NCBI GenBank assembly: GCA_025451235.1
Contig: JANWKT010000020.1
Coordinates: 112,032 to 176,031, forward strand
DNA: 64,000 bases
Source: Flavobacteriales bacterium
GTDB lineage: Bacteria > Bacteroidota > Bacteroidia > CAIKAF01
Direction of reading: 5' to 3'
Under the pieces are notes generated by a model. It was given only the letters and a program-made list of their open reading frames with translations, was not told the origin of the DNA and did not search any database. Shown here piece after piece: positions 1-64,000 of this stretch (positions within the stretch are counted from its first letter, which is position 1; each line of letters starts with the position of its first letter). A program made the translations under genes and the position numbers.

Positions 1-154
1 CAGGTATACATGATCTGTTGGCTTTAGATCCAGGTGTTTCACCAATTCAAGATATGGGATATAAGTTTCTATATTCCTGGTTTTGTGTTACAAAAATATC
101 AATAATTATAGCGGTCCCTGGTAAAATTAGTATATTCGATGCAAATTAATAAAG

Positions 155-1333
155 ATGGCTAAAATATTGGTGATCGATGATCAGCAAAGTATCAGAAAAA
201 CCCTGAGGGAAATACTCGAATACGAAAGTTTTGAGGTAGATGAGGCCGAAGACGGCCAGAAGGGCCTTGATCTGTTCAATAAAGAAACCTACGACCTGGT
301 TTTATCCGATATTAAAATGCCAAAAGTAGATGGGATCGAATTTTTAGAGAAAGTAATGCTTTCCAGCAATCCGGATGTGCCGGTGATCATGATCTCGGGA
401 CATGGAAATATTGATACAGCTGTAGATGCCATTAAAAAAGGTGCCTACGATTATATCCCTAAACCTGTTGATCTGAATCGTTTGTTGGTTACAGTGCGGA
501 ATGCCATGGAAAAGAAAAGTCTGATGGTGGAAACCAAACAATTGAAAAAGAAAGTAAGTAAAAATAAAACCCGAGAGATCATTGGTGAATCGCTTCCCAT
601 CAAAAAAATAAAAGAACTCATCGAAAAAGTGGCACCCACGGATGCCAGGGTGCTGATTACGGGAAGTAATGGTACCGGAAAAGAATTGGTGGCCCGGTGG
701 ATCCATGAATTATCGCACAGAGCCAATGGGCCCTTGGTAGAAGTAAATTGTGCCGCCATTCCATCTGAACTGATCGAAAGTGAATTGTTCGGACATGAAA
801 AAGGGGCATTTACCTCTGCAGTGAAGCAACGTCAGGGAAAATTCGAATTGGCAACAGGAGGAACCTTGTTCCTGGATGAGATCGGGGATATGAGTTTATC
901 AGCCCAGGCAAAAGTTTTACGTGCATTACAAGAACATAAAATTTTACGGGTTGGAGGGGATAGAGATATAACGGTTGATGTAAGGGTGGTAGCTGCCACC
1001 AACAAAAACCTGGCAGATGAAATTGCCAAAGGAAATTTTCGCGAAGACCTTTACCATCGTTTAAATGTAATTCCCATGCATGTTCCTGATCTCAATGATC
1101 GGAAAGAGGATATTCCCATCCTGGCTGAGCATTTTATGGAGCAGATCGTGGAAGAACAAGGCATACCTGCCAAAACTTTTAGCAAGGAAGCCATTGCCGA
1201 GTTGCAGAAGATCAATTGGACCGGTAATATCCGTGAACTGCGTAATGTAATAGAAAGGCTCATTATTTTATGTGATGCCAAGATCACCGGCGAAGATGTT
1301 TCTACTTTCGCCAAACCGAATAAAGGGAGTTAG
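155..1333 (+). CDS. Sigma-54-dependent response regulator lacking a DNA-binding domain
   Basis: A cytoplasmic NtrC-class activator of 392 residues. The receiver domain (about 1-120) has the acidic pair at D9/D10, the phosphoacceptor D52 in LVLSDIKMP and the conserved K103 in YIPKPVD. The AAA+ domain (about 143-310) has a Walker A at 170-177 (GSNGTGKE), a Walker B in GGTLFLDEIGD and the sigma-54 contact loop at 217-222, which reads GAFTSA where the family consensus is GAFTGA. The protein ends about 30 residues after the NIRELRN motif, so the Fis-type helix-turn-helix usual at the C-terminus is missing. No histidine kinase gene is adjacent in the window, so the partner kinase is unknown. A TATATTCG sequence at 131-138 is one base off the Bacteroidota -7 consensus. 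Confidence 0.93.
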   Translation: MAKILVIDDQQSIRKTLREILEYESFEVDEAEDGQKGLDLFNKETYDLVLSDIKMPKVDGIEFLEKVMLSSNPDVPVIMISGHGNIDTAVDAIKKGAYDYIPKPVDLNRLLVTVRNAMEKKSLMVETKQLKKKVSKNKTREIIGESLPIKKIKELIEKVAPTDARVLITGSNGTGKELVARWIHELSHRANGPLVEVNCAAIPSELIESELFGHEKGAFTSAVKQRQGKFELATGGTLFLDEIGDMSLSAQAKVLRALQEHKILRVGGDRDITVDVRVVAATNKNLADEIAKGNFREDLYHRLNVIPMHVPDLNDRKEDIPILAEHFMEQIVEEQGIPAKTFSKEAIAELQKINWTGNIRELRNVIERLIILCDAKITGEDVSTFAKPNKGS

Positions 1334-1340
1334 GAATACC

Positions 1341-1430
1341 AGCCGTCTACCGGCTACCCTTCCGATAGCTTTCGGGAGGCTATATCGTTAGCATATCCCA
1401 CGACTTAAGTCGTGGGATATGCTAACGATA
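1341..1430. repeat. Palindrome cluster (REP-like) after the sigma-54 activator
   Basis: Three inverted repeats lie in 90 bases. AGCCG/CGGCT with a 5-base loop is at 1341-1355. CCGATAGCTTTCGG, a short imperfect palindrome, is at 1362-1375. A perfect 48-bp palindrome without a loop is at 1383-1430, with arms 1383-1406 and 1407-1430 and core CCCACGACTTAAGTCGTGGG. Such palindromes in Bacteroidota are usually dispersed REP-type elements. The cluster begins 8 bases after the activator stop, so it may also end transcription or protect the 3' end. Confidence 0.75.
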
Positions 1431-1774
1431 GCAACATCAAGATGGCAAAAAAACCAGCATCGCCTCAGACAACCGCGTTTTTTTATTAGCATTATTTTTA
1501 GAAATGCCACTCCTGTGTTTTCTAACTACTCTTCTTAGAACGTAATTATTGTGCTCAATATTTTTTTATTTTCTCCTTCATTTCATGACAAATAACCCTG
1601 TTTGTCATTCACAATGTGATCTCAAAGTAAAAAATAAGCGATATAAAATACTATATATGAGCATTTTACATCAAGACAAAAAATCGTTGATTTCATTCAC
1701 CCCATTTGTTAACGGAATGAACCAAACAAACGGAACAGGTTTAATAATAGTTATAAGGTTAAATCATATAAACT
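1431..1774. other. Non-coding stretch upstream of tonB
   Basis: An AT-rich stretch with no convincing reading frame. It should hold the promoter of the tonB-like gene starting at 1775, but no good TAnnTTTG box was found close to that start. The short open frames here are weak and look random. Confidence 0.5.
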
Positions 1775-2569
1775 ATGACGCATTTATTGCAAACAAACAC
1801 AAAAGGTTTCGATGATCTTGTTTTCGATCAGCGGAACCGGGCCTACGGTGCCTATGTACTTCGACGGGATTATTCCCAGAACGTACTGAAAAGCCTGCTC
1901 ATTGGTTTCGCAGTATCCGCCAGTATACTGCTGATACCTTATCTTGCCATTTTACTTCATCGTGAAGTACAAAAGCAAATCAACATTTCCACTTCAGATA
2001 CCCATTATGTTGATGTTGTGCAACCGGACGATCCGATTGTAGAACCACCAAAAGGAGATCCAGAGCCCCCAAAGGAAAATACATTAATTAATGTAATTCC
2101 TATAGTGTCAGCTTTCGTTAATATCAACGATAGCTTGAATACCATGGAGGATATGAAAGATGCCTTTTCCGGATTACACAATCACAAGGGTACTGGCGAT
2201 AATCCATTTGTAGACATAGGAATTCCAGAAAGTGACTCTGATCCGGTGGACATCAAGGTGAAGGTGTACGACAAGGTGAAACTGGACCGGCAGCCTGAGT
2301 TTCCAGGTTTGTATCAGTTCTTAGCTGATAACCTGGTCTATCCTCAACATGCCAAAGATATCGGTTTGGAAGGTAAAGTGTATGTTACCTTCATCATTGA
2401 TGAATTTGGGAATGTAACCCATCCGGAAGTTCCAAGACCTATCGGTGGTGGTTTGGATGAAGAGGCATTGAGAGTGATGAAAATAATGCCACGTTGGAAA
2501 CCGGGTATTTTTGCAGGACGACCTGTAAAGGTAGCCTATCAATTGCCCATTGTTTTCAAATTAAACTAG
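1775..2569 (+). CDS. TonB family energy transducer
   Basis: An inner-membrane protein of 264 residues that spans the periplasm and would pass proton-motive energy to outer-membrane receptors. The N-terminal segment FDDLVFDQRNRAYGAYVLRR is the cytoplasmic motif typical of Bacteroidota TonB proteins. One membrane segment follows at about 38-61, then a proline-rich stretch (about 85-105, with PKGDPEPPKE), and a TonB C-terminal domain at about 180-264 containing LEGKVYVTFIIDEFGNV. No ExbB/ExbD or SusC/SusD genes lie next to it, so its receptor cannot be named. The gene converges on the lipoprotein gene at 2628 with a shared terminator between them. Confidence 0.92.
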   Translation: MTHLLQTNTKGFDDLVFDQRNRAYGAYVLRRDYSQNVLKSLLIGFAVSASILLIPYLAILLHREVQKQINISTSDTHYVDVVQPDDPIVEPPKGDPEPPKENTLINVIPIVSAFVNINDSLNTMEDMKDAFSGLHNHKGTGDNPFVDIGIPESDSDPVDIKVKVYDKVKLDRQPEFPGLYQFLADNLVYPQHAKDIGLEGKVYVTFIIDEFGNVTHPEVPRPIGGGLDEEALRVMKIMPRWKPGIFAGRPVKVAYQLPIVFKLN

Positions 2570-2594
2570 TTCTTATGATTGATTAATACTGGCT

Positions 2595-2627
2595 AAAACC
2601 GTCCCGGTTGAACCGGGGCGGTTTTTA
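2595..2627. terminator. Bidirectional intrinsic terminator
   Basis: The stem pairs AAAACCG plus CCCGGTT with AACCGGG plus CGGTTTT around a single G, with one G-T pair. It is flanked by A and T runs, so it would work for tonB (+) and for the lipoprotein gene at 2628-3482 (-). Confidence 0.85.
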
Positions 2628-3482
2628 TCAATGAATGATGATCTCGATCACCTTTTCTGCTTTTTCATTCCAGCGTTTGCTCATATCATTCAAGCTCTCC
2701 GGATAGGGCGTCTGAATTCCTATTACATCCAGGGTTAAACTATAGGAACACTTTACCGTGTACTTTCCGGGTTTTCTAAAATGACTCCATTTGGTAATAC
2801 ATTCCGTTAATGAATCCGATTCTCCTGGCTTCAACTCCGGATGTGATTCCAAACCCCCAAAATTATATTCAGGGCCTTCATCGGGCAACAAAATATCATT
2901 GTAGTATACATCGAAATCAAAATAATCACAACGTCCATTGCTGTTACGATACATACCACCATGATTATGAGATACGGGCACGCTACCCACATTGGTGATT
3001 TTAAATTTTACATATATGCTGTCACCTACCTTGTAATCGTCTCTTAATGGAATAAATTCATACTTGAGATCATGCCCCAAATGTTTTCTCATGTTACAGG
3101 TTACATGAAAGGTTTTGGATATATCCTCCGCCTGCGTCCGGTTCACAATATAATTAACATAATAAAGGGTATCCCCTTTTTCGTTGGTTGTACTACCGGC
3201 ATCAGCAGAGCCATAGTAATGATCATTTACTCTGAAAACAGGTCGTTTGTTCTGGTTTTTATCAACGATCAGGTGTACAGAAAACAGGGTATTCTCATTA
3301 TCCCATGATGTAACATATACTTGTTGGATCTTGATCTTTTTCTTGGAATCATAATACACTGTATCTCCTCTTATGGTAACGACCTGGGTCCCTTTTTTGT
3401 TTTCTGTTTCCGAAAAAAGTCCATTAGGTTGAGCACAACTTAAAAGGGGTAGTAAGTAGAATAAGATGAATAGCTTTTTCAT
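2628..3482 (-). CDS. Lipoprotein of unknown function
   Basis: The 284-residue product starts with a lipoprotein signal peptide ending in the lipobox LLSC (Cys16), so it should be anchored to a membrane facing the periplasm or outside. The rest is soluble and rich in beta strands. Its centre (about 150-265) has phrases such as VGDSIYVKFKITNVG and KPGKYTVKCSYSL, which resemble an Ig-like or BsuPI-like beta sandwich. I do not recognise a catalytic motif. It is a single gene between the tonB terminator and the next secreted protein gene, with no functional hint from its neighbours. Confidence 0.8.
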   Translation of the reverse strand: MKKLFILFYLLPLLSCAQPNGLFSETENKKGTQVVTIRGDTVYYDSKKKIKIQQVYVTSWDNENTLFSVHLIVDKNQNKRPVFRVNDHYYGSADAGSTTNEKGDTLYYVNYIVNRTQAEDISKTFHVTCNMRKHLGHDLKYEFIPLRDDYKVGDSIYVKFKITNVGSVPVSHNHGGMYRNSNGRCDYFDFDVYYNDILLPDEGPEYNFGGLESHPELKPGESDSLTECITKWSHFRKPGKYTVKCSYSLTLDVIGIQTPYPESLNDMSKRWNEKAEKVIEIIIH

Positions 3483-3537
3483 AAACCTGGATATTGTTGG
3501 TTAGTATGTATACACGGTCAACCAAGATCGGTTCGAT

Positions 3538-3999
3538 CTACTTCAATTTTCTATAGACAAAAGCAATGCTTTTATATTGACCACTGATGGTTCCTCCTTG
3601 CGAAACCCTTAAGGCATTGTTCTCTAGAAACTCGTAAGTAATGGTTTGAGGGAAGACCTGCTTCTTATTTTCAAAGGTGAATAACCTGTTTTCCGCCTTG
3701 ATCAGTTCATACCGGGTGGTAGGCAGGTTTTTTTGAAGAACTACCTGCAATTCATAATAATATTTATTCTTTTCTTTAAACACCTTTATTTTTTCACTGA
3801 TAGTGGTATCCCCTTTAGCGGTGCTGTATACATCTGCCAAGTATATATTACCTTTTTTCGACCATGATTCAAATTCAGGGTTGGTACTATATTGCCAGGT
3901 ACCTACCAACAGGTCGAATGCTCCTTCCGGTTTTTTTAAGCTTACCTGGGCTTGAAGCTGAACGGAAAAAAAGAAAAAGAGGAGAAAATATTTTTTCAT
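3538..3999 (-). CDS. Small exported beta-barrel-like protein
   Basis: A 153-residue protein with a signal peptide (MKKYFLLFFFFSVQLQAQ) followed by FDLLVGTWQYS, a start typical of lipocalin-like or DUF6265-like small beta barrels. The remaining sequence alternates strands (YYYELQVVL, RYELIKAENRLFTFENK, ITYEFLENNALRVSQGG). Assignment to a named family is uncertain. It lies just downstream of the DUF58 gene on the same strand but has its own good promoter at 4012-4044, so it may be transcribed separately from the MoxR operon. Confidence 0.75.
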   Translation of the reverse strand: MKKYFLLFFFFSVQLQAQVSLKKPEGAFDLLVGTWQYSTNPEFESWSKKGNIYLADVYSTAKGDTTISEKIKVFKEKNKYYYELQVVLQKNLPTTRYELIKAENRLFTFENKKQVFPQTITYEFLENNALRVSQGGTISGQYKSIAFVYRKLK

Positions 4000-4011
4000 A
4001 GGCTAAATATA

Positions 4012-4044
4012 CAAATTTATGAGAAACATCTATCGAAGATCAAA
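4012..4044 (-). promoter_or_regulatory. Bacteroidota-type promoter for the gene at 3538-3999
   Basis: Read on the minus strand, TTTG (4044-4041), 21 bases, then TAAATTTG (4019-4012). This matches the Bacteroidota -33/-7 consensus. The -7 box ends 12 bases before the ATG at 3999. The -33 element overlaps the DUF58 stop codon. Confidence 0.65.
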
Positions 4045-5383
4045 TAAGCCCTCTGGCTTTTAGTTCCAGGTATTTATTGATGGTATTTACTGAAAGGTTC
4101 TCCGGTGCTGTTAAAACCGAATGGATACCGTTGGCTTCCAATTCCTTTGTGATCAATCTCTTTTCGTAATCAAATTTTTCGGCGATGGTTTTGATATAAA
4201 TATCTTCCGTTCCTTTTGCCTCCCGTTCATACAACTGTTTTAATTCGGTATTCTGAAAAAAAACGACTACCAGCAAATGGGATTTGGCCAGGTTACGAAA
4301 AAAAGGTAATTGGCGTTGCATAGAGGAAACCGATTCGAAATTAGTATACAATATCAATAAACTTCGCTGGTTAATTTTGCGTCTGCACAACTGATACAAA
4401 AGTTCAAAGTTACTATCGAGGAAATTGGTCTTCTGGTGATAAAGTAATTCAAGGATATTGTTGATATGGGTAGGTTTCCGATCCGCCGGCAACATGGCAT
4501 CAATACGATGTGAGAAAGAGATCACGCCTGCTTTGTCCTGTTTACGCATGGCAATATTGGAAATAACCAGGGTGGCATTGATAGAATAGTCCAGCAAGGT
4601 CATTCCATTGAAAGGCATTTTCATGAGCCTTCCCATATCGATGATCGAGTAGACATTCTGTGCCCTCTCATCCATATATTGGTTCACCATCAAATCATTT
4701 TTCCTGGCAGTTGCTTTCCAATTTACCGTGCGGTAATCATCACCCACTGTATAGTTCTTGATCTGGTCAAACTCAAAATTATGGCCAATCCGGCGGATCT
4801 TTTTAATCCCGGTCATTTGCAATTTATTGGATATTGCCAATAACTCATATTTCCTCATTTGTATAAATGAAGGATAAACCGGTAGTGTTTTCTGGGCTGG
4901 AATAATATACCTTCTTTGCAATAATTTGGTGACTACTGAGGCATAAATATTGAGATCATTGAAACTATATTCACCTCTTTTGGTGGGCCTCAGTTGATAA
5001 TGGATCCGTTGTGACTGTCCGGATTTTAGCCAAAGTTTGAATAAAATATTTCTAACCTGGAACTGGATAGGTATTTCATCTATCACCTCAATGGCTATGA
5101 TATTAAAATATCTGTTCACCACCGTGATATAAATATCATTCTCATCCCCGTTGCTTAGTTTTTCAGGAAGTATGCGGTAGGCATCGATTTTTCTTCCGGG
5201 CAAATACAACAATAAAAATTCTGTCGACAATAAAATGATAAAGGCATAGAACAACACTTTTCCGATCCATGCCAGCTCCGGTATAAAAAAGCTCAGTACA
5301 AATATTGCCGAAACAATAGCCGCAATAGCATATACCTGCCAGGTGATATAAATGGATCGTATGAATCGAAAAAACGCTTTCAA
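4040..5383 (-). CDS. DUF58 domain membrane protein (MoxR-associated)
   Basis: A 447-residue protein with two N-terminal membrane segments (about 15-32 and 38-58) and a large domain behind them. The DUF58 signature is at about 200-240: the stretch FEFDQIKNYTVGDDYRTVNW followed by KATARKNDLMVNQY. The C-terminal half has a vWA-like fold with NVYSIIDMG (a degenerate MIDAS start) and LLILYTNFESV. DUF58 proteins are regularly encoded beside MoxR AAA+ ATPases and are thought to be their membrane-linked substrates or adaptors. It ends the overlapping reverse-strand operon that begins with the SpoIIM-family gene. Confidence 0.92.
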   Translation of the reverse strand: MKAFFRFIRSIYITWQVYAIAAIVSAIFVLSFFIPELAWIGKVLFYAFIILLSTEFLLLYLPGRKIDAYRILPEKLSNGDENDIYITVVNRYFNIIAIEVIDEIPIQFQVRNILFKLWLKSGQSQRIHYQLRPTKRGEYSFNDLNIYASVVTKLLQRRYIIPAQKTLPVYPSFIQMRKYELLAISNKLQMTGIKKIRRIGHNFEFDQIKNYTVGDDYRTVNWKATARKNDLMVNQYMDERAQNVYSIIDMGRLMKMPFNGMTLLDYSINATLVISNIAMRKQDKAGVISFSHRIDAMLPADRKPTHINNILELLYHQKTNFLDSNFELLYQLCRRKINQRSLLILYTNFESVSSMQRQLPFFRNLAKSHLLVVVFFQNTELKQLYEREAKGTEDIYIKTIAEKFDYEKRLITKELEANGIHSVLTAPENLSVNTINKYLELKARGLI

Positions 5384-5395
5384 ATGAGCACGGTT

Positions 5396-5755
5396 TTACT
5401 TTGGTTTCCTGAATATATAGTTTCCTATGATCGGGGCGGATTCACCACCTTGGGTAGCTCCGTTTGAACTGATCAACTCAAATCCCTGCTCCATTAACTG
5501 GTTAATTACGTTTGCAATGACCACCGAATTTTCAGTAATTGATTTACCGCTGGCTGAGTACTTCAGTTCCTGGGTATGTTCAACCCCATATCCGTCGGTA
5601 ATAAAAAGACGCGATGGAACGAAAAGATTAGAGCTTTCAACTGTTCTTAAAATCACCATGCTTCGTTGAAACTGAGGAATGGTTTCAATTTGCGAATATA
5701 TGGCCCCTGAAGAAACAGTGAACAATAAAAAAGCAACAGATACAATTAATTTCAT
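5396..5755 (-). CDS. Small exported protein inserted between MoxR and DUF58 genes
   Basis: A protein of 119 residues if it starts at the ATG at 5755, which opens directly into a signal peptide (MKLIVSVAFLLFTVSSGAIYSQ). An upstream in-frame ATG at 5806 would add 17 charged residues in front of that signal and overlap the MoxR gene, so it is less likely. The mature part is about 97 residues with MVILRTVESSN and IITG-like strand patterns ending in GNYIFRKPK. I recognise no family. It is on the operon strand with 25 bases to the MoxR stop and 12 to the DUF58 start, so it is very likely co-transcribed with both. Confidence 0.72.
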   Translation of the reverse strand: MKLIVSVAFLLFTVSSGAIYSQIETIPQFQRSMVILRTVESSNLFVPSRLFITDGYGVEHTQELKYSASGKSITENSVVIANVINQLMEQGFELISSNGATQGGESAPIIGNYIFRKPK

Positions 5756-5780
5756 GATTTTATTTTTATGGTTAGTATTA

Positions 5781-6800
5781 TTATCTCGGAACTTCAACCG
5801 TTTCAATTACCTGACGAACAATTTCGATAGGTGAAGTTCCCTCCATTTCTTTTTCCGGAGTAAGTATCACCCTGTGATGTAAAACATAGGGTGCAACAAA
5901 CTTAATATCGTCCGGTGTGATGAAATCCCTTGCCTGAAGAGCCGCAAATGCTTTGGCTGCTGTTAATGTATACAAAGTAGCCCTGGGTGAAGCTCCGAGG
6001 TATAAAGATTTATTGTTACGGGTTTGATGAACGATCTTTGCAATATAATCGATGAGTTTATCTTCCACATTGATCTGCTGGACCAGTTTTCTATACTCAG
6101 CAAGCTTGTCGGCGCTCAACACTGCTTCAACGGTTGCAGGATCAAAATTCCCTAAAGCAAGATGGTATTTTTTAAGAAGATTGGTTTCTTCTGCCAAACT
6201 TGGATAACCAATATTGATCTTAAACAAGAACCTGTCTAGCTGTGCCTCCGGTAAGCGATACGTTCCCTCCTGCTCTATTGGATTTTGTGTAGCCAATACT
6301 ATAAATGGTGGAGCCAGGAGATGCGTAACCCCATCAATGGTTACCTGTTTTTCCTGCATACATTCAAAAAGAGCTGCCTGTGTTTTTGCAGGAGCCCGGT
6401 TGATCTCATCGATCAATACCACATTGGCAAAAATTGGACCCGGCTTAAATTGGAATTCCGAATTCTTCAAATTGAAAATGGAAGTACCAATTACATCAGA
6501 AGGCATCAGGTCGGGAGTAAACTGTATCCTGCTGAATTTAATATTCAGTGTTTTTGCCAGCAGTTTCGCCGTTAATGTTTTGGCCACTCCCGGCAATCCT
6601 TCCAGGAGGACATGTCCATCGGATAACAATCCCACGATGAGCATATCGATCAACTGATGTTGCCCTACAATGATCTTTGAGATCTCATCCCGAACCTTAT
6701 CAGTAGATGTTTTAAGGCCTGAGAGATCTAATCGGTTTACAGGTGTGGTCGTTTCTGTAACCAGGTTTTCATTTTCTGAATTTAATTCTGGTGTTTCCAT
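5781..6800 (-). CDS. MoxR family AAA+ ATPase
   Basis: A cytoplasmic chaperone-like ATPase of 339 residues. It has Walker A GLPGVAKT (68-75), Walker B in VVLIDEINRAP, sensor-like LATQNPIEQEGTY, and the MoxR hallmark LPEAQLDRFLFK, with the AAA lid domain at about 270-339 (GASPRATLYTLTAAKAFA). MoxR proteins act with vWA/DUF58 proteins to mature or activate membrane or exported complexes; the client here is unknown. The start codon overlaps the stop of the DUF4350 gene by one base (TAATG), which suggests translational coupling. Confidence 0.95.
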   Translation of the reverse strand: METPELNSENENLVTETTTPVNRLDLSGLKTSTDKVRDEISKIIVGQHQLIDMLIVGLLSDGHVLLEGLPGVAKTLTAKLLAKTLNIKFSRIQFTPDLMPSDVIGTSIFNLKNSEFQFKPGPIFANVVLIDEINRAPAKTQAALFECMQEKQVTIDGVTHLLAPPFIVLATQNPIEQEGTYRLPEAQLDRFLFKINIGYPSLAEETNLLKKYHLALGNFDPATVEAVLSADKLAEYRKLVQQINVEDKLIDYIAKIVHQTRNNKSLYLGASPRATLYTLTAAKAFAALQARDFITPDDIKFVAPYVLHHRVILTPEKEMEGTSPIEIVRQVIETVEVPR

Positions 6801-7996
6801 TATAAGGATGCTTTAGTATAAAATGATTCTATTTTTTTATTGAGTTCTAATAAATGAAATTCGTTGAGCTGAAAATTACCGCGGATCTTTTGGAAATAGA
6901 GAATCAATGTCCTGATCTCTTCTTGTGGAACTCCTGATTTACTTGACAAGGTTTCAACAAATGCATCATCAAGTGCCGAAGTACTCATATAATATTTAGT
7001 CCGGATCTTTTCGAGGAAAAAGAGTATTTTTTTATGGGCCAGGTTCGAGTGATTTTTTTGTTGAAAATAAAGCCGGCCTGTTGTTTCTACAAATTCGAGG
7101 GTACTATTCTTTGGAGGGGTATAAATAGGGATCGCTCTTTGCCTGCGTTTACTTTGAAAAATAAGGAACACTCCGATGAAAGCCAACAAAATATAATAGG
7201 CCCAGCGTAATTGTGGATTGCTTAAAATGAATCGCAGGTCGCTTTCCGACTCCTGGCTTCCACCTGCGCTGTAAAACTCACTCCATAAAGTTTTGGTTTT
7301 AGGAAGATAGGATAAACAAGTGCTGATATATTCATGCTGGTTCCGGTTGTGCAACATATTATTGTTGGTAAAGATCAAAGGATTGCAATGATAGAATATA
7401 TTCCCTTTACCATAAGGAACCTTCACAAAATGCGGTTGATAATCGCTTGATTCAGAAAGAATGATCATTGACTTGCTTGTGTCTGGTAGAATATAATTGA
7501 GGATATTGTCATGTTTGAAGCTATAATCCTTCTTGCCCAAGGCTGGGTTGGTAAACGACAGGGTAACCGAATCACTCGCTGCCATTGGATACATATGCAT
7601 GTTATTATCCGATAAACCCAGGGTATCCGCCAGTGGTCCAATGATGTCATTGGCGGCTATAAAAATATTATTGCCCTTTTCTGCAAATCTTAAGATAGCA
7701 TTTTGCTCGATTACGTTTTGACCAGGTGACATGGGCTCTATATAATTGGCCACGTAGATCACATTGAAATGATTGTCATTGTTATTTAAATAATCATAAG
7801 GGGATCTTCTGTTAAAATCTACATTTCCTTCACCAAAAATATCTTCCAGGAATTCATAGGTTACTTCGGCCCCATAAGGGTTTTTATCTTTCTTCTTAAA
7901 AGTGGGCTTCCAATTAACCGAATTAGGTGTTCCCGCATTGATCAAAATAAAGAGCAGTGCCAGAAAACCTAATATGATATAATATCTTTTACCCAT
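6800..7996 (-). CDS. DUF4350 domain membrane protein
   Basis: A protein of 398 residues with an N-terminal membrane segment (about 5-22), a periplasmic DUF4350 region (about 40-230, with NPYGAEVTYEFLEDIFGEG and NAILRFAEKGNNIFIAANDI), a second membrane segment at about 265-282 and a cytoplasmic tail of about 110 residues. DUF4350 resembles the GATase-like fold of gliding protein GldG, but no active-site residues are evident. It overlaps its neighbours on both sides (8 bases with DUF4129, 1 base with MoxR), so it is part of the same operon. Confidence 0.88.
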   Translation of the reverse strand: MGKRYYIILGFLALLFILINAGTPNSVNWKPTFKKKDKNPYGAEVTYEFLEDIFGEGNVDFNRRSPYDYLNNNDNHFNVIYVANYIEPMSPGQNVIEQNAILRFAEKGNNIFIAANDIIGPLADTLGLSDNNMHMYPMAASDSVTLSFTNPALGKKDYSFKHDNILNYILPDTSKSMIILSESSDYQPHFVKVPYGKGNIFYHCNPLIFTNNNMLHNRNQHEYISTCLSYLPKTKTLWSEFYSAGGSQESESDLRFILSNPQLRWAYYILLAFIGVFLIFQSKRRQRAIPIYTPPKNSTLEFVETTGRLYFQQKNHSNLAHKKILFFLEKIRTKYYMSTSALDDAFVETLSSKSGVPQEEIRTLILYFQKIRGNFQLNEFHLLELNKKIESFYTKASL

Positions 7997-8723
7997 TGAA
8001 AACGGCTGTTTTTATCCTGGTTGAGTTTTTTATCAATTCTTCGAATAAAGGTTTGTTCATTACATAATAGGTCCTGTCAATATCCCATTGCCCATACCAA
8101 ACGAGGTCAAAAACATTTACGCATTTTACAAAAGGGCTGTAGGCATTGGTACCCTTTAATTCATACAAATACTGATGGTTCGTTTTATTCGGATCCCAAT
8201 AGATCTGATCTGCATCAGATAAGCTTTTTAACACCTTTAAAAACAAAAGACGGATAGCTCTTCGATAGTCTCCATCTCTCTCAGCATCCTTGATATCCTT
8301 ATCAAACTCAATTTCATGAATGTTCTCCTCCGATACATCGTATTCCTCTTTCACCACTGCTCCTTTACCTGTGATCCAGGTACGGAATTTCACTTTACTC
8401 AGTCCCAGGATCAATAAAATAACAGCCGCCACTGCTATGATTCCATTCATAATATTTCCACCACCAGAATTGGCACCTGCATCCCTGTTTCTCAACTGTC
8501 GCTTGAATATTCCTCCTAACCAATCCAGGAAGCGGTTCCACACAGCTGTAAACCGACTCTCTTTTGTTTCATAGTTGTATCGGGAGTTTTTTTGGTACTT
8601 GGTCACCTTATCCGGATCAAATTTCCGAACTTCTATCTGGGTAGTATCATCGTGCAATATGTCAGCTTGTACCCAATGAAAAGGCAGTAAAAAGAATAAT
8701 ATGTAGAGGATCGCCTTTTTCAT
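7989..8723 (-). CDS. DUF4129 domain membrane protein
   Basis: A 244-residue protein with a signal peptide or first membrane segment, a basic periplasmic region, a membrane segment at about 91-110 and a C-terminal cytoplasmic DUF4129 domain (about 140-235). That domain contains DYRRAIRLLFLKVLKSLSD and the late motif FDLVWYGQWDID, matching the usual RxLY-type DUF4129 pattern. In other bacteria DUF4129 genes sit beside MoxR and DUF58 genes, as here. Its start overlaps the stop of the upstream membrane-protein gene by one base. Confidence 0.88.
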   Translation of the reverse strand: MKKAILYILFFLLPFHWVQADILHDDTTQIEVRKFDPDKVTKYQKNSRYNYETKESRFTAVWNRFLDWLGGIFKRQLRNRDAGANSGGGNIMNGIIAVAAVILLILGLSKVKFRTWITGKGAVVKEEYDVSEENIHEIEFDKDIKDAERDGDYRRAIRLLFLKVLKSLSDADQIYWDPNKTNHQYLYELKGTNAYSPFVKCVNVFDLVWYGQWDIDRTYYVMNKPLFEELIKNSTRIKTAVFNG

Positions 8724-9706
8724 TAAAAATTGATTTCCAGTTTTGATGAATCATAGTCTTTGGTGATCCCAATATTTTCTATTTTTTCCTTCAGACCTGT
8801 TCCCAATGCCCTTTCTTTCTGGCAGAAATAATTGGCTCCGAATATCATCATCATAATAAATGCAGACAACGGCCAGGTAATCGCAAGGATCAGCTGGCTG
8901 ATCCCAAAAATGGTAAGCATGTTATCATCACTGAAAGAAGTCATAGATCCTGAATTATATTCTATAATTCCATAAACAAGAGCAACCGGTGTAGTAATAT
9001 TGATGGAAATGATGTACATCAATAAAAATCCAAAAAGCGTGATCAAAATACTTGGCCAAAATCCTTTACGGGCATGCAGGTAACTAAAGTTAATCTCCAG
9101 CGCTTTAAAGAAACCTACTTTTTCATATTGACAAATAAAAATAATCGGACCTGTGCAAGCACATAAGTAGGATCCCAACAACCAAAAGAGTAAAAAGTTA
9201 ACAAGTAAGGCAATACCAATGATGATGACAGATCCGCTGGCAACTCCAAAGGATATAGTGGCAAAAGAAAAGATCCATACCGCCCCTAAAACACTCATGA
9301 GCATAAAGAACAAAATAGTATCTAAAATAAAGTTCAGGATATTCGTGGGGAGAGCCTTGTAGGTTTGTCGGACTACCTGTTTAAAATGTGGTCGCTGGTC
9401 ACCTGTATCATTCTTAATGGCAATGATATGTTCATTTACGTAAGTATTCAACACTAAAAAGGAAAAAAAATAAATTAGGACCGAAAGGAAGACAATAAAT
9501 GCAAATGCATCCGGATCTACAGAACTTCCTTGGGACTTACCAATCAAAAATGGGACGATCAAAATGGCTGACCCGACAATCCATGGTAGTACCGCGGTTA
9601 ACATACCCTTCCAGAAGTTTTTCCAATTATGGCGATATACCAAAAAGGCAAAACTAATTGTTTGCCCCATAGTCCTTTCTTTGCTAAAGATCAATCTTTC
9701 AGTCAT
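8723..9706 (-). CDS. Polytopic membrane protein of the SpoIIM-MoxR operon
   Basis: A 327-residue protein with about six hydrophobic segments (roughly 35-57, 72-92, 125-155, 160-190, 210-235, 262-290). The start MTERLIFSKERTMGQTISFA is supported by an ATGA overlap with the stop of the SpoIIM-family gene. I do not see catalytic motifs. Proteins of this kind are common at this place in Bacteroidota versions of the cluster, and a scaffold or permease-like role is only a guess. Confidence 0.82.
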   Translation of the reverse strand: MTERLIFSKERTMGQTISFAFLVYRHNWKNFWKGMLTAVLPWIVGSAILIVPFLIGKSQGSSVDPDAFAFIVFLSVLIYFFSFLVLNTYVNEHIIAIKNDTGDQRPHFKQVVRQTYKALPTNILNFILDTILFFMLMSVLGAVWIFSFATISFGVASGSVIIIGIALLVNFLLFWLLGSYLCACTGPIIFICQYEKVGFFKALEINFSYLHARKGFWPSILITLFGFLLMYIISINITTPVALVYGIIEYNSGSMTSFSDDNMLTIFGISQLILAITWPLSAFIMMMIFGANYFCQKERALGTGLKEKIENIGITKDYDSSKLEINF

Positions 9707-10899
9707 ACCAGTTCCTTTCTCCTATATTTTTTCCAAGCATTCAACCCCTGAATGATCTTAACAACGCCGGTAATGATAGCACCTGTAAATAGAATTCCTG
9801 CATTCTCACCTGCATGTAAAGTAACAAAAGTGGCAACCATTCCTCCTACAAACCATAAGATCCCGATAGCGATCGTTATCCTATACTCAGGGTATTGATA
9901 ACCATATTGAAAACCCTCCATACTCACCCTTTTAAGTCGTGACCCCAGTATCAGAGGATAAATAATAAAATATGAGATTACTACTCCTAGAGACAGGAGA
10001 ATAACCGTTGCACTCAATAAAAGATTACCATGATACCTGGTTAAAAAGCTTTCTATAAAACCCGCGACTATAATAAATGGCATCATTCCAAACAATATTT
10101 TCAATCCTTCAATGGCCCCTCTTTTAATACTTTCTGCCCTTGTATAGGTGCCCGTAAATAAAAAGCTACCACCCAAAGCCATTCCAGCTGCTCCACTATA
10201 GACCATCTCCGTTATTTCAATGGTCCCATGCATCATAATGGCAGATAATGCTGTCACTCCGGTCTCATAACTTACATCAAAGAACATAAAGAAAAAGGCC
10301 CCCAGCACAATACCGTTCTTTACCAACGCAAATAAAGTACCGATACCAACGAAAATCCCCAGTACGAAAAAAACAATGGATACCCTTATATTGTTCATAG
10401 TAATCATGAAGAACATATTGATATGGTTGTCTTCCCCATAAACTCCAATCGGATCACCATTATCTATTCTTTCCTCTGTCTCATCAACGTATTGATCACT
10501 TGTCACCAACCTCATAAAGGAATTATTGTCACTAGGGTCATTGGCACTTGAGATCCATCCAATCGAAAAAGAGATTAAAAGACCTATAAAACTTGCAAGT
10601 ACCAATTTTCTTTGTCTATAAATAGTAAGGGGGAGTTCCGTTGTCCAGAACGTAATGAATCTTCTGTTTTTTTCTCTTTTATTCTTATAGATCTCGGCGT
10701 GTAGTTTAGAGGAGAGCTGGTTGAGGTAAATGGTTACCTTGCTATCAGGATAGTGGGTCTTGGCATAAGAAAGGTCATCTGTTAACTGCACATATAATGA
10801 GGAAAGATAATCAGGATCGCTGCTTCCTGTTTTTTGCAGGTATCCCTCCAGGTCCTTCCACTTATCCTTATATTTCTTTATAAAAATAGTCTCTTTCAT
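9703..10899 (-). CDS. Stage II sporulation protein M family (SpoIIM/DUF95) membrane protein
   Basis: A 398-residue integral membrane protein. The cytoplasmic N-terminus (1-110, LEGYLQKTGSSDPDYLSSLY) precedes a first membrane segment at about 107-125, and the SpoIIM domain (about 165-320) contains FVKNGIVLG-like and MMHGTIEITEMVYSGAAG motifs typical of the family. Outside endospore formers this family is not linked to sporulation; it is found with RDD, DUF4129, MoxR and DUF58 genes. It is the first gene of the reverse-strand operon, and the RDD gene is divergent 99 bases away. Confidence 0.9.
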   Translation of the reverse strand: MKETIFIKKYKDKWKDLEGYLQKTGSSDPDYLSSLYVQLTDDLSYAKTHYPDSKVTIYLNQLSSKLHAEIYKNKREKNRRFITFWTTELPLTIYRQRKLVLASFIGLLISFSIGWISSANDPSDNNSFMRLVTSDQYVDETEERIDNGDPIGVYGEDNHINMFFMITMNNIRVSIVFFVLGIFVGIGTLFALVKNGIVLGAFFFMFFDVSYETGVTALSAIMMHGTIEITEMVYSGAAGMALGGSFLFTGTYTRAESIKRGAIEGLKILFGMMPFIIVAGFIESFLTRYHGNLLLSATVILLSLGVVISYFIIYPLILGSRLKRVSMEGFQYGYQYPEYRITIAIGILWFVGGMVATFVTLHAGENAGILFTGAIITGVVKIIQGLNAWKKYRRKELV

Positions 10900-10998
10900 A
10901 CGTTATGCCAGCAACAAGTTTAAGAAAAAAACGGGTTAATTCATTTAATTTATATTTTTATCACATAAATTAGTTATTAGATAACGGCGAGGCCTTAC

Positions 10999-11715
10999 AT
11001 GGAACATTCTTTTAAGATAGATACTACCCAAAATGTAGGTATATTATTTCAACTGGCATCTCCCGGTGAACGGGCCCTTTCATGGTTCATTGATTTCAAT
11101 CTTAAGCTTGCTTGGGTACTCATTGTTTTTGAGGTTTTTAAGCATAGTTATAACGAAGATAACCGCTTCGTAATCTCCGCGATTGCTTTTTTGCCAATTG
11201 CTTTTTACAACTTATTATGTGAGCTATTTTTCAATGGACAATCGCTGGGCAAAGCCATTTGCAAAACCAGGGTGATGAAGATTGATGGAACTCAACCAGC
11301 CCTCAGCAATTTTCTGTTGCGTTGGGTATTTGGATTGCTTGAATTCAATATTTTCATAGGCCTGGGTTTGATCATATATTTCTGGAATAACCGGGGTCAA
11401 CGATTAGGTGATATTTTTGCTGGTACTACAGTTATCAAGATCAACAAGGAAATTACATTGGAAGAGACGACTGCTTTAGATCTTCCGGAAAACTATCAAC
11501 CTACTTTTCCGCAAGCCACGAATCTAAGTCAACGGGATGTGGAAGTGATCAAAGAGGGCATCATCTTTTACCGCAAGTACCAAAACTATAAGGTATTGAA
11601 TATTCTGGCCCATAAGATAGCGGGTCATTTACAGGTAACCACCAACTTATCTCAATTGGATTTTCTGCAGGTAATCGTTGCTGATTACAATTATTATAAG
11701 CAAAAGGAAGATTAA
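10999..11715 (+). CDS. RDD family membrane protein
   Basis: A 238-residue protein whose first 160 residues form an RDD domain: GERALSWFIDF at about 23-33 (the Arg and Asp that name the family), three membrane segments, and GQRLGDIFAGTTVI near 130-143. The C-terminal 80 residues are soluble and charged. RDD proteins often lie beside SpoIIM-type genes. Here it is divergent from that operon and shares its control region, which suggests linked regulation. Transport or a Na+/H+ antiport role has been proposed for some members but cannot be inferred here. Confidence 0.9.
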   Translation: MEHSFKIDTTQNVGILFQLASPGERALSWFIDFNLKLAWVLIVFEVFKHSYNEDNRFVISAIAFLPIAFYNLLCELFFNGQSLGKAICKTRVMKIDGTQPALSNFLLRWVFGLLEFNIFIGLGLIIYFWNNRGQRLGDIFAGTTVIKINKEITLEETTALDLPENYQPTFPQATNLSQRDVEVIKEGIIFYRKYQNYKVLNILAHKIAGHLQVTTNLSQLDFLQVIVADYNYYKQKED

Positions 11716-11820
11716 AGATCCCTATCACCCCTTCAAATTGAACTATTTCTTCATTAAATCGTATTAAAATACATACTGTAACTATTAATTTACAGTTATA
11801 ATTGCGATTTTTGTAGAACA

Positions 11821-12639
11821 ATGGCTAGGAGGCTGATTATTATATGGATTATATTGGCAGGGATGGGCACCGGTTATGCCCAACTTGTGCAGGTGTCGGG
11901 TTATGTTTATACCAGCGATTCTATAGGAGTGGTTCCTTTTGCCAACATTTATAATAAAAAGACCCGTTCAGGCAGCCAGGCCGGTATTTCAGGTTTTTAT
12001 ACCGTTTTGATAGCTCCGGGTGATACAGTAGAGATCACAGCCATCGGATACCAAAAAGCGGTTCTTCATCTACCTGCTTCCTATGTTGGTACGTCGTTTC
12101 ATTATGATGTACCCCTGAAACATGTAAGGTATGATCTACCTACCTTTACCAAGTACTATATCGATATGGAAATTTTCAAGCGTGAATTTACGGCCATGCA
12201 GGTACCGGAGGAAAAAAGATATATTACGATCGATAAAGGCCAGATCACCAGTAAAGCCCCCGCTAAAGAAAATTTTGGTTATACCCTTCAGGGCCCATTT
12301 AGCTGGTTGTACAATAAGTTTAGCCGAAAATCAAGGGAAATGGCAAAACTAGCTGACCTTAGGTCGAACCAACTGGAGAACTATTCAGCCACCCAGCGGT
12401 TAACACCGCAATATATATCCTTGGCCACCGGCGTATCTGAAGATAAGGCCATGGACCTGGCCACCTATTGCGATATTTCCGAATCAGCTTTGGCCAATTA
12501 TTCAAATTATGACCTCATGGTTACTTTACAGAGATGCCTGGAGGTGTATAAAAAAGATAAAAATCTTACCGATGAGGACCTGGGTATCAAACCTGTTGTA
12601 CAGGATAGCTTAAATACTAATCCAGATCCGCAAAAATAA
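11821..12639 (+). CDS. Secreted carboxypeptidase-regulatory-like domain protein, copy 1
   Basis: A 272-residue protein with a signal peptide (ending near GTGYAQ) and then a CarboxypepD_reg-like beta-sandwich at about 22-105: VQVSGYVYTSD, VPFANIYNKKT and SGFYTVLIAPGDTVEITAIG. The second half has no known domain but holds a segment, GPFSWLYNKFSRKSRE, that is also present in the next gene. In Bacteroidota this fold is the N-terminal domain of many TonB-dependent receptors; here it stands alone without a barrel. The stop TAA abuts the ATG of copy 2, so the two are co-transcribed. Confidence 0.85.
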   Translation: MARRLIIIWIILAGMGTGYAQLVQVSGYVYTSDSIGVVPFANIYNKKTRSGSQAGISGFYTVLIAPGDTVEITAIGYQKAVLHLPASYVGTSFHYDVPLKHVRYDLPTFTKYYIDMEIFKREFTAMQVPEEKRYITIDKGQITSKAPAKENFGYTLQGPFSWLYNKFSRKSREMAKLADLRSNQLENYSATQRLTPQYISLATGVSEDKAMDLATYCDISESALANYSNYDLMVTLQRCLEVYKKDKNLTDEDLGIKPVVQDSLNTNPDPQK

Positions 12640-13455
12640 ATGACTAAAAAATTATTGATATTTGCCTTTATTTTTACCAACACCTTACTAGCAGAGGCTC
12701 AATTGGTGCAAGTATCAGGTTTTTTATGGATCCGAAGTGATTCTACTGCTTCTGTCCCCTATGCAAGCGTTATTAATAAAAGAACTGGTAGGGGGATCCA
12801 AAGCAGCCACGATGGATTTTATACCATATTAATGGCTCCCAATGATACTGTCGAAATAACGGCTATCGGATATAAATCGAAGAAAATCACATTACCTATC
12901 GGATATAGTCAGACCAACTATCATAAAAATATATATCTCGATCCAGATATATTTACGCTGAAAGAACATACGGTAAATGGAATTACCTGGGCCAAATTCA
13001 AGGAAGCTTTTGTGAACATGGAGGTGGTAGAGGAAAAAAAATATGTGACCCTGGATCCTAGCTCCACAGCCGCCAGTGCTCCCGACAAAACGAATTTCGG
13101 GGTTGCCCTGAACGGACCTATTTCGTGGTTATACAATAAGCTGGGCAAAAAAGCCCGTGAACAGGAGAAACTGGAAGACCTTAAACAAGGGAACGACCCT
13201 CAGATGGAATATACCAGACGAATTACCAATGAATTTGTGATGGGTGTTACCAAATTACCGGAAGATAAGGTAAATGATTTTCTTAAATTCTGCTCTGATG
13301 ATATCGACTTTTATGCATACGCCGCTGAATATGATATAAAAGCTAAATTGCTTTCTTGCCTACCGGAATTCAAAAAACAGCATAATATAACGGATCTGGT
13401 AGCGCCTGAAAATAATCCTAATCCTTCCGATACTATTCCCTCGAACCCAAGATAA
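12640..13455 (+). CDS. Secreted carboxypeptidase-regulatory-like domain protein, copy 2
   Basis: A 271-residue paralogue of the preceding gene with the same plan: signal peptide (ending LLAEAQ), CarboxypepD_reg-like domain (LVQVSGFLWIRSD, DGFYTILMAPNDTVEITAIG) and the shared second half with NFGVALNGPISWLYNK and a Lys/Glu-rich stretch. The two proteins have diverged but stay colinear over their whole lengths, which points to an old tandem duplication. Function is not known; a periplasmic or surface location is likely. Confidence 0.85.
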   Translation: MTKKLLIFAFIFTNTLLAEAQLVQVSGFLWIRSDSTASVPYASVINKRTGRGIQSSHDGFYTILMAPNDTVEITAIGYKSKKITLPIGYSQTNYHKNIYLDPDIFTLKEHTVNGITWAKFKEAFVNMEVVEEKKYVTLDPSSTAASAPDKTNFGVALNGPISWLYNKLGKKAREQEKLEDLKQGNDPQMEYTRRITNEFVMGVTKLPEDKVNDFLKFCSDDIDFYAYAAEYDIKAKLLSCLPEFKKQHNITDLVAPENNPNPSDTIPSNPR

Positions 13456-13502
13456 GGCCTTCGTCCAAAGCTTTTCTCTGCCCATAACTGGCAACAAATA
13501 AC

Positions 13503-13510
13503 TACCTTTG
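13503..13510 (+). promoter_or_regulatory. -7 promoter box of obgE
   Basis: TACCTTTG matches TAnnTTTG. It ends 6 bases before the preferred obgE ATG at 13517, so the transcript would have almost no leader. It also overlaps the alternative ATG at 13508, which argues against that start. No good -33 element was seen. Confidence 0.5.
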
Positions 13511-13516
13511 CAGCCA

Positions 13517-14512
13517 ATGGCAGATTCTAATTTTGTTGATTACGTAAAAATTTGTTGCAGATCAGGTGCAGGTGGCGCAGGATGTATGCATTTTCACCGC
13601 GATAAACTTACCTCCATGGGAGGACCCGATGGCGGAGATGGAGGACGAGGTGGGCATATCATTTTACGTGGTAATAAACAATTATGGACGTTGCTGCATT
13701 TAAAATACCGGAAACATGTAATTGCAGAAGCAGGTGAATCAGGTAGAGGAGCTTTGCAGCATGGAAAAAATGGGAAGGACATGATTTTGGATGTCCCGCT
13801 TGGTACCGTGGCCAAAGATGCCGAAACAGGGGAAGTACATTTTGAAATTACTGAGGATGGTGAAGAAAGGATCCTAAGCCCTGGTGGAAGAGGTGGACTT
13901 GGCAATGATCATTTTAAAACATCTACCAACCAGGCCCCCAGGCATGCTCAACCTGGAGAGCCAGGAAGAGAAGAATGGAAAGTACTTGAATTAAAGGTAT
14001 TGGCTGATGTTGGGCTGGTTGGGTTCCCGAATGCGGGTAAGTCGACTTTATTATCGGTGATCACCGCTGCTAAACCCGAAATTGCAGATTACCCCTTTAC
14101 CACCATTGTACCTAATTTAGGCATTGTAAAATATTACGATCATAAATCGTTTATAGTTGCAGATATTCCAGGAATTATTGAAGGTGCACATTTAGGCAAA
14201 GGAATTGGTTTGCGGTTTCTACGTCATATTGAAAGAAATTCTGTTTTATTGTTCATGATCCCCGCTGATGCAAAAGATTATCGGACGGAATATAAGATCC
14301 TTTGTAACGAATTGGAACAATACAATCCAGAGCTCATGCATAAGGACCGGGTGATTGCCATTACCAAAGCAGATATGCTGGATGATGAGCTAATGCAGGC
14401 AATTCTAAAAGAATATTCAGATATGGAATTTATTTTCATATCTTCCCATACCGGTTATAACCTGCAGCAACTTAAAGATGAGTTATGGAAGGTGATTAAC
14501 CGACCGATTTAA
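13517..14512 (+). CDS. obgE: GTPase Obg (ribosome-assembly GTPase)
   Basis: A cytoplasmic GTPase acting in 50S ribosome assembly and the stringent response. The protein is 331 residues from the ATG at 13517, giving the canonical N-terminus [12 protein letters not shown]; an ATG three codons upstream is inside the promoter. The glycine-rich Obg fold spans about 1-157 ([12 protein letters not shown] at 35-46). The G domain has G1 GFPNAGKS (169-176), the switch region DYPFTT, G3 DIPG and G4 TKAD. The C-terminal OCT domain of some Obg proteins is absent, as in many Bacteroidota. The PAP2 gene begins 5 bases after the stop. Confidence 0.97.
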
Positions 14513-14517
14513 TTTCT

Positions 14518-15105
14518 TTGGAAACAATTCAAAATATCGATTGGGCCTTATTGCTATTCGTTAACGGCAGCCATACTCCCTTATGGGATTCATTCTTCAT
14601 TTTTATTACAGATAAATATAACTGGACCCCTTTGTATATCCTATTGGCTATTGTTTTTATAAAAAAACTAGGACTCAAAAACGGGTTAATTGTTATTGCA
14701 GGTGCCCTCCTATGTTTTGCTTTAACCGATATCATCAGTGCAAGGATCATTAAAGGCCTGGTGGAACGTCCACGGCCATGTCATACCGTTATTGGACAGA
14801 TGAATATATGGAACCCCAATGGTTGCGGCGGGGCATACGGATTTGTATCTACTCATGCTGCCAATACAATGGGAATTGCCTTGTTCTGCATATTGGTTTT
14901 TATCAGAAAAATAAAAGGAAAGATAACCGGACCTATGGTATTGCTGTTGATCCTTTATCCCTTTTTAAATGGTCTATCAAGGATCTATTTGGGTGTACAT
15001 TTTCCAACCGACGTATTATGCGGATGGCTGTTTGGAGGCATCATTGCCTTTGGATTGTTTTATGGTATTGATAAATGGGTATTAAAAATTCCTGATAAGC
15101 AATAA
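14518..15105 (+). CDS. PAP2 family membrane phosphatase
   Basis: A 195-residue integral membrane protein that probably removes phosphate from a lipid phosphate such as undecaprenyl pyrophosphate or phosphatidic acid. All three PAP2 motifs are visible: KGLVERPRP (motif 1), STHAANTMG in place of the usual PSGH (motif 2) and SRIYLGVHFPTDV (motif 3, with the Arg, His and Asp). It appears to start with TTG at 14518, giving METIQNIDWALLLFVNG, which is the expected family start; no in-frame ATG fits. It is 5 bases downstream of obgE and likely co-transcribed. Confidence 0.92.
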   Translation: METIQNIDWALLLFVNGSHTPLWDSFFIFITDKYNWTPLYILLAIVFIKKLGLKNGLIVIAGALLCFALTDIISARIIKGLVERPRPCHTVIGQMNIWNPNGCGGAYGFVSTHAANTMGIALFCILVFIRKIKGKITGPMVLLLILYPFLNGLSRIYLGVHFPTDVLCGWLFGGIIAFGLFYGIDKWVLKIPDKQ

Positions 15106-15127
15106 CTTCGATTCAAGTGGAATTTAT

Positions 15128-15490
15128 ATGGCTACTCCAACCAAAAGTGATCCTACACCTATATATATTCTAAGCTCATTATTGATCTTGATTTTTTTGA
15201 TATGTATAGCAGTATACATTTACGACCTGACCGTTTTTTTAGCTCCAAGTGAAAGTGTGCTTATTCCAACTTATATACAAGCTTCATTCAGGGTCTTTTC
15301 AACGATCATCATTGCAACATGCCTGGCATGCTGCGCTTCCGGAATTATCATGTCAATCTATGCTATTAAAAAGAGGAAGTGGATATTTCTGGGCATTGGT
15401 TTTGCTATTCTTCTCCTCATGATCATTGGTAATAGTGTAAGTATTTATTTTTATCCGGTCTTTATTCCGGTATATAATTATTTTATCTAA
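15128..15490 (+). CDS. Small membrane protein of unknown function
   Basis: A 120-residue protein with three hydrophobic segments (about 12-33, 50-75, 84-105) and short polar connections. The second segment has a cluster of three cysteines (TCLACCASG). I do not recognise a family. It follows the PAP2 gene by 22 bases on the same strand, so it may belong to the obgE transcript. Confidence 0.6.
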   Translation: MATPTKSDPTPIYILSSLLILIFLICIAVYIYDLTVFLAPSESVLIPTYIQASFRVFSTIIIATCLACCASGIIMSIYAIKKRKWIFLGIGFAILLLMIIGNSVSIYFYPVFIPVYNYFI

Positions 15491-15522
15491 TATCATCAGG
15501 CAATGAAGCGGCCTCCCCGAAC

Positions 15523-16500
15523 TTAATCCTTCAATGGTCTTTTCTTGATCATACCTCCCCTGGTATCCTTTACACTGTTCATGACCACAAAAGCCTTGTC
15601 ATCGATCTTTTCGATCTCAGTATTCAGTTTGTTCAATTCGAGCCGGGTGATCACTGTATAAATAATATCTGTATCCATGGTTTCCCCATGGCCTCCAAAT
15701 CCTCTTTTACCTTGATAAATGGTTACTCCCCTACCCATTTCATGAATGATCATATGCCGGATGGATTCACTCCTTCCTGATATAATTGTTACACCAATAT
15801 ATTCTTCAATACCTTCTACGATAAAGTCAACCGTCTTCGAAGCCGCCAGGTAGGTAATCATAGAATACAAGGCTGTTGTAATGGAAAGAAAATATGCGGC
15901 AGCGCAGAAAATAATAATATTAAAAACGAGTATAACGTCGCCTAAAGTAGTTCCGAATTTCTTGCTCAAAAATATCGCGAGTACCTCTGTTCCATCGATC
16001 ACTGCACCACCCCTTACAGCCAGTCCAATTCCGGCACCTAAAAAGAATCCTCCGAACACTGCTACCAATACTTTATCATCGGTAATATCTGGGAATTGAA
16101 CCGTGGCAGTTGCAATGGCCAAGGCTATAATAGCGATCGTAGTTTTAACGGCAAACCTTTTGCCGATTACTTTATATCCCAAAATAATAAAGGGAATGTT
16201 GATAGCGACCAATAATATGGATAACGAAACCGATGAAACTTGCGAAACTAATAGTGCAATGCCCGTGGCTCCGCCATCAATAAAACCGATAGGTAATAAA
16301 AAGCCTTTCAACCCAAGCGTAGCTGATGCCACTCCCAGAGCAATGAACAATACATCTTTTAATAACCTCACCGCTTCAATTCTCATGAGGCGAAAGCCTT
16401 TCGCCATCTCGATCCTTGAAAATTCACGTCCCTCGGGAGTTTTGTCTCTCTTGCCTCTTAAAACGGTTTGAATAACGAGTTGTCTCCAGAATCTTGTCAT
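15523..16500 (-). CDS. YitT family membrane protein (DUF161 and DUF2179 domains)
   Basis: A 325-residue protein from the ATG at 16500. Longer starts would overlap the upstream gene and add a cysteine-rich segment unlike the family. After a basic N-terminus come five or so membrane segments (about 45-225) with GLKGFLLPIGFIDGGATGIA, typical of YitT, then a C-terminal DUF2179 domain (about 235-315) with GRGVTIYQGKRGF. Some relatives are proposed transporters or regulators of ion homeostasis, but the substrate is not known. It lies 20 bases downstream of the T9SS cargo gene at 16521. Confidence 0.92.
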   Translation of the reverse strand: MTRFWRQLVIQTVLRGKRDKTPEGREFSRIEMAKGFRLMRIEAVRLLKDVLFIALGVASATLGLKGFLLPIGFIDGGATGIALLVSQVSSVSLSILLVAINIPFIILGYKVIGKRFAVKTTIAIIALAIATATVQFPDITDDKVLVAVFGGFFLGAGIGLAVRGGAVIDGTEVLAIFLSKKFGTTLGDVILVFNIIIFCAAAYFLSITTALYSMITYLAASKTVDFIVEGIEEYIGVTIISGRSESIRHMIIHEMGRGVTIYQGKRGFGGHGETMDTDIIYTVITRLELNKLNTEIEKIDDKAFVVMNSVKDTRGGMIKKRPLKD

Positions 16501-16520
16501 GCTGGAACTAAAGGTAAAAA

Positions 16521-18809
16521 TTATTTGGTAACTACAAGTTTGGAAGAACGTTCCATACCATTTGTTATAACACTCACCACATATATTCCTGCATCCCAAC
16601 CATAAGTGCTTAAGTTGATCTTGTCACCGGTCCAGTTGGCAGCATACATTAATTTACCTTCTGCCGAAAAAACTTTTATCAGATGGTCCTCAAAGCTATT
16701 TAAATGAATAATGAAATATTCACTGGCAGGATTGGGATAAATACCAAATGCATCGTTGGTATAAGGTACTTCAATATCACTGATATCAGGCGGGCCGAAA
16801 ATACTGGTTTGTCCCATATATTCATTTAAAAACAAATATCCATCCTTCCAATAAAGGTCATGCACCCCCCATAAATTGTTGTAGATATGCTCTCCACCAT
16901 GGGTATAACTATCAACAGGAATATATGGTGGCGATTTAGGGATTGCATTTAATGGATCAGTACTGGAAGTAATGTAGATATAATTGGAATCAAAGGCCAT
17001 GAATATTCTATGTTTACTACTCATTGGGAATTGATCTGAAGAAATAAGTGTTAGTGTATTATTGACATCATCAAAATAATATCTTGCTATTTCATCGTTT
17101 CCTATCAAAACTTTTTTCTTAAAAACAAATAGGGTATCATTGATCAGCACAAAAGACTTGAATTGTCTAAATGCCGGAGCCAATGTGGATGTCAATATAG
17201 TCATGGAAGTATCGAAAACGATGATGGAATCATACTTACATGCAAATAATTTTGCTGAGGGATGCCAGAGGATATCCTGAGCATTGTTCATCCTTTTATA
17301 AGACTTCACATGAGGATAGTTTGGATTAACAACATCAGCCAGTACAATATGTTTTGCGACGCCGTCGATATCTTCAATAACTGCCAGCTTACCGTTATAA
17401 TACCTGGATTTCTGAAAATCAGCTGGAAGCAAAGTCAGCGTATCAACGGATGTATCAGAAATAAGGGTTAATGTTGCCTGATCGTAGACCCTCAGCCGTT
17501 CTCCGGTAAGATACCAACCATAAATGTAATCGGCTGAATCGGAAAGACTAATCGCCCGACAAAATCCTCCCGTGGTATCCTGATCGGATAGTTGCGGAAG
17601 TACCGTTTGAATATTATCAATTGTGTATTTTTCCAATCCAAAACCTTCATCCGCTTCCACCAGGATTTCTTTTGCTACAGCACTCCCATGACACCAGCCG
17701 CCTGTATGCTTTTTGCCATAGACAATTTCATTGTGAATATCCGATACGTCTACCGTCCATATACCGTACCATTCTGATGCCACATACATTTTTCGTGTGA
17801 TCTCATCAATTTCCGCATCGAAATGGTATAACCCTGCATAAATATCGGTGAGCAAATGAACATTACTTGAATTAACAGCATCGTATACATAAATTTCTCC
17901 ATAATATGGTTGAAACCATTGATGACCGATAGGCCCACCTCCTTGTGTAGAAATATAGACCGTATCATTGATCATTTCGGCACTCATAGGAATGGAAGTG
18001 CTGCCGCCTGCAAATGCAAAACCCATAATCGTGTCACTGAAGGTGTATTGTAAATCAGTAGGGTCTGAATAGTCCAGTACTAAATAATGTCCATGCGTGA
18101 AAGGAAGAATCGAAAGTATCTGCCCTCCCATCACATGAAGAAGATTATTGTTTTCACCAAATGCAACCTCCATAGAATTACCAATATTATTCTGGTAAAA
18201 GTCCAATGGTTGCATGTTTTTGAGATCATACATATAGATACCTTCAATCGGCACATCCCATGTCTCAGTGTAGAATAATGTATACGCTAACAAGCTGTCC
18301 TTTATGTCTACACCATGAACCCGGGCAGAATCAGAATAACTTGCAATTGTATATTGATATATTATGTTCGTACCTGCATCATGCAAGAGATTTACCTTCG
18401 TCTTTCCAGCGGTAATAATAGAATCTCCATAAAAGGCAATATCGTAAACTGATTCATTAGGACTTGAAGGAATATAATGGGCCTGTTCATCCAAATAAAC
18501 CGGACCAGGTACTATATCGAATTTGTATAAACCATCATGGTTGGCGCAAACATATAAATATCCGTTGTGCTCCGTGATATAATCGATATTGGATAACATC
18601 CGCTGCTTGAATACAAGATTATTGGGAGTATTGTTTGGTCCATTGATCGTCCAAATCTCCAATGTATTGGCTGCTCCCACATACAATAAGTTATTGTGCA
18701 GAAATACCTCGTATGCCGAACCACCATCGGTAGATCCTAAATAATTCAGGGGGTTTTGTGCCAGCAATGTTGTAAAGAAGAATGGCAATAAAGTGAAAAA
18801 CCTTTTCAT
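16521..18809 (-). CDS. Large T9SS-exported beta-propeller-like protein
   Basis: A 762-residue protein from the ATG at 18809, which leads into the signal peptide MKRFFTLLPFFFTTLLAQ. The body is made of repeating segments of about 45-60 residues with strand-turn patterns (for example NNLLYVGAANTLEIWTING and NGYLYVCANHDGLYKFD) that look like LVIVD/YVTN-type propeller blades. The last 75 residues are a type A T9SS sorting domain: GIYPNPASEYFIIHL, then LSTYGWDAGIYVVSV and SSKLVVTK. It should be secreted across the outer membrane and probably attached to the surface. Ligand or substrate unknown. Confidence 0.88.
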   Translation of the reverse strand: MKRFFTLLPFFFTTLLAQNPLNYLGSTDGGSAYEVFLHNNLLYVGAANTLEIWTINGPNNTPNNLVFKQRMLSNIDYITEHNGYLYVCANHDGLYKFDIVPGPVYLDEQAHYIPSSPNESVYDIAFYGDSIITAGKTKVNLLHDAGTNIIYQYTIASYSDSARVHGVDIKDSLLAYTLFYTETWDVPIEGIYMYDLKNMQPLDFYQNNIGNSMEVAFGENNNLLHVMGGQILSILPFTHGHYLVLDYSDPTDLQYTFSDTIMGFAFAGGSTSIPMSAEMINDTVYISTQGGGPIGHQWFQPYYGEIYVYDAVNSSNVHLLTDIYAGLYHFDAEIDEITRKMYVASEWYGIWTVDVSDIHNEIVYGKKHTGGWCHGSAVAKEILVEADEGFGLEKYTIDNIQTVLPQLSDQDTTGGFCRAISLSDSADYIYGWYLTGERLRVYDQATLTLISDTSVDTLTLLPADFQKSRYYNGKLAVIEDIDGVAKHIVLADVVNPNYPHVKSYKRMNNAQDILWHPSAKLFACKYDSIIVFDTSMTILTSTLAPAFRQFKSFVLINDTLFVFKKKVLIGNDEIARYYFDDVNNTLTLISSDQFPMSSKHRIFMAFDSNYIYITSSTDPLNAIPKSPPYIPVDSYTHGGEHIYNNLWGVHDLYWKDGYLFLNEYMGQTSIFGPPDISDIEVPYTNDAFGIYPNPASEYFIIHLNSFEDHLIKVFSAEGKLMYAANWTGDKINLSTYGWDAGIYVVSVITNGMERSSKLVVTK

Positions 18810-18830
18810 TATTAAAGTTGAGTTGTACTC

Positions 18831-18838
18831 CAAAGATA
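18831..18838 (-). promoter_or_regulatory. -7 promoter box for the gene at 16521-18809
   Basis: TATCTTTG on the minus strand is a full match to TAnnTTTG and lies 21 bases upstream of the ATG at 18809. No clear -33 element at the expected distance. Confidence 0.4.
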
Positions 18839-18846
18839 CAAAAAAA

Positions 18847-19266
18847 TCAATTTCCCTGCTGGTACTTATTCTCTTTGGTAAAAGTATCCAAGATCAGCGT
18901 AAGGGCCATGGTAACTGCGAATACCCTCACTGGGATGCCTGTATGTACCGTTCCAAAAAACCGGAAATAAATAAGGAAGGCGAGTAATGCATAAAAAGTA
19001 AGCTGGGGGATAGTGGCATTTAATCCCCATTTAAATTTTTTTTCTTTGATCCACTTGAATTTTAAAATATTGATCCCTATCAGGCCTGCACTGGAAATAT
19101 AACAGAGGATAACATATATCAGGGGAATCAGCTTATCGAAATTGAGCAGCCATCCAAGGATCCCTATTAAAAAAAAGATGGACTGAAAATAATAATAGTT
19201 CTTTTCTAAAAATTTCATTTCAGGCACAAATATAAGAGTTTTTAAGCGGGATACTGTTGATTTCAT
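18847..19266 (-). CDS. Small four-helix membrane protein
   Basis: A 139-residue protein, or 123 residues if it starts at the ATG at 19218 (MKFLEKNYYYFQSIFF), with four hydrophobic segments (about 27-43, 46-68, 85-103, 112-128). No family recognised. It is on the same strand as the FAH gene upstream and may be expressed with it. Confidence 0.6.
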   Translation of the reverse strand: MKSTVSRLKTLIFVPEMKFLEKNYYYFQSIFFLIGILGWLLNFDKLIPLIYVILCYISSAGLIGINILKFKWIKEKKFKWGLNATIPQLTFYALLAFLIYFRFFGTVHTGIPVRVFAVTMALTLILDTFTKENKYQQGN

Positions 19267-19317
19267 CTTTTAAAAGTTTCTACATTCCATAATGCAGCCA
19301 ACTTAAAAAAGATACAA

Positions 19318-19929
19318 TTATTTGATCGAAAGGCTGAAATTCGATTCCCCTTCCAACAATCCTTCCAATTGGTCACCCACTGCCACTGGCCCCACCCCCG
19401 CTGGAGTTCCGGTAAAAATAATGTCCCCGATCTTGAGGGTAACAAATTGAGACACATATTCAATAATACTATCAATATCAAAGATCATGTCCTTCGAATA
19501 TCCGGATTGGACCACCACACCATTTTTGAGTAATTGGAATTCAATATTGTCTTTGTTTTTTAGCGAATTGATGGATACAAATTCTCCCACCACAGCACTG
19601 CCATCGAATCCTTTGGCTTTTTCCCAGGGAAGACCTTTGGTTTTTAGTTCATTTTGAAGATCCCGGGCAGTGAAATCAATTCCAAGACCAATTTCGTCAT
19701 AATAGCGGTGGGCAAATTTTTTCTGGATGTTTTTTCCCAGCCGGTTGATCTTTACCAATATCTCACATTCATAATGGATGTCATTGCTGAATGCTGGATA
19801 GAAGAATGGCTGGCGCCCCACCAATAATGCAGTATCGGGTTTAAAAAAAATAACCGGTTCCGCAGGAACTGCATTCTTCAGCTCCTTGGCATGTTCCGCA
19901 TAATTACGACCGATGCAAATAAATTTCAT
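19318..19929 (-). CDS. Fumarylacetoacetate hydrolase (FAH) family protein
   Basis: A 203-residue cytoplasmic enzyme of the short FAH family, which includes acylpyruvases and oxaloacetate decarboxylases. The fold is covered end to end: MKFICIGRNYAEHAKEL, FFKPDTALL, the metal-binding HYECEILVKI (E-x-E), and IGDIIFTGTPAGVGPV near the C-terminus. The exact substrate cannot be told from sequence. No catabolic genes accompany it, so a housekeeping acylpyruvase or oxaloacetate tautomerase/decarboxylase role is more likely than tyrosine degradation. Confidence 0.93.
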   Translation of the reverse strand: MKFICIGRNYAEHAKELKNAVPAEPVIFFKPDTALLVGRQPFFYPAFSNDIHYECEILVKINRLGKNIQKKFAHRYYDEIGLGIDFTARDLQNELKTKGLPWEKAKGFDGSAVVGEFVSINSLKNKDNIEFQLLKNGVVVQSGYSKDMIFDIDSIIEYVSQFVTLKIGDIIFTGTPAGVGPVAVGDQLEGLLEGESNFSLSIK

Positions 19930-19992
19930 GGTTCAGCAGGTATATAGGGTAAAAATATGATTTTTTTTGTTTGGGCCCCTGGCGAAAAAAAA

Positions 19993-20892
19993 TTAACGAA
20001 TCTGTTGATCAAGGATCGACAGGCTTTCCTCAAAAGAAGTGGGTTGATAGCCTAATTCTTTCCTAGCCTTGTCAATAATAAAACCTGTTCTGGGTGGTCT
20101 TTTGGCGGGCTGATTCAACGAGGAACTGTTCGAAGGATGAATGAGCTTTTTATCCAAGTGATAATGGTCGGCCACCTTGCAGGCAATCTCGTAAATATTC
20201 ATCAACTCACTCCCCGAAATATTATAAATACCTCGGGCATCTTTTAATGCCGCTAATAAACATCCTTCCGCCAGATCTTCCGCCAAAGTGGGTGTTCTCC
20301 ATTGGTCATTCACTACATGGATCTCCTTGCCCTGCTCCAAAGAATTCTTTACCCATAAAACAATATTGCTTCTGCTCATATTGTCCACAATTCCATACAC
20401 GAGAACGGTCCTGATAATGGCCCAGGGGGTATTCATTTTTTGCACTATTTTTTCGGCCTCCCATTTACTCCATCCATAATAGCTCAATGGATTGGGGACT
20501 GCATGCTCATCATAAGGGCCTGCTTCTCCATCCAGCACAAAATCTGTGCTTACATGTACCAGATGGATCTTCCATTCATCTGCAATGGATGCCAGATTTT
20601 GCACAGCATCCACATTTATTTTTTTGCAATTCTCCCGATCGGTTTCGCAGGCATCCACATTGGTCATCGCAGCCGCATGAATAATATGTGTAGGTCTTGA
20701 GGATAAGATCACTTTTCTCATCCCTTCATGGTCCGTAATATCTACATTAAAATACTCGTAACCCTGCTGGTCTAACAGTCGGTTTTCTCCCCTTGCTGTG
20801 GCTATACAAGCAACATTGTTCATCCATTTCATGCGGTACACCAACTTTTGGCCCAGTAAACCATTGGCACCCGTGATGAGAATTCTTTTCAT
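19993..20892 (-). CDS. SDR family sugar-nucleotide reductase, RmlD-like
   Basis: A 299-residue protein from the ATG at 20892, giving MKRILITGANGLLGQ with the NAD(P)-binding GxxGxxG loop at 7-14. The catalytic YxxxK is in YGWSKWEAEK, and HVSTDFVLDG and RTVLVYG are typical of the RmlD (dTDP-4-dehydrorhamnose reductase) branch. The Rml name is only a family-level match: no rmlA, rmlB or rmlC gene is nearby, so another nucleotide-sugar or a methionine-adenosyltransferase-beta-like role is possible. Confidence 0.9.
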   Translation of the reverse strand: MKRILITGANGLLGQKLVYRMKWMNNVACIATARGENRLLDQQGYEYFNVDITDHEGMRKVILSSRPTHIIHAAAMTNVDACETDRENCKKINVDAVQNLASIADEWKIHLVHVSTDFVLDGEAGPYDEHAVPNPLSYYGWSKWEAEKIVQKMNTPWAIIRTVLVYGIVDNMSRSNIVLWVKNSLEQGKEIHVVNDQWRTPTLAEDLAEGCLLAALKDARGIYNISGSELMNIYEIACKVADHYHLDKKLIHPSNSSSLNQPAKRPPRTGFIIDKARKELGYQPTSFEESLSILDQQIR

Positions 20893-21142
20893 GCATTGCA
20901 ATATTAATAAATATTTATGCAAACCATCACAAAATCCCCCCGAATCACCATTCCTTTCAGTTTTTGTTAAAATGTTTTAAGAAAGAATTAAATAACTCAA
21001 AAAAGAACCTGAAAGCCCCGTGCATGCTGCACATTGATGTATGAATTATATAATAGTTTTTTTAAAAAGTATAACGACTTATTATGTTGATCTACGGAAT
21101 TTTGTTCATATCAATTACATAATTATAAATTAAAAAAAACAT

Positions 21143-23422
21143 ATGAAAACACGTTTATTAAAAATCGGAATTCTCGGGGCTTTGTTAGTAATCATGTCAA
21201 CATCCAGGCTATGGGCTTTTACGGCGGTAGTATCTGGAGATTGGAGTAATGCAGCCACATGGGGTGGAGTCGCTCCAGGGCCAAACGTTACCGGACAAGA
21301 TATCATTATTCCCAATGGTATTACTGTTAACCTTGACATGAATGTAAATTTTTCCGGACTCATTAATACGTTTACGGTAAATGGTACATTGAACAGCGTT
21401 ACTACCAATAGCCTTACGATTGACCAGGGCGCATTTGCGGGTAATGGTACAGTGGACATCCACCGTTTGGAGTTTCACCTGTTGGCCACCTCGTCCTTTA
21501 CCGGCTCTATGGTGCTTAATGTGATGGAGAACGATGGGGCACTTTTGTCACTAGCGGCAACAGGTAGTGTTTCAGATAGCCTACTTCTATCTTCTGGAAG
21601 TATTACTTTAAACACAGGAGCAAATCTGGCAGTTCAAACCAATTCAACCATTCGTAGAGATGCAGGAAGCATCACTATCGGGGGTGGAATTTTTAACTCC
21701 AGCAGTAATTACCACGTAGTATATGTGGGTGGTTCCAAAACATCCGGTATAGAGCTTAATTCTCTTACCTTACAGAATGTATATATTCAATTAACAGATA
21801 ATACACAAACCCTCACTTTAGGAAGTGATCTTCGTGTTTATAGCACCTTGTATTTAACTTCAGGTCATCTTGACCTGGGTGGTAATAACCTGGAGCTTTA
21901 TGGAAATATGAATATTACTGGTAGTGCCATGTTCGAAAGTGATGCATCTTCAGATGTAACTGTTCAAAGTGCTGCAGCCATTACCAGCAGCTTTGTTTTC
22001 CAAGCAGGTTCAGTGGTAGATGTATTTACCGTTGACCACACAGGTGGTGGAAATGTAAAGTTAGGTTCTGCATTAGATATTTCTGGCGAGCTTCGATTGA
22101 ATGATGGAAGTTTCAGTCTTGAAAGTGGTTCCACATTAACCATGTCTGCTGGTAGTTTAGTACACGTAGAAGATGGGGACCTCTCAGGTAATGGTGGATC
22201 GTTTGTTGGTACTGCTGCTTATGATGTAGAATATATGGGAGGAACCAATACTTCAGGTTTAGAATTAACTGGTTCAGGATTAAATGATGTTGATATAAAC
22301 CTGGCTTCTGCAGGACAAATTAACATGAACAGCAATGCAATCATCGCTGGAAATTTAGATATGGCCAATGGAAAAATAAACCTGAATGGTTATAATTTGG
22401 TTGTGAATGGTACAATGGATCAAGTAGCAGCTGCAACTATCATTGGAAACAGCAATTCAGATCTTGAATTACACACCACAGCAACTGCTGACGAAACCAT
22501 TTATTTTGACGGATCTAACCAAAACCTGGAAAGTTTTGTAGTGGATGTTACCGGTTCAGGAAACATTGTTTTAGGTAGCCAGTTACACATCAACGACGAA
22601 CTTAATATGGTAAGCGGAAAATTGGATATCTCTGATTACGATCTTATCATCGAACAAGGTGGTATGGTTTCTAACTATAGCGATACCAAATATATCATCA
22701 CTTCAGGATTAGGGCAATTACAGATGTATGTAAATCTTGCTTCCCCTTATCTTGTATTTCCTGTTGGAACATCTACTAACTATTCACCAGCAAGCGTTCA
22801 GCAAGTATCTGGAGCCACTGCGGGTAATTTTATGGTAAATGTATTCAACGGTGTATTTACCGGTGGATTACAAGCTCAAGGATATAACAGTGCAACTACT
22901 TCAAGTGTGGTGAACAGAACCTGGATAGTGGAAGCTGCTGGTGGTGTTACCATTAATACCAATCTTAAATTGGGTTGGGTAGTTGCCTCTGAAGTAAACG
23001 GGTTCGATAGGACCGATGCTTATATCAGCCATTATACTGCCGGCGATTGGGATACCTATGCTTCAGCAGCGGCTGTAGCAGGATTGAACAATACCTTCGA
23101 AATCAGCAGAACCGGTCTTACTTCATTAAGTCCTTTTGCAGTAGCTGATGTGAATGCAGAATTGATCGTTGATGATGAAAAAGAGGTATTGACCATCCAT
23201 TTATATCCAAATCCATGTACTGATGTATTAAATGTTGCCTATTCAAGCAACACCGACCAATACATGTATCAGATCATTGATCTTACTGGAAAAATGCATG
23301 CAGTAATTGCCAATGGAACCAATACATTTGATGTATCCGGGTTAACCAGCGGCATGTATCTGTTGAAAATAACAAATTTAAATACTAAGAAAGTTGCGGT
23401 AGAGCAATTCATTAAAAAATAA
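21143..23422 (+). CDS. Large T9SS-exported beta-helix-like protein with internal repeats
   Basis: A 759-residue protein with a signal peptide (to about residue 25, RLWA), a long body of short strands rich in Gly, Asn, Ser and Thr, and a type A T9SS sorting domain in the last 75 residues (IHLYPNPCTDVLNVAYS, then VSGLTSGMYLLKITN). The body begins with GDWSNAATWGG, common at the start of such beta-solenoid proteins. It includes a long repeat whose copies start near NYHVVYVGGSKTSGIEL and AYDVEYMGGTNTSGLEL, about 180 residues apart. It is expected on the cell surface, where it may act as an adhesin or structural protein. Confidence 0.88.
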   Translation: MKTRLLKIGILGALLVIMSTSRLWAFTAVVSGDWSNAATWGGVAPGPNVTGQDIIIPNGITVNLDMNVNFSGLINTFTVNGTLNSVTTNSLTIDQGAFAGNGTVDIHRLEFHLLATSSFTGSMVLNVMENDGALLSLAATGSVSDSLLLSSGSITLNTGANLAVQTNSTIRRDAGSITIGGGIFNSSSNYHVVYVGGSKTSGIELNSLTLQNVYIQLTDNTQTLTLGSDLRVYSTLYLTSGHLDLGGNNLELYGNMNITGSAMFESDASSDVTVQSAAAITSSFVFQAGSVVDVFTVDHTGGGNVKLGSALDISGELRLNDGSFSLESGSTLTMSAGSLVHVEDGDLSGNGGSFVGTAAYDVEYMGGTNTSGLELTGSGLNDVDINLASAGQINMNSNAIIAGNLDMANGKINLNGYNLVVNGTMDQVAAATIIGNSNSDLELHTTATADETIYFDGSNQNLESFVVDVTGSGNIVLGSQLHINDELNMVSGKLDISDYDLIIEQGGMVSNYSDTKYIITSGLGQLQMYVNLASPYLVFPVGTSTNYSPASVQQVSGATAGNFMVNVFNGVFTGGLQAQGYNSATTSSVVNRTWIVEAAGGVTINTNLKLGWVVASEVNGFDRTDAYISHYTAGDWDTYASAAAVAGLNNTFEISRTGLTSLSPFAVADVNAELIVDDEKEVLTIHLYPNPCTDVLNVAYSSNTDQYMYQIIDLTGKMHAVIANGTNTFDVSGLTSGMYLLKITNLNTKKVAVEQFIKK

Positions 23423-23441
23423 TTCTCTAATCCTATCAACT

Positions 23442-23477
23442 AAAAATCCCCCTGGAGATTCTCCAGGGGGATTTTTT
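23442..23477 (+). terminator. Intrinsic terminator after the 21143 gene
   Basis: AAAATCCCCCTGGAG, loop ATT, CTCCAGGGGGAT, then TTTTTT: a GC-rich stem with a T run 20 bases after the stop codon. Confidence 0.9.
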
Positions 23478-23527
23478 ATTTATCTTGCGATATCAATAAC
23501 CACAGAATTAAAGAGTCGTAAGTATAT

Positions 23528-24223
23528 ATGATTGCCCTGGCCTTCCAACTTTCTTCCCTTATATTGGAATCTTCTCCCACCACCGTAGGTGATATGGAGG
23601 CCGAATACAGGGCAACGGGGATTGCAGGTGCCCTCATTGTATTGGGTTTGATCCTTCTGGTGGTTGGTTGGTTACGGTACCGAAGAGTGATCGTGAACCG
23701 GAGAAAACGCAAGGTTAGAAAATTTATCGAGGCATTTAGTAAAACGGATCCATTCTGGAATGAGCAACAAATGGCAGAGATCTCCAGGGAAATATTCACT
23801 TATGTGCAAGTAGCCTGGGTAAAAAGAAATTTCTATTACGTTACCAACTATGTAACCGATGAGCTTAAAAAAGAATGGGAAACCACCTGGAAGAAAATGG
23901 CTACGATGAATTATGGGTTCCATTGCGGAAAAATAGATCTCGACCGGGTGATCCTCATAGGAGTAGAAGATTATTCCAATGATGAAAAGGATAGTTTTTC
24001 AGTAGAAATATCTGGTTATTTAAAGAGATATATGTTCAACAAAAGAACCATGAGGGTTATCTATAAAAATACGAGTGAACTGGAATACATTACAGATGTG
24101 TATACTTTTGTACGAAGAAGTGACCAATGGCAATTGAACAAGATCAATTACAACGCTGATCTTTCGGATGTTTTGGATAAAAAGATCGCTTTCGAAAAGC
24201 CAGGTAAGCCTGAAGATACCTAG
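23528..24223 (+). CDS. Tim44-like domain membrane protein
   Basis: A 231-residue protein with one membrane segment (about 28-48) preceded by a short outside part and followed by the basic RYRRVIVNRRKRKVRK. The rest is a soluble Tim44-like domain (about 70-210): DPFWNEQQMAEISREIFTYV, FYYVTNYVTDEL and a late WQLNKI strand. Tim44-like domains in bacteria occur in membrane-associated proteins of unclear role, sometimes linked to translocation or stress. No neighbour suggests a partner. Confidence 0.82.
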   Translation: MIALAFQLSSLILESSPTTVGDMEAEYRATGIAGALIVLGLILLVVGWLRYRRVIVNRRKRKVRKFIEAFSKTDPFWNEQQMAEISREIFTYVQVAWVKRNFYYVTNYVTDELKKEWETTWKKMATMNYGFHCGKIDLDRVILIGVEDYSNDEKDSFSVEISGYLKRYMFNKRTMRVIYKNTSELEYITDVYTFVRRSDQWQLNKINYNADLSDVLDKKIAFEKPGKPEDT

Positions 24224-24231
24224 TTAAAAAA

Positions 24232-24263
24232 GAAAAGCGGATACGATTACATATCCGCTTTTC
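24232..24263. terminator. Bidirectional intrinsic terminator
   Basis: GAAAAGCGGATA and TATCCGCTTTTC form a 12-bp stem with an 8-base loop between the convergent genes ending at 24223 and 24289. Confidence 0.85.
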
Positions 24264-24288
24264 ATAGTCAATGCATTTCTGTTATTCA

Positions 24289-25023
24289 TTAATTGAACGG
24301 TAATAAATTTCCGTTTTGTTTTGGACCAAATACTTTTTTCAGTAGGTCAGTTACCTGGTGGCCTATATTCTTGCGGATCTTACCTTCTTCAATGGCCACA
24401 ATATGAAATAATCCATCCAATGCTTTTTGGGTAACATGGGCAGCTAAATTATCTGGGATATCTGTAGTTCCGGGGATAAAATTATTGTAGTTGTTATACG
24501 TGGTCATCACTGTATTCCATGCCTGTTGTGCTCCAACACTTTTCAAAGCATCCTCAATAGGAGGTTGAAAAGCCGCTTGTAATTGGGCATAGGTATTGGT
24601 TTTTAAATATTGGGTAGCAGCATCATCGGCCCCATTTAAAATATTCATTACATCGGCAAAAGTGATCTTGGTAATGGCATCCTTAAAGATGGGTCCTGCC
24701 TTCACTGCAGCTTGTTCAGCCGCACGGTTCATTTTCTGGATCAGGTCATCCACCAGGGTATTACCAATACCAGGCACTGATCTTAAAGTGGATTCAATTT
24801 TCTGTGCCTCAGGTGGCAATAATATTTTAATGGCCGCATTGGTAAAATAGCCATTTGTACGGTTCAGGTTCATTACTGAGGTATCGGTACTGATGGTTAA
24901 AGCTTGTTTGAGCCCGCTAATGATCTCATCATTGGTAGGGCCTGAAGATCCTTGTAATATTTCGCAGGAGGAGAAATAGGCTGGTGTAATTAAAATAGCC
25001 AGGGCAGTGATTATTTTTTTCAT
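24289..25023 (-). CDS. DUF4197 lipoprotein
   Basis: A 244-residue helical lipoprotein. The signal peptide ends near a Cys at about residue 20 (AYFSSCEILQ). The mature part is DUF4197-like: NDEIISGLKQALTIST, GYFTNAAIKILLPPEAQKIE, a repeated MNRAAEQAAVKAGPIFKDAI segment and ITFADVMNILNGADDAATQY. DUF4197 proteins are usually found in Gram-negative cell envelopes and their role is not established. It has its own clear promoter at 25049-25078. Confidence 0.9.
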   Translation of the reverse strand: MKKIITALAILITPAYFSSCEILQGSSGPTNDEIISGLKQALTISTDTSVMNLNRTNGYFTNAAIKILLPPEAQKIESTLRSVPGIGNTLVDDLIQKMNRAAEQAAVKAGPIFKDAITKITFADVMNILNGADDAATQYLKTNTYAQLQAAFQPPIEDALKSVGAQQAWNTVMTTYNNYNNFIPGTTDIPDNLAAHVTQKALDGLFHIVAIEEGKIRKNIGHQVTDLLKKVFGPKQNGNLLPFN

Positions 25024-25048
25024 ATTATTCAGTTTTAACGGACCAATT

Positions 25049-25078
25049 CAAATGTATTAATTAAAAGGATGAATACAA
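25049..25078 (-). promoter_or_regulatory. Bacteroidota-type promoter of the DUF4197 gene
   Basis: On the minus strand: TTG (25078-25076), 19 bases, then TACATTTG (25056-25049). The -7 box ends 25 bases before the ATG at 25023. This is one of the two best matches to the consensus in the window. Confidence 0.72.
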
Positions 25079-25112
25079 TAATAAGGCCAGAAAAATAGCC
25101 CAATCATAACCA

Positions 25113-25751
25113 CTACCGATCCAGCTTGGCATCCACCTGGGCCTGGCATAGCTTACAAAATCCTGGATTTTTCAGTAGCTTATCTCCGTCCCCATCGGCA
25201 TCCTGCATGATGCAATCCTTGTTGGGACAATGTGGGATCCCCAGGGTATGCCCAAATTCATGGATGACAGTTTGGGTAAATCGCTCAATGGTCCGGGAAC
25301 GTTTATATGAAATAATACAGACCCCTCTTTGCAGGCTTCCCAAACCCAACACCGACCAGTTCTTATACTTTTTCCCATTCGACAGGGTTCTTTCTTTTAC
25401 CGCAATATTTTCGGCGGTAATTCCAATCAGGGTATTCACCGAATCAGGTTTGTTGCTATGGAGTATGCCCAGTTGCTTACCTGAATCCATTTTCCCTTTT
25501 ACCAGGTATTGATCCTCGGTAATAGGCAATGAGGTACGATTGCAGGTAATATAGGCTTGTGGAAATTGCTCTTTTAAAGATTTTACTGCCGCTTTCCAGT
25601 GTACCGAATCTACTTTACCCACAGCAATCAACTGAATATGATAAGGAAGTAATTTTTCGGTAACGAGGGGTGGTTCCAATGAGACTTGCGACTTTTTCCC
25701 GCAAGAGAAAAGGAAGAGACTGGAAAGTATGAGGAGCGAAAATCCTTTCAT
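25113..25751 (-). CDS. Archaemetzincin-like zinc metalloprotease lipoprotein
   Basis: A 212-residue protein from the ATG at 25751, giving a lipoprotein signal (MKGFSLLILSSLFLFSCGKK). The C-terminal third has HEFGHTLGIPHC, the zinc-binding HExxHxxGxxH of metzincins with the extra Cys, followed by CIMQDADGDGD (the Met turn) and CKLCQ. This His/Cys arrangement with a second cysteine pair is that of the archaemetzincin (AmzA) family. The lipobox implies it acts outside the cytoplasm, unusual for a family best known from cytoplasmic members. Substrates are unknown. Confidence 0.88.
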   Translation of the reverse strand: MKGFSLLILSSLFLFSCGKKSQVSLEPPLVTEKLLPYHIQLIAVGKVDSVHWKAAVKSLKEQFPQAYITCNRTSLPITEDQYLVKGKMDSGKQLGILHSNKPDSVNTLIGITAENIAVKERTLSNGKKYKNWSVLGLGSLQRGVCIISYKRSRTIERFTQTVIHEFGHTLGIPHCPNKDCIMQDADGDGDKLLKNPGFCKLCQAQVDAKLDR

Positions 25752-25795
25752 TTGAAAGCAAGTTAATATAAAAATCAAAAGCGGCCCGGATAGGA

Positions 25796-25837
25796 GCCTG
25801 CCTGCCATGGTGTAGGCCTAAGCTTCGGCAGGCAGGC
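25796..25837. repeat. Hairpin with 11-bp arms upstream of the archaemetzincin gene
   Basis: GCCTGCCTGCC (25796-25806) and GGCAGGCAGGC (25827-25837) are perfect inverted arms around a 20-base loop. It is GC-rich compared with its surroundings, suggesting an inserted repeat element. Confidence 0.7.
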
Positions 25838-25839
25838 GG

Positions 25840-25946
25840 CATCCTTTTTTATTACTGCATGGAGGAATTTTCAGGAGTTGTTGCAGCGACGGGCAATTGC
25901 CCGTCGTTACCATCCCTAAGAAAATATCTGCAGTAATAAAAAAGAT
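25840..25946. repeat. Nested inverted-repeat element A (REP/MITE-like)
   Basis: Outer arms TTTTTTATTACTGCA (25845-25859) and its complement (25929-25943) enclose about 70 bases with a perfect 20-bp palindrome, CGACGGGCAATTGCCCGTCG, at 25887-25906. The left edge begins CATCCTTTTTT, the same 11 bases as the element at 53331. It lies 41 bases beyond the 3' end of the ECF sigma gene. Confidence 0.75.
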
Positions 25947-25986
25947 ATAGCGTATAGCCGGAAAAGCCGCCCAAATAAATAATGCA

Positions 25987-27222
25987 TTAATTAGCTTGAA
26001 GCAAACTAATCTTTTTAGAAATATTTGCTTTTTCCGTTTCTGTTTTTGCCAGCATCAAGGCTGTATTTAAATGGGAGAAAACTTTTTCGGTGTTGATGCC
26101 TTGGTATAAATTGGCAAGAAGTAAATGATACAAATGGTTATAGGTAAGATCTAATTTTTCGGCTTCAACAATGGCCTCTTTTTTAGAGTTTGCCTTGGAA
26201 AGGGCATAGGTACGGTTCAAAGCTGCAATGGGCGAATACTCCACCTGCAACAATTTGTTGTAGAGTTGTAAAATACTTTCCCATTTTTCATGTGTATCTG
26301 TTTTATGGGTATGCCAATAAGCAATAGCCGCTTCCAAATGATATTTAGAAATCTGATGGCCTTTGGACGCATTGTTTAAGTAAAAATGACCTTTTTCAAT
26401 GAGCTCCAGGTTCCATAAGGTTTCATCCTGTTCTTCATAAACAATTAATTCTCCCTGCGTATTGATCCGTGCCTCAAAGCGGGAGGAGTGAAAACACATA
26501 AGAGAAAGCAGGGCATTTACCTGGGGGGTAGAAGTATGTTCATTTTCGACCAGCATCAAAGTAAGTCGCATGGCCTCGATACATAGATCCTTTTGCAGCG
26601 TGGTGTTTTTTGATGTGGAATAATAACCTTCGCTGAACAATAAATATAAAGTGGTGAGCACTGCTTCCAAACGACTATTGATCTCCGACGCAAGTGGTAA
26701 CTCCATTTTTATATTTTCCGTTCGGAGTTTTTCCTTGGCTCGTGTAAGCCGTTTATATATAGTATCTTTATTCGTAAGAAATGCATCAGCTATTTCGTCC
26801 ACTCCAAATCCACAAAGGATGTTTAACGACAAGCCTATCTGTGACTCAGCAGGAATGGCAGGGTGACAAATCGCAAACATCATCTGCAACTGGCTATTGG
26901 TAATATTGGTATTGGAGAGGTCGATCTCTAGTTCATCCGCAAAGCCTTCTGAACGTTTTACTTCTACTGCAACCTTGTTGGTAAATACATGTTGATGTTT
27001 TAAAAAATCTTTGGCTTTGTTTTTGGCTACCGTATATAACCAGGCAGTAGGATTTTGTGGTAAGCCTTTGAGCCCCCAGGTTTCGGCAGCCAACAAAAAT
27101 GTATCACTCACAATATCCTCAGCGGTTTCTATATATTCTATTCCAAATAATTTACAGAGAACAGAAGTGATCTTACTATATTCTGTTCTGAATAAATGTG
27201 GTATGAGCTCCTGGTCATTCAC
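25987..27222 (-). CDS. ECF42-type RNA polymerase sigma factor with C-terminal DUF6596/TPR-like domain
   Basis: A 411-residue sigma factor, roughly twice the size of ordinary ECF sigmas. Sigma region 2 is at about 10-80 (YIETAEDIVSDTFLLA, PTAWLYTVAKNKAKDFL) and region 4 at about 110-165 (FGVDEIADAFLTNKDTIYKRL). The remaining 240 residues are a helical C-terminal domain (LYLLFSEGYYS, GQLIxxE-like YHLEAAIAYWH, LNRTYALSKAN), as in ECF42/SigJ-like sigmas, which lack a classical anti-sigma factor. Start codon is GTG at 27222. The preceding YCII gene fits the known ECF42-DGPF pairing. Confidence 0.93.
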   Translation of the reverse strand: MNDQELIPHLFRTEYSKITSVLCKLFGIEYIETAEDIVSDTFLLAAETWGLKGLPQNPTAWLYTVAKNKAKDFLKHQHVFTNKVAVEVKRSEGFADELEIDLSNTNITNSQLQMMFAICHPAIPAESQIGLSLNILCGFGVDEIADAFLTNKDTIYKRLTRAKEKLRTENIKMELPLASEINSRLEAVLTTLYLLFSEGYYSTSKNTTLQKDLCIEAMRLTLMLVENEHTSTPQVNALLSLMCFHSSRFEARINTQGELIVYEEQDETLWNLELIEKGHFYLNNASKGHQISKYHLEAAIAYWHTHKTDTHEKWESILQLYNKLLQVEYSPIAALNRTYALSKANSKKEAIVEAEKLDLTYNHLYHLLLANLYQGINTEKVFSHLNTALMLAKTETEKANISKKISLLQAN

Positions 27223-27227
27223 TTTAA

Positions 27228-27263
27228 AAAAAACTCCCGGTTTTCACCGGGAGCATTTTTTTA
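27228..27263 (-). terminator. Terminator-like hairpin directly before the sigma start
   Basis: On the minus strand CTCCCGGT, loop GAAA, ACCGGGAG, then eight T residues and AAA immediately before the sigma GTG. It ends transcription from the YCII gene or acts as an attenuator. The arms also carry an A run upstream, so it could work in both directions. Confidence 0.8.
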
Positions 27264-27266
27264 TTT

Positions 27267-27617
27267 CTAATTATTCATTGGGATGATGGCCCGAACTTCT
27301 ACGCTGCCTCCTACCTGAAGTATAGGACAACCCTTTGAAAGTTCGGTTGCTTCTTCCAGGCTATTCGCCCGAATGATGGTATACCCCCCCAACACTTCTT
27401 TGATTTCAACAAAAGGCCCGTTGGTAATTAAATTATTCGGTTTAACCACCTTGCCATCTGATTCCAACCTGTTACCAGCTGTTACCAATTTGTTCTGAGC
27501 TGCAATGCCACCGATCCAATCGTTCCATGGTTTTAATATGGCCTGTATTTGTTCGGGTGACATTTGTTCAGCATAATTGGAATCCTCTCTTCTAAAGATC
27601 AACAAAAATTCTTTCAT
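27267..27617 (-). CDS. YCII/DGPF domain protein
   Basis: A 116-residue cytoplasmic protein of the YCII-related (DGPF) family: MKEFLLIFRREDSN at the start, TNGPFVEIKEVLGGYTII in the middle (the DGPF motif with Asn for Asp) and a ferredoxin-like strand-helix layout. DGPF genes are the characteristic neighbours of ECF42 sigma genes and are often in their regulon. It starts 9 bases after the VOC gene stop, so the two form an operon, with the sigma gene after a hairpin. Confidence 0.92.
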   Translation of the reverse strand: MKEFLLIFRREDSNYAEQMSPEQIQAILKPWNDWIGGIAAQNKLVTAGNRLESDGKVVKPNNLITNGPFVEIKEVLGGYTIIRANSLEEATELSKGCPILQVGGSVEVRAIIPMNN

Positions 27618-27626
27618 GCTTTTTTA

Positions 27627-28010
27627 TTATTTATTTGAATGTAATGCTACGGTATTTCCCTCCGAATCTACAAAAATTGCCATATATCCAATCTCATCCG
27701 TGATCTTTGTTTTAGGCAAGGCAATTTGCCCGCCTGCTTTTTCCACATTTGATAAGGTATTGGCCAGATCAGGATTAGCATTTAAATACAATTTAGCTCC
27801 ATCGGTGCTTGGCTTATGCATAGGTCCTTCCACTAATCCGCCGGATACTTTTCCATTCATATCTTCAGCAGGGAAAAAGGCCATTTTCATGCCCATCATT
27901 TCAGCCTCTTTCATTTCGATGCCAAACAAGGTTTCGTAGAATTTTTTTGCTCTTGCAATGTTGGATACAGAGATCTCAAACCAGTTGATTGAATTGTCAG
28001 TTGCTTTCAT
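27627..28010 (-). CDS. VOC family protein (glyoxalase/bleomycin-resistance fold)
   Basis: A 127-residue cytoplasmic protein with one VOC domain: INWFEISVSNIARAKKFYETLFG at the start (quoted across two parts: INWFEISVSN and ARAKKFYE), then MAFFPAED, the hydrophobic GPMHKPSTDGAKLYLNA and GYMAIFVDSEGNTVALHS at the end. Several metal-binding positions are plausible (His/Glu) but the substrate cannot be named. It is the first gene of the VOC-YCII-ECF42 group; VOC proteins are also frequently seen in these loci. Confidence 0.9.
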   Translation of the reverse strand: MKATDNSINWFEISVSNIARAKKFYETLFGIEMKEAEMMGMKMAFFPAEDMNGKVSGGLVEGPMHKPSTDGAKLYLNANPDLANTLSNVEKAGGQIALPKTKITDEIGYMAIFVDSEGNTVALHSNK

Positions 28011-28229
28011 TTTTTAAAGTTTTTATTTGTTTATATGAGCATGACGACTGGTGGTTTCAAAATTGGACAAGGGGTGGATATTTTTTTTGAATTATTTTAT
28101 AAGTGTCTTATAATCAGCCGGTAAAATTGCTCTGGATTGTTTGATGGGGCTTGCTGGCATGCTGTTTTAGGGTCTTGCTTTCACTTCGTTCAGGTAGCAT
28201 GAATGACGTAAGAACAGTAAGGTGAACCT

Positions 28230-29132
28230 TCAATACCTATTTACTATGTTCTTAATGGATTGTATGTATGAGCCCACGAACAAATTTACGTGAACAAGTA
28301 AGGGATATAGATTACATATCTGCATTCTTTGTTCCCAATGTGGTTCCAGCGGGTATACTTCATTATAGGCATCGTAGAACTCTACTTCAAAGCCACCGAA
28401 CAATTTACTCATCGCAATATCCATTTCCCTATGCCCATAGTATATAGCAGGATCATAAACCACAGGATCTCCATCTACATTGCTCATGATATTTCCACTC
28501 CAAAGGTCTCCATGCAAAAGACATGCTGGTTCCGGAGGAAAGATATCGCCCAGTTTCCTATATAGACTTTCAAATTTTTCCACGAGGAATATATCCGCTT
28601 TTCCTGAATCAACTGCCATTTTTAGCATGGGTTCCAATCTTTTTTCGACAAAGAATTTGATCCATGTATCTGATGGTTCATTTGTTTGTGGTAAGGAGCC
28701 AATATAATTATTATACTGCAAGCCAAAAGTGGGTGATTGGTTTTTATGCTGATGGGCCAATCCAAAACCAAGATCAGTCCAAAATTCATAATGTGGCGAC
28801 CCCGATTGGATATATTCCAATACCAGAAAATCCAGGTCTTCATATGTAAAAACGGAAATGATCTGTGGAACATGTAATGTACGGGTACCATTTAGTATTT
28901 CAAGATTTTTGGCCTCCAGTTCAAACATTCCCTTATACTTATCGTGGCTATTATATTTAGCGAAATAACTGCCATGGTTAGTTTTAAGTTGAATGGCTGT
29001 ATTAATGGAGCCACCCGCTAAAGGTATTACTTCATGTATCTGTATGGAATTGTCTATTGCCCTCCCAATTTCTTCAGCAAGTATATCATTCATTGAAGGA
29101 TGGTATATTTCCATATGGACAATTTTCCCCAA
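28230..29132 (-). CDS. Fructosamine-kinase family protein
   Basis: A 300-residue kinase-fold protein (293 or 287 if it starts at the later ATGs at 29114 or 29093; the last, MNDILAEEIG, best fits the family). Lys in GSYFAKYNSH, the acidic DLDFLVLEYIQSG, the catalytic LHGDLWSGNIM and the metal-binding YDPAIYYGHREMDIAMSKLF are all the hallmark motifs of fructosamine-3-kinases, which phosphorylate sugar adducts on protein lysines so that they decompose. Bacterial members may act on ribulosamines. No other sugar gene adjoins. Confidence 0.9.
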   Translation of the reverse strand: MGKIVHMEIYHPSMNDILAEEIGRAIDNSIQIHEVIPLAGGSINTAIQLKTNHGSYFAKYNSHDKYKGMFELEAKNLEILNGTRTLHVPQIISVFTYEDLDFLVLEYIQSGSPHYEFWTDLGFGLAHQHKNQSPTFGLQYNNYIGSLPQTNEPSDTWIKFFVEKRLEPMLKMAVDSGKADIFLVEKFESLYRKLGDIFPPEPACLLHGDLWSGNIMSNVDGDPVVYDPAIYYGHREMDIAMSKLFGGFEVEFYDAYNEVYPLEPHWEQRMQICNLYPLLVHVNLFVGSYIQSIKNIVNRY

Positions 29133-29148
29133 AGTTGGAAAAAATTTT

Positions 29149-29156
29149 TACATTTG
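29149..29156 (+). promoter_or_regulatory. -7 promoter box of the tRNA-Ala gene
   Basis: TACATTTG matches TAnnTTTG and lies 20 bases before the tRNA 5' end. The -33 element is weak. Confidence 0.55.
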
Positions 29157-29176
29157 CCACGAGTTCTGATAAAAAT

Positions 29177-29250
<74 letters not shown>

Positions 29251-29261
29251 CTAATGATCTT

Positions 29262-29292
29262 AAAAGCCCTACAATTGTAGGGCTTTTGTTTT
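29262..29292 (+). terminator. Terminator of tRNA-Ala
   Basis: Perfect 26-bp palindrome made of AAAAGCCCTACAA and TTGTAGGGCTTTT (29262-29287), followed by GTTTT, 12 bases after the tRNA. Confidence 0.85.
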
Positions 29293-29353
29293 ATAAAAAA
29301 TACTGAACCATACCAAATAATAAATCTAGATTCTATCGGTTATTATATCAGCC

Positions 29354-30373
29354 ATGAGAAAGAAAATCCTCTATACCCTTCTGAGCCTTTTCATTGTTGT
29401 TGCCTTTTTGCTCAATTATATTGCCTACAACCATGCCTATAAATTTACCCACTACGCGGATATTAAAGAGAACAGGCTAAAGGTAATGGATGGGGCGAAG
29501 ATAAGTTTAAAAGAAAAAATACAATATATCATGGAAGGAGTGAATGTCCCCCGGCCAAAAAATGTGATCACTCCCCCTTTTGAATACATTCAAAAAAGAA
29601 TAAGCACCCCCAAAGGAGAAATAGAGATCTGGGAAAATAAGATTGTCCGTAAGCCCGGTAGATCCGGCCTGGCCAGAGGAACCGTGATCTTCTTTCATGG
29701 TTATGCCAATAAAAAATCCTCTTTGATCGCACGGGCGGAAGAGTTTTACGATATGGAGTATAATGTGGTGCTGGTTGACTTCTTAGGAAGCGGAGGATCG
29801 GATGGAAGTACATGTTCCATTGGATATTATGAAGCTGAGCAGGTGAAAGCCTGTTATGATTATGTACAGGCGAAAGGTGAAAAAAATATTTATTTGTTCG
29901 GGATCTCCATGGGAGCAGCGGCCATTATGAAATGTGTAAAGGACCACCAGCCTGACGTAAAAGGCATTTTTCTTGAATGTCCATTTGGAGATTTTAAAAC
30001 AACCGTAAAAAACCGCTTTAGAAATTTCGGGCTCCCCACCTTTCCTCTGGCCGATCTTTTAATGATCTGGGGAAGTTACCACGCCGGTTATTGGACCTAT
30101 CACCATAATCCCTCCGAATATGCCAAGGAAATCCATTGCCCTACCATGCTACTCTATGGTGAAAAGGATTATGCCGTTAGTAGAAAAGAGATCAATACTA
30201 TTTTCAAAAACCTGCAAGGGGAAAAAAAACTTTCTATTTTTGAAAAAACAGGACATGAAATTTATATGAACCATACCCAGCAACAATGGTTGGTGGAGGT
30301 TCAATATTTTCTTGCCTTCACGGGCACCTATTCAAGTCCATATTATATGAAGGGAAATGAGGTCTATTATTAG
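29354..30373 (+). CDS. Alpha/beta hydrolase with N-terminal membrane anchor
   Basis: A 339-residue protein with one membrane segment (about 5-25) and an alpha/beta-hydrolase domain (about 95-325). The oxyanion region is FFHGYANKKSS, the nucleophile elbow GISMGAA (Ser about 191), and the acid/His pair are in YGEKDYAVSR and KTGHEIYMNH. The family includes lipases, esterases and thioesterases, and no substrate can be assigned. It stands alone between tRNA-Ala and the convergent ZIP gene, only one base away. Confidence 0.9.
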   Translation: MRKKILYTLLSLFIVVAFLLNYIAYNHAYKFTHYADIKENRLKVMDGAKISLKEKIQYIMEGVNVPRPKNVITPPFEYIQKRISTPKGEIEIWENKIVRKPGRSGLARGTVIFFHGYANKKSSLIARAEEFYDMEYNVVLVDFLGSGGSDGSTCSIGYYEAEQVKACYDYVQAKGEKNIYLFGISMGAAAIMKCVKDHQPDVKGIFLECPFGDFKTTVKNRFRNFGLPTFPLADLLMIWGSYHAGYWTYHHNPSEYAKEIHCPTMLLYGEKDYAVSRKEINTIFKNLQGEKKLSIFEKTGHEIYMNHTQQQWLVEVQYFLAFTGTYSSPYYMKGNEVYY

Positions 30374-31198
30374 TTAACCCAGGGCCACATCCAGGACCAT
30401 CATAACCAGGAAGCCTCCTATAAAACCCAGCACTGCTAAATCTTTGTATTTATCCCGTTGGGTTTCAGGGATCACCTCTTCCACTACTACATAGATCATG
30501 GCTCCGGCAGCAAAAGCCAAGGCAAAAGGCAATAAGGGTTGCATATAAATTACAGCCACTGCACCAATCACACCGGCAATCGGTTCAACAATTGCAGACA
30601 ATTGTCCATACCAGAAAGCCTTTAATCGACTAACACCAACACGCCTTAGCGGCATCGCCACCGCCATTCCTTCCGGGAAATTTTGTAAACCTATCCCAAT
30701 GGCCAAAGCAATGGCCCCAGGTATAGTAGCCCCATCCATTCCCACTGCTGCTGCTCCAAACAATACACCCACCGCAAGCCCTTCAGGAATATTATGCAGG
30801 GTGATTGCCAATACCAACAAAGTAGTTTTATGCCATTGGGTTTTTACACCTTCCGATTCGCCTTCTGCGGCATTGATATGGATATGGGGCAGAAATCTAT
30901 CCAGCAAAAAGAGGAACAAGGCACCTGCCGCAAAGCCCACCGCAGCAGGCATCCAAGGCATGGCAGGGAACATCTTTTCACTCATTTCGATAGATGGATT
31001 CAACAATGACCAAAAACTGGCGGCTACCATTACACCGCCTGTAAAACCAAGCATCACATCCAAGGCACCCCTGCGAAGTGTTTTAAAGAAAAACACCAGA
31101 GAGGCACCTGCGGCTGTAACAAGCCAGGTGAAAGTAGTAGCCAGTAAGGCTGCCCAAACCGGACTTATATGGGAGAAGTAGTTAACAATTGATTCCAT
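30374..31198 (-). CDS. ZIP family metal transporter
   Basis: A 274-residue inner-membrane importer of divalent metals such as Zn2+, Fe2+ or Mn2+. Seven to eight hydrophobic segments are visible. The two metal-path motifs are HNIPEGLAVG and NFPEGMAVA, with further VVEEVIPET near the C-terminus. There is an acidic/His-rich loop (PHIHINAAEGESEGV). The promoter region carries a DtxR/MntR-like operator at 31244-31259, so expression probably falls when the metal is plentiful. This is the GufA/ZupT-like branch; the exact metal is unknown. Confidence 0.93.
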   Translation of the reverse strand: MESIVNYFSHISPVWAALLATTFTWLVTAAGASLVFFFKTLRRGALDVMLGFTGGVMVAASFWSLLNPSIEMSEKMFPAMPWMPAAVGFAAGALFLFLLDRFLPHIHINAAEGESEGVKTQWHKTTLLVLAITLHNIPEGLAVGVLFGAAAVGMDGATIPGAIALAIGIGLQNFPEGMAVAMPLRRVGVSRLKAFWYGQLSAIVEPIAGVIGAVAVIYMQPLLPFALAFAAGAMIYVVVEEVIPETQRDKYKDLAVLGFIGGFLVMMVLDVALG

Positions 31199-31226
31199 AG
31201 CAGCTTAATTCTGAATATAAATCGGA

Positions 31227-31234
31227 CAAATATA
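31227..31234 (-). promoter_or_regulatory. -7 promoter box of the ZIP transporter gene
   Basis: TATATTTG on the minus strand, 28 bases upstream of the ATG at 31198. Confidence 0.5.
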
Positions 31235-31243
31235 TAAAATATT

Positions 31244-31259
31244 TTTAGACTAGCCTAAA
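31244..31259 (-). promoter_or_regulatory. Putative DtxR/MntR-type metal operator
   Basis: TTTAGACTAGCCTAAA: a 16-bp near-perfect palindrome (one mismatched pair) resembling the TTAGG-CTA-CCTAA boxes bound by DtxR-family regulators. It lies 9 bases upstream of the ZIP gene -7 box, where a bound repressor would block RNA polymerase. Confidence 0.6.
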
Positions 31260-31337
31260 TTTTTTATCACTTAAATCAGGTATTTTTAAAAAGTTAAAAA
31301 ATGTGTATATTCGTTATGTAATAAAAATCGCGTTATA

Positions 31338-33248
31338 ATGAAAAGACTTCTACTTCCACTATGTTTTTCTGGGTTATTGTTTTCAGGGCTTTTGTCGGCC
31401 CAATCAAATGTTCCCGTTTTTACAGTTACTGCACCTGATCTTTCTGCCGTTCAAGCCGAGGATGAGGAACGAAACAAACAAGGTATGATGTACCGCATCG
31501 GTGTTACCATACCGGTTCAATTAGATATTCATGAGACTGGTGAATGGTTCAGTGATGGAAATGGCAACCTGGTTTACCATGTGAAAATATATTCCGCTGG
31601 GGCACTCGGTCTGAATCTTTCCTTCGATCAGTTTACCTTGCCCGAAAAAGCAGAATTACGTGTATACAATCCTGAAACCAACATGATCATGGGTCCATAC
31701 ACCTCCGTAAATAATGAGGAGGATGGGATCATGAGCACTGCCATTGTGAAGGGTGACTATGTTATTTTAGAAGTAGCCGTTCCAAAAGATGCAGTAGGGG
31801 ACCTAAAACTCCATGTAAATGAGATAGGATATTTTTACAGACAAGTGGATCCATTCGAAACTCAGGACACCAGAGCTTTGGGGGATTCAGATCCATGCGA
31901 AGTAAACGTAAATTGCTCCGAAGGAACCAGCTGGACAGATGAAAACAGAGGTGTTGCCAGGGTATTGGTAAAAGATGGAGGTTGGGGATATTGCTCCGGA
32001 TCATTGGTAAATAATACAGCCGGTGACTGTACTCCTTATTTTTTGTTAGCACAGCATTGCGGAGCAGGAGCTCCTGCCAGTGATTTTCGTCAATGGGTAT
32101 TTTATTTCAAATATGAAGGTCCATCCTGTTCTGATCCTGCTTCAGAACCTACCTCTTCCAATGTTACGGGATGTGTAAGAGTGGCTGCTTCTGGAACTGC
32201 CTCTACAGTTACAAAATCAGATTTTCTTTTGGTAATATTAAAAGGACGCCCGGTTGCTGCGGCGAATGCCTATTATAATGGTTGGAGCAGAAGTACCAGT
32301 GCATCTACCAGTGGGGTTGGTATTCACCATCCTGCAGGTGATATTAAAAAGATCTCCACCTATAGCAGTACATTGGCCAGCACTACCTGGGATGGTACAC
32401 CGAATTCGCATTGGAGAGTTTATTGGGTAGCAACTACTAATGGCCATGGTGTTACCGAAGGAGGATCTTCCGGTTCCCCTATTTTTAATAGCGCCGGTTT
32501 GATCGTTGGTGATTTAAGTGGCGGTGCTTCTTATTGCACTTCTCCTAACTCACCTGATTCATATGGTAAGTTCTCGTATAGCTGGAGTTCATGTGGCTCT
32601 ACTCCTCAACTTAAAATGGAGCCTTGGCTGGATAGAGGTGCGGTTGGATCAACTACCTTAACCGGACTCAATAATTCAACTTGCGCTGCAGGAACTTTGC
32701 CTGTAGTTGAATTTAATGCAAGCAATATTTATCCACTGGTAAGTACAGAAATAGTGACCCTTACCGATGTGACTACCAATGCTCCATTCTACTGGCAATG
32801 GTATATTACTCCTGCTACATATTCCTATACCGGTGGAACCAATGCATATTCACAAAACCCACAGGTTACTTTCTCGGCTACCGGTAATTATACGGTAACG
32901 CTTTACGCTGCCAATACTGCCGGATATAATTATAAAACAAAATCTGCATATATCCATGTAGGCGGAATTGGTTTTGAAGAGGAAGAAGAAAATCCAATCG
33001 TGATGTATCCAAACCCGGCAAAAGATATATTATATGTGAACCTAGGCAACAATATCTGGGATATTGATCATACTACCATATCTATGATGGATATGACCGG
33101 TAAATATGTATTGGTACAACAAATGATTGGAGCAGGCGCAAATACAGTTTCGGTAAATATCCCTGAAAACATTGCTAACGGGTTCTATATGGTTAGAATA
33201 ACGGATGGCAAAAATACCAAAACAGAAAAACTAGAAGTTTTTAAATAA
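31338..33248 (+). CDS. Secreted trypsin-fold serine protease with PKD-like and T9SS domains
   Basis: A 636-residue protein. A signal peptide (to about residue 21) precedes an N-terminal propeptide region (22-190), a trypsin-like domain (about 200-430), a PKD-like domain (about 455-555) and a type A T9SS sorting domain (VMYPNPAKDILYVNLG, then SVNIPENIANGFYMVRITD). The catalytic triad appears as H240 in LLAQHC, D295 in KSDFLLVIL and S378 in GGSSGSP. The arrangement resembles lysyl endopeptidase (Achromobacter protease I type). It should be exported through the T9SS and degrade external protein. Confidence 0.92.
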   Translation: MKRLLLPLCFSGLLFSGLLSAQSNVPVFTVTAPDLSAVQAEDEERNKQGMMYRIGVTIPVQLDIHETGEWFSDGNGNLVYHVKIYSAGALGLNLSFDQFTLPEKAELRVYNPETNMIMGPYTSVNNEEDGIMSTAIVKGDYVILEVAVPKDAVGDLKLHVNEIGYFYRQVDPFETQDTRALGDSDPCEVNVNCSEGTSWTDENRGVARVLVKDGGWGYCSGSLVNNTAGDCTPYFLLAQHCGAGAPASDFRQWVFYFKYEGPSCSDPASEPTSSNVTGCVRVAASGTASTVTKSDFLLVILKGRPVAAANAYYNGWSRSTSASTSGVGIHHPAGDIKKISTYSSTLASTTWDGTPNSHWRVYWVATTNGHGVTEGGSSGSPIFNSAGLIVGDLSGGASYCTSPNSPDSYGKFSYSWSSCGSTPQLKMEPWLDRGAVGSTTLTGLNNSTCAAGTLPVVEFNASNIYPLVSTEIVTLTDVTTNAPFYWQWYITPATYSYTGGTNAYSQNPQVTFSATGNYTVTLYAANTAGYNYKTKSAYIHVGGIGFEEEEENPIVMYPNPAKDILYVNLGNNIWDIDHTTISMMDMTGKYVLVQQMIGAGANTVSVNIPENIANGFYMVRITDGKNTKTEKLEVFK

Positions 33249-33256
33249 TAAAGAAC

Positions 33257-33297
33257 GAATGAGGAATTAGGACTTGAGCTTAATTCCTCATTCATTT
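33257..33297. terminator. Hairpin between convergent protease and DUF2520 genes
   Basis: GAATGAGGAATTA (33257-33269) and its complement (33281-33293), 11-base loop. The stem overlaps the stop codon of the minus-strand gene. Confidence 0.7.
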
Positions 33298-34080
33298 ACC
33301 TCCGTCTTTTTTAATGATCTGATTGGAAAGAAATTCATAGACTTCTTTTGCCTCAGGATTTCCTTCCAATAACTCCAAATGTTTCCGGATCACCGCCTCA
33401 TCTTTTCTTTTTGCTGGACCTGTTTGTAAAAGGGCAGGATTGGATTGATCTAAACGTTCGGCAGTTTGTTTGATCAATGGGATCAACAAACTAAATGGTA
33501 AATGTTGTTTGGTTACCAGATCGTATGCAAGTGCAAACAGATAATTGCTGAAATTATTCACAAATATAGCCGCCATATGCAATTGAATTCTTTGGGTGGA
33601 ATTCAGATACTCTACCTGGTCGGATAATTTTTTGCTTACGTTAAAAAGCATCTCAGTAAATTCATCGTTGTTCGCTTCTACACATATCGGCACCTTCTTC
33701 CAATCCATTGCTTCCTTCTTATTGAAAGACTGTACAGGATAAAATACCCCCATATTGTTAGCATGTAATGAGAGTACCTTCATGTCGACACTTCCGGAAG
33801 TATGCACGATGGCAGGCAAATCTTTGGGAATAAGTTTCAACGCCTCTTCTATGGCATCGTCTTTAATGGAGATGATCACCAGATCAACATCTCTTTCCAG
33901 GTTTTCCAACCGGGTGCAAACATCCGCCTTTACAAGCTCTGCTAAGCCGGCTGCATGATGATGATCCTTGCTCCATATTTCTTTGATGGTTATTCCTGCC
34001 GCATGGAATCCTACCGCCACGTGATGGGCCAGGTTACCCGAACCTACCAAGCTTACAGTGCTGATGGGCCTTTTATCCAT
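33292..34080 (-). CDS. Rossmann-fold and DUF2520 domain oxidoreductase-like protein
   Basis: A 262-residue cytoplasmic protein. The N-terminal NAD(P)-binding half starts VSLVGSGNLAHHVAVG and contains VIISIKDDAIEEAL, similar to pyrroline-5-carboxylate reductases; the C-terminal half (about 130-255) is DUF2520, with IQLHMAAIFVNNFSNYLFAL. Its reaction is not known. It overlaps the ccmF gene by 8 bases, so it is translated from the same message, though it is not a cytochrome maturation protein by sequence. Confidence 0.9.
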   Translation of the reverse strand: MDKRPISTVSLVGSGNLAHHVAVGFHAAGITIKEIWSKDHHHAAGLAELVKADVCTRLENLERDVDLVIISIKDDAIEEALKLIPKDLPAIVHTSGSVDMKVLSLHANNMGVFYPVQSFNKKEAMDWKKVPICVEANNDEFTEMLFNVSKKLSDQVEYLNSTQRIQLHMAAIFVNNFSNYLFALAYDLVTKQHLPFSLLIPLIKQTAERLDQSNPALLQTGPAKRKDEAVIRKHLELLEGNPEAKEVYEFLSNQIIKKDGGK

Positions 34081-36670
34081 TTTTACGTTGGGTAATCCGT
34101 TTTATTACTGCGAAGAATGTTCCGAATACCATCAAAAAACAACCGCACCATAAAATATTGATCCCTGGGAAAATAATGGCCTGCATAATGATGAAGTTAT
34201 TGGCCCTTGGATCTTGAACTTCCCTCATGGCCACTTCGATTTGCTTATCATCTAAAATTTTCTCTACTTCTAATTCAATCCCAAATTTCTCCGAGACGTC
34301 CTTCCTGGTCATGAGCATATTGTCCCTTACTTCATAGATCGGCCGAATGGTGTCCTGCTCTCCTTTAAAATTTTTTATAACAAAACTTCCCCTTAGCGTA
34401 ACCGATAAAGGCTGGGTTTCCTCCACATGATCGATATTTGATAAAGCCTCAAACCCTTCGAAAATAACATAGTAGCTGGTACCAAAAATAGTATCGCCTT
34501 TCTCCAAGGTAAAATGCTGTACTTCCTTTTGCTCTTGCATCAGCGCAAGTTGAGGATTTGATTTACGTTTTAGTTTATCCAGATCCACATAAGTAACATG
34601 GGTAAAAACGTCTTTGTGCAAGTAATGCTTGGTGGCGGGTTCTACAGAATTACCTTTTTTATCATCCATGATGAGATGAGGAGTTAAGGTAAATATCTTT
34701 TTTAGCGATCCATCCTTTTGTTTTTTCAGATAATCGATCGTATAGTAGGCTTTATATCCAATAATGGTGTCATTTACAAAACTAAGGTAATAGGGTCCCA
34801 TCTGAACAGTATCATGCTGATGCAACATGATGTTTTCCTTGTTCTTGAATTCTGCATTCAGCATTTCGAGGTTAATGCCGTTTTTGTTTTCAGAAATGAT
34901 CTTCTTATGTCCGGCAGAAATGACTGCTCCCAGGATAACCACTCCGAACCCTATATGTGCAATGGCGGGTCCTGCAAATTTCCATTTTCGTTTGAGGTAT
35001 TGAATAATATAGTCTATGTTTCCTAAAATTCCCATTAAACTGGCAAACACCACCATGATGTACAATCCATTTCGGAATTCTTCAAATGCAATTAACCCAG
35101 CAATGATCAGTACCAACGCCACGATCACGGATCTTATCATCCTTTTCCAAAACTCGCCTGGCTTATCCTGTTTGTACCTGAGATGCTGAACATAGGCCAT
35201 GAGACTCAAGATCAAAATGGCAAAGACTGCCTGAAAACCATTATAGTCAGCAATATCAAATGGAGCAAACTTTGATTTGAAGATCTTATTGAAAACAGGA
35301 ATAGAGGTGAGGAAAGTAATATGTATGCTTGAAGCGGCTAAAATCAATGCTGCCACAAACAACCAGAACTCGCGGCTATAAATATGGTCATCCTTTTTAG
35401 TTGTTGGAAAATATTCCTGGTTCTTTGCATTCACAAATGCTGGGAATAACATAAAAAAGAAAGCTGAGAAAAAAGCCAGGTATAAAATGATATTGGCAAA
35501 GATCCCAAGAGCAATTACACCTAACAGGATCGCAAAATAATTGATCCTCGAACTTATCTTACGCATGGCAAGGGCAGGAGGAAGTGCTAGAAAGAAAAAC
35601 AAATATACCAATAACAGATCTGTCATTCCGAGATCAGTAAATGAATGAACGGATGCATCACCCAAAACTCCGCTTTTGGTAAGAAAGGTGGAATAAAGTA
35701 CGAGGATAAAGCTTACGGGTGCCATTACGATGGCTGCCTTTAAATTAATTCCCTTGTTATGAGGTACCATCATTAAATGTCCGGCGGCTACCAAAGTTAA
35801 CCATGCCACTAAAGATGAATTCTCCACGGCATCCCATATCCAGAATCCGCCAAAGTTCAATGATTCATATGCCCATGCACCACCCATTAAGATCCCTCCT
35901 CCTAAGATCGCCACTCCTGTAAAAACCCATGGTAATGCCGGCTTACTCCATTCATTTAATTTCCCTGACCATAAGCCAGCCACTGCATATAAATAAGGTA
36001 CAATGGTGAGGGCAAAGCCTAAAAATAAAGTGGGAGGATGTATGGTCATCCAATAGTTTTGCAAGGAAGGAGCCAATCCACTTCCATCTAATGATTTCAA
36101 ATAATCGGGCATTTGGGTAAATGGAGCTCCGGCAAAATGCACCCTGGTGAGTGTAAATGGATTACTTCCTAGTTTATATTCATCCAGGAAAGGAAGGTCA
36201 ATAACAATTCCCAATATCATTGACATGAGAAATGCCAGTACCAATGCAAAAATGCTCATCACTCTGCCCTCCCATTGTTTAGAAGTGAACATGAGAATGA
36301 CTGCTATAATCTCCAGCCAAAAAGCCCAAAGTAAGGTACTACCCTCCTGCCCTTCCCAAAAGGCTGCAAAAACATATTTAGAAGGTAATGACTTGCTGGA
36401 ATGCTGAAATACATAATGGTATTCAAAACGATGATTGACCAAAATGTAGAAAATAATTCCTACGATGGCAAATACGGAAAGGGCATGAAGAAAAAAGGAT
36501 ATGCGGCCCATCCATTTCCAGTCGATAATACCTTTAAAAGAATTTTTTATAGAAAAAACATAGCAGAGAAAAGCAAGGATCGCAGTAGCGAAGGCCATAG
36601 AAATGGCCAAATTTCCTAATGTTCCCCAGATTAATTGTTCACCAATAAATGCTATTTGTTGTTTTTCCAT
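34073..36670 (-). CDS. ccmF: Cytochrome c maturation heme lyase CcmF
   Basis: An 865-residue integral membrane protein with about 14 membrane segments. The heme-handling WWD domain is visible as GGFWIWDAVENSSLVAWLT at about 275, with the earlier GSTLLWAFWLE and TIHPPTLFLGF typical of CcmF, followed by a periplasmic C-terminal region (about 620-840) and a final membrane segment. CcmF joins heme from CcmE to the CxxCH motif of apocytochromes. The adjacent ccmE (one base overlap) forms the same operon. Cytochrome genes at 40369 would be plausible clients. Confidence 0.93.
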   Translation of the reverse strand: MEKQQIAFIGEQLIWGTLGNLAISMAFATAILAFLCYVFSIKNSFKGIIDWKWMGRISFFLHALSVFAIVGIIFYILVNHRFEYHYVFQHSSKSLPSKYVFAAFWEGQEGSTLLWAFWLEIIAVILMFTSKQWEGRVMSIFALVLAFLMSMILGIVIDLPFLDEYKLGSNPFTLTRVHFAGAPFTQMPDYLKSLDGSGLAPSLQNYWMTIHPPTLFLGFALTIVPYLYAVAGLWSGKLNEWSKPALPWVFTGVAILGGGILMGGAWAYESLNFGGFWIWDAVENSSLVAWLTLVAAGHLMMVPHNKGINLKAAIVMAPVSFILVLYSTFLTKSGVLGDASVHSFTDLGMTDLLLVYLFFFLALPPALAMRKISSRINYFAILLGVIALGIFANIILYLAFFSAFFFMLFPAFVNAKNQEYFPTTKKDDHIYSREFWLFVAALILAASSIHITFLTSIPVFNKIFKSKFAPFDIADYNGFQAVFAILILSLMAYVQHLRYKQDKPGEFWKRMIRSVIVALVLIIAGLIAFEEFRNGLYIMVVFASLMGILGNIDYIIQYLKRKWKFAGPAIAHIGFGVVILGAVISAGHKKIISENKNGINLEMLNAEFKNKENIMLHQHDTVQMGPYYLSFVNDTIIGYKAYYTIDYLKKQKDGSLKKIFTLTPHLIMDDKKGNSVEPATKHYLHKDVFTHVTYVDLDKLKRKSNPQLALMQEQKEVQHFTLEKGDTIFGTSYYVIFEGFEALSNIDHVEETQPLSVTLRGSFVIKNFKGEQDTIRPIYEVRDNMLMTRKDVSEKFGIELEVEKILDDKQIEVAMREVQDPRANNFIIMQAIIFPGINILWCGCFLMVFGTFFAVIKRITQRKNG

Positions 36671-37059
36671 TACTTCACTTCCGTTGTCTGGGCATCACTG
36701 TATTTGGAAGGACATTTGGTTAAGATATCTTTTGCATGAAATCCGTCGTCCTGCATTTTGCCGATAACAACGATTTGTTCCGATTTATCAAAGTCTTGTG
36801 GTTTGGCTTCGTGTAAAAACACTTTGCGCTCCACTCCTTCTTTATCGGTTAAATAAAAAGTAAAAAGGTTGGCATCGCTTTGAGGATCATAGAGGATCTC
36901 TTTTTCGCGATTTAATTTACCCACCACATGATAAACTTTGTCTCTGTTTTTATCTGATTCCGTAAAAGAAGCATAAGTTTCGGAACTGTTTAATGATATG
37001 AAAACGATTCCTATACTTACCGCGATAACGATGAGGATAATGATATGTGATTTTTTCAT
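36670..37059 (-). CDS. ccmE: Heme chaperone CcmE, CxxxY variant
   Basis: A 129-residue protein from the ATG at 37059 (an upstream in-frame ATG at 37077 would add six residues). One membrane anchor (about 4-23) is followed by a periplasmic OB-fold (about 40-112) with VYHVVGKLNREKEIL and FTFYLTDKEG. Where the family has a heme-binding His in HxxxY, this protein has KCPSKY: C116 and Y120. The His-to-Cys form is known from archaea and Desulfovibrio as CxxxY CcmE (system I*). It is followed by ccmF with a one-base overlap. Confidence 0.92.
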   Translation of the reverse strand: MKKSHIIILIVIAVSIGIVFISLNSSETYASFTESDKNRDKVYHVVGKLNREKEILYDPQSDANLFTFYLTDKEGVERKVFLHEAKPQDFDKSEQIVVIGKMQDDGFHAKDILTKCPSKYSDAQTTEVK

Positions 37060-37088
37060 GGGATATTTATTGACCACTCAACTCAGTA

Positions 37089-37096
37089 CAAAATTA
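37089..37096 (-). promoter_or_regulatory. -7 promoter box upstream of ccmE
   Basis: TAATTTTG on the minus strand is a full TAnnTTTG match, 29 bases before the preferred ATG at 37059. No good -33 element. Confidence 0.45.
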
Positions 37097-37154
37097 CGGT
37101 TTTTTCCGTTGATTCCGATTTTTAGGCTCTTTCCTTTTGCCAGAGCGGCCTTTA

Positions 37155-37271
37155 GCCTGCCCAATGAAGCATATTTCCCCCCCGAGTTGGCCTTACCGGC
37201 CTTGGGTATAACACCACTGTGTAGCCAGGGAAATAGGTACCCGTCCTAATGAGGCATTCAGCTGGGCAGGC
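37155..37271. repeat. Long-range inverted repeat in the ccmE upstream region
   Basis: GCCTGCCCA (37155-37163) and TGGGCAGGC (37263-37271) form 9-bp arms about 100 bases apart around GC-richer, non-coding sequence. The 9-mers CCCCCCGAG (37178) and CCGTCCTAA (37241) inside it also occur in the same order in the 46.6-kb intergenic region, so both may derive from one degenerate repeat family. Confidence 0.5.
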
Positions 37272-37280
37272 AAAAAAAAA

Positions 37281-37299
37281 CGCCCTGCAATGCAGGGCG
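37281..37299 (-). terminator. Terminator of the large FG-GAP protein gene
   Basis: CGCCCTGCA, one base, TGCAGGGCG, followed on the minus strand by a run of T (the A run at 37272-37280). It is 28 bases beyond the stop codon at 37327. Confidence 0.85.
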
Positions 37300-37326
37300 C
37301 CTTTCACCTGAAAAAGTCGGAAAGAA

Positions 37327-40260
37327 TTATTTTACAACAACTCTTGTATTGTAATCTTTGTTATTGATTGTCAGTTTAACGTTGTATACTCCTGAAGCAT
37401 AGGTAGAAGTATTAATGGTTTTGATAACCGTACCATTTACTGTACCTAGGTTAAGGTCGTATACTTTTTTGCCTAACATATCATAAACAGCCATGGTTGC
37501 TTCACCTGATTCAGGTGCAGTAAATTCAACTGTTACAAAATCTGTAGCTGGATTTGGATATACCATGATATTCATATCTGATTCAGAACCGATCCCTGCT
37601 GTAATAAATACAGTTGCTGGGGTTCTTGCAGAAACACATATATCAGTTGGATCGATATCTACTGACCAGTTGTAGAAATAATAGTAAGCATTTACATCGC
37701 CACCACCATTATTACCAGTGGTAATATCAATTACAGCAGGTAAAGAGTATGGGAAAGTAGGAGATCCATTGTCTCTCACCAATCTTGGACTGATATAACC
37801 AAATGAAGTTGTGTTTTGTGCTGAATTGGTTCCTAATTGGTAATCGGTACCAGGAGTTAATGCAAAGTTTACCGGAACGGTGGTTGTACCTGTAGCCAGC
37901 GTTACAGGATAACTTGATATCACTGCACCCAGGTTATCTCTTAATTCGATGATACGATCACCAGGAGTATCTGTGCTTACTTCAACAGAAAGCAAGGTAC
38001 AGTTAGCCGTTACATCAAATTTCAGGTAACCATTCAGGGTATTACCAGAGTAAGTAGAACCCGCTATATTGGTTGAACCAACGTTACCTGTTCCACCGCC
38101 ATAAATATGGGTTTCCTCTGCATAATAGGTAGTGTTTACCGATACCGAAGGAGTGATGAACGTAGTTCCGGTATATAACAATGTTCCACCCACGGCAGCA
38201 TCATACCAGTCAATATTGGTCGTTACTCCAGTAGCGGTAAGTGTACCAGTACCTGGAGCAGGAATAATATCATCGGTTGTTACAGGGGCTGCATTGTTCA
38301 ATAATGTAACCACAATTGAATTGGAGGGCCATGCCTGACATAATCCCTGGAAGCTAGTAGAATATGTTCCAGCAGCCGATACATTGATAGATTGAGTAGT
38401 TTCGGTTGTAGTCCATGTATTGTTAGAAGCTTGAGAAGAGTTAAGTGTTACGCTTCCACCAGGACAGAATGTAGTAGGTCCAGCAGCAGATATGGTAACT
38501 GATTCTACAGGATCAACCGTAACCGAAACCGCAGGAGAGGATGCTGAGCAGCCTGGACCTGTTGAAACAGTAACCGAATATGCGCCTGTTGAATTCACAT
38601 AAGTAGTTTGTGTGGTTGCACCGTTTGACCATAAATAAGTATAGGTTGGATCAAAAGGAGCAGTGAGCAATAATGAATCACCGCCACAGAAAGTGGTTGG
38701 ACCACCAGGAGTAGCAGTAATACCAGAAAGTGTACAGGCAGCTTCATTGATCGTAATAAACTGATCAGCCGGCTCATTGATCAATACATCCACTAAACCA
38801 GATGGCCATTCAACTACGACTGAGTCAACAACAGTTGCTGAACCTAAACCAAAATGTAAATGGAATGAGTTCAAAGTACCATAACTTTCGCTGGCTCTTA
38901 CCTCACGGGTTTGAACTCCCCATGCACCATAAATATATGCCCTGGCACCTAAGGCACCATCATTACTTACGGTTCCTCTTAGATCAAGCGTAAGGAAATG
39001 GTTAGAGTTGCTGGTATTATTTCTCCAATATATATCATCTGAACTACCCGGATTGTTATAAATAGATCCATAGCTTGAATACACATCGATCTTACCATCC
39101 TGGTTCAAATCGCCACAAGCGAAAGAGATCCAAGTACCAGTCCACCCCGGGGCAGCTACCTGGGTAAAAGTTCCATTACCATTATTTCTATGTAAGCGCT
39201 GAGTAGTTGTTCCGGAGATCAACACATCAATAAATCCATCATTATCAAAATCCTCCATAAAAGATTGTTGTGGAGTACTTCCGAAAGAAAGGGTCGGCTG
39301 AGCCGCATTTGCAGTAAAGTTTCCACTTCCATCATTCAGGAAAAGTCGGTTGGTATTACCTGCTTCGTGGCCTGTTAAGAAAAGGTCGAAGTCTCCATCA
39401 TTGTCAATATCTCCGAAACTACTGGTCCAGTCCTGGGTATAACCACCCAGTCCATGAGCCGCAGCCGCTGAGGTATACACATTGCTCCCGTTGTTATCAA
39501 ATAGCACATCCACTCTCCTTAAGTCGGATGCACCTGTACCTTGACGACAGTGAGCAATATAAAGATCCACATCTCCGTCGTTGTTATAGTCGGTCCAAAC
39601 GCTTCCGTAATTTCCTGATTCGTCATAGGGTGCAACAGTTCCTGCAGTTACATCAAAGTCAATGGCTGTATTGTTCGCTTCGGCAGGAAAATTTCCGGCT
39701 CCGTCGTTCACCCATATCATACATTCGTTTACGTCATTACATACAAAAATATCTTCCCAACCATCATTATTTACATCCATAAAGTTACAGGCCTGAGAGG
39801 CTATACCACCGCCGCCTGGTAGATTGGTAATCCCAAGATTTCCTGTACCAGCTGCATTTAATTTAATGATCCTGGCACCTCCGGTACCCCATCCGGCGTA
39901 TAAAAAGTCTTTCATTCCATTATGGTCCACATCGGCCATAGAAGCTCCCCAAATATTATCACCGCTTGAACCTACATCAAATACATTATTGGCATGTACA
40001 AATGTACCGCCTACTTGCTGATATTCAATGTCTAAATACCTATTCTCGTCGAGTTTAGCAATATCATCCAGGCCATTGTTGTCAATATCAACAATGAGCA
40101 CAGTATTTCCGCTATGCACCCCACCATTAGAGCCCGCTACACCTGCATCGGTATGTAATACGGAATTACCATTGGTAAAGGTCATCTGAGCGAAGGACAC
40201 ACCAAGAGTGCCAACCGAAAATGCAATAAGGGTTGTGATCTTAAGAGTAAAGTTTTTCAT
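37327..40260 (-). CDS. Large secreted FG-GAP/ASPIC-UnbV protein with T9SS sorting domain
   Basis: A 977-residue protein from the ATG at 40260, which opens with a signal peptide (to VSFAQ). FG-GAP/VCBS repeats (about 40-400) follow, with many calcium-binding DxDxDGxxD loops (for example DNNGLDDIAKLD, DNDGDFDLFLTG). An ASPIC/UnbV domain (about 430-525) has HFGLGSATVVDSVVVEWPSG. Two Ig-like/PKD-type segments with GPTTFCGGDSLLL come next, then a carbohydrate-like or lectin-like region and a type A T9SS tail (MVYPNPATDFVTVEF). A surface adhesin or structural role is likely. Confidence 0.9.
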   Translation of the reverse strand: MKNFTLKITTLIAFSVGTLGVSFAQMTFTNGNSVLHTDAGVAGSNGGVHSGNTVLIVDIDNNGLDDIAKLDENRYLDIEYQQVGGTFVHANNVFDVGSSGDNIWGASMADVDHNGMKDFLYAGWGTGGARIIKLNAAGTGNLGITNLPGGGGIASQACNFMDVNNDGWEDIFVCNDVNECMIWVNDGAGNFPAEANNTAIDFDVTAGTVAPYDESGNYGSVWTDYNNDGDVDLYIAHCRQGTGASDLRRVDVLFDNNGSNVYTSAAAAHGLGGYTQDWTSSFGDIDNDGDFDLFLTGHEAGNTNRLFLNDGSGNFTANAAQPTLSFGSTPQQSFMEDFDNDGFIDVLISGTTTQRLHRNNGNGTFTQVAAPGWTGTWISFACGDLNQDGKIDVYSSYGSIYNNPGSSDDIYWRNNTSNSNHFLTLDLRGTVSNDGALGARAYIYGAWGVQTREVRASESYGTLNSFHLHFGLGSATVVDSVVVEWPSGLVDVLINEPADQFITINEAACTLSGITATPGGPTTFCGGDSLLLTAPFDPTYTYLWSNGATTQTTYVNSTGAYSVTVSTGPGCSASSPAVSVTVDPVESVTISAAGPTTFCPGGSVTLNSSQASNNTWTTTETTQSINVSAAGTYSTSFQGLCQAWPSNSIVVTLLNNAAPVTTDDIIPAPGTGTLTATGVTTNIDWYDAAVGGTLLYTGTTFITPSVSVNTTYYAEETHIYGGGTGNVGSTNIAGSTYSGNTLNGYLKFDVTANCTLLSVEVSTDTPGDRIIELRDNLGAVISSYPVTLATGTTTVPVNFALTPGTDYQLGTNSAQNTTSFGYISPRLVRDNGSPTFPYSLPAVIDITTGNNGGGDVNAYYYFYNWSVDIDPTDICVSARTPATVFITAGIGSESDMNIMVYPNPATDFVTVEFTAPESGEATMAVYDMLGKKVYDLNLGTVNGTVIKTINTSTYASGVYNVKLTINNKDYNTRVVVK

Positions 40261-40325
40261 AAGTATGATGTTATGTTTTAAAGATTGAAAATGAATGAAG
40301 GGCAAACTAAATCAGTTTATTATAT

Positions 40326-40333
40326 CAAATATA
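40326..40333 (-). promoter_or_regulatory. -7 promoter box for the FG-GAP protein gene
   Basis: TATATTTG on the minus strand, about 65 bases upstream of the ATG at 40260. No clear -33 element. Confidence 0.4.
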
Positions 40334-40368
40334 GAAATAAGGGGATTATGAAAAAATTAAAAAAAAGT

Positions 40369-42363
40369 TTAATTCCGGATCAATTTTCTCACAAAATGCT
40401 TGCCTTTATAGACCATAGCAAGAATGTAGTTCCCCTTGGTTTGCGGCAATTGGATAGTGTATTGGGTATTAAAATCCTTGTAACTCCATTCTTTCACATA
40501 CCTTCCATTGGCCTCGTACAGGGTGAATTTAAGGAATTCAGAGCCTTCGGGCAGGTAAATATTTACGTATCCATCATTTGACGGGGTGGGGCCCACTTTA
40601 ATCAAGTCATCATAGTCTGGTATATGTGCACCCAGCGCTATATTTATGATGGAATCCTCGCCAACCAGGAATGGTTCCCTATCTGAGGCATTGTACATAT
40701 TCCTGAAGGTATCTATTTCAGCGGTACTTTCGCCGAACATTTCGGCCAAAAACTCAGGTGGAAGGGCCTGGTAGTAGATATAGGAATAAATACTAAAAGG
40801 TTGTGAATAGCCTGCAATAGGTACATGGAAATGCACATAATCCCGGCCTGTACCTTCCTGTCCATTAACAATAGATATATTAAAATCCGGATCAGTGGTA
40901 GCATCCCCCACAATTTTTACGGTATCGTACACATTGGCTGTGGTTAAAAACCCTTCAGGTGGGATCCGGTTATCCTTTAACATAGTATCTGCCCTTTCAA
41001 GCAAAGAGGTAAAGTTACCATTTACGTCACCCGGAACCATCTCATATATCTGGGCCTGGGTTTCGCTTGAAATCACATTATAATGAGGTTCGAAATTGGG
41101 ATCTAAATTGATCACCGCATAATTGGGGTCGAAAATCCCAGACTGGAACAAAGTATCATTGGCCGAGCCTATGACGACAAATTTCAATACTGCCCGTCGG
41201 CTGGGATAACCTGAAGGAAATTTATGACCTGCTTTATTGGTTAATCGCACGGTGAAATAGGCAGTATCAGGATTTACACTGTCCACAGCAAGGTTCACAT
41301 CCATCGTACGGTTGCGAAGCATGTTTTCTGTGGCGGCAATGGAAGAATCATAATTTGCATCTGTTGCCTCTATTCCCAGCGCTGTTTTATGGTCTTTCAT
41401 GAGCTTAAGCATGAATACATTGCTTCCCTGAAAAACATGTTCGTTGAAAGGATATTTATAAGGAAGACCGAAATAGCCTGTGGCGATCCTCACAGAGTCA
41501 TCCGTTTCGGGCATATGGCAACTCTGACAAACCACATCATCCTCTGAATACAGAGAATTGACCCATTCGTGATAGGTGGCTTGTTCTATGAATTGGTTGC
41601 CAGTAGGTATTCCCACCAGATCCACCGAATTGATGATCAATGTATGGCAGGAAGAGCACATTCTACCTTCGCTTACATGAGCCGACCAAGTAGGGGTCAT
41701 GGCTACATATAATTGCATAGGACCGGTTTGTACTCCGGTAAAGGGCCCATACAGCACATGGGTAGTATCGTAAGGAATATTACCCGAAAACATGGTGCCC
41801 AATCCCTGGTCACCGATCATATGACATGCAACACAAGAAACGCCATCCAATCCTAAACTATCACTTGCATTGAGCATATCTGCAATGGTATAGAATGGGT
41901 TTCCTTTGTACATGGAGGAATAATTACCCATGGGTGCATGACATTTGGTGCAAGTATTTTGAATTTCGTTTGAAATACCAGGATTTATCAGGATCTCATG
42001 ACTCACTTTAGCTCTCCACATCGGATCCCGTGCAGAATTGGCCATCATGGTTGATCTCCAATCATCATATATATTGATGTCCACACTATCATAGGTAACC
42101 AATGCATACTGGGCTGGATCGAATCCGTGACAGCCTGCACAATTATCAGAATGTAGAAATGTTTCTCCAGGAAGAATGGGATCCATCAATAATTTTTTGA
42201 GCATTTTATTTTCTTTCGGTGTATGAAAGTTGGGGATATCAGAAACCGCAGTCATCAACTTCCTGTTATTGATGTATTCAACAATGGCTGATCTGATAAG
42301 TTGAAAGGAAATAATAGTAGCTACGATCAATAATGCAGCATACTGTTTTTTTATTTTTTTCAT
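40369..42363 (-). CDS. Five-heme c-type cytochrome with T9SS-like C-terminal domain
   Basis: A 664-residue protein from the ATG at 42363. A signal peptide or anchor (MKKIKKQYAALLIVATIISF) precedes a region with five CxxCH motifs: CAGCH (75-79), CTKCH (138-142), CVACH (177-181), CSSCH (236-240) and CQSCH (279-283). The C-terminal half is beta-rich, and the last 75 residues resemble a degenerate type A T9SS sorting domain (PTPSNDGYVNIYLPEG, then TIQLPQTKGNYILAMVYKGK and FVRKLIRN). It could be a surface-exposed electron carrier or a periplasmic oxidoreductase. The ccmE-ccmF pair lies about 3.3 kb away. Confidence 0.9.
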   Translation of the reverse strand: MKKIKKQYAALLIVATIISFQLIRSAIVEYINNRKLMTAVSDIPNFHTPKENKMLKKLLMDPILPGETFLHSDNCAGCHGFDPAQYALVTYDSVDINIYDDWRSTMMANSARDPMWRAKVSHEILINPGISNEIQNTCTKCHAPMGNYSSMYKGNPFYTIADMLNASDSLGLDGVSCVACHMIGDQGLGTMFSGNIPYDTTHVLYGPFTGVQTGPMQLYVAMTPTWSAHVSEGRMCSSCHTLIINSVDLVGIPTGNQFIEQATYHEWVNSLYSEDDVVCQSCHMPETDDSVRIATGYFGLPYKYPFNEHVFQGSNVFMLKLMKDHKTALGIEATDANYDSSIAATENMLRNRTMDVNLAVDSVNPDTAYFTVRLTNKAGHKFPSGYPSRRAVLKFVVIGSANDTLFQSGIFDPNYAVINLDPNFEPHYNVISSETQAQIYEMVPGDVNGNFTSLLERADTMLKDNRIPPEGFLTTANVYDTVKIVGDATTDPDFNISIVNGQEGTGRDYVHFHVPIAGYSQPFSIYSYIYYQALPPEFLAEMFGESTAEIDTFRNMYNASDREPFLVGEDSIINIALGAHIPDYDDLIKVGPTPSNDGYVNIYLPEGSEFLKFTLYEANGRYVKEWSYKDFNTQYTIQLPQTKGNYILAMVYKGKHFVRKLIRN

Positions 42364-42447
42364 ACAGGGAAACGAGAAAGGACAGCTAAAATTACGGATT
42401 GTTTTAGTAAAAAACAAATTTCATACTAAATGGAGTAGTGCTGGAAT

Positions 42448-44304
42448 TTATTTGGGCTCTGTAAAATTACTGCCTTGCTGTACGGATGGCCAGACATTAT
42501 CGGCAGGTTCTACATCAGCCATCCAGGTAGTACCGTCAATGGTAATCTTATTGATGGATGCGATGGGCATATCTATTTCAAGGGTATAGGTCTTATAAAC
42601 CCAGGGCCAGTCGGCATGTATGGTTGCCGGATGTGAAAAGATCTTTTCTCCTCTCATTAAATCCAGGGGAATATAATGGATCTCATGTCCTCCTCTGGTA
42701 TCCACATCAATGTCCAATGGCATAGGAAGTTCACCAACACGGGTTATTTGGATCAATGTTTTTCCATTGATTTCATATACTGCGGAAATAGAATAGTCTG
42801 TTACCTGTAAGGTCCCGATATACAGATCCAGATACCAGTCCAGTTCAAGTCCGGATGATTTTTCCATGACCCTGATAAAATCGTAAGGATGTGGGTGTTT
42901 GAACTTCCAATCATTAAAATACTGTAACATTCCTTTGTTAAAAGGTTTTTCCCCAATGATATATTTTAGTTGCTGCAAAAAGACGGCACCTCTTGAATAG
43001 GCACTGGTACTGTATGCTCCATTTCTTTTGTAATGATCACTATGGGTGGTCATCGGTTCCATAAAACCATTTTTGTACAATCTTCTATATCCACTGTACT
43101 CACCATCCTGAGGGTTAGCTGATTTCAATTCATAAATAATATCTTCCATTACGTTGGTGGCATATTGTGTAAATCCTTCATCCATCCAGCCGTACTTACC
43201 TTCGTTGGTTGCCAACACCCCGTAATACCAATTATGGATGGCTTCATGTAAACATACACCTATTAAGCCTTCGAGCTTCCCACCTGCGCTGGTCACCAAT
43301 GTCATCATGGGATATTCCATCCCTCCATCTCCTCCCTGTACAAAACTAAAATGAGCATAGGGATATTTCCCAAAACGGGTTTCCATTAGTTGAAAAAAAT
43401 TCACCATGATGGGTTGGATCTGTTTCCAATTACCAAATGAATCATCATTTTGAAAAAAGAAATGGACCATTGGACCATTGGGCACCTGCTGAATGTCGTG
43501 GTTATACTCTGGATCAGCTGCCCAGGCAAAATCATGAACATCGTTGGCAACAAAATGCCAAGTTTTTTTATTGCCTGTTGGAAGTTTCAATCCTTTGGAC
43601 TTATCCTCATAGCCGCTTCCCACTTCCTGGGCATTCTGTATGGCTCCAGTTGCAGCCACTACATATTTTTTATCCAGATGAATGGTCACATCAAAAGATC
43701 CAAAAACTCCATAAAACTCTCTACCTACATACGGATCAGCATGCCAGCCCTGGTAATCATATTCGCACATCTTTGGATACCACTGGGTCATGGAATAATC
43801 TATTCCCTCTTTACTGTTTCTTCCACTCCTGCGGATCTGGATAGGCACCTGTGCATTGAATTCCATTTCGAAAGTAGCTTTCGACTTGGGTAAGATCGGA
43901 CTGGATAAATCCACCTCTAAAATGGTACCCTGGATCTCATATACTTGGTTTTTACCATCCTTTTTTAAGGAAATAATTTTTTGGTATCCAATCTCAGAAG
44001 AACTTAACTTTGAGATTCGATCACCGACTCTCCTATCAGGATCAACAATCTGGCGGGATTGAACATCCATACTACTTCCAGGTTGAAATGCATTGAAATA
44101 TAAATGGTAAAATACTTTATGCAAGGTGTCGGATGAATTATTATAATATACCAGTTTTTGTTTTCCAGTATATTGATGCTTGGTGGCATCAAAATCAATA
44201 TCCATCGTATATTCTACCTTTTGTTGCCAATAGCCATATTGAGCATAGGATGTAGCCTGCACACATAAAAAAAACAAGGCTGTTGAAATCATTTTATTCA
44301 TCAT
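42448..44304 (-). CDS. M1 family zinc aminopeptidase
   Basis: A 618-residue exported protein with a signal peptide (to about 21). The gluzincin active site is complete: HEAIH, then 18 residues, then the zinc-binding Glu in MDEGFTQYA, with the substrate-binding GGMEYP in place of the GAMEN motif. The N-terminal domain (about 30-260) is the M1 saddle domain. The start overlaps rmuC by 11 bases. It should cleave peptides in the periplasm or outside the cell, and no specific substrate is indicated. Confidence 0.95.
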   Translation of the reverse strand: MMNKMISTALFFLCVQATSYAQYGYWQQKVEYTMDIDFDATKHQYTGKQKLVYYNNSSDTLHKVFYHLYFNAFQPGSSMDVQSRQIVDPDRRVGDRISKLSSSEIGYQKIISLKKDGKNQVYEIQGTILEVDLSSPILPKSKATFEMEFNAQVPIQIRRSGRNSKEGIDYSMTQWYPKMCEYDYQGWHADPYVGREFYGVFGSFDVTIHLDKKYVVAATGAIQNAQEVGSGYEDKSKGLKLPTGNKKTWHFVANDVHDFAWAADPEYNHDIQQVPNGPMVHFFFQNDDSFGNWKQIQPIMVNFFQLMETRFGKYPYAHFSFVQGGDGGMEYPMMTLVTSAGGKLEGLIGVCLHEAIHNWYYGVLATNEGKYGWMDEGFTQYATNVMEDIIYELKSANPQDGEYSGYRRLYKNGFMEPMTTHSDHYKRNGAYSTSAYSRGAVFLQQLKYIIGEKPFNKGMLQYFNDWKFKHPHPYDFIRVMEKSSGLELDWYLDLYIGTLQVTDYSISAVYEINGKTLIQITRVGELPMPLDIDVDTRGGHEIHYIPLDLMRGEKIFSHPATIHADWPWVYKTYTLEIDMPIASINKITIDGTTWMADVEPADNVWPSVQQGSNFTEPK

Positions 44305-45691
44305 GATCTGTATTATTCTGTTCTAGGGAAGATTCTTCGTTCAGTTGGGATCTCTCAATCAATCCGGGATTGAAATTTTTAGAAGTTTTGGCACCCAACA
44401 GCCTAAGATCCTCTGCTTTTTTAACCAGGTTACCTTTACCTTCCACAAACTTGTTCATGGCATCGGCATATACCTTTTTACTATCATCGATCATCTTTCC
44501 TACTTTTACAAAATCATCGGTGATGGCTACAAACTTATCGTACATTTTACCTGCTTCCACGGCAATGTTCAATGCATTTTTGATTTGCTTTTCCTGTTTC
44601 CACACGCTGTTTACCGTCCGAAGAGTGGCCAGTAAGGTAGTGGGTGAAACCAAAACGATCTTGCGGTCCCATGCATAGTTATACAATCCGTGATCAGCCT
44701 GCAAGGCTGCTGCGAAAGATGCTTCAATCGGAATAAAGAGCAAAACAAAATCAGGGGTTTTTACTCCTGCCAGTTCAGTGTAGTTTTTTTCGCTTAATCC
44801 TTTGATATGTGTACGAATAGAATCTACATGACCTTTTAAAAACCGGATCCGGTCCTCTTCATTTTCAGCGTTCGAATATTGCTCGTATGCAATTAAAGAA
44901 ACCTTGGCATCGATCACCAGGTTTTTTTCATCCGGCATAAAGATCACTACGTCGGGCTGGAATCTTTTTCCGTCTTCGTTGCTGGCACTATGTTGGGTTT
45001 TATATTCAACATCCTTGGTAAGGCCTGATACCTCCAATATTTTTTCGAGGATCATTTCCCCCCAGTTACCTTGCGTTTTATTGCTCCCTTTTAAAGCGGT
45101 AACCAGGTTATGTGCTTCCTGTGATATCTGCTGGTTCAAATCGAATAACTTCGTGATCTCGGCCTTTAAAGAAGCTTTTTCCTTGAATTCCGTTTCATAA
45201 TTTTCCTGGACTTTTTTTTCGAACGAAGTAATTTTTTCCTTCAATGGATTGAGAATAATATCCATTTGCGTCTTGTTATTCTCAGTGAACTTCTGGGTTT
45301 TTTCGTCTAATAATTTATTGGCAATGTTCTCGAACTCAACCGTAAATTTCTTTTGCAATGCCTCCATTTCGGTTTTTTGGACTAGCAATTTATCTTCAGT
45401 GGATTTGTACATGGCTGCCAGCTGGGCTATTTTCTTTTCCGCCTCCGTATTTCGATTTCTTTCTTCCTTGAGATCTGCTTCGTTCTTTAATAATTGCTCT
45501 GTAAAGAATTTTTCCTGCTTTTGCTTTTCCTGCTGGGTAAGTTCCAATTTACTTGATAAGGTATTTTGAGCAAGCAGGGAAGCATTCAGTTCATCGGACT
45601 TGGAATTTTTACCCGCAACCAGTTTAGCCACCAGCCAACCCAGTGCTGCTCCAACTAAAATCCCTATGACCAAAAACAAAACCGGTTGCAT
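44294..45691 (-). CDS. rmuC: DNA recombination protein RmuC
   Basis: A 465-residue protein with an N-terminal membrane segment (about 3-25), a long coiled coil (about 30-135) and the RmuC domain (about 170-420) with KGSNKTQGNWGEMILEKIL, RFQPDVVIFMPDEKNLVIDA (a PD-(D/E)XK-like core), LLFIPIEASFAAAL and KIVLVSPTTLLATLRT. RmuC limits certain DNA rearrangements, and the nuclease-like core suggests action on DNA. The gene starts at 45691 and overlaps the M1 peptidase gene. Confidence 0.95.
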   Translation of the reverse strand: MQPVLFLVIGILVGAALGWLVAKLVAGKNSKSDELNASLLAQNTLSSKLELTQQEKQKQEKFFTEQLLKNEADLKEERNRNTEAEKKIAQLAAMYKSTEDKLLVQKTEMEALQKKFTVEFENIANKLLDEKTQKFTENNKTQMDIILNPLKEKITSFEKKVQENYETEFKEKASLKAEITKLFDLNQQISQEAHNLVTALKGSNKTQGNWGEMILEKILEVSGLTKDVEYKTQHSASNEDGKRFQPDVVIFMPDEKNLVIDAKVSLIAYEQYSNAENEEDRIRFLKGHVDSIRTHIKGLSEKNYTELAGVKTPDFVLLFIPIEASFAAALQADHGLYNYAWDRKIVLVSPTTLLATLRTVNSVWKQEKQIKNALNIAVEAGKMYDKFVAITDDFVKVGKMIDDSKKVYADAMNKFVEGKGNLVKKAEDLRLLGAKTSKNFNPGLIERSQLNEESSLEQNNTDHDE

Positions 45692-45717
45692 AATTTTCTA
45701 TTTAAACAAAGATGCTA

Positions 45718-45746
45718 AAAAAAAAAGGACGGATAAAGGTCCGTCC
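45718..45746 (-). terminator. Terminator of the OmpH-like gene
   Basis: GGACGG/CCGTCC stem (45727-45732 with 45741-45746) followed on the minus strand by a T run of about eight, 40 bases beyond the stop at 45786. Confidence 0.8.
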
Positions 45747-45785
45747 ATATTTTTATACCCATAAGATAAAAACAATGTTCATTAC

Positions 45786-46418
45786 TTATTGTCCATTACC
45801 ACCATCGCCATTTTCTTTGGGTTTGTATTTATTATATCTGTCATTCAGCCCTTTTAGCGCCTGGTTGGTTACATCCAGGGTTTCATCAATATAAAGAATA
45901 TTGGACCCCATGGTATTGGTGCTAAGAATCATGTCAGCATTCACTTCTTTGGCAAATCCTTTGAAGAAATTGATCAAGGAATCTTCCAACTGAATACTCA
46001 TGTCCTGGTTCTGCTTGGCTGCAAGGTTTTGAAGTTCCTGACCTTCAGCCATGATCTGTTGCTGTAGTTTGCCCAAATCCTCTTCACGCCGAGCTCTTTC
46101 CATTTCAGTTAACTGGTATACTTCTCTTTCGTATTTGGTCATCTGGCTTTGGAAATATTGCTGACGTTGCTGAAATTTTGATTCTCTCACTTTATTGTCT
46201 GCTTCAAACTTGGCACTTAGGTCAATGGCCAACTGATAACCTAAACTCAAGGAATCCATCCTCACATATTTTATGCGGATCACTCCTTTGCTTACCAACG
46301 AAGTATCCTGGGGTTGATTGGATTTAGTTGACCCTTTCTTTCCAGAGAGTTGAAGAATGAATAAAATAATTACCGCAATTGCGAGGACTCCGGTAACAAT
46401 AGCATGGGAATTTTTCAT
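45786..46418 (-). CDS. OmpH/Skp family periplasmic chaperone-like protein
   Basis: A 210-residue protein from the ATG at 46418. An N-terminal membrane segment (about 8-25) is followed by a long coiled coil and an OmpH domain: IRIKYVRMDSLSLGYQLAID, KFQQRQQYFQSQMTKYERE and DMILSTNTMGSNILYIDE. OmpH/Skp proteins bind unfolded outer-membrane proteins in the periplasm. A membrane anchor rather than a cleaved signal is possible. Confidence 0.9.
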   Translation of the reverse strand: MKNSHAIVTGVLAIAVIILFILQLSGKKGSTKSNQPQDTSLVSKGVIRIKYVRMDSLSLGYQLAIDLSAKFEADNKVRESKFQQRQQYFQSQMTKYEREVYQLTEMERARREEDLGKLQQQIMAEGQELQNLAAKQNQDMSIQLEDSLINFFKGFAKEVNADMILSTNTMGSNILYIDETLDVTNQALKGLNDRYNKYKPKENGDGGNGQ

Positions 46419-46432
46419 GGATAATGGTTTTG

Positions 46433-46462
46433 ATACCAATTGGTATAATTACCGCAAAAATA
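46433..46462 (-). promoter_or_regulatory. Promoter box and palindrome upstream of the OmpH-like gene
   Basis: TATTTTTG (46462-46455, minus strand) is a full -7 match. Between it and the ATG at 46418 lies a perfect 14-bp palindrome, ATACCAATTGGTAT (46433-46446), which could be an operator. Confidence 0.45.
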
Positions 46463-46539
46463 ACATTGTAACTGATTTTTAATTGCATATGGCTCGATTT
46501 ATTTCAATTTTTTAACCAGTTTTTGGGATGGCTGCGCCA

Positions 46540-46672
46540 GGGATGGAAGGAGGCGCCTGTTGGATGGCCAGCTCTTCGACAGGTTGCGGGTCACAAAAAA
46601 AAGGGGTTGCCCCCCGAGCCTGTCAGTTACCGCTTGTGAGCATCAATGCTCAATGGCGAAGGACCGTCCTAA
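46540..46672. repeat. Degenerate GC-rich intergenic repeat
   Basis: The space before the aldo/keto reductase gene holds GC-richer sequence with partial inverted arms GACAGG/CCTGTC (46578-46583 with 46619-46624) and GGACCGTCC at 46661-46669. It shares CCCCCCGAG (46610) and CCGTCCTAA (46664) with the region at 37178-37249. It reads like a decayed dispersed repeat. Confidence 0.45.
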
Positions 46673-46711
46673 AAAATAAAAATCTTACATTCACCCATAA
46701 AATTTCACGAT

Positions 46712-47701
46712 ATGGAATACAGAAGATTAGGAAAATCGGGATTAAAAGTAAGTGCCCTCTCCTTTGGATCATGGGTTACTTTTGGCAACCAGGTAGGCGA
46801 CACTACCGCCGAAACCCTAATGAAAAAAGCGTATGATGCCGGTATTAATTTCTTCGACAATGCCGAATTGTATGCGGATGGAAAATCGGAGGAAGTAATG
46901 GGTGATATTCTTAAAAAGATGAAATGGAAACGGGATACCTTCCTGGTATCCTCCAAGGTTTATTGGGGAGGAAAGCTGCCCAACCAATATGGATTAAGCA
47001 GAAAACATGTAACCGAAGGTTGCCATGCTGCATTAAAAAGACTCCAGGTAGATTATTTAGACCTTTTCTTTTGCCATAGGGCTGATAGGGAAACTCCGGT
47101 CGAAGAGACTGTGTTTACCATGAATGATCTGATACGCCAGGGAAAGATTTTATATTGGGGAACCAGTGAATGGACTGCCGATACCATTATGCAGGCACAT
47201 TATATCGCCAAAGAAAATAACCTCATCGGCCCCACCATGGAACAACCTCAATACAATATGTTCCACCGCGAAAGGTTTGAATTAGAATACCGAAGGTTAT
47301 ATACGGAAATAGGATTAGGGACTACCATATGGTCGCCATTGGCTTCGGGAATATTAACGAATAAATATGCCAACGGTATCCCCGAAGGGACCCGGGTACA
47401 GCAACCCGAGCTGCAATGGCTCCGTGATTTTGTAGCTTCGGAGGAAGGGAAAACGAGAATTGAAAAAACAAAAATATTGGCAAAACTAGCAGATGACCTA
47501 GGCACTACCGTATCGAAATTGGCTTTGGCCTGGTGCCTAAAAAATCCAAACGTAAGCACTGTGATCTTAGGTGCTACCAAAAATGCGCAATTAGACGAAA
47601 ACCTGGATGCATTGAATGTACTTCCTTTAATTACCGAGGAAGTTTCTGAAAAAATAGAAGGGATTTTAGGAAATAAACCGAAGTTCCCTCTTTATGGTTA
47701 A
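46712..47701 (+). CDS. Aldo/keto reductase, potassium-channel-beta-like
   Basis: A 329-residue cytoplasmic NADPH-dependent oxidoreductase of the AKR superfamily. The catalytic tetrad is D49, Y54 (NAELYADG), K82 (SSKVYW) and H122 (FCHRAD). The sequence starts MEYRRLGKSGLKVSALSFGS and has KILYWGTSEW, typical of the Kv-beta/YghZ-type branch. Substrates are broad and none is indicated by the neighbours. Confidence 0.94.
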   Translation: MEYRRLGKSGLKVSALSFGSWVTFGNQVGDTTAETLMKKAYDAGINFFDNAELYADGKSEEVMGDILKKMKWKRDTFLVSSKVYWGGKLPNQYGLSRKHVTEGCHAALKRLQVDYLDLFFCHRADRETPVEETVFTMNDLIRQGKILYWGTSEWTADTIMQAHYIAKENNLIGPTMEQPQYNMFHRERFELEYRRLYTEIGLGTTIWSPLASGILTNKYANGIPEGTRVQQPELQWLRDFVASEEGKTRIEKTKILAKLADDLGTTVSKLALAWCLKNPNVSTVILGATKNAQLDENLDALNVLPLITEEVSEKIEGILGNKPKFPLYG

Positions 47702-47744
47702 TCGTTATCCGTTAATCGTTGTCCGTTAATCGTTAACGGATAAC
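47697..47744. repeat. 14-bp tandem repeat forming a hairpin
   Basis: Units GTTAATCGTTATCC (47697-47710), GTTAATCGTTGTCC (47711-47724) and a partial third. Inverted arms GTTATCCGTTAA (47704-47715) and TTAACGGATAAC (47733-47744) fold back on each other. It spans the end of the aldo/keto reductase gene and the end of the convergent PLP enzyme gene, and may serve as a terminator. Confidence 0.7.
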
Positions 47745-49129
47745 TATTTATAAAGTCCTTGCATAAACCCGATCAACAGTTCTTTCGATATTTCCTTGGG
47801 CAATTGTTCTAATGCCTGATTGATCATCGCCATCTTTTCAGGTAGGCCCTCCGAAGAAACACCTAATTCCGACAATAGTTTCGGAAGATCTTCAGGTTTT
47901 AAGTGAGAAAGATCCTTATCGAGCAAAGGAGGATTTTCTATTTTTACTTTTTCTACAGATGCAATCACATCCTCAATAAATTCCTTGTAATTATTAAAAT
48001 GATGAGCCGCTACTGTTAAATGAATATTGGTGGGGATATGCCGATGTTTAAATTGTAACCCTGCAAACCATTTCCGGGATTTTAATTCATCACTCAATGC
48101 GTAAATATTTACTCCCGGAGTAGTAAAAGAGATCAATGAATATTTGGGATCAGCGAGTATTTCAATATGAGGATGTTTGCTTAATTCTTTTCGAATGGTT
48201 TGAGCTACTTCCATGGTTTTGATAGCTACCTCACTGTATCTTTTTTTCCCAATATAATGGGTTACTGCCCAGGCAGCTGCTATCGGTCCACCCGTTTTGC
48301 TGCTTAAGATCCCTGTATTGGCAAATGTATAACCTGTCCAATCGTTACAAACAAATAACTGATGTCTTCTATAGCTATCATTTTTAAATAACAGTACCGA
48401 TGCTCCTTTGGGACAATACGCATATTTATGTAGGTCCATAGAGATGCTGGTAACACCAGGAACCGTAAAATCAAAATTTTCTATTTCGAAACCACCTTCC
48501 CGTGCAGTGGATAGAATAAATGCACCAATACAGCCATCTACGTGAAAAGGAATATTTTTTTCTAACGCCAGTTGGCCTATCTCCTTTACTTCATCCACCA
48601 CACCATAGGCGTATGACATGGCAGAGGCCGTTATTAAGATTGTATTCTTATTGATATGAGGTCTGATCAATTCTGCCGTAGCTTTCAGGGAAATATCATT
48701 TACCTGAACAGTAATTGGCTTCACGTTAAAATAATGAGCTGCTTTATAAAAAGCGGCATGTACCGTTTCGGGCAGGATCATTTCAAATTCAGTTTGACCT
48801 GGATTGATGGCCTTTGCCCTGTCTCTGGCTGTTTTTACTGCCAATAAAATACTTTCTGTTCCGCCTGTGGTCATCGTTCCCACTACAGCTTCATCGCCTC
48901 TGAGTATTTCCCGGCAAAAACCGATCACTTCATTTTCCATATTCAGTAAACTTGAAAAAGCGGTGGCATCGATCCCATTCTCGGTTAAATATTCCATATA
49001 GGCCAGCTTGCCTATTTCCTCGGTTTCTTTATCCAGGTAGTATACATAGCTCCATAGCCGGCCATCTCTCCAGGGAATATCGTTCTTCCTAAAATGTTGG
49101 AGTTGTTGGACAATCTCATTTTTTTCCAT
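47744..49129 (-). CDS. PLP-dependent lyase, sphingosine-1-phosphate-lyase-like
   Basis: A 461-residue PLP enzyme of the group II decarboxylase fold. The PLP-binding Lys is K235 in SMDLHKYAYCPKG, with D198 in HVDGC and the ring-stacking His in ETVHAAF (about 124). The sequence GTMTTGGTESILLAVKTARD and the HKYAYCPKG loop match sphingosine-1-phosphate lyases, which break long-chain base phosphates into an aldehyde and phosphoethanolamine. Some Bacteroidota make sphingolipids, so this is plausible. A glutamate/tyrosine-type decarboxylase is the main alternative. Confidence 0.88.
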   Translation of the reverse strand: MEKNEIVQQLQHFRKNDIPWRDGRLWSYVYYLDKETEEIGKLAYMEYLTENGIDATAFSSLLNMENEVIGFCREILRGDEAVVGTMTTGGTESILLAVKTARDRAKAINPGQTEFEMILPETVHAAFYKAAHYFNVKPITVQVNDISLKATAELIRPHINKNTILITASAMSYAYGVVDEVKEIGQLALEKNIPFHVDGCIGAFILSTAREGGFEIENFDFTVPGVTSISMDLHKYAYCPKGASVLLFKNDSYRRHQLFVCNDWTGYTFANTGILSSKTGGPIAAAWAVTHYIGKKRYSEVAIKTMEVAQTIRKELSKHPHIEILADPKYSLISFTTPGVNIYALSDELKSRKWFAGLQFKHRHIPTNIHLTVAAHHFNNYKEFIEDVIASVEKVKIENPPLLDKDLSHLKPEDLPKLLSELGVSSEGLPEKMAMINQALEQLPKEISKELLIGFMQGLYK

Positions 49130-49218
49130 TGGCTAAATGTAGGAAAGAGTTTTTAAAATTCGGAAAATACGTAGCCAAATACATAATAACCGTCCTTCCG
49201 GGAGTATGGCCCTCCCTG

Positions 49219-49226
49219 TACATTTG
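49219..49226 (+). promoter_or_regulatory. -7 promoter box for the gene at 49252
   Basis: TACATTTG matches the consensus and ends 25 bases before the ATG. GGGAG/CTCCC (49200-49204 with 49212-49216) is a small hairpin just upstream. Confidence 0.5.
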
Positions 49227-49251
49227 ATCCGAAATAAAAACAAAAGGAAAA

Positions 49252-49833
49252 ATGAAAAAGATAAAAATGCTTTTAATTGGCTGCATTCTCATGATCTGCA
49301 TGAGCACTGCATTCTCACAAACCGTCCACAGGGTATGTGCTGATGGGTCAATGGACTATACTACCATTTCCGCTGCTATCCATGCGGCTGAGAATGGAGA
49401 TATCATTGATATTTATGGTACCATTACCGGTGATGGTGTTCCAACCCATGGCATCATTATCAATAAAAACCTCATCATCCGAGGTCAAGGTGTAGAACAA
49501 ACCATTGTTCAGGCCAGCAGCCAGGTAGCTGATGAAAACATTAACCAGCATATATTTACGATTACTCCCGGCAGTACCATTATTCTACAGGATTTAACGG
49601 TTCGGCACGGTTATGTACATGGAGAGGATGTGAATGAAAAAGGTGCGGGTATCAAAAATTATGGATTTCTGGTCGTCACCAACTGTAAAGTACATAATAA
49701 CTATACCAAAATTGATGGTGATATTTTTGAAGCCGGGATTTTAAACCATGGAAAAGGGTATACTTCTTTTAATAAACATAGCGATCAGGATATGGCCAAG
49801 TCAATACTGGATGCTGAGTCTATCAGCAAATAA
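49252..49833 (+). CDS. Short secreted beta-helix protein, possibly truncated
   Basis: A 193-residue protein with a signal peptide (to about 24) and right-handed beta-helix-type repeats: IHAAENGDIIDIYGTITGDG, ITPGSTIILQDLTVRHG and GIKNYGFLVVTNCKVHNNY. Proteins of this kind in Bacteroidota usually have several hundred more residues and a T9SS tail. Here the sequence ends soon after about three helical coils with no sorting domain. It may be a whole small protein or a remnant of a larger one. Confidence 0.7.
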   Translation: MKKIKMLLIGCILMICMSTAFSQTVHRVCADGSMDYTTISAAIHAAENGDIIDIYGTITGDGVPTHGIIINKNLIIRGQGVEQTIVQASSQVADENINQHIFTITPGSTIILQDLTVRHGYVHGEDVNEKGAGIKNYGFLVVTNCKVHNNYTKIDGDIFEAGILNHGKGYTSFNKHSDQDMAKSILDAESISK

Positions 49834-49966
49834 CAGATAACGGTTCTTTTTTATCAGGGTGCCTCCGATCGTTATAGGCAGGGAAGTTATCTAATCCTAG
49901 CATCTGGGTCTCAGGGTGGGTAACCATCGGGATTTGACAGATGAGTGGTTCATACAAAAAAATCAA

Positions 49967-49974
49967 TAAATTTG
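49967..49974 (+). promoter_or_regulatory. -7 promoter box for the membrane protein at 49992
   Basis: TAAATTTG matches the consensus and lies 17 bases before the ATG at 49992. This supports that start over the ATG at 49941, which is upstream of the box. Confidence 0.45.
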
Positions 49975-49991
49975 TAGAAAGAATTGCTTTC

Positions 49992-51200
49992 ATGCTCAAA
50001 CTTCCTAAGCTAAGCACCACACAGATTGATTCGGTCAACATCGGGTTAATGCTCATCTCTCTTATCCTTGCCTATATACTGCCTTTCGAAGTATTTTTAT
50101 TTTCCTACGCAGTATTGGGACCTTTGCATTATCTCACCGAAATCTCCTGGCTTCATCAAAAAAATTATTTTGTTCCCAGCGTAAAAAAATTAAGCCTCTG
50201 GATATTCCCCATCTTTGCTATTGTACTTACGGGGGTGTTGGTTTGGGATGATGTGGTAGATCTCTTGCGAAAATGGCAACACCTTCCACCACTTAAAGAA
50301 AAAAGATTTGAAGATGTATGGAATACTAACCTCATCTTTTTCCTATTTGGTATTTCATGTGTATTGGTGCTCCTTCCCAAGTTATGGATGAAAATATCAG
50401 GCCTTATTATTGTTACCCTTTTTGCTTTAATGTTCAATATTGGGAAAACGAGTATTACCTGCACCAGTAGCAAAGATCAAAAGCAAATCGAATTAACCGA
50501 TTATACGGATAAGGAAGCTGTTTCATTTATCCGAAATAAGTGTGCTGATGTGGATGGAGATGGAATGATATCACCCAACAAGGATTTTTTCGAAAGGCAA
50601 AAATATGCCTCTGCTGCCTTTTTCTTTACGGCTTATTTACCCACACTTATCCATGTTTACATCTTTACCATGTTATTCATGTTGTTCGGTGCGTTAAAAT
50701 CTAAGTCGAAAGTGGGATTGGTGGCTGTTGGGGTTCTCATCGTCTGTGGATGCCTGCCTTTTCTCTGGGATCCTGCCTTTCTGCACTATACCATTTCAGA
50801 AAAAGCGAAAGCGAGCTATGATGTCTCATTTTTACAGCTTAACCAGGTTGTTTTCCGCAATTTCAGTGACCTCGCCAATACCCCGGAAAATATTTATGGT
50901 TCCAGTTTCGGTATCATGCTCACCCGTTTTATTGCCTTTGCCTATACGTATCATTATTTGAACTGGTTCAGTAAAACCAGCATTATTCAATGGCATAAAA
51001 TGCCTTTGGTGAACCTGGGAGTTGTGCTAGTACTCTGGATAATTGCCGTGGTATTGTATTATGTAAATTATAAAACAGGATTAACGGCCTTGTTATTCTT
51101 AAGCTTCCTGCATGTATTCTTAGAGTTTCCACTCAATTTTACCACTGGTGTGGGGATTGTGAAATCGTTGTTTGGAAAAAAGAAGGTGGCGGCCACTTAA
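49992..51200 (+). CDS. Polytopic membrane protein with intramembrane His motifs and EF-hand-like loop
   Basis: A 402-residue protein from the ATG at 49992, or 419 from 49941. About eight to nine hydrophobic segments. Several His/Glu residues lie in or next to membrane segments: H46 in GPLHYLTE, H55 in SWLHQ, H221 and H335, H321 in YTYHYLNW and H374 in LSFLHVFLEFP. A loop of about 60 residues between membrane segments has Cys157, Cys184 and DVDGDGMISPNK (186-197), a calcium-binding loop resembling an EF hand except for Lys at the last position. I do not recognise the family. Confidence 0.8.
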   Translation: MLKLPKLSTTQIDSVNIGLMLISLILAYILPFEVFLFSYAVLGPLHYLTEISWLHQKNYFVPSVKKLSLWIFPIFAIVLTGVLVWDDVVDLLRKWQHLPPLKEKRFEDVWNTNLIFFLFGISCVLVLLPKLWMKISGLIIVTLFALMFNIGKTSITCTSSKDQKQIELTDYTDKEAVSFIRNKCADVDGDGMISPNKDFFERQKYASAAFFFTAYLPTLIHVYIFTMLFMLFGALKSKSKVGLVAVGVLIVCGCLPFLWDPAFLHYTISEKAKASYDVSFLQLNQVVFRNFSDLANTPENIYGSSFGIMLTRFIAFAYTYHYLNWFSKTSIIQWHKMPLVNLGVVLVLWIIAVVLYYVNYKTGLTALLFLSFLHVFLEFPLNFTTGVGIVKSLFGKKKVAAT

Positions 51201-51203
51201 AGC

Positions 51204-51830
51204 CTAAGAATACCTCAATCTAAAATGACTGGGTATCCTGATCTTTGTATTTCCGATCTTACGCTGAATTTTTGATCTTACTTTTCCCACTAATTTAAAC
51301 CCAATCTTTTCGTATAATTTTTTTGCCCTGGGATTGGTTTCAGCAACGTCGAGTTCAATTTTTTCACGCTGGAGTTTTTTAGCATTCTCCATATGGTAAG
51401 CTACCAACTTCTCCCCTATTCCTAATCCACGGTATCCAGGATCAATGGCTAAATGTGCAATATAATGGACATCCTTTTTGGGAAGTTTCATCACCGATTC
51501 TGCCTGTAAACCCCGAACCATGACCACCAACGAAGTTGGAAAAGGATAAAAAGAAAGGATTTGTTTAGCTCCATTCCACATAAATGAAAAAGCATTCTGA
51601 CCACTATACTCTGCTCCTATCCCAACAATTTTTCCATTATACTCAACCACGGTATGGCAATCATAGCCGAATTCACCTCCATGATGTTCCAGGGCGTACT
51701 TAGCAAATTCTTTGGCATGTTTGGTCCGGGTGGTAAAAACATATTCCCAGGCATCTGGCCCGGAATCATACACAAGGTCTGATAAAATGGCTGCATCCGC
51801 CGGTGCAGCTTTTCTGAAGGTTGGTTGCAT
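51204..51830 (-). CDS. GNAT family N-acetyltransferase
   Basis: A 208-residue cytoplasmic enzyme. The GNAT acetyl-CoA-binding signature is in LAIDPGYRGLGIGEKLVAYH (R/Q-x-x-G-x-G/A), followed by ELDVAETNPRAKKLYEKIGF, which is typical of RimI/WecD-like members. The N-terminal half is unusual in being long, with PFPTSLVVMVRG. Acceptor unknown. It is transcribed from its own clear promoter and followed by the MFS gene's terminator region. Confidence 0.92.
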   Translation of the reverse strand: MQPTFRKAAPADAAILSDLVYDSGPDAWEYVFTTRTKHAKEFAKYALEHHGGEFGYDCHTVVEYNGKIVGIGAEYSGQNAFSFMWNGAKQILSFYPFPTSLVVMVRGLQAESVMKLPKKDVHYIAHLAIDPGYRGLGIGEKLVAYHMENAKKLQREKIELDVAETNPRAKKLYEKIGFKLVGKVRSKIQRKIGNTKIRIPSHFRLRYS

Positions 51831-51852
51831 ACTTGATTTTTGTTTGGTCGAA

Positions 51853-51882
51853 CAAAGGTATGCATGCAGAGCATAAGAGCAA
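51853..51882 (-). promoter_or_regulatory. Bacteroidota-type promoter of the GNAT gene
   Basis: On the minus strand: TTG (51882-51880), 19 bases, then TACCTTTG (51860-51853), 22 bases before the ATG at 51830. TTTGTT and AACAAA (51839-51844 and 51851-51856) form a small inverted repeat overlapping it. Confidence 0.7.
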
Positions 51883-51906
51883 GTGATTTAAGGTTTTTTA
51901 GAAAAA

Positions 51907-51942
51907 TTAAAATGCCCGATGAAAATTCATCGGGCATTTTAA
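51907..51942. terminator. Terminator of the MFS transporter gene
   Basis: 17-bp perfect arms (51907-51923 and 51926-51942) with core AATGCCCGATGAA, A/T-flanked on both sides, 20 bases beyond the MFS stop and 77 bases from the GNAT start. Confidence 0.88.
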
Positions 51943-51961
51943 AATTCTGCTAACAAAAATT

Positions 51962-53137
51962 TTATGCTGTTTTCTTAAAAGTTTCTTTCATAAATAAACT
52001 AAATATCGAAGCCAGGGCTAGAATGGCTACGCAGAAATAGATAGCCGGCATCCAATTCTCACCGTCGTTGTTTAACATCTGCATGGCTGCAATAACAACA
52101 ATTCCACCGGCATTTCCGAAGAGCATAATTAGACCGGTGGAAGCTCCCGCCTTTTGCTTTCCTGCTTCCTCTTCGCTACTCGTAAGCAAGATGGCATAAC
52201 CAGGCAGAAAAATAAATCCCATTAAACCAGCCAGCACATATAGGAGGCTAAGATCACTCCTGGTCATCAGAGGATAACACAATAGGGTGGCACCCATAGC
52301 AGCTAGCATCAGAATAATTTTCCTTTTCTTTATTTTATCGGATATAATGGGGATAATGGCAGCACCTATAATTCCTCCAAGAATTAAAAAGGCAGTTACC
52401 ATTCCTGAATCGTCGGCATTAATGCCATACTTTGCCTGGATCTGTTCTAAACATCCGGTGATCCCGTTAAAAAAACCGAGGGATATAAAGGAGATAATGC
52501 TCAATATAAGGATGTTTTTGTTTTTTAATAATCCCAAAAACTCTTTTAATCCTCCAGAGCTGGTAAAATTCGCAGATGGGTTTGGATTTGATTTAACACC
52601 AAGAATGAACAAGATAGAACATACAACTGTTATAACCGCCATGGTGATCATTGCGGAATGGTATCCGGCACCATCCGGACCTACCAATGCCGGTGTCAGA
52701 CCGATCCCAAGTGCCATTCCTATAAACATAAATGCGGTTCCGATCCCAACTGCACTGCCAGCTTCCTTTTCAGGGAACCAATCAGCTACCAATTTAGAGA
52801 TCCCGTTAATAATATAAGGTTGTGCAATGGCAATTAAACATTGCCCTGCAAGCAATACCCAAAAACTTTCATGAAAAATTCTAACAATACTGCCAATTGA
52901 CATTAATATCACCCCAAAGGTGATCACTTTTTTATATCCTTTTTTGTCGATCATTACGCCTGCATTGATTGAAAGCAATACGTAAAAGACCGGGAAAGCC
53001 ATGATAAGAAGCATCGCTAAGTCCTCTTCAATTGTATAATGGGCTTTTAAAAAGTTGATCAAAGCACCAAAGTTAAGCCATAGCATCTGACTCACTAATG
53101 CCACAAGGGCAAATAAGATAAGATAAAGCCATTTCAT
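51962..53137 (-). CDS. Major facilitator superfamily transporter
   Basis: A 391-residue permease with about 11-12 membrane segments. The MFS loop motif between segments 2 and 3 is visible as GVMIDKKGYKKVI, and a second at segments 8-9 as PIISDKIKKRKIIL. Segment 4-5 has the stretch AVGIGTAFMFIGMALGIGLT. The substrate cannot be inferred. A stand-alone gene with its own terminator. Confidence 0.92.
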   Translation of the reverse strand: MKWLYLILFALVALVSQMLWLNFGALINFLKAHYTIEEDLAMLLIMAFPVFYVLLSINAGVMIDKKGYKKVITFGVILMSIGSIVRIFHESFWVLLAGQCLIAIAQPYIINGISKLVADWFPEKEAGSAVGIGTAFMFIGMALGIGLTPALVGPDGAGYHSAMITMAVITVVCSILFILGVKSNPNPSANFTSSGGLKEFLGLLKNKNILILSIISFISLGFFNGITGCLEQIQAKYGINADDSGMVTAFLILGGIIGAAIIPIISDKIKKRKIILMLAAMGATLLCYPLMTRSDLSLLYVLAGLMGFIFLPGYAILLTSSEEEAGKQKAGASTGLIMLFGNAGGIVVIAAMQMLNNDGENWMPAIYFCVAILALASIFSLFMKETFKKTA

Positions 53138-53330
53138 ATTTTTTGAATTAGTGGTTAATGAATTACAAAGTAAAAAATTAAATAATCAGTTATCCATCAT
53201 GGCTCCCTATAAGTTTTCATATAGGGCTGTGAATAACTCTGAAACTCAGGTTACAATTAGTTTGTAGGCAGTAAGGTGGGGCATTGTGTATCCCTTGGGG
53301 TGATGGTATTTACAGTCTGGGGAGGAGGGA

Positions 53331-53430
53331 CATCCTTTTTTGTTGCCTTAAAATCATTCAACGCTCTGGTAGAGACGGAATATATTCCGTCTCTACTTGT
53401 GACAGGATGAAAATTTAAGGCAACAAAAAA
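53331..53430. repeat. Nested inverted-repeat element B (REP/MITE-like)
   Basis: Outer 17-bp perfect arms (53336-53352 and 53414-53430, left arm starts TTTTTTGTTGCC) enclose a perfect 28-bp palindrome at 53369-53396 with core AGACGGAATATATTCCGTCT. It begins CATCCTTTTTT like the element at 25840. Its right end is one base from the stop of the gene at 53432, so it may also stop transcription. Confidence 0.85.
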
Positions 53431-53431
53431 A

Positions 53432-54898
53432 TTAATCTAGCCTGATGGCTTTCACAGGGGTAATACGGCTTACCACAAAACTAGGAATAACTAATGCCAG
53501 TACGCATATAACAAAAGTACCTATATTAATGCTGAGGTAACGGATCCAATCCACCTCCACCGGTACATAAGGCAGATAATACGCATTCTGATCAAGGAGG
53601 ATGGGATGCCAGAAATGCTGGATCAACACCAATCCGATCCCGATGATATTGCCGATCAACATTCCTCTGATAATAATAAAGGAAGCATGCCATAAAAACA
53701 CCTTTTGGATCCCCCAATTATTCATTCCCAAAGCTTTCAACACACCTATGGTTTGTGTTTTTTCCATGATGAGAATGAGTAAGGTGCTTAACATAGCCAT
53801 GATCGATACCAACACCATTAATATCCGGATGATCACCCCATTTACATCAATAGCAGGTAACCATTCAAAAATTTCCGGATAATTGGACCTGATATCTGAA
53901 GGATAAAGATCCCCTGGTGTAACAAAACTGACCGATTCATAGGTCTGAGTTAAAGGATCTTTGTAACCGGGAATAAATATTTGCTGATAAGGTCTGATAT
54001 AGGACTCTATGCCGGATTCATTTCCAAAATTATCTACATATATTTCATAGCCCGAAATATTGTCTGGTGTCCACCGATACATATCCTGTACCAATGAAAG
54101 CGGCCCCATCACCAATTGTTGGTCCAGTTCATAGATCCCTGTTTCAAATATCCCCGACACTTTTAATTGCATCACCCTGGGTTCAGGAAGCCTGCTTGAA
54201 AAAGAATCCGCAAGCACATAATTAAAAAATTTGAACACCTCCGGGTTAGAAGTATTGTACACCATACCCAGTCCAATTTCTGCAGAATCTTGTGGGATCA
54301 TGGAATAAAACAGGGTGGATGAATGATCCTTGATCACCCTTTCTCTTAATATCCTTCGGGGCTGAGAAATATAATAAGTAAATAAAGTATCCCCCACTTT
54401 CAGTCCCATGGCATCCGACAGCGCTTTGGTGATCATTACCTTGTTCTTACCATTCGTATCAGCAGGATTGATCCTTTCACCTTCAAGAATATTGGGGGCA
54501 AAGGAATTCCAATCAAAGTTACTGTCCACCCCTTTGATCAATATTCCCTGGATCTCTTTTTTGGTCTTGATGATGGCATGCTTCAATGCATAGGGTTGAA
54601 TATGTCGTACATGTTCTGTTTGCAGGATGCTATTCATTAAACCTATATCCTGCACGATGGGTTTGGTTTCGAAAGAGGTATTGTTATCGAGGTTGGTAAT
54701 GGTGATGTGAGAAGCAACCCCCGACATTTTTTGAGTAACCGATCTTTTAAAGCCCGTCACCACTGATGTTGCAATGATCATCACCGATAAGCTCAAAACT
54801 ATGCTCACAACTCCTATTACCACTACAGGTCGGGAATAATTTGAGGCATTATCTTTGCTACCTGAAATATGGGAAGCTATGTACCTTGATAAATTCAA
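53432..54898 (-). CDS. LolC/LolE-type ABC transporter permease (FtsX family)
   Basis: A 488-residue inner-membrane protein with four membrane segments (about 25-48, 355-380, 400-425, 455-480) and a large periplasmic domain between the first two (about 55-350), the layout of LolC/E and other FtsX-family permeases that extract lipoproteins. MKMPRWKP-like markers are absent; the start MNLSRYIASHISGSKDN and TGFKRSVTQKMSGVASHI are typical. No LolD-type ATPase gene is adjacent in the window, so the partner must be elsewhere. The 54932 gene is divergent 33 bases away. Confidence 0.9.
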   Translation of the reverse strand: MNLSRYIASHISGSKDNASNYSRPVVVIGVVSIVLSLSVMIIATSVVTGFKRSVTQKMSGVASHITITNLDNNTSFETKPIVQDIGLMNSILQTEHVRHIQPYALKHAIIKTKKEIQGILIKGVDSNFDWNSFAPNILEGERINPADTNGKNKVMITKALSDAMGLKVGDTLFTYYISQPRRILRERVIKDHSSTLFYSMIPQDSAEIGLGMVYNTSNPEVFKFFNYVLADSFSSRLPEPRVMQLKVSGIFETGIYELDQQLVMGPLSLVQDMYRWTPDNISGYEIYVDNFGNESGIESYIRPYQQIFIPGYKDPLTQTYESVSFVTPGDLYPSDIRSNYPEIFEWLPAIDVNGVIIRILMVLVSIMAMLSTLLILIMEKTQTIGVLKALGMNNWGIQKVFLWHASFIIIRGMLIGNIIGIGLVLIQHFWHPILLDQNAYYLPYVPVEVDWIRYLSINIGTFVICVLALVIPSFVVSRITPVKAIRLD

Positions 54899-54931
54899 TA
54901 TATTCGGTTAAATTTAGGAGTTAAAAATACA

Positions 54932-56149
54932 ATGAGGATTCCACTTTTTAAAATTTATATTTTCCTGTTGTTGCTGAGTTGTAAGCCACCACAGTCGGTA
55001 ATGGCTCAAACTACCGAGAAGTATACCCATACCCATGATTCATCCACCGTGAATGGGGCGGAAAGGCTCAATAACTATCTTCCCGAAATACGTGGAAGAA
55101 AGGTGGCCATTGTGGCCAACCATACCAGTATGGTAGGAAATACCCACCTGGTGGATACCCTGCTGGCTTTAAATATACAAATAGTAAAAGTGTTTGCTCC
55201 CGAACATGGGTTCAGAGGAATCGCCGATGCAGGTGAAAAAGTGAACACTGCCATTGATGAAAAAACACAATTGCCCATTATTTCGCTGTATGGAAAAAAT
55301 AAAAAACCAACTGCCGATCAGCTCAAAGATGTGGACGTGATCCTATTCGACATACAGGACGTAGGGGCCAGGTTCTATACCTATATTTCTACCATGACCT
55401 ATGTAATGGAAGCCGCAGCCGAAAATGGCCAACAGGTCATCATCCTCGACAGACCCAACCCGAATGGTCATTATGTGGATGGACCTGTATTACGTTCTGA
55501 GCTGAAAAGTTTTGTGGGTATGCATTCAGTTCCAATTGTGCATGGAATGACTGTGGGTGAATATGCTCAAATGGTAAATGGAGAAAAATGGCTAGCGAAT
55601 GGAATTCAGTGTAAGTTAAAGGTCATCCCGGTAGAAAAATATGACCATCTTACTTTGTATGAGGTACCCATTCCCCCTTCTCCCAATTTAAAAACCATGT
55701 CGGCTATTTATTTCTATCCGACTACCTGCTTGTTTGAAGGGACCATTTTGAGTGTTGGCAGAGGAACGGATGACCCATTTACGATGGCAGGACATCCTGA
55801 ATATAGGACCTATAGTTATCATTTTACTCCGGTAAGTATGCCTGGGGCTAAAGAACCTAAATTTAAAAACGAAATTTGTTACGGGATCAATTTCAGCAAT
55901 GAAAGAATAGGTGATAATGAAATAATCAGCCAGCTAAAAATTGAATGGATCACCGAAATGTATAACTCCTTCGAAAACAAAGATGTTTTTTTTACTGATT
56001 TCTTTCACCAATTAGCAGGTAATTCAAGTATAAAAACGGAGATTATCAACGGAACCGATGCATCAAAGATCAAGGCATCCTGGAAAAAGGAGGTAGATGA
56101 ATTCAAAAAGATCCGGAAAAAATATTTACTCTACAAGGACTTTGAATAA
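54932..56149 (+). CDS. DUF1343 lipoprotein, exo-beta-N-acetylmuramidase (NamZ) family
   Basis: A 405-residue protein with a lipoprotein signal (LLLLSCKPP). The DUF1343 region (about 40-395) has VFAPEHGFRG, LFDIQDVGARFYTYISTM, IILDRPNPNG and VGRGTDDPF, all hallmarks of the family; NamZ cleaves terminal MurNAc from peptidoglycan fragments and helps recycle them. The lipobox suggests it sits on the periplasmic or outer leaflet. The gene ends 6 bases from the convergent PKD-protein gene. Confidence 0.92.
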   Translation: MRIPLFKIYIFLLLLSCKPPQSVMAQTTEKYTHTHDSSTVNGAERLNNYLPEIRGRKVAIVANHTSMVGNTHLVDTLLALNIQIVKVFAPEHGFRGIADAGEKVNTAIDEKTQLPIISLYGKNKKPTADQLKDVDVILFDIQDVGARFYTYISTMTYVMEAAAENGQQVIILDRPNPNGHYVDGPVLRSELKSFVGMHSVPIVHGMTVGEYAQMVNGEKWLANGIQCKLKVIPVEKYDHLTLYEVPIPPSPNLKTMSAIYFYPTTCLFEGTILSVGRGTDDPFTMAGHPEYRTYSYHFTPVSMPGAKEPKFKNEICYGINFSNERIGDNEIISQLKIEWITEMYNSFENKDVFFTDFFHQLAGNSSIKTEIINGTDASKIKASWKKEVDEFKKIRKKYLLYKDFE

Positions 56150-56155
56150 GCGTAC

Positions 56156-57991
56156 TTAGTCAAAGATCGTGAGAAATCCCTGTTGGAGAATATTAAAGTT
56201 ACCCTTTAATATATAATAATAAGTTCCGGCAGTAAGATCGTTCCCACTCTTTGTTTTGCCCCTAAAACAATCGCTGCAATATACATCAGGATTTAAAGGG
56301 TCATTGATGGTTTCGAATACCAAAGTTCCCCATCGGTCGTAAATGGAATAGGTATAAGCAATACATAAATTAAAGCCAGGCTTGAGGACCTCAAAATCTA
56401 TTTTATTATTATTAACAGAGGAGGAATGAATCAGAAGGTTGGGCATATTGATTGAAATAGTATCCTCTACCACCACGGGTATACTTATCGTATCAATACA
56501 TCCGATCGCGGTGGTTACGATCATTTGTACGTTATACGTTCCAGGACTTTGGTATAAATAATTGAAGATCGAAGTGTCAACATTATTAAATTGGGTTCCA
56601 TCACCCATATCCCAATCAAGTACCCATAATGAATCGCCAACACCGGCGATCGGATCAAAAGTAAACCTGCTGATACAAATTGGATATACCCCGAATAAAG
56701 GACTCACTCCATTATTTACCACAAATGGGAAATTAAATGTATCAGCACATCCAAAGCTGGTGGTAAGGATAAGGTTGATCAGTGGAGTACCGCTGGTAGC
56801 AAAAATAACTGAAACTATCGAATCTGTAGAAGTAGCCGGGGAGCCGGAAGGGAAGGTCCAGTTATAACTTAACGGGCCATCACCGATGGTAAATGGATCA
56901 AAAGTTACGGCGGCGCCGGTACAGGCAAATGAATTGGACAAATTTACCAAAGGCAATCCGTGTACCGTTACATTGGTATCGATGGTAGCTGTGCATCCTT
57001 CATCCGATGTGATCAAAAGATTAATATTATAGGTACCGTTGTTGGTATAAGTAAATACAGGTGATGCAAGATTGCTCGTATCATTCAATGCGGTCGTTCC
57101 AAAATCCCAGAGATAACTGGTAATTGTATCGGTGGCGTTAGTGATCGAATAAGTTCCGGATTGGTTCTCACAAGTTGCAGGCAATACAAAATCAGCCTGA
57201 GGATTCGGATGTATGATCACATTGGTATAGAATGTATCCACATTTGCACTATCGGTGATAATGCAGGTGTATTGTCCGGCATGAGCCGTAGTTACATTTG
57301 GAATGATAGGATCTTCGAGTACAGAAGTAAAACCAAGTGGTCCGCTCCAATTAAAGGTGGCTGTTCCAGGATGGTCGGCATATAGTTCCAGGGTATCACC
57401 TGTACATAAAGGGCCGTTGTTGCCAATATTTAAAAGGGTATTCCCACCAATTAAAAGTATTCCTACCGGATCAGGATTCACCGCATTATCACTTGTAAGG
57501 GTGAAAATAGCTCCCACCACCGTAACACCTGCCGGAATGGTATAACTACTAAAGTCAAGCAAGGCTATTCGCCGATCGTAATTGAAACCAGGATACAGCG
57601 TTGCCGAACAATCGTACATATCCCAAACCACATAATCCAAAATGGTCGACATCACCGCTGATTGCGGAGCAGTGGTAGTTGCATTTGATAGTACCAATTG
57701 AACATCCCAACTTTCCTGGGTATGATAACTTACACAAAGCATTTCGGGTCCGGGGGCATCCGTATATCCCAAACCATCGGCCCAGGTTCCTGAAAAAGAA
57801 GTGAACATCGGAATCTCAACCCCTCCGTTGGACGAAAAATTGGTATCACCTAATACCGCTAGTGTAGTTGGAACGCAGGATCCAGTAATATTACTTAGAT
57901 GAGTGATGCCTTGATAAGGTCCACAATTTTGGGCAGTGGCCCATTGAATTCCCAATAGAAAAATAACAAAGGTTCCTAGGTTTTTAAGCAT
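56156..57991 (-). CDS. Secreted PKD-domain protein with gliding-motility-type (T9SS type B) C-terminus
   Basis: A 611-residue protein from the ATG at 57991, giving a signal peptide (to ATAQ). Several PKD-like beta sandwiches follow, seen as SYLWDFG, YNWTFPSGSP and LDWDMGDGTQF. The last 85 residues are the gliding-motility-associated type B sorting domain: CIAYTYSIYDRWGTLVFETI, then LTAGTYYYILKGNF. Such proteins are exported by the T9SS and often act as large surface adhesins. Its stop is 6 bases from the NamZ gene end. Confidence 0.9.
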   Translation of the reverse strand: MLKNLGTFVIFLLGIQWATAQNCGPYQGITHLSNITGSCVPTTLAVLGDTNFSSNGGVEIPMFTSFSGTWADGLGYTDAPGPEMLCVSYHTQESWDVQLVLSNATTTAPQSAVMSTILDYVVWDMYDCSATLYPGFNYDRRIALLDFSSYTIPAGVTVVGAIFTLTSDNAVNPDPVGILLIGGNTLLNIGNNGPLCTGDTLELYADHPGTATFNWSGPLGFTSVLEDPIIPNVTTAHAGQYTCIITDSANVDTFYTNVIIHPNPQADFVLPATCENQSGTYSITNATDTITSYLWDFGTTALNDTSNLASPVFTYTNNGTYNINLLITSDEGCTATIDTNVTVHGLPLVNLSNSFACTGAAVTFDPFTIGDGPLSYNWTFPSGSPATSTDSIVSVIFATSGTPLINLILTTSFGCADTFNFPFVVNNGVSPLFGVYPICISRFTFDPIAGVGDSLWVLDWDMGDGTQFNNVDTSIFNYLYQSPGTYNVQMIVTTAIGCIDTISIPVVVEDTISINMPNLLIHSSSVNNNKIDFEVLKPGFNLCIAYTYSIYDRWGTLVFETINDPLNPDVYCSDCFRGKTKSGNDLTAGTYYYILKGNFNILQQGFLTIFD

Positions 57992-58134
57992 GGCTGATAA
58001 CTTGAAGAAATAAATATAGCAGTTTTCTTCGAGATTTTCATTAAAATAAACTATAAAACGCCAAAAGCCAAAGGCCATTCCTCACCTCCATTGATTAAAT
58101 GAAGCTACGAAATGACCTTAAAACTTGATGATGA

Positions 58135-59559
58135 TCAATTCACCACAAATTTTGAGTAGTAACTTTTGTCACCCGCGATCAGTTCAAGATGGTATAATCC
58201 GGGAGCAAGTTTTTCCACCTCATCCACCTGGTAAATAAGATTGCTTTCTGCAAACATTGTTTTTACAAAATAGATCTTGCCGGTAACATCTATTATTTTT
58301 ATGATCACATATTCGTTGTTTAATCCTGTAACCGACACAGTAAAATTGCCATTACTTGGATTGGGAAACAGCGTAAGTGTCACCTCCGTGTCATTTCCGA
58401 TGTAAATGGTCTGCACCTGAGAATATTTTTGTTGAGCATCGAAATCAGTCTGCATTAATCTATAGTATGACAGTCCACTATAAGGATCAGGATCTATGGT
58501 ATGATACAATAACTGAACGTTGCTGTTGCCGGCTCCATCCGTCTCACCTATTTTTTCAAAATGAATTCCATCTATAGATCTTTCAACGGTAAAAAAATCA
58601 TTGTTGATCTCAGAAGTGGTAACCCAATCCAGGTCCACCTGTCTTTTTGAATTTAAAGAAGCAGTAAATGATAATAGTTCTACCGGAAGTGCCATACCAT
58701 TTCCAGCCAAGGTCCATGGTGAAAATGTGGATAGACTATCCACCTGAACTGAGCTGGTCGTACTGGTTTGCACACAAGGAGGAAGCTCCCATCCCTGGGT
58801 AGGTGTATTCCACCTATACGCAAACAGGTTAGCGATCCCACCCACTTCTGTGGATGTGGCTGTATAAGTAACATTCGCAATGCCTGAAGGACCATCCTTA
58901 TCAATCTGCCAAAACCGGTCAACCGTATTGGCACTGTTATCAGCACCCAACGCATTGTTTACATGTGTTACCACATCCGGATAGGAAGGATACGGTAAAT
59001 TATTAGCCCCAGTATGATAAGTGGCAATGGTTACATTCCCCATATCTCCGCTTACCAGATCCATCACGAAAGGAATATATTCACCAGTAATGGCAGCAAA
59101 AGGGTATGTATGGATCCCGGTATTGTTTCCTATACTCCAAATGATCCTTCCTGAATTATCGGGTTGTTCGCTGATCACAGTTCCGCTCAGCCTGGTTATA
59201 CCATTTATATTACCATTCAGCACACTTAATGATTGATTATTTAAAGTAAGCGATCCGTTTACCAGGTGGATATTATTTTTAACCGTAATAGCCTGTTGCA
59301 ATGAAACTCCGTTTGCATTATCCATCTTACAATTATTAAAATGGGGCACACTGGTTCCTGAAATGATTTGTGTATTGGTTCCTTGAAAATTAACCACAAC
59401 TGAAGTATCAGAAAAACTACCGTTATTCCTGAAATCCCCATATAAGGTAACCTCTGCACCTGCGTGAAAGGTTAAGTTGCCGAAGTTGGTCATTTGATGT
59501 TGTGCAAATAAGCACAATGGCAAACCCATTCCTAATAAAATCATCAATCTCTTTTTCAT
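58135..59559 (-). CDS. T9SS-exported surface protein, beta-rich
   Basis: A 474-residue protein with a signal peptide (to about 19). After a beta-solenoid-like N-terminal half (LTFHAGAEVTLYGDFRNNG) comes a module of about 95 residues (PVELLSFTASLNSKRQVDLD, then FFTVERSIDG and LSYYRLMQTDFD) that also occurs in the gene at 61437. The last 75 residues are a type A T9SS tail (LFPNPSNGNFTVSV, then LAPGLYHLELIAGDKSYYSK). A surface location is expected; no enzymatic motif seen. Confidence 0.88.
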   Translation of the reverse strand: MKKRLMILLGMGLPLCLFAQHQMTNFGNLTFHAGAEVTLYGDFRNNGSFSDTSVVVNFQGTNTQIISGTSVPHFNNCKMDNANGVSLQQAITVKNNIHLVNGSLTLNNQSLSVLNGNINGITRLSGTVISEQPDNSGRIIWSIGNNTGIHTYPFAAITGEYIPFVMDLVSGDMGNVTIATYHTGANNLPYPSYPDVVTHVNNALGADNSANTVDRFWQIDKDGPSGIANVTYTATSTEVGGIANLFAYRWNTPTQGWELPPCVQTSTTSSVQVDSLSTFSPWTLAGNGMALPVELLSFTASLNSKRQVDLDWVTTSEINNDFFTVERSIDGIHFEKIGETDGAGNSNVQLLYHTIDPDPYSGLSYYRLMQTDFDAQQKYSQVQTIYIGNDTEVTLTLFPNPSNGNFTVSVTGLNNEYVIIKIIDVTGKIYFVKTMFAESNLIYQVDEVEKLAPGLYHLELIAGDKSYYSKFVVN

Positions 59560-59598
59560 ATTTTGAGTTTTTTGAATGTAGCATTCGTCGAGATCGCT

Positions 59599-61029
59599 TT
59601 ATTTTATTGACATATTAAGTGTAAGAACCGTCATACTGGTATTGTCGGTATTATTTTCCACCCATACTTCTAAATAATCATTGGTGGTCAATTCAGCGAC
59701 ACAGGAAAGGGCCATCGCTCCTTGATCAGTTCCGGTAGCTAATTTTCTCGATTGCTTAGATTCAGGAAGAATAACTCCATTTTTAGCTATATACAATGAG
59801 AAAATTTTATTATTTGCCGATGCAGTTAAACTTAATGAGCATATCACCAGAAATCTTTTTGTCTTAGTTCCGGTATAGGTTAACCTATTATTAGCAGGCA
59901 ATGCAACCCTAAATAAATCAGAAGAGGTAGTTGTACCAAGTACTTTGGTAGGTGTATTGATGGCGGAAAAGCTGGTAACTGCGGGAGTAGAAATATAGAA
60001 ATTACCGGCCGCTACATCGTCTTTCTCAGTCCGCAAATCCGAGGATTCCACCTCCCACTCGCTTGAAAAATTGCCTACAACATAGGTACCATTCCCGGTA
60101 AAAAAAGCTGCTTTTAATTCACCACCATTTATTGAAGTAATTCCTGTTATATCCAAAGCTTTAGCAGAAAAAACTGACAATACATCGTTTTCGCCACCTG
60201 AAATCAATACGTCCCCGAAGGTTCCTGTTAAGGTTTGATAAGTATTGTGGTTATCCTGGATCCAAAATGTATTCATTTCAACCAGGTGGCCAAGGTCCTG
60301 AAAAGTAATTCCATTGGTATTGTTCGAGAAGGCTACGCTTTGAAGAACAACAAATCCACCGAACCCCTTTACCAATCCTACATTGTCACAGTTTAAGACA
60401 TATACTAGTTGTAATAAAAAACTTTTTGAAGGATCACCCCCTGCATCCAGGTTAAATAGTTTAGCTCCTGGTGTCGCTGCTACGAGAGTAAGATTCAATA
60501 TATTTCCTCCATTTGAACCAGTAAACAACTCTCCAGTAGCCGGGGTATAAATGAGTCGGTCGTTAGCTCGATCTCTACCCATGAGGGTACAATTGTTCAA
60601 ATTAATTTTACTCGTAAGCATAATAGTCCCATTTATTTCATAAAGCGTACCTGCCACTAATGTAATAACACCAGCTACCGGTGCTGGAAAATCAGCTGCC
60701 GATTTTACCAATACATAATTGTTTCTGGAATTTGCTGAAGTAAGCATTCGTAACCACGTGGTTCCGCTCCAATAGTAAAAACCATCTGTTAAAGATCCGC
60801 CTGAACTAAAGACCAACATACCCACTGGAACAGGAGCTGTTAATGGAGCTACAGAAGTAGCATTGTTCAATACCACTCTAGGTCCCAAAAAGCCTTTATC
60901 AGTGCTTTCTAATTCAATCAATGAATTAGGGTCAATGGTGTTCGGATTATTTCCGATTTTAACTTGTGCATGTATTCCAACCACTATTATTATGGCAAGA
61001 AAAGCTAATAGTATATTTTTTGTTTTCAT
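59599..61029 (-). CDS. Secreted beta-helix-like protein with C1q/TNF-like C-terminal domain
   Basis: A 476-residue protein with a signal peptide (to HAQVK). The N-terminus (DPNSLIELESTDKGFLGPRV) is of the kind common in Bacteroidota surface and tail-fibre-like proteins. The middle (about 110-340) has beta-helix-like turns (GTLYEINGTIMLTSKINLNN), and the last 120 residues (LPANNRLTYTGTKTKRFLVI to NMSIK) look like a C1q/TNF-like jelly roll, which often trimerises and binds ligands. No T9SS tail is visible, so its export route is not clear. It lies between two genes sharing another module. Confidence 0.8.
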   Translation of the reverse strand: MKTKNILLAFLAIIIVVGIHAQVKIGNNPNTIDPNSLIELESTDKGFLGPRVVLNNATSVAPLTAPVPVGMLVFSSGGSLTDGFYYWSGTTWLRMLTSANSRNNYVLVKSAADFPAPVAGVITLVAGTLYEINGTIMLTSKINLNNCTLMGRDRANDRLIYTPATGELFTGSNGGNILNLTLVAATPGAKLFNLDAGGDPSKSFLLQLVYVLNCDNVGLVKGFGGFVVLQSVAFSNNTNGITFQDLGHLVEMNTFWIQDNHNTYQTLTGTFGDVLISGGENDVLSVFSAKALDITGITSINGGELKAAFFTGNGTYVVGNFSSEWEVESSDLRTEKDDVAAGNFYISTPAVTSFSAINTPTKVLGTTTSSDLFRVALPANNRLTYTGTKTKRFLVICSLSLTASANNKIFSLYIAKNGVILPESKQSRKLATGTDQGAMALSCVAELTTNDYLEVWVENNTDNTSMTVLTLNMSIK

Positions 61030-61436
61030 TTTTTGTTTTATTAAAAGATTAGTTGATCGTTAAGAAATAGGATGGGATCATCCTTTTAAATTCTGATGCA
61101 AAACTCAACCAATCCGAAGTATAAAACAATACGCTCAACTACTGAAATGAAGGGCAGTTATACGTAGGATACTGAGTAAATATACTTAGTGGAACTTTCA
61201 AGTATAGAAAAAAACAAACATAACCTACTTGTTATAAATAAGTTATAAAGTTCAAAAAAACCAGAAAAAAGCTGATTGTGCTAAAAAAATCAATCTGTTT
61301 TTTTAGCAGTAAAATCTACTCACAGAATTTACTTGCACCTATACTACGTAGAAATACGTATCGAATTACGTAAACATCCAACACATAAGTGTTTTTTTTA
61401 AGGCCGACTTTTGTTCTAACATTAAATGAAAAAGTT
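61030..61436. other. Non-coding stretch with repeated TACGTA and an A/T hairpin
   Basis: No coding frame. TGCTAAAAAAA (61279-61289) and TTTTTTTAGCA (61298-61308) form an 11-bp hairpin. TACGTA occurs at 61161, 61345, 61355 and 61367; the last three are 10 and 12 bases apart, about one helix turn each, and lie 65-92 bases upstream of the ATG at 61437. The divergent genes at 61029 and 61437 may share this control region. Confidence 0.6.
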
Positions 61437-62576
61437 ATGTTGTTCAAAAAGATTTTGTCTTGGATTGTGTTTTTTTTACTGCTTGCATTTTGTTCTCTTA
61501 CAATGAATGCACAATGTAGTACCACCGGCGCCCTGAATGGGGGCGCTTTTTCCAGCAATCCAACAGTTGGTACAACAAGCTGGACAAGCCCCTCGAATAC
61601 CGTTACATCCAACGGTGTCGCGTCCATGTCTGGCACAACAGTACCAGCCGGTGCTACGATAACTACCAACTATTTATATGTGCAAAATTTTGGGTTTAAT
61701 GTTCCAGCAAATGCAAGTATCTGTGGAATCGCCGTTAAGATCGAACATAAACAACAAGGCGATATTGGGGCCAGTACGTCGGTGAAGGATCATTCCATTT
61801 ATCTCACCACCAGTTCTGGACTTACCGGAACCAATCATGCATATACATGGGAATGGACCGGTTTTTATTCAAATATTGTACATGGCAGCAGTTCGGATAA
61901 CTGGGGAACCACTTTAACAGCAGCTGACATCAATTCTCCCAATTTTGGAGTAGCTATTTCGGCCGATCTTCAATCTAGCACTTCCACTCTTTCCATGTCA
62001 GCAGATATTGATCATGTAAGCATGACCCTATTTTTTACCATCCCGCTTCCGGTTGAATTGCTCGACTTCCATACAGCAGTTGCAAATAACAGGGAAGTAT
62101 CCATTTTCTGGAGCACTGCTACAGAAAATAACAACGATTATTTCTCCATTGAACGCTCAACGGATGCTATTCATTGGGAAGAAATAGAAAAAGTTCAAGG
62201 CGCAGGTAATAGCAATAACCTCATCAATTACTCAACTTCGGATAAAGATCCATATATGGGTCAATCCTATTATAGACTCAAACAAACCGATGCCAATGGA
62301 GATTTTTACTATTCCGATGTATCTACAGTAAATATTACACAATCTGGCGGGATCACGATCAACTATGAATCTGGAAATATCCAGGTAAATACAAAAGAAG
62401 GGGATGCCTTGTCAGTGAATGTATACGATTATTCGGGAATACAAGTAAAAAACACCTCCTGGGAGTCTGCTTCAGAAAATACTTCCATTCAGGTGGATGA
62501 TCTGCGATCTGGTATGTACATCGTTGTTGCCGAGTCAGCAGGGCAAAAAGAAATCAGAAAGTTTTTCCTTCCATAA
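61437..62576 (+). CDS. T9SS-exported surface protein sharing a module with the 58135 gene
   Basis: A 379-residue protein from the ATG at 61437 (a longer frame from 61389 adds a poor signal). Signal peptide MLFKKILSWIVFFLLLAFCS. The N-terminal 170 residues are beta-rich (SICGIAVKIEHKQQGDIGA). The module PVELLDFHTAVANNREVSIF, FSIERSTDAIHWEE and QSYYRLKQTDANGDF is closely similar to that in the 58135 gene. The tail (INYESGNIQVNTKEGDALSV, then LRSGMYIVVAES) is a type A-like sorting domain without the usual YPNP. One base off the -7 consensus lies at 61406-61413. Confidence 0.88.
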   Translation: MLFKKILSWIVFFLLLAFCSLTMNAQCSTTGALNGGAFSSNPTVGTTSWTSPSNTVTSNGVASMSGTTVPAGATITTNYLYVQNFGFNVPANASICGIAVKIEHKQQGDIGASTSVKDHSIYLTTSSGLTGTNHAYTWEWTGFYSNIVHGSSSDNWGTTLTAADINSPNFGVAISADLQSSTSTLSMSADIDHVSMTLFFTIPLPVELLDFHTAVANNREVSIFWSTATENNNDYFSIERSTDAIHWEEIEKVQGAGNSNNLINYSTSDKDPYMGQSYYRLKQTDANGDFYYSDVSTVNITQSGGITINYESGNIQVNTKEGDALSVNVYDYSGIQVKNTSWESASENTSIQVDDLRSGMYIVVAESAGQKEIRKFFLP

Positions 62577-62581
62577 ATAAA

Positions 62582-62617
62582 AAAAGGTGGCTCCTTGCGG
62601 AGTCACCTTCATTTTTT
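62582..62617. terminator. Bidirectional intrinsic terminator
   Basis: AAGGTGGCTCC (62584-62594) pairs with GGAGTCACCTT (62599-62609), loop TTGC, with A and T runs outside, between the convergent surface-protein and glutamine synthetase genes. Confidence 0.85.
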
Positions 62618-62629
62618 ATAGAAATTGAT

Positions 62630-64000
62630 CTATTTTAAAAATAACAATTCCCTGTACTTCGGCAAAGGCCAGTCTTCATCATCCACCAACACTTCCAGTT
62701 TATCTACATGGTATCGGATGTCTTCAAAATACGGACGTACTTTTGTACAATAAGCCGTGGCTCTTTTATCAATATCCTCAATTTCATTGGCTTTTTTCCG
62801 TTCTTCTGTCATGGCATCCACCTTGTTCACAATGGCCTCAATATGTTCACTAATCTCTTTGATCAATCCTACCACATAAGCCGATGAAACATTGGCTTCT
62901 TTTAAACCCCTCATATTGGTCATCAACTCATTTTGGTATTTAATAGCGGTAGGCACTACATGGTTCAATGCCAGGTCACCTGCTACCCTTCCTTCTATCT
63001 GCACTTTCATTACATATTCATCAAACAATAAATTGGTACGGGCATCCAGCTCTACTTCCGAGAAAACACTATGTGCTGCAAATAATTTGCCCACTTCCTT
63101 TTTGCGGTATACAGCCAATGCTTCCGGCGTAGTTTTGAAATTGCTCAACCCTCTTTTTTTTGCCTCCTGCACCCATTCTTCACTATAATTATCCCCTTCG
63201 AATAAAATGCTTTTACTTTGCTTGATATACTTACGCAGTATATTTACAATAGCCACTTCTTTTTTATCCTCTTTCTCCAATTCTTTATCCAGGTCTGTTT
63301 TAAATTGGACCAATACTTCCGTAACGGCTGTATTCAATACAGTCATAGGTACTGAGGAGATGGCAGTAGAACCTACGGCTCGGAACTCAAATTTATTTCC
63401 TGTAAATGCAAAAGGAGAGGTTCGGTTCCTGTCGGTATTGTCCAGGATAATTTCGGGAACCTTACTAATACCTAATTTCATATAAGCATTGTCGCCTTTA
63501 TCCACTTTTACATTTGAGTTTTTTTCCAACTCCTCGATCACCGAAGTAAGCTGTGCCCCAAGGAAAACAGACATGATTGCCGGTGGAGCTTCATGTCCAC
63601 CCAGGCGCAGGTCGTTACTGGCTGAAGCAATGCTGGCCCTTAACACATCTGCATAATCATGCACGGCTTTGATGGTACAAACCAAAAAGGTAAGGAACTG
63701 CAAATTATCTTTTGCTTTGCTGGTAGGTGCCAATAAATTTTTTCCTGTATTCGTGGCTAGGGCCCAGTTATTATGTTTACCGCTTCCGTTAATAGCTTTA
63801 AAAGGTTTTTCGTGCAATAGAACTCTGAGGTTATGTTTATCAGCCACACGTTCCATAATATCCATGAGCAATACATTATGGTCAACTGCTAAATTCACTT
63901 CTTCAAATTGCGGGGCCACCTCAAATTGACCTGGGGCTACTTCATTGTGACGTGTTCTTACAGGAATTCCCAATCTCAATGCTTCGGTTTCGAACTCCAG
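62630..64000 (-). CDS. glnN: Glutamine synthetase type III, partial (N-terminus beyond the window)
   Basis: The frame is open to the right edge, so the true N-terminal part lies outside; about 457 residues are visible. Recognisable GSIII motifs include RHNEVAPGQFEVAP near the edge, AINGSGKHNNWAL (the active-site loop), HEAPPAIMSVFLG and NRTSPFAFTGNKFEFRAVGS. Type III enzymes are larger than the common type I and are typical of Bacteroidota. It makes glutamine from glutamate, ammonia and ATP. It ends 54 bases after the convergent gene, with a shared terminator. Confidence 0.95.
   Translation of the reverse strand: MEFETEALRLGIPVRTRHNEVAPGQFEVAPQFEEVNLAVDHNVLLMDIMERVADKHNLRVLLHEKPFKAINGSGKHNNWALATNTGKNLLAPTSKAKDNLQFLTFLVCTIKAVHDYADVLRASIASASNDLRLGGHEAPPAIMSVFLGAQLTSVIEELEKNSNVKVDKGDNAYMKLGISKVPEIILDNTDRNRTSPFAFTGNKFEFRAVGSTAISSVPMTVLNTAVTEVLVQFKTDLDKELEKEDKKEVAIVNILRKYIKQSKSILFEGDNYSEEWVQEAKKRGLSNFKTTPEALAVYRKKEVGKLFAAHSVFSEVELDARTNLLFDEYVMKVQIEGRVAGDLALNHVVPTAIKYQNELMTNMRGLKEANVSSAYVVGLIKEISEHIEAIVNKVDAMTEERKKANEIEDIDKRATAYCTKVRPYFEDIRYHVDKLEVLVDDEDWPLPKYRELLFLK

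Follow-up and report, generated by a model that had tools for sequence, protein, structure and literature searches.

The window, by which we mean the whole stretch of 64,000 nucleotides that was analysed, encodes a predicted multiheme c-type cytochrome on its minus strand. The next gene downstream encodes a large FG-GAP/UnbV protein, and the cytochrome c maturation genes ccmE and ccmF are the second and third genes downstream (about 34073-37077 of the window, also minus strand). The original prediction had placed the cytochrome gene at 40369-42363, and these limits were borne out on the minus strand; a plus-strand reading of the same interval was ruled out by stops throughout. A TTG start at 42417 was dropped in favour of the ATG given in Table 1, as the nearest relative in the genomes searched, a 77% identical protein from a congener, begins at the same methionine. 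The congener copy (L010, G001:C23:4476-6467) has a single in-frame TAG at codon 314 in a gene that is elsewhere intact, and is either a pseudogene or an assembly error. A scan for promoters and terminators found sites no more commonly than in shuffled sequences.

Table 1. Features of the cytochrome locus (window positions; residue numbers are those of the cytochrome)
Feature	Position	Strand	Remarks
Pentaheme c-type cytochrome with C-terminal T9SS sorting domain (predicted)	40369..42363	-	664 aa; ATG at 42363; stop codon included
N-terminal hydrophobic segment, residues 1-41	42241..42363	-	Signal sequence or signal anchor
Five CxxCH heme-attachment motifs, residues 75-283	41515..42141	-	Invariant in the aligned family
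Beta-rich domain, residues 354-575	40639..41304	-	N-x-x-G-H-K-F-P-S-G-Y-P-x-R-R at 376-390; invariant H380 and H427
T9SS type A sorting domain (predicted), residues 589-664	40372..40599	-	TIGR04183; fold match; 86/87 family members
Partner: FG-GAP repeats, UnbV/ASPIC, Ig-like domains, T9SS type A sorting domain	37327..40260	-	977 aa; ATG at 40260
CcmE heme chaperone (cytochrome c maturation)	36670..37059	-	PF03100, 43.4 bits
CcmF cytochrome c assembly protein	34073..36670	-	PF01578, 83.4 bits; PF16327, 45.5 bits

The five CxxCH motifs have their first residues at 75, 138, 177, 236, and 279 and thus span 75-283, the range given in the original prediction; no other ORF of the window encodes a CxxCH protein. 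Exactly five motifs were present in all 93 homologous loci, a count that includes the window locus and a few duplicates. The Pfam Cytochrome_C7 model matched the core at 33.4 bits (cut-off 24.8). An AlphaFold2 model of the cytochrome had a mean pLDDT of 89.7, and the best fold match of its core was the pentaheme cytochrome c552 of Thermochromatium tepidum (5ze8, E 3e-16); sequence-profile matches of the family were to MccSep (9wt8) and again to 5ze8. Five CxxCH motifs within a c552 fold place the protein in the pentaheme (PHC/c552) family, and by sequence and predicted fold it is a member of the broad c552/ExtKL-like pentaheme superfamily. Four histidines outside the motifs (His 229, 309, 380, and 427) and three methionines (Met 107, 216, and 318) are conserved in the Bacteroidia family and could be distal ligands, giving all five hemes six ligands. 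Matches to NrfA, NrfH, MtrC, c554, and other heme families were short or under cut-off and were rejected. Identity with ExtKL/MccSep was also rejected, as the NF040886 score was 25.9 bits where 250 is required, and the selenocysteine position of MccSep (U325) is occupied by Tyr386, a residue 99% conserved in the Bacteroidia family.

The N-terminus of the window copy is modelled as a helix spanning residues 3-41. A scan by the -3/-1 rule was weak for this copy and no clear signal-peptidase I site was found in its N-terminus, which might therefore be an uncleaved inner-membrane anchor. Other family members have Ala-x-Ala-like sites ahead of the mature part.

At its other end the cytochrome carries the tail PTPSNDGYVNIYL ... 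FVRKLIRN, which the original prediction had called T9SS-like and degenerate. The latter word is fair for the window copy, which lacks the Y/FPNP motif; many relatives have canonical YPNP or FPNP. The tail proved to be more than a look-alike. Of the type A models searched, the NCBIfam model TIGR04183 (cut-off 23) was passed by the tail alone at 32.8 bits (E 5e-8) and by the whole cytochrome at 27.8 bits, whereas Pfam PF18962 was missed, at 22.1 bits against a gathering score of 27 that is a detection threshold rather than a biological criterion. As a single near-threshold copy would leave doubt, the tails of the whole family were compared. At E<=1e-3, TIGR04183 matched 86 of the 87 family tails and PF18962 matched 68, the window copy being counted in; these tails are about 17% identical per column. 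In the aligned family mean column identity falls from 0.62-0.65 in the core to 0.37 in the tail, which still keeps a framework of conserved P, G, G, and G residues and, in most members, a basic end. The family profile matched solved T9SS C-terminal domains (CTDs), those of Endonuclease I (8glk) and gingipain R2 (5hfs and 5ag8).

Structure prediction gave the same answer. In the AlphaFold2 model the tail is a separate beta-domain of seven strands, joined to the cytochrome core by a flexible, low-confidence linker at residues 579-583, and its predicted fold matches the mirolase CTD (8qb1, TM 0.70, rmsd 2.7) and also 4g5a. The same genome encodes SprA (2316 bits) and PorV (191 bits), both over cut-off, along with no fewer than 150 further sorting domains. 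By its profile matches and its modelled fold, we take the tail to be a genuine type A sorting domain; neither it nor the set of five heme motifs is a product of chance.

Relatives of the cytochrome were encoded at 324 loci in the species collection. The 80 loci that were kept had titles from Bacteroidota: Saprospiraceae, Flavobacteriales, Chitinophagales, and unclassified Bacteroidetes. When genomes were sampled evenly over the phylum, 39 of the 396 drawn gave a match at E<=1e-10, remote pentaheme relatives being counted. Overall identity across the tailed family is 41-77%. Some genomes have several tailed cytochromes, three in G100 (loci L160-L162) and two in G023 (L115 and L116). A few remote relatives (L139 and L143-L146) are proteins of 440-460 aa with five CxxCH motifs, most of which open with a lipobox-like Cys (LLIAAC-KEDE in L139); judging from these openings, they are possibly surface lipoproteins that arrive by another route.

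No other feature of the locus says as much about function as the adjoining T9SS-tailed FG-GAP/UnbV partner, which the original reading of the cytochrome overlooked. The partner's T9SS tail is strong (51.7 and 44.8 bits), and the protein contains the sole PF07593 (UnbV) domain of the genome. A partner homologue lies within a few kb of the cytochrome in 38 of 92 loci, a sample containing some duplicates from two collections and some loci with too little flanking sequence to reveal linkage. The homologue is mostly downstream on the same strand; inverted and upstream placements were also seen. Among 59 related genomes, the partner was found at E<1e-90 in 11 of the 11 that have the cytochrome versus 1 of the 48 that do not (Fisher p 4e-11, ancestry ignored), and the co-occurrence holds even when cytochrome and partner are carried by separate contigs. 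The partner is also present in two more cytochrome-bearing genomes of the same class, and tailed forms outside the class occur without it. Judged by these patterns it is the best functional lead: two predicted T9SS cargo proteins travelling together. CcmE and CcmF were rejected as conserved neighbours, both being absent from the recurrent neighbour families of relatives.

A sister clade (L128-L138) stops straight after the core and has no tail; its members are 33-37% identical to their best-matching core. Absence of the secretion system was ruled out as the cause, since SprA was found in 29 of 29 genomes checked and PorV in 10 of 10. For the tail-less clade itself the counts were 11/11 for SprA and 7/7 of those checked for PorV, and T9SS presence alone therefore does not force a tail. 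A quick tree with weak branches requires at least two tail changes. One genome (G356; L149:6713-10294) has tandem copies, one with a T9SS tail and one without.

Tail loss goes with a different gene partner. In 11 of 11 tail-less loci the cytochrome is adjoined by a gene whose product joins a cytochrome c domain to a beta-barrel (PF13442 at 31-44 bits; PF13557 weak), and no fusion gene of this kind lies beside any tailed cytochrome locus examined. Examples are L153:9659-10843 (-), L154:6507-7892 (+), and those of L156-L159 and other tail-less loci; the cytochrome domain is monoheme. For the barrel there are matches to FapF and to the COG4313 channel 4rl8; the structural model of the fusion protein, which is of low confidence (pLDDT 54), was used for the barrel strands only. 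In architecture the fusion recalls Cyc2, which we take to be a likeness of layout, homology aside. The fusion gene next to the tail-less clade suggests that, in the wider family, electrons have a path through the outer membrane. One and the same core thus goes either with a T9SS tail or with a putative heme-carrying outer-membrane barrel, which speaks for both forms having their role at the outer membrane or outside it. We also put forward, tentatively and as a doubtful proposal, that the phylum has evolved two routes by which this cytochrome core reaches the surface, one being the T9SS complex with the FG-GAP/UnbV protein and the other the cytochrome-barrel fusion, and that the T9SS complex would be the outside half of extracellular electron transfer in many Bacteroidota.

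The reading that we favour, and consider probable, is that the cytochrome is a pentaheme c552/ExtKL-like protein exported by the type IX secretion system, as its motifs and modelled folds suggest. Surface export is likely. From sequence we infer a surface site, heme loading, and electron transfer, and the process would begin with Sec export to the periplasm, where Ccm would attach five hemes covalently, as the motifs and the CcmE and CcmF genes of the window suggest. The PorV/SprA machinery would then recognise the folded sorting domain and export the protein to the surface, a step consistent with the 86 of 87 tails and with the SprA and PorV of this genome. Once outside the outer membrane, the cytochrome would act with the T9SS-tailed FG-GAP/UnbV partner, as their conserved linkage and co-occurrence suggest. 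Its action would be electron transfer rather than catalysis, which is favoured because the conserved non-motif His and Met residues could six-ligate all five hemes.

Respiration of outside acceptors is one option for such a protein and not our conclusion. In that case it would be a terminal reductase on the surface, handing electrons from respiration to acceptors outside the cell (metal oxides or humics, for example), a reading that we consider rather unlikely. Its multiheme core is akin to c552/ExtKL, and ExtKL has been reported as a candidate for roles in the electron transport of Geobacter and in selenite reduction (PMC5877670). ExtKL-like pentaheme cytochromes have been grouped as relatives of c552 and of the archaeal nanowire protein AvECN (PMC11976967), and the barrel fusion at every tail-less locus also points this way. 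Against this, the tailed copies have no such barrel gene beside them, the window has no second CxxCH protein, and no dense CxxCH pairs were found in the genome; the latter search covered pairs 5-15 residues apart, which numbered 0, and a CxxCH listing took in the first 100 of 269 sites. No outer-membrane electron conduit was found in the cytochrome neighbourhood. The original prediction of a surface cytochrome that moves electrons to outside acceptors is thus partly supported. A multiheme cytochrome with a real type A domain is borne out, in a genome having SprA and PorV, whereas its delivery of electrons to outside acceptors is conjectural, the analysis having turned up no way for electrons to cross the outer membrane.

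A heme enzyme that works outside the cell on some small molecule (selenite, nitrite, hydroxylamine, peroxide, or the like) with the aid of the FG-GAP/UnbV protein would explain the weak MccSep/ExtKL similarity and the short NrfA matches around a CxxCHM motif. We judge it unlikely, as Tyr386 stands at the MccSep Sec position, the conserved His and Met residues are enough to ligate all hemes, and the family matches are far under the family cut-offs. The predicted helix with its poor cleavage site and the degenerate tail of the window copy would also fit a periplasmic cytochrome anchored in the inner membrane, the tail being non-functional or a structural beta-domain. This we consider improbable, because the tail is kept in nearly the whole family despite the wide range of identities, other members have Ala-x-Ala-like sites, and tail loss is accompanied by the change of partner.

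Most multiheme cytochromes known to function extracellularly are lipoproteins, porin-borne, or filaments. If exported by the T9SS, a heme-loaded cytochrome would represent a delivery route different from those of known surface cytochromes. No paper combining the T9SS with c-type or multiheme cytochromes was found in the literature searched, which comprised non-subscription papers, and those touching both sets of terms name them in passing only in the portions available. T9SS delivery of a redox protein to the cell outside would be a route without description in that literature. Because the core-plus-tail design recurs in many related species (in Saprospiraceae, Flavobacteriales, Chitinophagales, and other Bacteroidota groups), these bacteria probably do put a redox protein outside the cell. 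Predicted extracellular multiheme proteins were reported in activated-sludge Bacteroidota, chiefly Saprospiraceae, and the portion of that text available gives no secretion route (PMC11495043); the present family can be set beside them. What is new here is a pentaheme cytochrome as putative T9SS cargo together with a conserved T9SS-tailed partner.

Among known systems, c552 (5ze8) of the PHC family (PMC11976967) shares with the window protein the five CxxCH motifs, the predicted fold (TM-score 0.66 over the target), and an H-x-x-P-x-G-x-P-x-R motif in the C-terminal beta part, but is only about 17% identical, lacks a T9SS tail, and has other partners. ExtKL/MccSep (NF040886; 9wt8) share a weak but significant profile match, the G-H-x-x-P-x-G motif, and, in ExtKL, five hemes; in contrast, no Ext cluster is present in the neighbourhood read and the window cytochrome bears a T9SS tail. 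With the porin-cytochrome conduits (MtrCAB, Pcc, and the Cyc2 cytochrome-barrel fusion) it shares a possible redox role at the outer surface, and a fusion lies next door in the tail-less sister clade only. The window gene has neither a barrel nor a periplasmic decaheme beside it, and the T9SS would replace the porin sheath. The T9SS type A cargo proteins (gingipain, mirolase, and the Endonuclease I CTD) have the same sorting domain by sequence and predicted fold, and the secretion machinery is present in the genome, but here the cargo would be a multiheme cytochrome.
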